Source: Clostridia bacterium (lineage in GTDB: Bacteria; Bacillota; Clostridia; Oscillospirales; CAG-272). Taken from it: 10,892 nt of DNA. A model generated the notes under the pieces. It did not search any database. It saw nothing but the letters and a program-made list of their open reading frames with translations, and was not told the origin of the DNA. The stretch spans positions 1 through 10,892 of the forward strand of contig JAKSPW010000029.1 of the NCBI GenBank assembly GCA_024404435.1, written 5' to 3'. Both the position numbers and the translations under genes were made by a program. Shown one piece after another: positions 1 through 10,892 of this stretch (position 1 is the stretch's first letter; the number at the start of each line of letters is the position of its first letter).

Positions 1-1637
1 CCGACTTTGTGTCCCTTTGCGGGAACGAGCTCGGTCTTGCAGACCGTGCAGATCTGCGGCTCCGTGCAGGTCGCCGCTTCTCCGGGGACGTGTCCCTTCG
101 CGGGCGCGAGCTCTGCCTTGCAGAACGTGCAGATCTGCGGCTCGGTGCAGGTCGCTGCCTCTCCCGGCGTATGATCTGTCATCGGAAGGATCTCGTCGGA
201 GCCCGAAAGGAGCGTTCCGCAGACGGTGCATTTTTCATACGCGCCGTGACCGGTCGAGATGCAGGTCGGCGCGACGGCTTCCGCCGTCTCAACGTCTGTG
301 TGCGGGCAGGACAGGCTGACCGATACGTCTGCGGCGATCTCGCTGTATCCGTATCTGACCGTCGTCGGGACGGTAAGCTCCGCCTTGCCGTCGGAATCGC
401 TGAAGCTGAACGCTTCTATTGCATCTTCGTCGGTGAAATTAACCGTTATGCGCTCGCCGAGGATGTCTTCATAAGCCTTTTTCACGGCGGCTCTGAGTTC
501 GGCCGGCGTATGTACGCCCGACGCTTTGACCTCAACGCCGTCGAGTGCCGCAAGCGTCTCGTCGCTGAATGGAGCGGCGTATTTGCCGATCGTCACGGCG
601 TTAAGTCTGCCGCTCGTCGCTTTTTCCGATTCTATCGCCGCGTCCACGCACGCCTTTGCTACGTCGACGTATTCACGCGGCAGCTCGCCCACGACCTCGG
701 ACGGGCGCATGTCTGGCAGCTCGCAGCCGTCCGCTCTCATCTCCTCGGGAATCAGCTTTTCCGCGAAGGTGAGGTTGGCGATATATCTGCCGACGTTGAA
801 CGTGAGGTGGCATCTGTCGCGGAGAAGTCCCTCCATCGGGTCGTAGATCGGGTCGATCGTGGAGTTCGCTATCGCTTCCGCGCCGTTCCACAGATCGTTG
901 AGATAGGTGCTGCGTGCGTTCTGCACCGCCGTGCCGACGGGGATTATGCCGGCGATCTTTTTGCCGGAGTTCGTGCCGGTGCAGCTTTCGGCGGCGATCG
1001 TGTTCGCCTGGATATAGCCGAATTCCTTTGCGGTCTTCGTCAGCACGTCAACGGGAGTCGAGTACATCACGAAAATCTGATAGAGATATACTTCCGCACC
1101 CGGCGCGTGCTCTGCGACGTAGTCGAGCATGTAGGGTACGCTTCCCGAAAGCTGACGGTAAGCAGCCGTGACGGCAGATTCGCTCGATTTGCCCGTTTTG
1201 CTCTTGACCTCCTGACCGTACGGCTGGAGCACGACGACGTCCCAGTCGGTGTATTCAAGCGCGTATTTCGACGAAACGTCGGAGCTGCCGAGGATCTGCC
1301 AGCGTCCGTTCGTGTCGTCGGAGATGTTGAGGAAGGTGTACTCGGCGGCGCCGGACTTGGCCTTCGTCGCGTGCCAGCCGAGGGAGACTCCGCCCGACCA
1401 GCAGAGGCCGATATCGACCTTGCAGCCGTCGCCGACCATGCTCTTGATGATCTTATAGAGCATGCTCTGGCAGTAAGCGTCCTGCAGGAAATAACCGCCG
1501 TCGGCGGCATCGTCGGAGTAGCTGTTTCCGATCAGCAGGATCTTGATATAGTCGTCCTTCTCTTCGGCGGAAGCGGTCAGCGGGACCGCCGTGAGAAGCA
1601 TGGCGAGGATGATGAATAAAGAAAATATTTTTTTCAT
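1..1637 (-). CDS. Secreted DUF4886/SGNH-type hydrolase with C-terminal CxxC repeats (partial, runs off the window)
   Basis: At least 545 residues are visible and the stop codon lies beyond the left edge. The ATG at 1637 follows a strong GGAGGGA ribosome site at 1641-1647. Residues 1-24 form a signal peptide with a likely cut after Ala-Ser-Ala. The body resembles the DUF4886 branch of SGNH hydrolases: LLIGNSYSDD (about residues 34-43, presumed nucleophile Ser39), a WDVVVLQPYGQE strand, and a DRCH element giving the Asp-x-x-His pair (Asp274, His277). After the hydrolase domain comes an approximately 100-residue linker. It is followed by Cys-rich repeats of the type GHxPGEAATCTEPQICTxCK, which recur in clostridial surface proteins. 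The protein is probably exported and may act on a polysaccharide or an ester substituent, but the substrate cannot be read from the sequence. It has its own promoter and appears monocistronic. The family call is from motifs; confidence is high for an exported SGNH-like protein and moderate for DUF4886. Confidence 0.85.
   Translation of the reverse strand, partial: MKKIFSLFIILAMLLTAVPLTASAEEKDDYIKILLIGNSYSDDAADGGYFLQDAYCQSMLYKIIKSMVGDGCKVDIGLCWSGGVSLGWHATKAKSGAAEYTFLNISDDTNGRWQILGSSDVSSKYALEYTDWDVVVLQPYGQEVKSKTGKSSESAVTAAYRQLSGSVPYMLDYVAEHAPGAEVYLYQIFVMYSTPVDVLTKTAKEFGYIQANTIAAESCTGTNSGKKIAGIIPVGTAVQNARSTYLNDLWNGAEAIANSTIDPIYDPMEGLLRDRCHLTFNVGRYIANLTFAEKLIPEEMRADGCELPDMRPSEVVGELPREYVDVAKACVDAAIESEKATSGRLNAVTIGKYAAPFSDETLAALDGVEVKASGVHTPAELRAAVKKAYEDILGERITVNFTDEDAIEAFSFSDSDGKAELTVPTTVRYGYSEIAADVSVSLSCPHTDVETAEAVAPTCISTGHGAYEKCTVCGTLLSGSDEILPMTDHTPGEAATCTEPQICTFCKAELAPAKGHVPGEAATCTEPQICTVCKTELVPAKGHKV
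10..171 (-). repeat. 81-bp tandem repeat (two copies) inside the SGNH hydrolase gene
   Basis: Two adjacent copies (10-90 and 91-171) differ at only a few positions and encode a 27-residue unit with a CxEPQICxxC core and the spacing GH-27-GH. A more diverged copy lies just upstream in the gene (about 172-255, CTVCGTLL). More units probably continue past the left edge. The near identity of the two DNA copies suggests recent duplication. Confidence 0.85.
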
Positions 1638-1667
1638 AAGTCCCTCCGCAAAGTCTTTTACGGTTTA

Positions 1668-1696
1668 ATTATACTACACGGGCGTTTTATTTACAA
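1668..1696 (-). promoter_or_regulatory. Sigma-A-type promoter of the SGNH hydrolase gene
   Basis: Read on the minus strand, TTGTAA (1691-1696) and a perfect TATAAT (1668-1673) are separated by 17 bp. The predicted start site near 1661 leaves a 5' leader of about 24 nt before the ATG at 1637. Confidence 0.75.
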
Positions 1697-1726
1697 GAAG
1701 AAATTTTATCCCGTCTGTCGGTATGT

Positions 1727-2137
1727 AAAAAAGCAGACCGACGGCAGGAGAGGATATCCTCCTCCCACTTAATAATGGAGCGAAGCGAGAATTCATGACA
1801 TTCTGCCGAGGTAGAATGTCAATTCATGATTTTCGCGAACGCGAAAATCAATTCATGCGCGAAGCGCAATTCATTTTTCCGTACGGTTTTGGCTGTACAT
1901 TATCTCGTGAGATCCCCACGTCCTCAAGGATTTTGCCGGAGACAAAATCCTTGTCTCCTCGGGATGACAAATAAAGAGAAGATGGCAGCCGCCGCTTTGC
2001 TCCTGCCATTCCGTTACAGCAAAACAGAAACGGCAATAACTGCACGAAAAGTAAACAGGCTGTACTTAATGTGTCATTGCGAGGGCGTTTTCGCCCGTGG
2101 CAATCTCAAAAAAAGACGTGCGGATTTGATTTTTCGT
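1727..2137 (+). repeat. Composite hairpin-rich dispersed repeat, copy A
   Basis: This approximately 410-bp non-coding element recurs inverted at 6131-6526 (copy B). The order of shared blocks is: a poly-A/GACCG start; a variable hairpin ending in CCTCCC; TAATGGAGCGAAGCGAG; three ATTCA-separated hairpins; TTTTTCCGT-CGGTTT; GATCCCCAC, a variable hairpin (1926-1952) and CCTCGGGATGACAA; a TAAAGAGAAGA block; TGTCATTGCGAGGGCG...CGCCCGTGGCAATCTCA (2072-2107); and a GTGCGG/TTT end. Copies A and B share a 63-bp perfectly identical stretch (1820-1882). Blocks of the GTCATCCCGAG and TCATTGCGAGG...TGGCAATCTC kind are familiar dispersed repeats in many bacterial genomes. The element has no convincing reading frame. 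Together with the hairpins to its right it fills the gene-free stretch 1638-2389. Confidence 0.85.
1791..1873 (+). repeat. Array of three TG...CA hairpins separated by ATTCA (in copy A)
   Basis: ATTCA occurs at 1791-1795, 1822-1826, 1851-1855 and 1869-1873. Each interval between two ATTCA words is exactly one inverted repeat that begins TG and ends CA: 1796-1821 (arms TGACATTCT/AGAATGTCA), 1827-1850 (arms TGATTTTCGC/GCGAAAATCA, loop GAAC) and 1856-1868 (arms TGCGC/GCGCA, loop GAA). Confidence 0.9.
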
Positions 2138-2140
2138 TGC

Positions 2141-2276
2141 GGGATGTCGGCACGACTTTAGTCGTGTGGCGCACGTCCCATACAGACAAAACAAACGTTT
2201 GCTTTCAGCCGTAGTGCATGTCTGTAAGAGAAAGAAAAAATCAAGAAAACCGTAGGGGTCGGCGCCTCGACGACCC
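2141..2276. repeat. Cluster of three further hairpins in the gene-free region
   Basis: Three inverted repeats follow copy A and are absent beside copy B. The first is CACGAC-TTTA-GTCGTG (2151-2166), inside an imperfect outer pairing GGGA...TCCC (2141-2179). The second is a long stem TACAGACA...TGTCTGTA (2181-2226) whose loop contains the palindrome CAAACGTTTG. The third is GGGTCG...CGACCC (2256-2276), preceded by CCGTAGG. They may be remnants of dispersed repeats or a structured RNA. No reading frame here looks real. Confidence 0.6.
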
Positions 2277-2338
2277 GTCAGTGCTCGCTCATCAAAAAAA
2301 CAGAACAAAAAATTTTTTAAGTTTTTTCGGTAAAGGGT

Positions 2339-2378
2339 GCGGGGAACCCCGTTTTTTTCAAAAAAGGGGGTTCCCCGC
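2339..2378 (-). terminator. Hairpin downstream of the SPFH gene; likely terminator of the O-acetylation operon
   Basis: An almost perfect stem (GCGGGGAACCCC with a poly-T arm, against a poly-A arm with GGGGGTTCCCCGC; one mismatch in about 19 pairs) starts 12 bp past the SPFH stop codon. AT-rich DNA follows on the minus strand (2306-2328), but there is no uninterrupted T-run directly at the stem base. The flank matches the terminator downstream of groEL (6550-6620), so this appears to be a second, more decayed copy of the same terminator-type repeat. Confidence 0.65.
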
Positions 2379-2389
2379 CAATAATTATT

Positions 2390-3178
2390 TTACTTTTCCA
2401 AATCAATCAGCGTCGAAGCGCCGCCCGTGACCTGCGGGAGAACACCGTTCCACTTCTCGATCTTCAGATATTCGATGATATCGGGAGAGAGCGAATCGCT
2501 GATCGTGCCGTTCGCGGCGGCTTCCGCCTCAGCCTTGATGCGGATCGTCTCCGCGTCGGCCTCGGCGTTCGTGATCGCCGTCTGCTTCTCGGTCTCCGCC
2601 TTCAGGAGCTGCTGCTGTGCGACCTGCTTTTCCTCGATCGCCGTAATGAATGCCTCCGAGAAGTCAAAGTTGATGATGTTCACGTCCGTGACGAAAAGGC
2701 CCGATTCGTTCAGCTTTTCGTTGAGCTCCGTGACGAGGCCGTCGGAGATGAGCGCACGGTTCGTGACGCTCTCCTCAGCCGTATACTTCGCCGTGATCGC
2801 CTTGAGCACCTCGTTGACGGCGGGCGTCACGAGGATCGACTCGTAATCGGCACCGATATTCTTGAAAATATTGTAGGATTTGCTCGTGTCGACGCGATAG
2901 TTTATCGCGAGCACGGTCGAAACGGTCTGAAGGTCCTTCGAGAACGCCTCGGTCGAGACCTCGAGCTTGACTATCCTGTTGTCGATGCGGACGATCTTCT
3001 GCACGAACGGGATCTTGAAGTGGATGCCCTCCTGCAGGACTCTGTCCGACACCTTTCCGAGCGTCACGACGACGCCGGTGTGACCTGCCTCAACGACCGT
3101 GAAGCAGTTTGAAATGATGATGATCGCGAGAATTATCAGCGCGATGATCCCTATCGTCTTCTTTCTTACCTTGTCCAT
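2390..3178 (-). CDS. Small SPFH/prohibitin-family membrane protein
   Basis: 262 residues, with the ATG at 3178 behind AGGAG at 6-7 nt spacing. Residues 8-27 form a single N-terminal membrane anchor. An SPFH/band-7 domain follows (about 28-180), with the typical VxAGHTGVVVTLGKV entry and the LQEGIHFKIPF motif. The Ala/Glu/Gln-rich helix at about 181-222 (EEKQVAQQQLLKAETEKQ) should form the coiled coil that drives ring assembly. The end, SPDIIEYLKIEKWNGVLPQV, is typical of prohibitin/HflK-like proteins. Family members form large membrane-bound rings or cages that modulate proteases or organise membrane domains. No FtsH or NfeD-type partner is visible nearby. It is the last gene of an operon and starts 22 bp after the SGNH acetylation gene. 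Its link to polysaccharide O-acetylation is unexplained. Family confidence is high; its role is unknown. Confidence 0.9.
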   Translation of the reverse strand: MDKVRKKTIGIIALIILAIIIISNCFTVVEAGHTGVVVTLGKVSDRVLQEGIHFKIPFVQKIVRIDNRIVKLEVSTEAFSKDLQTVSTVLAINYRVDTSKSYNIFKNIGADYESILVTPAVNEVLKAITAKYTAEESVTNRALISDGLVTELNEKLNESGLFVTDVNIINFDFSEAFITAIEEKQVAQQQLLKAETEKQTAITNAEADAETIRIKAEAEAAANGTISDSLSPDIIEYLKIEKWNGVLPQVTGGASTLIDLEK

Positions 3179-3200
3179 GTTTTTTCTCCTTTTCGTTTTC

Positions 3201-4403
3201 TTACTGACCGTTGAAATACGGGTCGAGCAGTGATTCGTAGTCTCTTATGCACACGACGACGTCGGGCTTGTTCTCTTCGATGAACTCGTCGAGTGTCATC
3301 TTATCGTAATGCCTCATGTCGAGCGACCACATCGTGTCGAAATTGTACCAGATGATGCTCTCCACGGGGTTTGTGAAGCTGTCGCCGTAAATGAGTATCT
3401 TCGGCAGCTCCGACCTGTCTGTTTCGATCCTCGTGATCGACACGTCGCCGCCCATGTAAAGGTCGTACAGCACGTCCTCCCACTCGTTCTGCGGCGTTTT
3501 ATATACGGCGGGCTCGCCCGGGATGTCACTGCCGTAGTTCCACCTTGTGAACGGAACGCTCACCTTCGGCGTGATGAGTGACAGCTTTTCGTCCGCACGG
3601 CGGAGTCCGAGCAGCTTTCTCGTGCGCGAGCCGACGTAGTTGTTAGGCAGCTCCGTCACCGTGTATTCGTCGCCGTCGAGCACGTCGAGTCCCGCTCCCG
3701 TCTCGGAGTTATATCTCTCGAGGATCGCACGGTACGTCTCGTACGCGCCGAAAATGCTGAAATGATTGTCGACCTTCGACGAAAATTCGGGAAGATTTCC
3801 GAGCTCCTCAAAGCGTGCTTTCATATCAATGTACTTTACTCCGAGCGAGTCGAGAGCGGCAAAGAGAGCCGTGCACGACTTCTCCGTGTACTCCGCACGG
3901 GAGTTTAGGTACCACGGGTACGAGTCTTCATAGCACACGTACTGGCACGGAACGGCGACGTAGTAGAACTCGCCTCCGTACCTGCGAACCGCGTAAGTAT
4001 GTCTCGCGAGGTTCGACGAGATGAGCTTCACGTACTCCGCGATCTCGTCCTCGTCCACCGCCTCGGGCTTGTTGTACGGCAGGTACACGCCGTCCGCCAT
4101 CACGACCTCGTTCACGACGGGACGGCGAAGCACGTCCATGTTCAGAAGCGTGTGATATTTCAGCACCGCGCCGCGTCCCGCGACGTGATCGCGCATCCAG
4201 TCCTCGAAGTCCGAAAAGAACGTTCCGTCGAGGACCGTCTCCGCCTTGACTTCCGGAAACGGAGTCAGATTTCTGTTTTCAAAATAAGAATACCCCTGAT
4301 AATTCGTCTTCATTCTGTAAGCCGTGAGGGCGAATATCCCGAAGATCACGGCGAGGAACACCGCGCAGAGCGCGATGCGGCAGAATTTTTCAAATTTTTT
4401 CAT
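3201..4403 (-). CDS. AlgJ/AlgX-like (DHHW-family) SGNH protein, partner of the MBOAT acyltransferase
   Basis: 400 residues from the ATG at 4403. That start is preferred over a GTG nine bases upstream because GAGGTG, which overlaps the stop codon of the preceding MBOAT gene, sits 6 nt before the ATG and suggests coupled translation. An N-terminal membrane anchor (about residues 8-30) places the rest outside the cell. FEDWMRDHVAGR (about residues 66-77) is the usual AlgJ-like entry motif. The catalytic elements occur in the permuted order known from AlgX/AlgJ: Asp212-x-His214 (VDNHFSIFGAY, where DHHW proteins usually have D-x-HW) and then the nucleophile Ser342 in IYGDSFTNP. Such proteins take acetyl groups delivered across the membrane by an MBOAT protein and place them on an extracytoplasmic polysaccharide. 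The acceptor polymer cannot be inferred. The MBOAT gene lies 10 bp upstream and the SPFH gene 22 bp downstream, in one operon. Confidence 0.88.
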   Translation of the reverse strand: MKKFEKFCRIALCAVFLAVIFGIFALTAYRMKTNYQGYSYFENRNLTPFPEVKAETVLDGTFFSDFEDWMRDHVAGRGAVLKYHTLLNMDVLRRPVVNEVVMADGVYLPYNKPEAVDEDEIAEYVKLISSNLARHTYAVRRYGGEFYYVAVPCQYVCYEDSYPWYLNSRAEYTEKSCTALFAALDSLGVKYIDMKARFEELGNLPEFSSKVDNHFSIFGAYETYRAILERYNSETGAGLDVLDGDEYTVTELPNNYVGSRTRKLLGLRRADEKLSLITPKVSVPFTRWNYGSDIPGEPAVYKTPQNEWEDVLYDLYMGGDVSITRIETDRSELPKILIYGDSFTNPVESIIWYNFDTMWSLDMRHYDKMTLDEFIEENKPDVVVCIRDYESLLDPYFNGQ

Positions 4404-4413
4404 TTCCGCCACC

Positions 4414-5835
4414 TCAGAATCTGAAATAAATGAACGGGTTGAAGCTGCCCGAGACGAGCTTCATGTACCCGAGGGCGAATACGACGACGGCGTAGAGCTT
4501 CGGCGCCGCATGATATACGATCTGCGGGAAAGTGCCGCCATCGGAAAGGCGCTTTTTGATAAGCTTTCCGAGCGGGAAGCAGCCGATCACGCAGAGGACG
4601 AATTCGGGCAGATACTGCAGCAGATAGTAGACGGCCTCGCCGGAGAAGAGGTTTCCTCCCGCACCGAACATCACGCCGACGTACCTTGCGGCGTAGCCGA
4701 TCGTGTCGGAACGGAAGAGCACCCAGCTGATAACGACGATCAGCAGAACGAGGATATGCCTTATCACTGCGGGTATCTTCGGAAGGATCTTCCCGAGCAG
4801 ATACTTTTCCGCGATGAGAAGCACGCCGAAGTATGCTCCCCAAAGGATGAACGTCCACGCCGCGCCGTGCCACATTCCGGTGAGCGTCCAGACCACCATC
4901 AGGTTGAAGATATGGCGAGCCTTCGAGCATCTGTTGCCGCCGAGCGGTATGTAAACGTAGTCGCGGAACCACGTCGAGAGCGAGATGTGCCATCTGCGCC
5001 AGAAGTCCGTGACGCTCGAGGCGACGTAGGGATAGTTGAAGTTTTCCTCAAAGCGGAATCCGAACATTTTGCCGAGTCCGATCGCCATGTCGGAGTAGGC
5101 GGAAAAATCAAAGTAGATCTGGAAGGTGTAGGCGATGGCTCCGACCCACGCGACAGCCGTCGTCGAGGGATCCGCCGCAAAGACCTGATCCGCGATCTCG
5201 CCCATCGCGTTGGCGAGTATCATTTTCTTGGCGAAACCGATCATGAAGCGCTCCACGCCGTCCGAGAAGAGCTCGAGCGTGTGACGGCGGGCGTTCAGTT
5301 CGCGTTCGACCGTCGTGTAGCGCACGATGGGGCCCGCGACGAGCTGCGGGAAGAGCGCAACGTACAGTGCGACCTTCAGCGGGTTTTTCTGCACCGCCGC
5401 GTCGCCTCTGTAAACGTCGATGACGTAGCTCGCGCCCTGAAACGTGAAAAAGCTGATGCCCACGGGGAGCACGATGCTCGTCACTCTGACGGAGAGACCG
5501 AGATTTGCCGCGACCTCCGTCGCGAAATTAGCGTATTTGAAGTATCCGAGAAGCGCAAAGTTCGCCACCAGCGTGAGGATGAATATCACCCGTCTTGCCG
5601 CCCTTGACGCGGGGCGCGTGACGGTCAGTCCGCCGACGTAGTTTATCACGATCGACGCGCCGAGAAGCCCGAGGAAGCGCACTCCGTTGAAGCCGTAAAA
5701 CACTGCGCTGAATGCGAGAAGCACGAAGTTTTTCCACCAGAGCAGCCGTCCGTCTTTTCCCTGCGGGATAATAAAATAACAAAGGAAAAGAAGCGGCAGG
5801 AACAAAATCAGAAAATCAGTATTCGTAAACAGCAT
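4414..5835 (-). CDS. MBOAT-family membrane O-acyltransferase (AlgI/DltB-like)
   Basis: 473 residues, a normal length for AlgI-type MBOAT proteins. The ATG at 5835 is chosen because AAAGG lies 7 nt before it; an in-frame TTG 21 bases upstream has no ribosome site. The protein is highly hydrophobic with about ten membrane segments. Diagnostic motifs are LPVGISFFTFQGASYVIDVYRG, FPQLVAGPIVR, YFDFSAYSDMAIGLGKMFG, NFNYPY, DFWRRWHISLSTWFRDYVYIPLGG (His283) and the invariant histidine in TGMWHGAAWTF (His323). The family moves acetyl groups from a cytoplasmic donor across the membrane; the SGNH protein encoded next in the operon would complete the transfer. This is the first gene of the operon, with a promoter 46-74 bp upstream. 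Within the family the exact substrate (alginate-like, peptidoglycan or other glycan) is not determinable. D-alanylation is less likely because no dlt genes are adjacent. Confidence 0.93.
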   Translation of the reverse strand: MLFTNTDFLILFLPLLFLCYFIIPQGKDGRLLWWKNFVLLAFSAVFYGFNGVRFLGLLGASIVINYVGGLTVTRPASRAARRVIFILTLVANFALLGYFKYANFATEVAANLGLSVRVTSIVLPVGISFFTFQGASYVIDVYRGDAAVQKNPLKVALYVALFPQLVAGPIVRYTTVERELNARRHTLELFSDGVERFMIGFAKKMILANAMGEIADQVFAADPSTTAVAWVGAIAYTFQIYFDFSAYSDMAIGLGKMFGFRFEENFNYPYVASSVTDFWRRWHISLSTWFRDYVYIPLGGNRCSKARHIFNLMVVWTLTGMWHGAAWTFILWGAYFGVLLIAEKYLLGKILPKIPAVIRHILVLLIVVISWVLFRSDTIGYAARYVGVMFGAGGNLFSGEAVYYLLQYLPEFVLCVIGCFPLGKLIKKRLSDGGTFPQIVYHAAPKLYAVVVFALGYMKLVSGSFNPFIYFRF

Positions 5836-5880
5836 CTTTTTGCCTTTCGATATCAATGCAAATATCTCTCATTATACGGT

Positions 5881-5909
5881 ATTATACCATATTTCCGCGG
5901 TTATTGCAA
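5881..5909 (-). promoter_or_regulatory. Sigma-A-type promoter of the MBOAT-SGNH-SPFH operon
   Basis: On the minus strand, TTGCAA (5904-5909) and a perfect TATAAT (5881-5886) are spaced by 17 bp. A second TATAAT (5871-5876) lies 10 bp further down. The predicted start site near 5874 gives a leader of about 40 nt. Confidence 0.8.
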
Positions 5910-5949
5910 GAGAGGCGGGAGGGCCTCGGAACGGACGTGCAATTTCAGC

Positions 5950-6103
5950 AAGCCTTCCCCAGCGGGGAAGGTGTCGGCGCAGCCGACGGATGAGGAGAGC
6001 ACGGCGCAGACTTTGCATCAAATTAACCGCTTCAGACGGTATTCTCCTCATCCCCCGGCGGCTTGCCGCCTATGTCATCCTTCCCCGCTGGGGAAGGCGC
6101 CTT
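5950..6103. repeat. MITE-like element: inverted pair of approximately 50-60-bp hairpin repeats
   Basis: The left arm (5950-5998) and right arm (6042-6103) are inverted copies. Each contains CCTTCCCC-AGC-GGGGAAGG, then a second small hairpin, then GGATGAGGAGA. The second hairpin differs between the arms: GTCGGC-GCA-GCCGAC on the left, GGCGGC-AA-GCCGCC (minus-strand reading) on the right. About 43 bp of unrelated spacer (5999-6041) separates them. No transposase is present. The CCTTCCCCAGCGGGGAAGG word is a familiar intergenic repeat in gut Firmicutes, which is background knowledge rather than a search result. Confidence 0.8.
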
Positions 6104-6130
6104 AAAGGGAAGTCGTCGGACAGAGGTTAC

Positions 6131-6526
6131 AGAAAGCCGAAACCGCACGATATTCCATGAGATTGCCACGGGCGTTTCACGCCCTCGCAATGACAAATTA
6201 AGTGCAGCGCGACATTAAGCAAAGCTTTCGCCATTTCGTCAAAGCGAAAACGTAATGGCAGGAGCTGTGCGACTGCTTCCGTCTTCTCTTTAATTGTCAT
6301 CCCGAGGCGACAATGCTTTTGCCTGCGGCAAAAGCATTGGAGATGTGGGGATCTCCGTGGTGTCGTAAAGTTGAAACCGCACGGAAAAATGAATTGCGCT
6401 TCGCGCATGAATTGATTTTCGCGTTCGCGAAAATCATGAATTGCTGCCTGAGGCAGCATGAATTCTCGCTTCGCTCCATTATAAGGCGGGAGGACGCACG
6501 TTGTGCGGACCTCGGTCGGCTTTTTC
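6131..6526 (-). repeat. Composite hairpin-rich dispersed repeat, copy B (inverted relative to copy A)
   Basis: Read on the minus strand, this element has the same block order as copy A (1727-2137). The blocks TAATGGAGCGAAGCGAG, CCTCGGGATGACAA, TAAAGAGAAGA and TCATTGCGAGGGCG...CGCCCGTGGCAATCTCA are shared. A 63-bp stretch (6381-6443) is identical to 1820-1882. The sequences between these blocks have diverged, and two hairpins were replaced by different hairpins (6442-6458 and 6312-6338). With the MITE-like element and the operon promoter it fills the gene-free stretch 5836-6640. Confidence 0.85.
6390..6463 (-). repeat. Array of three TG...CA hairpins separated by ATTCA (in copy B)
   Basis: On the plus strand the linker reads TGAAT, at 6390-6394, 6408-6412, 6437-6441 and 6459-6463. 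The intervals are hairpins that begin TG and end CA: 6395-6407 (same as in copy A), 6413-6436 (same as in copy A) and 6442-6458 (arms TGCTGCCT/AGGCAGCA). The last replaces the unrelated 26-nt hairpin of copy A. Confidence 0.9.
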
Positions 6527-6549
6527 AAATCCTCCGATTATAAGTAAAA

Positions 6550-6620
6550 CCCCTTTTCCAAAAGTTTTTGGGAAAGGGGTCACGGGGGAAAACCTTTTTG
6601 GGGAAAGGTTTTCCCCCGTG
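6550..6620 (-). terminator. Double terminator hairpin downstream of groEL
   Basis: Two adjacent stems lie 20 bp past the groEL stop codon. The first encountered (6581-6620) is a perfect 17-bp stem CACGGGGGAAAACCTTT/AAAGGTTTTCCCCCGTG with a 6-nt loop. The second (6550-6579) is a stem of about 14 bp (CCCCTTTCCCAAAAA against TTTTGGAAAAGGGG) followed directly by TTTTACTT on the minus strand. This is a good intrinsic terminator. The arrangement and flanks match the hairpin downstream of the SPFH gene. Confidence 0.8.
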
Positions 6621-6640
6621 CATTCTCTTTTATTCAAAAA

Positions 6641-8568
<1,928 letters not shown>

Positions 8569-8619
8569 TTACCTCCTGAAACCGTACGCATCGGCGTACC
8601 GTGATGATTTTTGTCGTTT

Positions 8620-8646
8620 TTAGCACTCGACACCTCGGAGTGCCAA
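8620..8646. promoter_or_regulatory. CIRCE operator (HrcA binding site)
   Basis: The inverted repeat TTAGCACTC-N9-GAGTGCCAA matches the CIRCE consensus except for one base (GAGTGCTAA expected in the second arm). It lies just downstream of the predicted start site, in the groES leader, the classical position for repression by HrcA. hrcA itself is not in the window. Confidence 0.97.
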
Positions 8647-8658
8647 CCCACGTTCTAT

Positions 8659-8687
8659 ATTGTAATCCCGAACGGGCGAAAAATCAA
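8659..8687 (-). promoter_or_regulatory. Sigma-A-type promoter of groES-groEL
   Basis: On the minus strand, TTGATT (8682-8687) and TACAAT (8659-8664) are spaced by 17 bp. The start site is expected near 8652, immediately before the CIRCE element. Upstream of the -35 there is a small dyad GTGTA-N5-TACAC (8696-8710) with no known meaning. Confidence 0.78.
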
Positions 8688-8770
8688 GCGTTCGTGTGTA
8701 CTGTTTACACTTTATTAACAATTTCGCCTTCTTTCGGAAAGCGAGCCGGAATTTTCCGGAAAAAACGTAA

Positions 8771-8798
8771 AAGTCCCCGGCCGTTCGGTCGGGGACTT
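8771..8798 (-). terminator. Intrinsic terminator of secG
   Basis: The hairpin AAGTCCCCG...CGGGGACTT lies 15 bp past the secG stop codon. On the minus strand it is followed by TTACGTTTTTT. Confidence 0.85.
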
Positions 8799-8813
8799 GT
8801 GTGCTTGCTGTAA

Positions 8814-9212
8814 TTATTCAGCTGTTTCCGTTGCGGGAGCTGTCTCTGCGGGAGCGGTCTCCGTTGCGCCTTCCGTCTCAGCGGGAGCGGAAGCTTCGGT
8901 CGTGTCTTCCGTGTTAACGGTCGTCTCGATTGCGGGAGCGCCCGTTGCTGCGGGAACATCCGTGTCATCGGACTTGCCGAGGCGTCCCTGTGCGAGGAAT
9001 GCGACGAGAACGAGAACGACGAAAACAACGGCGATAACTGTCGTTGCCGTCGAGAGCTTCTTGTCTACCGTCGAGCCCTTCGTCTTGCCGAAGAAGGATT
9101 CAGCTGCGCCTGCGATCGTACCGGAGAGGTTGTGATCCTTACCGTTCTGCATAAGAACGGCGACAACGAGTGCGATGGCGAGAACTATAAGAATGATACC
9201 GAGAACTAACAT
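8814..9212 (-). CDS. secG: Preprotein translocase subunit SecG with an extended acidic C-terminal tail
   Basis: 132 residues, clearly longer than the usual SecG of about 75-80. The ATG at 9212 has AAAGGT about 10 nt upstream. The first 77 residues are a normal SecG: membrane helix 1 (about 2-21), the cytosolic loop LMQNGKDHNLSGTIAGAAESFFGKTKG with the conserved Gly-rich SGxxxGAAExFFG segment, and membrane helix 2 (about 56-76). SecG assists SecYE/SecA-driven export. Residues from about 78 to the end form a low-complexity tail rich in Ala, Thr, Glu and Pro with APAET-type repeats, likely disordered. The gene stands alone with its own promoter and terminator. Confidence 0.95.
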   Translation of the reverse strand: MLVLGIILIVLAIALVVAVLMQNGKDHNLSGTIAGAAESFFGKTKGSTVDKKLSTATTVIAVVFVVLVLVAFLAQGRLGKSDDTDVPAATGAPAIETTVNTEDTTEASAPAETEGATETAPAETAPATETAE

Positions 9213-9299
9213 TTTACTTTTACCTTTGCTCCCTCGGGAGCGTCCTTTATCTGAATTGTTTTTTGTTTTTTTCGGGGCGCGGGCAATTCGCGCCTTACT

Positions 9300-9328
9300 A
9301 TTCTATCATAAATAATTGAGAATTGCAA
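9300..9328 (-). promoter_or_regulatory. Sigma-A-type promoter of secG
   Basis: On the minus strand, TTGCAA (9323-9328) and TAGAAT (9300-9305) are spaced by 17 bp. The leader of about 80 nt contains two small hairpins, GGCGCG...CGCGCC (9277-9295) and GCTCCC-GA-GGGAGC (9226-9239). The second ends a few bases before the ribosome site. Confidence 0.78.
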
Positions 9329-9420
9329 TAGCAAAAACGGGATTTTTAACATTTCTGCAAGTTTTTTTCTCCCGAAAACGTAAAAAAGCGGGCGGCACGA
9401 CCCGTTTTTCACGAAAAAGA

Positions 9421-9444
9421 GGGGAGCTTTTCGCAAAGCTCCCC
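9421..9444 (-). terminator. Intrinsic terminator of the MinD-like/methylglyoxal-synthase-like operon
   Basis: A perfect 10-bp stem GGGGAGCTTT/AAAGCTCCCC with a 4-nt loop starts 6 bp past the stop codon. On the minus strand it is followed by TCTTTTTC. Confidence 0.9.
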
Positions 9445-9450
9445 GGTCTG

Positions 9451-9888
9451 TCAATACAGCATGCCTCTTCTGCGGCGGTTGTAGTCGGAACGGGGATTGA
9501 CTATCTCGCGCCAGTCGAGGTCGCCGCGCTCAAGTGCCGTGACGAGCACCTCGGCGGTGGCGATGTTCGTAGCCACGGGAACGTTGTGCACGTCGCACAT
9601 GCGCAGGAGGTTGTATTCGGCGTCGTTGGGATCGTCGCGCGGCGTGGTGCTGCGGAAGTACAGAAGCACGTCGATCTCGTTGTAGGAGATGCGCGAGGTG
9701 ATCTGCTGTTCTCCGCCGTGTTCGCCCGCGAGGAGCTTTTCTATCTCAAGGCCCGTTGCCTCGGACACGTACTTTCCCGTCGTGCTCGTAGCGCAGAGAT
9801 GGTGCTTGGAGAGAATCCCGCAGTAAGCGATGCAGAATTGAGTCATAAGTTCTTTTTTGGTGTCGTCGGCGATGAGAGCAATGTCCAT
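9451..9888 (-). CDS. mgsA: Methylglyoxal-synthase-family protein with substituted catalytic residues
   Basis: 145 residues, close to the usual 130-155. The ATG at 9888 is preceded by AAAGGA; the open frame continues upstream only as an overlap with the MinD-like gene. Methylglyoxal synthase converts dihydroxyacetone phosphate to methylglyoxal and phosphate. The MGS-like fold is clear: IALIADDTKKELM, CATSTTGKYVSEATGL, HGGEQQI, EIDVLLYF and NVPVATNIATAEVL. Compared by eye with the E. coli enzyme as remembered, the catalytic positions are changed: His19 to Asp8, Asp71 to Glu60, Asp91 to Ser80, and His98 has no His equivalent in RSTTPRDDPNDA. The phosphate-site Lys (Lys12) and part of the TxTTG loop remain. 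It may be an altered enzyme or a regulatory/ligand-binding homologue. It lies 32 bp downstream of a MinD-like ATPase gene, an arrangement related to clostridial min/mre-mgsA clusters. Family certain; activity doubtful. Confidence 0.88.
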   Translation of the reverse strand: MDIALIADDTKKELMTQFCIAYCGILSKHHLCATSTTGKYVSEATGLEIEKLLAGEHGGEQQITSRISYNEIDVLLYFRSTTPRDDPNDAEYNLLRMCDVHNVPVATNIATAEVLVTALERGDLDWREIVNPRSDYNRRRRGMLY

Positions 9889-9920
9889 GGCTTCGTTCCT
9901 TTCTTTAATGATGCACTCAC

Positions 9921-10715
9921 TCAGAGAGTGACTTTTTTCCTGATCTTTTTCATTCCGGTGAAGAGGGGAGTCTGGATCCCGCGGATGCGTCTTGCCACGT
10001 TCAGCGCGGCGAGCGTCGCGAGCTCTCCCTTGCTCTGCACGATGCCCTTGTCCTGCCTTGCGGCAACGCCCCGGTCTGCGGGGATGACGCCGATGCATTT
10101 CACGGAGCACTCGTCGATCATCTCGATGATGCTGACTCTGCCGCCTCGTCTTGCCGCCTCGACGTCGAATTTATTGATAAGGAGTCTGACCTCCTTCACG
10201 GTCTTTCCCGTCTCGAATCTCGCGGCGGTCACCTCGGACGCTCTGAGAGACGTGCGGCTCTGTTCGGAGACGACGATCGCGAGCTCGGCGTAGCCGTCGG
10301 CGATGATCCGCGGCACTCTGCTGTCGGCGCCCGTGTCGCAGACGACGTAATCGGGCTCCGTCTCTTCTTCGAGACGCATGAGCACCCCGGGCAGGCACTC
10401 GTACGAGCTTCCGGACTCGAAGTCCTCCTCGGAGCAGGCGGGGCAGAGGATCAGCTCACCGCCTTTTCCGTCGTCCGCCGCGCGGATGTTCACGCCGTCG
10501 GCGCCGCATCTTCCAGCGGCACAGTCGGCGATGGTGAAGTCGACTCTGTCGGACGCGCCGAGCATGAGGTCGAGGCTTCGCGAACGGAAATCGAGGTCGA
10601 CGAGCAGGACTCTGAACCCTTCGGAGGCAAGCGCGGCCGAGACCTCAAGAGCCGCGGTGGATTTACCCACCCCGCCCTTAAGTGAAGCAAAGAGTATTCT
10701 CCCGTTTCTTTTCAT
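9921..10715 (-). CDS. MinD/ParA-family deviant-Walker P-loop ATPase
   Basis: 264 residues. The ATG at 10715 follows GGAGG at 5 nt spacing. The protein opens with the deviant Walker A motif SLKGGVGKST (residues 11-20, signature Lys13 plus Lys18), followed by the switch region VLLVDLDFRSRSLDLMLG (Asp39, Asp41), Walker B DYVVCDTGAD (121-130) and the LLINKFD base-recognition strand (177-183). These features define the MinD/ParA/Mrp ATPases, which dimerise on ATP and often bind membrane or DNA. GVIPADRGVAARQDKG resembles the corresponding MinD region. The C-terminal end is basic (GMKKIRKKVTL) and could act as a membrane-binding tail, but it is not a textbook MinD amphipathic helix. No minC or minE is adjacent, though genes to the right are not visible. 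A divisome-positioning role is plausible, not shown. It is the first gene of a two-gene operon with the MGS-like gene. Confidence 0.88.
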   Translation of the reverse strand: MKRNGRILFASLKGGVGKSTAALEVSAALASEGFRVLLVDLDFRSRSLDLMLGASDRVDFTIADCAAGRCGADGVNIRAADDGKGGELILCPACSEEDFESGSSYECLPGVLMRLEEETEPDYVVCDTGADSRVPRIIADGYAELAIVVSEQSRTSLRASEVTAARFETGKTVKEVRLLINKFDVEAARRGGRVSIIEMIDECSVKCIGVIPADRGVAARQDKGIVQSKGELATLAALNVARRIRGIQTPLFTGMKKIRKKVTL

Positions 10716-10726
10716 AGCGGCCTCCG

Positions 10727-10744
10727 TGTGAACAGATTATCACA
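10727..10744. promoter_or_regulatory. Dyad TGTGA-N8-TCACA over the predicted transcription start
   Basis: Perfect 5-bp arms lie directly between the -10 box and the ribosome site of the MinD-like gene, where a bound repressor would block initiation. The spacing (8 bp) fits neither a CRP site (6 bp) nor a standard Rex site, so no regulator is named. Confidence 0.35.
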
Positions 10745-10749
10745 AGGTA

Positions 10750-10779
10750 ATTATATCACTCCGGAGGGCTCCGTGTCAA
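10750..10779 (-). promoter_or_regulatory. Consensus sigma-A promoter of the MinD-like/MGS-like operon
   Basis: On the minus strand, perfect TTGACA (10774-10779) and perfect TATAAT (10750-10755) are spaced by 18 bp. The spacer holds overlapping dyads (CGGAG-CC-CTCCG and CTCCGGAG). The start site is expected near 10743, giving a leader of about 27 nt. Confidence 0.88.
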
Positions 10780-10841
10780 TAGAATCGGCACTCTTTTCGC
10801 CCAAAGTTTCGCCCCTTCGCCCCGCGGGAACCGATAATTAA

Positions 10842-10892
10842 AGTTTTTGCCCGCTTTTTGGGAAAGCAGCGGGGAATATGAAATGCAGCGAA
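10842..10892. other. Hairpin-containing sequence at the window edge, possible third terminator-type repeat copy
   Basis: CCCGCT (10850-10855) pairs with AGCGGG (10868-10873). The flanking AAAGTTTTTG and TTTTTGGGAAAG words resemble those of the hairpin repeat downstream of groEL. It is cut by the window end. An ATG at 10878 on the plus strand has no clear ribosome site and is not called as a gene. Confidence 0.3.

Follow-up and report, generated by a model that had tools for sequence, protein, structure and literature searches.

A candidate dispersed family of linker-joined hairpin arrays associated with PF05635 (IVP) genes in gut Clostridia

Paired hairpin arrays in a Clostridia contig

The window, the 10,892-nt stretch of DNA analyzed here, comes from a Clostridia MAG of 1.50 Mb (referred to as G000; 248 contigs, 80% complete). 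It carries two hairpin arrays, copies A and B, on opposite strands, the latter behind groEL (Table 1). Each array consists of three hairpins that begin with TG, end with CA and are joined by the word ATTCA, and the TG and CA of each hairpin pair with each other as its two basal base pairs. A preliminary description of this DNA had set out this cassette layout, and both copies agree with it in hairpin length, in having TG and CA flush with the hairpin ends and in their exact ATTCA linkers. The 24- and 13-nt hairpins are identical between A and B. The first hairpins had been called unrelated; this was mistaken, as they share an apical CTGCC/GG(C/T)AG stem to which copy A adds a basal ACATT/AATGT stem. 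In both copies the leader GGAGCGAAGCGAGA adjoins the first linker on its outer side, and the 16 own-genome loci checked contain GGAGCGNAGCGAGA-ATTCA at 12 separate places, one of them with a T variant. The longer repeats that contain the two arrays (about 1760 to 2133 and 6133 to 6494) form an inverted pair, with arms I1 to I5 that are 76 to 94% complementary. Folded as RNA together with its leader (1775 to 1878), copy A has a z-score of -4.1. On the minus strand its linker reads TGAAT, an orientation comparable with the UGAAA of the Gut-1 RNA (RF01706). No frame for an IVP (PF05635, 23S_rRNA_IVP) protein was recognized by eye in the list of open reading frames of the window, so far as copies A and B are concerned.

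Table 1. Positions of the arrays, hairpins, leaders and enclosing repeats in the window.
Feature	Position	Strand	Details
Copy A, three-hairpin array	1791..1873	+	ATTCA linkers 1791-1795, 1822-1826, 1851-1855, 1869-1873
Hairpin 1 of A, 26 nt	1796..1821	+	apical CTGCC/GGTAG + basal ACATT/AATGT
Hairpin 2 of A, 24 nt	1827..1850	+	
Hairpin 3 of A, 13 nt	1856..1868	+	
Leader unit ATGGAGCGAAGCGAGA, outside first linker of copy A	1775..1790	+	
Copy B, three-hairpin array (17-, 24- and 13-nt hairpins)	6390..6463	-	~180 nt downstream of groEL
Hairpin 1 of B, 17 nt	6442..6458	-	CTGCC/GGCAG
Leader unit of copy B	6464..6479	-	
Longer composite repeat containing copy A	1760..2133	+	inverted relative to 6133-6494
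Longer composite repeat containing copy B	6133..6494	-	inverted relative to the copy A repeat

CRISPR arrays consist of long direct repeats (tens of nucleotides) with unrelated spacers. The arrays described here do not have this form: their constant part is 5 nt and their inserts are self-complementary.

Other palindromic repeats adjoin both arrays, at 1900 to 2133 and 6133 to 6360 of the window (GAGATCCCCACG...CTCGGGATGACA and TGTCATTGCGAG...GGCAATCTCA), and palindromes akin to them also lie beside the array at G000:C74 of the same MAG. A separate perfect 20-bp inverted repeat, GCCTTCCCCAGCGGGGAAGG, occupies 5952 to 5971 and 6079 to 6098, with 107 nt between its arms.

Dispersal and mobility of the arrays

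The pattern ATTCATGN{4,34}CAATTCAT, corresponding to ATTCA-TG..CA-ATTCA, matched 42 times in G000 compared to 0 matches for a reversed-pattern control, and 15 of the 39 genomes searched (G000 included) held matches, with a maximum of 82 in one genome. Such counts speak against a chance origin of the layout. By a fixed rule, 30 of the 34 distinct inserts in G000 are palindromic, as are 99 of 106 in G014 and G041. At least 120 stretches of viral contigs also matched the pattern; these are mostly chance, since only 7 of 80 inserts were palindromic among the matches listed. Carriage by phage was considered and rejected on these matches and on a scan of viral contigs for IVP, which gave a single relative, itself with TGAAA/TTTCA arrays.

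In G014, a member of the same family, the eight elements examined are symmetric and about 240 nt long, with small deviations. The first half reads ATGAATTG, four hairpins, CATTAAGG, one hairpin and an AT-rich center, which is followed by one hairpin, CCTTAATG, four hairpins and CAATTCAT. Hairpin sequences vary among the copies while the linkers are nearly constant, and the RNA fold of one G014 element has a z-score of -10.4. The arrays of G000 are mostly one-sided. Its copies fall into positional hairpin families with graded variants, and the first-hairpin forms of A and B are both graded in other own-genome copies; one of these (C199) has a 17-nt first hairpin with a loop unlike that of copy B. 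Gradual change of the stems had been named as evidence against insertion of whole cassettes, and such variants exist at given positions (hp2 TGATTTT...AAAATCA, hp1 CTGCC...GGCAG), which weakens that model. At another locus of G000 (L003, on C43, about 1510 to 1640), a second hairpin array with the linker ATATCGC directly follows an ATTCA array.

Copies with different surroundings were found in relatives. G110 has four (two in L458 and one each in L459 and L460) that are 86 to 96% identical in the pairs compared, and three of them, mutually 86 to 94% identical, lie directly behind tRNA-Ala, tRNA-Arg and tRNA-Tyr. Another four, in G117, are 90 to 98% identical with different flanks. Four elements of G014 or G041 have no counterpart in the corresponding intergenic spacer of one or more sister species. 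The relatives therefore show what is generally expected of a mobile element, similar copies with different flanks together with presence and absence at orthologous sites: copies come and go there, and stand behind different genes and tRNAs. Target-site duplications could not be read for the four elements examined because their flanks have diverged too far. At one orthologous site (L126, about 5732 to 5969, and L185), the elements of G041 and G039 have different hairpins, the result of either turnover or independent insertion. Insertion behind intrinsic terminators was rejected for the ATTCA family, as 5 of 62 G014/G041 element ends lie in such a position compared to 6.4% of non-coding background positions.

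The place of copy B, 3' of groEL, is occupied by a gttatga-type IVP element in G001 and G002 and by a tgatat-type element in G008, so that three linker families stand at the same site within one genus (G000, G001, G002, G008). The gttatga arrays were read by eye and had been missed by the automatic finder. No array was found downstream of groEL in G003, G004, G005, G007 and G009; in G006 and G011 the contig stops too early to show the site.

Association with IVP genes and the Gut-1 RNA

On contig C90 of the window's own MAG, an IVP gene lies between two ATTCA arrays, and in the alignment of G014/G041 orthologs one otherwise standard element has an open frame between its central hairpins. Both proteins, those of C90 and of locus L141, score 88 bits against PF05635 (cutoff 33.8) and 98 to 102 bits against TIGR02436 (cutoff 24). 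Gene-bearing copies encode a four-helix-bundle protein of ~118 amino acids (PF05635, Avd-like fold). A search of G000 for PF05635 gave matches on C22 and C90 only, and two genus members, G010 (74% complete) and G011 (86% complete), have ATTCA arrays yet no IVP match. The predicted IVP fold (mean pLDDT, 91.6) matches 2rld and 2gsc first and then the Avd structure 4dwl and the DGR RNP structures 8ub7/8ube, with TM scores of 0.73 to 0.79, weak Foldseek E-values (0.025 to 0.2) and 9 to 14% identity. The resemblance of PF05635 to Avd is noted in the available text of PMC10053308.

To describe the surroundings of IVP genes, we drew a main sample with one genome per species, keeping 80 of at least 543 loci that encode relatives of the L141 protein. 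An array was called where at least 2 palindromic inserts stood between identical 5-mers within 700 nt of the IVP gene. Arrays were found near the gene in 65 of 80 loci compared to 3 of 80 in segments 1.1 to 2 kb away (by segment, 78/155 near and 3/140 far), and in none of 400 dinucleotide-shuffled flank pairs. In a second sample (29 loci from a family-wide PF05635 draw plus L143), 17 of 30 loci had arrays near the gene and 0 of 30 far from it. The finder called no array in 15/80 and 13/30 loci of the two samples, respectively. In the second sample, no array accompanies any of the nine IVPs with the top PF05635 scores of the family draw (L143, L295-L302), and two kinds of IVP gene may therefore exist.

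A tRNA gene lies within 600 nt upstream in 28 of the 80 main-sample loci, the nearest always on the same strand, compared to 1 of 80 downstream; 24 of these 28 are at 230 to 275 nt, and 11 isotypes are represented. None of the 30 loci of the second sample has an upstream tRNA, so the adjacency is a property of one clade.

The linker words of the 80 main-sample loci are TGAAA (34), TGAAT, which is ATTCA on the other strand (22), TGATA (6) and TGAAG (3), with none in 15, and the second sample adds TGATG and TTTAG. Placed on the IVP protein tree, the labels require 18 changes compared to 39.6 when shuffled (0/200 shuffles as low), in a test that treats "none" as a fifth group, uses few columns, receives contributions from near-copies and includes one wrong label (L262, called TGATA by a tie, has TTTCA in its upstream array). 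The linker is thus a conserved word that follows the protein tree and not the duplicated target that the preliminary description had suggested. Position, linker word and copy number all tie the arrays to IVP. Most copies are gene-less: IVP is encoded in 6 of 58 loci with the ATTCA pattern (two elements) and in 0 of the 10 best Gut-1 loci, examined with flanks that reached at most 1.5 kb and in some cases were truncated at the end of a contig. At L210, the IVP gene stands between two directly oriented, similar arrays; they share their second halves, and some first-half hairpins differ.

Arrays beside IVP genes also match a described RNA family. At the Rfam gathering threshold, Gut-1 was found in 14 of the 41 IVP locus ids scanned, with scores of 51 to 79 bits (cutoff, 50) for the matching arrays. 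Most TGAAA arrays and a few others reach this cutoff, with Gut-1 in 9 of the 11 TGAAA-array loci scanned (exceptions, L223 and L264). Neither the window nor the other ATTCA loci given had a Gut-1 match at an E-value of ≤0.1, and one ATTCA element (L059) scored 29.4 bits, below the 50-bit cutoff. Since they fall below the Gut-1 score, the window arrays are Gut-1 relatives by architecture, with which they share tandem hairpins joined by an invariant short single-stranded linker. Gut-1 hairpins are likewise free in sequence and have the fixed linker UGAAA, where the ATTCA family has UGAAU on the other strand; in contrast, the Rfam model comprises three hairpins with UGAAA linkers and no gene.

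We surveyed Gut-1 and IVP in 118 genomes drawn from the family, with statistics that ignore shared ancestry. Gut-1 was present at an E-value of ≤0.001 in 79 genomes and over the cutoff in 67, with up to at least 36 matches per genome, and PF05635 was present in 72. Both occurred in 61 genomes, Gut-1 only in 18, IVP only in 11 and neither in 28 (odds ratio, 8.6; p = 6.5e-7; ancestry-uncorrected), and their copy numbers correlated (Spearman, 0.69; ancestry-uncorrected). Among 150 Gut-1 and 150 IVP matches listed, 10 Gut-1 matches lie 128 to 185 nt upstream of an IVP gene on the same strand and 2 other same-strand pairs lie within 1.5 kb; no opposite-strand pair within 1 kb was found among them.

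The same survey bears on enzymes that could move the arrays. All 30 genomes with at least 10 Gut-1 copies encode IVP, whereas 16 have Y1_Tnp (PF01797), 6 have RVT_1 (PF00078) and 12 have neither of the last two. G000 (80% complete) has neither, so the Y1 transposase or reverse transcriptase that the preliminary description had proposed to look for is not required. Repeats of the REP/BIME type are likewise dispersed short palindromes and, in the sources available, are thought to be served by a transposase, the REP-associated Y1 transposase (RAYT). The intergenic, dispersed palindromes and a weak co-occurrence of Y1_Tnp with Gut-1 over the 118 genomes (odds ratio, 2.6; p = 0.039; ancestry-uncorrected) would suit such a system; however, the elements here combine free stems with fixed linkers and need no Y1 transposase, PF01797 being unmatched in G000 (80% complete) and absent from 14 of the 30 copy-rich genomes. 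RAYT is largely refuted as a general driver, and this is the least probable of the explanations that we weighed. A DGR-like or other retroelement, in which a reverse transcriptase would copy the RNA of the array with IVP as its Avd, is highly improbable as well. Avd is the best-ranked fold match after structures of the S23 family, and one clade of elements lies directly behind tRNA genes; against this, RVT_1 occurs in only 6 of 30 copy-rich genomes, is not associated with Gut-1 over the 118 genomes (odds ratio, 1.05; ancestry-uncorrected) and has no match in G000 (80% complete).

Stem conservation, hairpin change and interpretation

In 20 aligned Gut-1-type arrays the linkers are invariant or nearly so, and 96.8% of stem cells pair, falling to 33 to 40% when the alignment is slid by one column. 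In a structure that left out hp4 and most of hp3, which align poorly, 18 of 35 pairs changed on both sides compared to a shuffled mean of 8.2 (0/500 as high). Stems are thus kept by base pairing and not by sequence. The 5' arm of the first hairpin covaries also with a third, distal segment. This triple covariation (alignment A1, columns 6 to 13, 18 to 25 and 92 to 100) maintains two pairings that exclude each other, which suggests a structural switch.

Strong conservation of stems in place could equally well reflect a host function. The arrays would then be RNAs with a cis-regulatory or processing role in the host, dispersed by ordinary recombination. IVP would be either a passenger under regulation or an RNA-binding protein of the host, and neither selfishness nor intrinsic mobility would be involved. 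Such an origin would explain why orthologous stems and linkers change far less than loops and flanks, why, in the 20 Gut-1-type arrays, the 5' arm of the first hairpin has two alternative covarying partners in the manner of a structural switch, and why some elements, read by eye, follow a stop codon and precede the next ribosome-binding site. We nevertheless regard it as unlikely, given copies that are 86 to 98% identical with different flanks within a genome (behind three tRNAs in G110), presence and absence at orthologous sites, high copy number and three linker families at one groEL 3' site within a genus.

Ten orthologous G014/G041 loci were aligned to follow change in the hairpins. Two pairs (L113/L140 and L116/L132) show block exchange of several hairpins, and in three pairs whole units have been lost or gained exactly, in lengths of 16, 33 and 34 nt (1, 2 and 2 units with linker, respectively). 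In the eight pairs outside the block exchanges (47 units; stems labeled geometrically), changes were found at 1 of 305 linker sites, 7 of 549 stem sites, all one-sided, and 10 of 145 loop sites, compared to 730 of 7,970 in the flanks of all ten pairs. Hairpins are near-static in place, and the diversity among paralogs must therefore come from older divergence and copy-to-copy exchange. Turnover in place by quasi-palindrome correction, which predicts two-sided stem changes, was rejected, as none was seen in the 47 orthologous units.

These alignments also bear on the original proposal that tiny palindromes were inserted repeatedly with a 5-bp ATTCA duplication, or that hairpins were replaced by template switching. 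The exact unit gains and losses between orthologs, the identical linker around every unit and the 26- versus 17-nt first hairpins of A and B are what such a process would leave. However, recombination between identical linkers equally explains unit loss; no hairpin was swapped and no stem changed on both sides in the 47 units; architecture is similar across copies, and each lineage mostly keeps the number and layout of its units; the linker word changes with the IVP clade; and A and B have a common apical stem in their first hairpins. We consider this origin very unlikely.

The reading that we judge probable treats A and B as gene-less representatives of a group of short, dispersed, mobile and structure-conserved "IVP hairpin-array elements," whose arrays IVP recognizes and whose gene-less copies it serves in trans. 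An element would comprise one or two hairpin strings with a fixed 5-nt single-stranded linker, and gene-bearing members would also encode the PF05635 four-helix-bundle protein, putatively related in structure to Avd, the accessory protein of DGRs. The array would be transcribed, an IVP multimer would bind the array in its folded form, whether RNA or single-stranded DNA, via the linkers, gene-less copies such as A and B would use IVP in trans, and strand transfer would be performed by a host enzyme or by IVP itself. Hairpin differences between paralogs would arise by slow compensatory change together with loss, gain and block exchange of units, and not by insertion of single hairpins. Of the modular, mobile and trans-driven system first envisaged, modularity stands, mobility is seen in relatives and dependence on a protein in trans is probable.

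A bolder and tentative possibility is that IVP hairpin-array elements are a new class of bacterial mobile element, with no known transposase, recombinase or reverse transcriptase and with an Avd-like four-helix oligomer that reads a 5-nt word as their sole product. Gut-1, the ATTCA arrays and the TGATA, TGAAG, TGATG and CTAAA linker families would then be one superfamily, and IVP would be the mobilizing factor or an adaptor that recruits a host enzyme. The Avd of DGRs has a similar predicted four-helix-bundle fold, with the low identity and weak Foldseek E-values given above, and the elements here have no obligatory reverse transcriptase. Among known systems, the 23S rRNA intervening sequences (IVS) of Leptospira and Coxiella are also small, have complementary borders and carry an IVP/S23 gene, and the available part of PMC4990558 calls the Coxiella IVS selfish and its S23 proteins without known function. 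Unlike the arrays, IVS are situated inside rRNA genes, and linker-joined arrays go unmentioned in that part; no rRNA family matched the window or the 41 IVP locus ids at the Rfam gathering threshold. IVP is also reported in rRNA insertions of CPR bacteria in the accessible text of PMC11270868.

Open-licence PMC literature, mostly at the level of titles and abstracts, held nothing that links PF05635 or Gut-1 to hairpin arrays. In PMC2864571 (2010), as far as its accessible text goes, Gut-1 is listed as a noncoding RNA of the "Human gut only." Judging from sequence comparison, the arrays appear to be a dispersed family widespread in gut Clostridia, and their link to PF05635 and Gut-1 appears to join two long-standing orphans. 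Reports that name 23S_rRNA_IVP with the genes of cas or CRISPR loci (accessible parts of PMC3936711 and PMC10910872) may also be explained by the arrays, because constant words with variable inserts can resemble CRISPR.

If the probable reading is true, the two orphans explain each other: PF05635, which has had a crystal structure since 2006 (2gsc) and no assigned function, and Gut-1, an RNA candidate since 2010 that is likewise without one. The fixed linker is predicted to be a recognition code for IVP proteins, as between the TGAAT and TGAAA clades. If IVP alone or with host enzymes moves the elements, they would represent a mode of mobility that belongs to none of the known transposase or retroelement classes, and such IVP-driven mobility would offer a possible origin for Avd.
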